DNA from: Thermoanaerobaculia bacterium
GTDB taxonomy: Bacteria > Acidobacteriota > Thermoanaerobaculia > Multivoradales > JAHEKO01
NCBI GenBank assembly: GCA_029287645.1
Contig: JARFQS010000379.1
Location: 1-6,313 of the forward strand
Reading direction: 5' to 3'
DNA: 6,313 nt
Position numbers and translations under genes: made by a program. This document shows positions 1 to 6,313 of the stretch, one piece after another; positions within the stretch are counted from its first letter, which is position 1, and each line of letters starts with the position of its first letter. The notes beneath the pieces were generated by a model, which ran no database searches, was not told the DNA's origin, and was given only the letters and a program-made list of their open reading frames with translations.

Positions 1-282
1 TTCGACGAGGTCATCACCGCACAGCAGGTGGGCCGCTACAAGCCTTCCACCGAGAACTTCGACTTCGCCCTCGATCGGCTCCAGGTTCCGCCCCAGCAGG
101 TTCTGCACGTGGCCCAGAGCCTGTTCCACGATCACGAGCCCGCGAAACGATTAGGCTTCACCACGGTCTGGATCAACCGGCCGAGCCGATGTCCGGGAGT
201 GGGCGTGGCGCCACCGACGCAAGCCTCGCCTGACGTCGAGCTTCCAGACCTGGCAAGTCTGGCGGAGCTGATGAGCCTTTGA
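1..282 (+). CDS. HAD-superfamily hydrolase, type II haloacid dehalogenase-like (3' part only)
   Basis: The reading frame is open from base 1 and ends at TGA 280-282, so only the last 93 residues are present and the start is outside the window. The residues ITAQQVGRYKPS carry the HAD motif III lysine (residue 14 of the fragment) in the GxYKP form typical of type II haloacid dehalogenases. The stretch HVAQSLFHDHEPAKRLGF followed by TVWINR matches HAD motif IV, with the acid at Asp44 that helps hold Mg2+ or positions the lysine. Family members remove halide from 2-haloacids or act as phosphatases through an N-terminal nucleophilic Asp; that residue would lie upstream and cannot be checked. The substrate therefore stays open. 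The family call is firm; 'dehalogenase' as the true activity is only an inference from subfamily resemblance. Confidence 0.85.
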   Translation, partial: FDEVITAQQVGRYKPSTENFDFALDRLQVPPQQVLHVAQSLFHDHEPAKRLGFTTVWINRPSRCPGVGVAPPTQASPDVELPDLASLAELMSL

Positions 283-293
283 AAGATGGAGAT

Positions 294-322
294 TCTGCTG
301 GAAGCGTCGACTTCACAGCAGA
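294..322 (+). terminator. Candidate stem-loop terminator after the HAD gene
   Basis: Arms TCTGCTGGAAG (294-304) and CTTC-A-CAGCAGA (311-322) pair over 11 base pairs with one bulged A (315) and a six-base loop. The hairpin begins 11 bases after the HAD stop codon. It is not followed by a clear T-run (the next bases are TCCTTACCC), so it may be a factor-dependent terminator, an mRNA 3' end stabiliser or a regulatory element of the next gene. Confidence 0.4.
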
Positions 323-352
323 TCCTTACCCTGGTGAGATAGAGTCGATGGG

Positions 353-1015
353 ATGAGCACGCGAACTCGAGTGGCCCGCTACAGCGTAGCTGAAGAAATT
401 GCCAACAGCATTACACATGGTGTCGGCCTGGTCCTCGCCATCGGTGGGCTGGCGACGCTGACGGCCCTTGCCGCCCTCCACGGCTCGGCGTGGCACGTCG
501 TGGGCTGCAGCATCTTCGGAGCGACGCTGGTTCTTTCCTACTTGACCTCGACGCTCTATCACAGCCTGCCCGCCGCGCGAGCGAAGTCGGTGTTGCGGGT
601 CCTCGACCATTGCGCGATCTTCCTGCTCATAGCGGGGACCTACACCCCGTTCATGCTGGTCAATCTGCGTGGACCTTGGGGTTGGTCTCTGTTCGGTGTC
701 GTCTGGGCGATTGCCGCCCTGGGGATCGTCTTCAAGGTGACCATGCTGCGAAGGTGGACGGCCGTCTCGGTAGCCCTCTACATCGCCATGGGGTGGGTCG
801 TGGTGGTCGCGACCAAGCCCATGCTCGCGGCCGTGGCACCGGGAGGATTGCTGCTCCTGCTCCTCGGAGGCCTGGCCTACACCGCCGGTGTCGTCTTCTA
901 TGCCTGGCGCCGTATTCCTTACCACCACGCCATCTGGCACCTGTTCGTCCTGGCCGGCAGCGTGTTTCATTTCTTCGCCGTTCTCTTCTACGTCATTCCT
1001 CTCGGCACTTCCTGA
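353..1015 (+). CDS. Hemolysin III / TrhA-family (PAQR-like) integral membrane protein
   Basis: The 220-residue protein is almost entirely hydrophobic, with about seven predicted membrane helices, the size and shape of the bacterial HlyIII/TrhA branch of the PAQR superfamily. The family's metal-site motifs are visible: SxxxH at Ser66-His70 (STLYH), Asp85 in LDH, and HxxxH at His192-His196 (HAIWH). The N-terminal ANSITHG and the later AGTYTPF are also typical. Members sit in the inner membrane; homologues are linked to membrane-lipid homeostasis, and the name 'hemolysin' reflects an old assay rather than a proven role. ATG 353 is chosen because it gives the family-typical N-terminus; the ATG at 348 is followed directly by a stop. 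No good Shine-Dalgarno sequence precedes it. The gap to the downstream phosphatase is 32 bases, so the two may share a transcript. Confidence 0.92.
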   Translation: MSTRTRVARYSVAEEIANSITHGVGLVLAIGGLATLTALAALHGSAWHVVGCSIFGATLVLSYLTSTLYHSLPAARAKSVLRVLDHCAIFLLIAGTYTPFMLVNLRGPWGWSLFGVVWAIAALGIVFKVTMLRRWTAVSVALYIAMGWVVVVATKPMLAAVAPGGLLLLLLGGLAYTAGVVFYAWRRIPYHHAIWHLFVLAGSVFHFFAVLFYVIPLGTS

Positions 1016-1047
1016 GGAGCAAACCGTAGAAGCGTCGGCCGAGTGTC

Positions 1048-1632
1048 ATGACCGAGCGAGACAGCCCAGCGAGACTCGTCCTGATCAAGCACTCCGTTCC
1101 GGAGATGCAGATCCACACCGAATCCAGGTTCTGGCACCTCTCCGAGGAAGGGCGCAAGCGGTGTGCGCCCCTGGCCGAGAAGCTGCGCCGGTTCAATCTC
1201 GCCCGTATCGTCTCGAGCAACGAGCCGAAGGCCGTGGAGACAGCCGAGCTGCTGGCGTCCGAGCTGTCCCGGACACATATCGTTCGCCCCGATCTGCAGG
1301 AAAACGATCGCACCGGTCTCGGGTTCGTCGGCGTGGAGGCCTATCAAGATACGTTTCGGCGGTTCTTTGCCGAGCCGGACAGGGTCATCGTGGGAACCGA
1401 AACGGCCGAGGAGGCGCGGGCCCGGTTCACCACGGCTGTCGAGGCCGTTCTCGAGGAATTTCCGGAGGAGACCCTGGCCATCGTCACCCATGGAACGGTG
1501 ATTTCACTACTGGTCTCCGAGCCGACGGCAGAAGAGCGGTTCCGCCTTTGGAGGCGACTCGGGCTTCCGTCGTATGTTGTCGTATCGAGGCCGTCGCTGG
1601 AGATCGTCGAAGAGTTCTACGGTGTCGACTGA
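1048..1632 (+). CDS. Histidine phosphatase family protein (phosphoglycerate mutase-like) with KHS instead of RHG
   Basis: This is a 194-residue protein of the histidine phosphatase (branch 1) superfamily. Members transfer phosphate through a covalent phospho-histidine. The N-terminal nucleophile motif, normally RHG, reads K14-H15-S16 in VLIKHSVPE. LSEEGR (31-36) matches the usual L(T/S)xxGR. IVSSNEPKAVETAE (54-67) corresponds to SSxxxRAxETA but lacks the usual Arg. Glu85 is a candidate acid, and VTHGT (147-151) supplies the second catalytic His148. The catalytic histidines are thus kept while phosphate-binding arginines are replaced, so it is probably active but with altered substrate or affinity. 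The substrate cannot be told. ATG 1048 lacks a strong ribosome-binding site but gives the normal short N-terminal lead into the first beta strand. The VOC gene follows after 39 bases. Confidence 0.85.
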   Translation: MTERDSPARLVLIKHSVPEMQIHTESRFWHLSEEGRKRCAPLAEKLRRFNLARIVSSNEPKAVETAELLASELSRTHIVRPDLQENDRTGLGFVGVEAYQDTFRRFFAEPDRVIVGTETAEEARARFTTAVEAVLEEFPEETLAIVTHGTVISLLVSEPTAEERFRLWRRLGLPSYVVVSRPSLEIVEEFYGVD

Positions 1633-1671
1633 TCCTGCAGCTAGGCAGGCGTGTGGACGAGGGTGCACAAA

Positions 1672-2010
1672 ATGCAGCCGGAACTGAAGTACCACCATAT
1701 CGGGATTCCGACGCAGGAAAAGAGGGAAGACGAAGAGTACCTTGCCGAGTTCAAGGTGTATGTCTCGAGCTTCGATCGCGGCCCCTTCGGGGTGGAATGG
1801 TTGAGGTTCGAGGAGGAAAGCCCGTCACCCGACCTCCTGAAGCGCGTCCCCCATGTCGCTTTCGAGGTGCAGGACCTCGAGGCCGCGATCGCCGGCAAGC
1901 AGGTCTTGATCGAGCCCAACAGCCCTTCGGAGGGAGTCAGGGTCGCCTTCATTGTCGACGATGGAGCGCCGATCGAGTTCCTGGAGTTCTCCGAGCCTCG
2001 AAACCCTTGA
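1672..2010 (+). CDS. VOC (glyoxalase/bleomycin-resistance fold) family protein
   Basis: A 112-residue protein with two beta-alpha-beta-beta-beta halves of the vicinal oxygen chelate fold. The N-terminal YHHIGIPT (7-14) and the central PHVAFEVQDLEAA (60-72) are the starts of the two halves. Likely metal ligands are His8 or His9, an acid near Glu47, His61 and Glu105 (IEFLEF). Single-domain members of this size work as dimers; the substrate (methylglyoxal adduct, aromatic compound or other) is not deducible. An in-frame GTG at 1651 would add seven residues (MWTRVHK), but ATG 1672 has GAGGG about eight bases upstream and places HHIG where homologues have it, so I prefer 1672. mtgA begins 10 bases after the stop, which suggests co-transcription. 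Confidence 0.85.
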   Translation: MQPELKYHHIGIPTQEKREDEEYLAEFKVYVSSFDRGPFGVEWLRFEEESPSPDLLKRVPHVAFEVQDLEAAIAGKQVLIEPNSPSEGVRVAFIVDDGAPIEFLEFSEPRNP

Positions 2011-2020
2011 GGGCTGAGTT

Positions 2021-2707
2021 GTGAGTCGGAAGCGGCGACGCCGGAAGCGCCGGAAGCGAGCCGCGTGGCTGGTGCTCGCGTTGGTCATCAGCCTGCCGAT
2101 CCTGATCGTCCTGCCCTGGCGGTGGCTCGAGCCTCCGGAAAGTGCCTTCATGATGCGGTCCCGAGCCGCGGGCGCGGAGATCCACCACCAGTGGGTGCCG
2201 TGGCCGGCGATCTCCCCCTATCTGCCGATCGCGGTCGTAGCGGCTGAGGATCAGAAGTTCCCCGAGCACCGAGGGTTCGACACCGAATCCATCCGGTCTG
2301 CCCTGGAAGAGAATGGATCCAAGGGGCGCGGCGCCAGCACCATTTCCCAGCAGGTCGTGAAGAACCTCTATCTGTGGCCCGGCAGGAGCTGGGTCCGAAA
2401 AGGGATCGAGGCGTATCTGACAGTCTTTCTCGAGACCCTGTGGCCGAAGCAACGAATTCTCGAGGTCTACCTGAACATTGCGGAGCTCGGCCCCGGCATC
2501 TTCGGAGCCGAGGCTGCCGCTCAGGGGTTCTTCGGCAAGCCGGCTTCTGAATTGACCGCAAGGGAGGCAGCACTATTGGCGGCCGTGCTTCCGAGCCCGA
2601 AACGGATGTCTCCGGCCCGGCCCTCACCGTATGTCGAGGAAAGGGTGGATTGGGTTCTTCGGCAGATGGAGCAGCTCGGGGGGCCGGCCTATCTGGAAGG
2701 GATGTAA
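2021..2707 (+). CDS. mtgA: Monofunctional biosynthetic peptidoglycan transglycosylase
   Basis: The 228-residue GT51-family enzyme polymerises lipid II into glycan strands at the outer face of the inner membrane, without a transpeptidase domain. A very basic N-terminus (residues 3-13, nearly all Arg/Lys) precedes one anchor helix (about 14-31). The five GT51 motifs are present: [10 protein letters not shown] with catalytic Glu76; [12 protein letters not shown] (104-115); RKGIE (126-130) with the second catalytic Glu130; [13 protein letters not shown] (143-155); and the C-terminal region with [12 protein letters not shown] and [12 protein letters not shown]. Length matches typical MtgA (about 225-245). 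The GTG start at 2021 has AGGG about seven bases upstream overlapping the VOC stop. The HD-domain gene follows after 9 bases. Nothing in the sequence suggests inactivation, and the anchor helix supports a Gram-negative host. Confidence 0.95.
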
Positions 2708-2716
2708 GGGAGCTCC

Positions 2717-3367
2717 ATGCGTGACCAGGATCAATGGGAAGAGCTCTTCCAAGAGTTCTTGCGCGACCGGATGGGAACTGATCCGGCCCACGGATTGGAC
2801 CATGTGCGGCGCGTAGTAGCCAATGCTCGCCGACTCGCGGAGGCCGAAGGGGCGAAGCTCGAAGTGGTCCTGCCAGCCGCCTGGTTGCACGATTGCGTAG
2901 TTGTACCCAAAGACTCTCCTGACAGAACCAGGGCCTCGACCCAGGCGTCTCGGACCGCGCGTGAGTGGCTCGCGAGAGCTGGCTACGATCGGTCCCTTCT
3001 CGACGAGATCGAGCACGCCATCGCCTCCCACAGCTTCTCGGCCGGCCTTTCGCCTCGAACGATCGAAGCCAAGGTAGTGCAGGATGCCGACCGGATCGAC
3101 TCTCTGGGAGCCATAGGAATCGCCCGATGCCTGATGCTGGGGGGCAATCTCGAGCGTCCCCTGTACGATTCGGATGACCCGTTCTGCGAAGGTCGAGAGC
3201 CCGACGACTCGATCTCCACGATCGACCACTTCTACACCAAGCTGCTCCGATTGAGCGACACCATGCAGACCGACTCCGGGCGCAAGGAGGCGACAAAGCG
3301 CACAGAGTTCATGCTCTTCTTTCTGCAGAGATTGACAGAGGAGCTATCAGCCACCCAGAAGGGCTGA
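2717..3367 (+). CDS. HD-domain metal-dependent phosphohydrolase, YedJ-like
   Basis: A 216-residue HD-superfamily protein. The conserved metal ligands are visible in order: His29 in AHGLDHVRRV, His58-Asp59 in AAWLHDC, additional His100 and His105 in EHAIASHSF, and Asp125 in QDADRIDSLGA. This pattern and the later DHFYTKLLRL segment are characteristic of the YedJ-type HD proteins of about 200-230 residues. Such enzymes hydrolyse phosphate esters or nucleotides; the physiological substrate of this subgroup is not established to my knowledge. ATG 2717 has a good ribosome-binding site (AAGGGAG ending four bases before the start) that overlaps the end of mtgA, so translation may be coupled. It is the last gene of the close-packed VOC-mtgA-HD run. 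Confidence 0.88.
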   Translation: MRDQDQWEELFQEFLRDRMGTDPAHGLDHVRRVVANARRLAEAEGAKLEVVLPAAWLHDCVVVPKDSPDRTRASTQASRTAREWLARAGYDRSLLDEIEHAIASHSFSAGLSPRTIEAKVVQDADRIDSLGAIGIARCLMLGGNLERPLYDSDDPFCEGREPDDSISTIDHFYTKLLRLSDTMQTDSGRKEATKRTEFMLFFLQRLTEELSATQKG

Positions 3368-3449
3368 CTCCAGGAGCACGATTCCGATATTCGGAGATGT
3401 GCGACACGGCCACCCATCGCGGGTGTAGGCTGTCTGCAAGGAGGACGTC

Positions 3450-3701
3450 ATGAAACTGGATGTCAAGGCCTTCGCGATCGCCTGCGGTCTACTGATGGGA
3501 CTGGGGCTCTTCCTGGTGACCTGGTGGATCATCCTTCTCGATGGTCCGTCGGACCGCATGACCTTCATCGGTCAGATCTATCGAGGCTACGGTCTCAACG
3601 GACTCGGCAGTCTCGCCGGTCTCGTCTGGGGCCTGGTCGACGGCGCAATTGGGGGTGCGATCTTCGCCTGGCTCTACAACTCCCTGGCTGCTCGCTCGTA
3701 G
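3450..3701 (+). CDS. Small two-helix membrane protein ('bacteriophage holin'-type annotation)
   Basis: An 83-residue protein with two hydrophobic helices (about residues 8-30 and 53-77) joined by a short polar loop containing [17 protein letters not shown]. The sequence resembles a family of small chromosomal proteins (MKL-KAFA-CGL-G-G at the N-terminus, [20 protein letters not shown] at the C-terminus) that databases label 'bacteriophage holin'. No phage gene is present here, so a holin role is unlikely to be its real job; it is better read as a conserved inner-membrane protein of unknown function. The start is secure: AAGGAGG at 3438-3444 lies five bases before ATG 3450. It stands apart from its neighbours by 82 bases upstream and 91 downstream, so it may be transcribed alone. 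Confidence 0.8.
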
Positions 3702-3734
3702 AACACCTCGCTCGGCCATCGATCGGCATCCTGA

Positions 3735-3754
3735 TTCGAGTCCGAAGACTCGAA
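3735..3754 (+). repeat. Perfect 8-bp inverted repeat between the holin-like gene and acyP
   Basis: Arms TTCGAGTC (3735-3742) and GACTCGAA (3747-3754) are exact reverse complements around the four-base loop CGAA. No T-run follows. It could end transcription of the upstream gene, act as an operator for acylphosphatase, or both; a weak extended -10-like string (TGCTATCGT, 3756-3764) begins just after it. Confidence 0.5.
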
Positions 3755-3792
3755 GTGCTATCGTTCGCCGTACCTTCGAGAAGGGCCGATCG

Positions 3793-4068
3793 ATGTTGAA
3801 GAAGGTCAAGGCAATTGTGGTGGGCCGTGTGCAGGGTGTCTGGTTCAGGGCCAACACCGTGCAGGAGGCGAAGCTGTTGGGAGTCCGCGGATACGCGCGG
3901 AATCTGCCCGATGGCTCGGTCGAGATCGTCGCCGAGGGTGAGAGCGAGGCGGTCGATGCGTTGATCGCCTGGGCTGGTGAGGGCCCACCTCTGGCAATCG
4001 TACGCCATGTGCGGGTGGAAGATCTGGACTACGAGGAAGAGTTCTCCAGCTTTGGAGTTCGCCATTGA
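3793..4068 (+). CDS. acyP: Acylphosphatase
   Basis: A 91-residue protein, the normal size for this alpha/beta enzyme, which hydrolyses the carboxyl-phosphate bond of acyl phosphates such as acetyl phosphate or carbamoyl phosphate in the cytosol. The signature [11 protein letters not shown] (9-19) contains the phosphate-binding loop and catalytic Arg19. [20 protein letters not shown] (30-49) contains catalytic Asn37 and the second family signature. ATG 3793 has GAGAAGGG seven bases upstream; the reading frame is open further upstream to 3649, but that extension has no similarity to the family and overlaps the preceding gene, so the shorter start is used. A gene for a small exported protein starts 50 bases after the stop. 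Confidence 0.95.
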
Positions 4069-4118
4069 GCTCCGCAATCTGTGCGGCGGTTCGAACGAGT
4101 CTGAAAAGGAGATGGATC

Positions 4119-4502
4119 ATGCGCCGATGCTCGCTACGAGCCCTTGCACTGGTAGTCGTCACAGTACTCATGGCAGCCATTCCAGCCTTGGTAGGGGCCT
4201 CTGGCCTGGCGGTAGATTTGGATCTCGCGCCGTCCACTGAAGGGGCCGGGCTCTATGAGGCGACTGCCCAGATTCAGGATGCCGAGTCTGGCGAGATGCT
4301 CTCCGTGCCGACGATCGTGTTTCCGAAGGGCGAGGACGCAGCGAAGGTGACCTCGTCGACACCGAGTGGCGGCATCCTCGAGTTCAGGATCTCGATCAGC
4401 CCCGATGATTCAGCGGTGACCTACGCTGTCGAGCGTCGAGAGGGCGGCGATGTCGTTGCATCGCAGAAGGCGACGATTCGACTGGCAACGCACGGCGAAT
4501 AG
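4119..4502 (+). CDS. Small exported protein of unknown function
   Basis: A 127-residue protein I do not recognise. The first 27 or so residues form a classic Sec signal peptide: basic MRRCSLR, a hydrophobic core (ALALVVVTVLMAAIPAL) and a likely signal peptidase I site after VGA (residue 27). The Cys at position 4 is too early to be a lipobox. The mature part, about 100 residues, is acidic and rich in alternating hydrophobic/polar segments (GLYEATAQIQDAESGE, ILEFRISISPDDSAVTYAV), which suggests an all-beta periplasmic domain. ATG 4119 follows AGGAG (4107-4111) at seven bases. The frame is open upstream to 4065, but that extension would put residues before the signal peptide and overlaps acyP, so it is rejected. 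Location is probably the periplasm. Confidence 0.75.
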   Translation: MRRCSLRALALVVVTVLMAAIPALVGASGLAVDLDLAPSTEGAGLYEATAQIQDAESGEMLSVPTIVFPKGEDAAKVTSSTPSGGILEFRISISPDDSAVTYAVERREGGDVVASQKATIRLATHGE

Positions 4503-4522
4503 TCGAGTTGCGCCCCGCTGGT

Positions 4523-4538
4523 CGGTTGTTGGCAACCG
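4523..4538 (+). repeat. Short hairpin between the exported-protein gene and dinB
   Basis: Arms CGGTTG (4523-4528) and CAACCG (4533-4538) pair perfectly around TTGG, 20 bases after the upstream stop codon. There is no T-run, so its role as a terminator is uncertain. Confidence 0.3.
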
Positions 4539-4569
4539 TGCATCCGTGATCCTGAGAGGAGGTCGAATC

Positions 4570-5073
4570 GTGTTCATCGAGCACATTCATCACATCATGG
4601 TTCGGGAGCTGGAAGGCATGAAGAGAGAGATCCTGGCCTACCAGGACGAGGCCGACATCTGGCGATCGGTACCTGGTCTCCCGAATACTGCCGGGACCAT
4701 CGCACTCCACGTTTCGGGCTGCCTGCAGCACTTCGTGGGCGCTCAACTGGGGAAGTCGGGCTTCATTCGGGACCGGGAGGCCGAGTTTTCTCGTCGTGCC
4801 CTTTCCGCAGCCGATATCGTCGAAGATCTGGATGAGGCCATCGGCGCCGTAGATGCGACCTTTGCAGGTCTCGAGGAAGGCGCCATGAACCGTCCCTTTC
4901 CGCAGGAGATCGCGGGTGTCCGCCCCACCGCCGGAGAGTACCTGGTCCACCTGGTGGCTCACACCGCCTATCACCTGGGGCAGATCGACTACCACCGACG
5001 CTGTGTTACCGGGGATTCGTCCACGGCAGGAGTGCTCTCTCCCCGCGATCTCAAGTCTGCCGCAACCAGCTGA
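4570..5073 (+). CDS. DinB-family (four-helix bundle, metal-binding) protein
   Basis: A 167-residue helical protein of the DinB/YfiT superfamily. The superfamily's His triad is visible: His47 in TIALHVSG and His131/His135 in AHTAYHLGQIDYHRR, the second pair matching the usual HxxxH-x-GQ pattern; these bind a divalent metal in characterised homologues. Relatives include thiol-transferases (bacillithiol or mycothiol) and damage-inducible proteins; this one could be a thiol-dependent detoxification enzyme, but no substrate can be read from the sequence. GTG 4570 is preceded by an excellent AGGAGGT (4557-4563) at six bases, so the longer open frame back to 4450 is not used. The stop lies only 10 bases from the 3' end of the opposing MerB-like gene. 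Confidence 0.85.
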   Translation: MFIEHIHHIMVRELEGMKREILAYQDEADIWRSVPGLPNTAGTIALHVSGCLQHFVGAQLGKSGFIRDREAEFSRRALSAADIVEDLDEAIGAVDATFAGLEEGAMNRPFPQEIAGVRPTAGEYLVHLVAHTAYHLGQIDYHRRCVTGDSSTAGVLSPRDLKSAATS

Positions 5074-5083
5074 CGAGGGTGCC

Positions 5084-5830
5084 CTAGTCCAAGCCGAATA
5101 GAGCCGCCTGGCCGATGGGCGAGGAGAATGCGGCATGCTCGAGCGTCAGCAACGCTCCGTCTACGAGCTTGCCGGCTTCGAAGTGTTCCAGAGCGTGGTC
5201 TTCTGACCAGAAGAAGACGCTGTTGTGTCAGTAGGCGTGGATGATGTTGGGTTCACGAAATCTCGGCCAGTCGATCTGCGGCTCGAAGAACATCGGCTTC
5301 GACCCTGCCCGCTCGATCTCGTACCGCATCTCGCTGTCGGCAGTGAACCGTATGGGCTCATCACAGTGGGCACACACCGTGTCGATCGTCGCCTGGGTCA
5401 GTCTGTCGGTCAGTCGCCCTTGCACGAAGGGCGCGATGAAGACATCCTCCGCTCAGGCACCGTACAGGCGTTCACCCGTGCTGAAGGTGAGCTTGTGGGG
5501 AGTCTTGTCGGTGGTAACCGGAAAGGCCCATGAGACGGCTCCTTCGGAGGTCCGGACCAGAAAGAACAGATGGCGCTCGAGCTCGTCGAGGATCTCGACA
5601 ACCCGGGGGAGCGGGATCTCGAACTGGCTGGCGAAGGACCCGGGCGCGATCGGCTTTCCGGTTCGGACCAGCTCCGTGACCGCGGCGCGTCGGATCTTGT
5701 GATGATCGGCGGACATGAATGCGAGCCGCTTGCGCCCCCGCTCGACCGCGTCGAGAACCAGCTGCTTCCACTCGGCTGTTGGGAGCGAGGTCAGGGATCC
5801 GTTCTCGACGATGTGCAGCTCCGGGTCCAT
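5084..5830 (-). CDS. MerB-like organomercurial/alkylmercury lyase with two selenocysteines (TGA recoded at 5453-5455 and 5228-5230)
   Basis: Read from ATG 5830 to TAG 5086-5084 with two TGA codons decoded, the frame gives 248 residues, close to MerB plus a longer N-terminal part. MerB cleaves carbon-mercury bonds using Cys96, Asp99 and Cys159. Here TPHKL then RLYGA-U126-AED129 matches MerB RLYAW-C96-ALD99, and IIHAY-U201-HNSVFF matches the MerB segment C159-CHVHFF counted from the shared FF; SED follows as in MerB. CAHC (153-156) resembles the SHC region around MerB Cys117. So both catalytic cysteines are UGA and the Asp is kept. Each UGA has a SECIS-like hairpin downstream. The N-terminal 80 residues (KIRRAAVTELVRTGKPI, LPRVVEILDEL) look like MerB's winged-helix part. 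ATG 5830 follows GGAGA at six bases; ATG 5851 would add seven residues. A related MerB-like selenoprotein (SaoL) has, as I recall, been reported in Sec-dependent organometallic systems. Substrate and metal are inference. Confidence 0.85.
5192..5221 (-). promoter_or_regulatory. SECIS-like hairpin for the second UGA (5228-5230)
   Basis: On the minus strand, six bases after the UGA, a 30-base hairpin forms: lower stem AGCGU with ACGCU (5 bp), a 2x2 internal loop (CU/CC), upper stem UCUUCU with AGAAGA (6 bp) and apical loop GGUC. The loop starts 19 bases after the UGA. Bacterial SECIS elements, such as the one in E. coli fdhF, have a GU-containing apical loop at a similar distance (17 bases there, loop with GGUC). 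Confidence 0.7.
5415..5433 (-). promoter_or_regulatory. SECIS-like hairpin for the first UGA (5453-5455)
   Basis: On the minus strand, 19 bases after the UGA, arms CGCCCUU (5433-5427) and AAGGGCG (5421-5415) pair perfectly over 7 bp around the loop CGUGC. The loop begins 26 bases after the UGA, inside the range usual for bacterial SECIS elements (about 16-37), and contains the required GU. The element lies within the coding region, as expected in bacteria. Confidence 0.6.
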
Positions 5831-5872
5831 GGCAAGTCTCCGACTGGGCATTCTCAGTGGATGGACCCTTGG

Positions 5873-5878
5873 ATTATA
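5873..5878 (-). promoter_or_regulatory. Consensus -10 box (TATAAT) upstream of the MerB-like gene
   Basis: The minus strand reads TATAAT at 5878-5873, a perfect sigma-70 -10 hexamer in otherwise GC-rich sequence. Transcription would begin near 5866, giving a leader of about 36 bases to the ATG at 5830 and leaving room for its ribosome-binding site, but only about 15 bases to the ATG at 5851. No recognisable -35 hexamer is found 16-18 bases upstream and there is no TGn extension. Confidence 0.4.
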
Positions 5879-5970
5879 GGACGTTGCCCAGCCAGCGCCC
5901 CGGTGGCCTCATTCGGCGAAAGGGATGTGGCAGAATTGGCTCCAGCAGCTCATCACTCGAGGGAGCGGGA

Positions 5971-6313
5971 ATGGATCTGAAAAGCGTGCTGGCCTCTCTG
6001 GAGGCCGCAGGAACAGCACAGAACCGCAAGGTGTATCGACGCCACGGCGTTGGCGATCCCCTGTATGGGGTGAGCTATGCCATGCAGGGAAAGCTGGCGA
6101 AACAGAACAGGAACAACACCGAGTTGGCGATCGGCCTCTGGGAGACCGGTAACCACGACGCGAGGATCCTCGCCGCCATGATCGCCGACCCTCGAGAGAT
6201 CAGAAGCTCTCGGTTGGATGCCTGGGTCGGGGATCTCGAGAACTATGTGCTGACCGATGCGTTCTCCGACCTGGTGGGCCAGAGCCCGTTCGCCAGGACG
6301 AAGAGCAGGAAGA
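5971..6313 (+). CDS. DNA alkylation repair protein, AlkD-like (5' part only)
   Basis: The frame runs from ATG 5971 to the window end without a stop, giving 114 complete residues. The segments KVYRRHGVGDPLYGVSYA (20-37), GKLAKQ and then ELAIGLWETGNHDARILAAMIADP, LDAWVGDLENYVLTDAF are characteristic of the HEAT-like-repeat DNA_alkylation_repair family (AlkC/AlkD type), DNA glycosylases that remove bulky or cationic alkyl-base lesions such as N3- and N7-alkylpurines. The catalytic part downstream of residue 114 is not in the window. ATG 5971 has GGGAG (5961-5965) five bases upstream. It is divergent from the MerB-like selenoprotein gene with 140 bases between start codons. Confidence 0.85.
   Translation, partial: MDLKSVLASLEAAGTAQNRKVYRRHGVGDPLYGVSYAMQGKLAKQNRNNTELAIGLWETGNHDARILAAMIADPREIRSSRLDAWVGDLENYVLTDAFSDLVGQSPFARTKSRK

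Follow-up and report, generated by a model that had tools for sequence, protein, structure and literature searches.

The window, i.e., the whole stretch of 6313 nucleotides that was analyzed, is one contig of a Thermoanaerobaculia metagenome-assembled genome (MAG; G000) that consists of 638 contigs and is 70% complete. On its minus strand lies a MerB-like gene with two in-frame TGA codons, each followed by a hairpin predicted to act as a SECIS element (Table 1). An earlier note on this DNA had described a minus-strand frame of 248 codons interrupted only by two TGA codons 75 codons apart and ending at TAG, and re-reading of the sequence confirmed this description. The two-TGA frame alone is unremarkable, because 20 stretches of 200 codons or more that are free of TAA and TAG occur in this GC-rich window, each with 1 to 14 TGA codons; the signal above chance comes from homology and conservation and not from the frame itself. 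The gene likely starts at the ATG at position 5830, directly 5' of which a GGAG motif is found, and an earlier start is disfavored by locus L013, where a TGA codon stands four codons upstream of the start of the corresponding gene. The neighboring genes of the window encode a haemolysin III, a histidine phosphatase, a transglycosylase, an HD protein and an acylphosphatase, and three further ORFs had no family match. A DinB/mycothiol-S-transferase-like gene (4570–5073), a possible thiol link, converges on the MerB-like gene and has a counterpart at L013 (1038–1541), and a DNA-alkylation-repair-like gene (5971–6312) is divergent from the MerB-like gene and runs off the contig.

Table 1. Features of the MerB-like gene in the window (positions in the 6313-nucleotide stretch).
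Feature	Position	Strand	Description
MerB-like gene	5084..5830	-	248 codons with two in-frame TGA, then stop TAG at 5086-5084
TGA codon 126	5453..5455	-	predicted Sec at the MerB Cys96 place
TGA codon 201	5228..5230	-	predicted Sec at the MerB Cys159 place
Asp129	5444..5446	-	MerB Asp99 place, predicted proton relay; 16/16 loci
Cys153-x-x-Cys156	5363..5374	-	Cys153 at the MerB Cys117 place; both Cys in 16/16 loci
Hairpin 1, predicted SECIS	5415..5433	-	7-bp stem, loop CGUGC, 26 nt after TGA 126
Hairpin 2, predicted SECIS	5192..5221	-	6-bp upper stem and loop GGUC (5199-5214), 19 nt after TGA 201

The Pfam model of MerB (PF03243) matched residues 106–233 above its gathering score (6.2 × 10−11, 42.8 bits; gathering score 27), and the whole MerB fold was matched over 205 residues; the two NCBIfam MerB models scored below their cut-offs (32.6 of 200 bits for NF033555 and 35.1 of 193 bits for NF009710). 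The active site of MerB is formed by Cys96, Cys159 and Asp99 (PMC4525700, excerpt). In the profile alignment to PDB 3f2g and 5c17, the first TGA codon fell on Cys96 and the second on Cys159, which bears out the assignment made in the earlier note, and the Asp that the note had seen preserved near the first TGA is Asp129, found in all 16 loci compared (see below). Two residues of the canonical MerB signature (PMC8261052, excerpt), Asp99 and Cys117, are present as D129 and C153 in 16/16 loci, whereas the other two, Cys96 and Cys159, are both replaced by UGA in 16/16. Compared with MerB (PF03243; PDB 3f0o and 3f2g), which has Cys at both of these places, the window protein is also about 20 residues longer at the N-terminus and has an additional Cys156, and its gene lies on a 6.3-kb contig without a mer gene. 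MerB2 (PDB 5c17) has Cys in both predicted Sec places and, in the alignment, Ser where the window family has Asp129.

Similar genes were rare in the sampled genomes. In the phylum, 396 genomes including G000 were searched, and 11 of them gave matches (weak ones included): eight places with exactly two TGA codons, two truncated places with one TGA, and two weak matches, of which one had no stops and the other had TAA. Four further loci were taken from named records, namely, L013, L015 and L016 from Acidobacteriota MAGs and L014 from a Chloroflexi MAG. Among 400 genomes of the phylum of L014, four (L014 included) matched at an E-value of 1 × 10−20 or better, and among 399 genomes of the class of genome G121, three (G121 included) matched; all of these had two TGA codons. 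In total, 16 non-repeat loci spanned both places, with pairwise identities of 38–87% (49% on average), and TGA was found at codon 126 in 16/16 and at codon 201 in 16/16. The counts include L007, which begins at a contig end (residue 56), and L015, matched from residue 35, both of which span the two places, while the truncated or deleted loci L008, L009 and L016 entered the comparison of hairpin 2 only. Two loci were excluded: L011, which has TAA stops and whose genome (G375) was absent from the selB matches, and L010. The latter (1501–2031 of the locus, genome G167) encodes a distant MerB-like protein without stops that has Cys at the first catalytic place and none at the second, and its genome carries selA, selB and tRNA-Sec.

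Two protein database searches listed 179 distinct homologues among their matches (105 and 74 more), with 120 of 1725 matches listed in the second search. Ninety-one of these proteins ended exactly before position 126, 43 had Cys126 and ended exactly before position 201, 38 had W at both places, two had W126 and ended exactly before position 201, and five were irregular and apparently frame-shifted. Gene callers appear to cut the proteins of the window family at either of the two UGA codons, and the proteins with W at both places most likely reflect TGA codons that were translated as Trp in gene calling. The earlier note had proposed to look for Cys or Sec at both places in homologues, and the outcome was divided: Cys126 was present in 43 of the 179 listed proteins, whereas Cys201 was present in none of them, only 84 of which extend to place 201 or stop there. 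When the C-terminal part alone served as the query for Cys201 forms, only three candidates were obtained, so that this result has little weight. Homologues with neither Cys nor Sec, which the note had named as evidence against its reading, were limited among those listed to the few irregular proteins, provided that W at both places stands, as is most likely, for TGA. With the listed Cys126 forms, position 126 displays the exchange of Cys and Sec that characterizes selenoproteins, i.e., Sec alternates with Cys at this place, while Sec201 appears to be obligatory and the only residue used there in the window family. The DNA of a Cys126 form was not found in the 400 and 399 genomes, where seven loci, including one repeat each of L014 and L004, were obtained and all had two TGA codons.

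The two hairpins were compared with the published rules for bacterial SECIS elements, which give a loop of 3–9 nt, a stem of 4–16 bp, a spacing of 16–37 nt, G in the first two loop positions and a minimum free energy of at most −7.5 (PMC13188914, excerpt). Loop, stem, G and spacing of both hairpins lie within these limits, and hairpin 2 has an additional lower stem in the window. With the stem enforced in the folding of the 45 nt after each UGA, the energy limit was reached in 16/16 loci at site 1 and in 15/16 at site 2 (−6.8 in L006); the bare stem-loops reached −7.5 in 15/16 loci at site 1 and, as a 22-nt element, in 2/16 at site 2. The window hairpins cut out alone were matched in folding by only 4 and 5 of 200 shuffles, respectively, whereas neither of the whole 45-nt stretches was distinct from shuffles (44 and 21 of 200 folded as well). 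In hairpin 1, 96.4% of the alignment cells were paired, and compensatory changes from C-G to U-A were found at two pairs; its covariation score was reached by 4 of 500 shuffles, and its number of covarying pairs was reached by 179 of 500. In 15/16 loci, this hairpin ranked among the lowest 5% of folding energies within its gene. For hairpin 2, the corresponding result was obtained in 2/16 loci only, i.e., its stability within the gene was not exceptional, and since the 16 letters of its stem and loop were invariant in 19/19 loci, it gives no covariation signal.

For hairpin 2, codon usage provided the stronger evidence. Of the 44 residues with synonymous codons and conservation in 15 or more loci, five were encoded by a single codon in all 16 loci, namely, Phe135, Phe206, Phe207, Ser209 (TCA) and Glu210 (GAA). 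All five lie within the hairpins, where two other residues vary in codon, and none of the 37 residues outside the hairpins was codon-invariant (Fisher's test, 1.9 × 10−5); the same test on the first 11 loci gave 6 invariant codons out of 54, with 0/46 outside the hairpins (1.1 × 10−6). Over the whole genes, all codons of Phe, Ser and Glu were used. Codons are therefore frozen only in the hairpins, which indicates that the RNA is conserved and not the protein alone. An exact 17-mer of hairpin 2 was also found in five viral contigs (L048–L052), none of which had a match to the MerB-like gene, and this is probably a chance occurrence.

The earlier note had also proposed a search for selA, selB, selC and selD in the same genome, and this was answered in part. 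G000 contains selB (645 codons) and selD, the latter having TGA in frame at its GGUAAK motif (L022, G000:C233, TGA near position 2015 of the locus), so that SelD is, from its sequence, likely a second selenoprotein of this genome; searches of this 70%-complete MAG gave neither selA nor tRNA-Sec (selC), its two weak tRNA-Sec matches being tRNA-Ser and tRNA-Gly, but most of the relatives tested have these genes. The selB gene was present in 9/9 genomes with TGA-bearing matches as compared with 256/396 genomes of the sample, a modest association, since this distribution would arise by chance with a probability of about 0.02. The selA gene was found in 7/9 TGA-bearing genomes (missing in G000 and G104), and tRNA-Sec with the anticodon UCA was found in 8/9 TGA-bearing genomes of the 396-genome sample and in 13 of the 15 genomes searched; it was missing in G000 and in G375, the genome with the weak match and TAA stops. 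In genome G203 (L044, G203:C19, 3758–10206), the two-TGA MerB-like gene lies upstream of a small ORF and of selA, selD-like and selB-like stretches, all on the same strand within about 6.5 kb, and a second selA is located elsewhere in this genome.

The gene is probably that of a MerB-family enzyme in which both UGA codons would be decoded as selenocysteine through their own hairpins and a pair of selenolates is predicted to cleave carbon–metal bonds. The reading of UGA as Sec at both catalytic Cys of MerB, put forward in the earlier note, agrees with the alignment, with the 16/16 loci and with the retained Asp. SelB would bring Sec-tRNA to both UGA codons, and the predicted active site would bring together the two Sec, which are distant in sequence. 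By analogy with the MerB mechanism, the selenolates of U126 and U201 would bind R–M (methylmercury or another soft-metal alkyl), D129 would pass a proton to the carbon, and R–H would leave. The metal, which could be mercury or another soft metal, would be held as a bis-selenolate until thiols, perhaps those of the invariant C153/C156 pair, remove it; alternatively, Cys153-x-x-Cys156 may reduce an oxidized Se–Se or Se–S state. Selenols are acidic, and their binding of soft metals is tighter than that of thiols. Such tight binding would favor capture at low concentrations and could slow release.

The principal alternative, unlikely but to be taken seriously, accepts Sec at both UGA codons and assigns the protein another role on the MerB fold, i.e., that of a redox selenoprotein with a diselenide or selenenylsulfide cycle involving C153/C156, or of a metal(loid)-binding selenoprotein that captures the metal. 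The invariant CxxC agrees with such a role, and so does the genomic context. The neighbor scan covered 30 proteins, of which 10 were from the window and 20 from the 55 ORFs around eight other loci (L013 and L015 among the sources), and no mer, transport or sao-like gene was found among them. No MerA match above the family cut-off was found in 18 genomes; 17 of the 18 gave weaker MerA-like matches (the best with 408 of 454 bits, G000 with 388), so that a MerA-like flavoprotein may be present. Thus, with no mer neighbors in the scan and no MerA above the cut-off, no mercury pathway is evident. A conserved operon partner was also considered and rejected: in an all-against-all comparison of neighboring ORFs, the gene order of the window was matched only by L013 and L016, which points to a probably acidobacterial genome, and at the other loci three genes were common to two loci each and none to three or more distant loci (the MerB-like gene itself and overlapping frames are left out of this count). 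Against a purely redox or binding role stand the MerB Asp beside the first Sec place in all 16 loci and the match to the whole MerB fold.

Membership of the SaoL family (NF040728), or direct equivalence to it, is very improbable. SaoL, a component of the SAO system, is like the window protein MerB-like and a predicted selenoprotein (PMC13188914, excerpt), and its NCBIfam model does give a score, but at 24.5 bits this is far from the curated cut-off of 140 bits, and the doubt of the earlier note as to this identity was justified, SaoL being a different family. The two are also set apart by description: SaoL has one Sec in a CU motif (PMC13188914, excerpt), whereas the window family has two Sec places, preceded by Ala (125) and by Tyr or Phe (200) in 16/16 loci. 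As to SAO transporter neighbors, the 30 neighboring proteins scanned included no ABC transporter. Two Sec per bacterial protein are also found in the UxxU selenoproteins (FmdB-like; NF041115), and the table of the same review holds further families with two Sec; in the UxxU proteins, however, both Sec belong to one short motif (PMC13188914, excerpt), whereas in the window gene they are 75 codons apart and each has its own hairpin.

The same very low probability is given to a decaying gene or a sequencing error, with the TGA codons as nonsense mutations. The MAG is fragmented, and a possible sign of decay, which in close relatives the earlier note had named as an argument against its reading, was seen in one of two near relatives. 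L016 is without about residues 22–135, either through an assembly fault or as a decayed copy, and its C-terminal half retains TGA 201 and hairpin 2 (1100–1500 of L016), whereas L013 is intact and under purifying selection. The dN/dS ratio between the window gene and L013 was 0.228 before, 0.256 between and 0.228 after the two TGA codons; therefore, the parts past each TGA are selected as protein, which, together with TGA at the same two codons in 16/16 loci, opposes decay. Reassignment of UGA to tryptophan or another residue in the host, suggested by W at both places in the 38 listed proteins, is scarcely credible, given that TGA serves as the stop codon of other genes in the window (353–1015 and 1048–1632), that tRNA-Sec with the anticodon UCA was found in nearly all of the genomes searched, and that the hairpins and the Cys/UGA exchange fit Sec.

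The broader proposition, towards which the balance leans modestly, is that the carbon–metal lyase reading extends to a widespread, as yet unnamed family of bacterial organometal lyases with a selenolate pair, in which Sec would be obligatory at the Cys159 place and exchanged with Cys at the Cys96 place, each with a frozen SECIS element. No report of a MerB with two Sec was found in the selenoprotein and MerB literature covered, a scope outside which the Haft 2023 and 2025 papers lie. A census of MerB that demanded Cys96, Asp99, Cys159 and Cys117 apparently included 0 Acidobacteria and 7 Chloroflexi (PMC8261052, Table 1, excerpt); as UGA stands at two of these four required residues, such a census would miss the window family. 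If the proposition is true, the family would be a natural di-selenol version of MerB in Acidobacteriota and Chloroflexi and would point to demethylation of mercury, or of another soft metal, that goes unnoticed because it lies outside the mer system and the census. A catalytic centre built from two sequence-distant selenocysteines would be unusual, and the apparent replacement of both metal-binding Cys of a well-understood enzyme would allow a clean test of the role of selenium in the cleavage of carbon–metal bonds. Because gene callers appear to cut such proteins at UGA and a Cys-requiring census skips them, the spread of organometal breakdown in uncultured bacteria may be greater than estimated.

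A mobile-element origin of the gene was also considered and rejected, as no phage match was found; one plasmid match (Simkania; 28.5% identical over 58% of the query) lay under a feature annotated as merA. A GNAT acetyltransferase was met in two places: in the database protein P0062, it is fused to a MerB-like protein that has W at both places, and at L014 the MerB-like gene is followed, after about 1.4 kb, by a GNAT gene.
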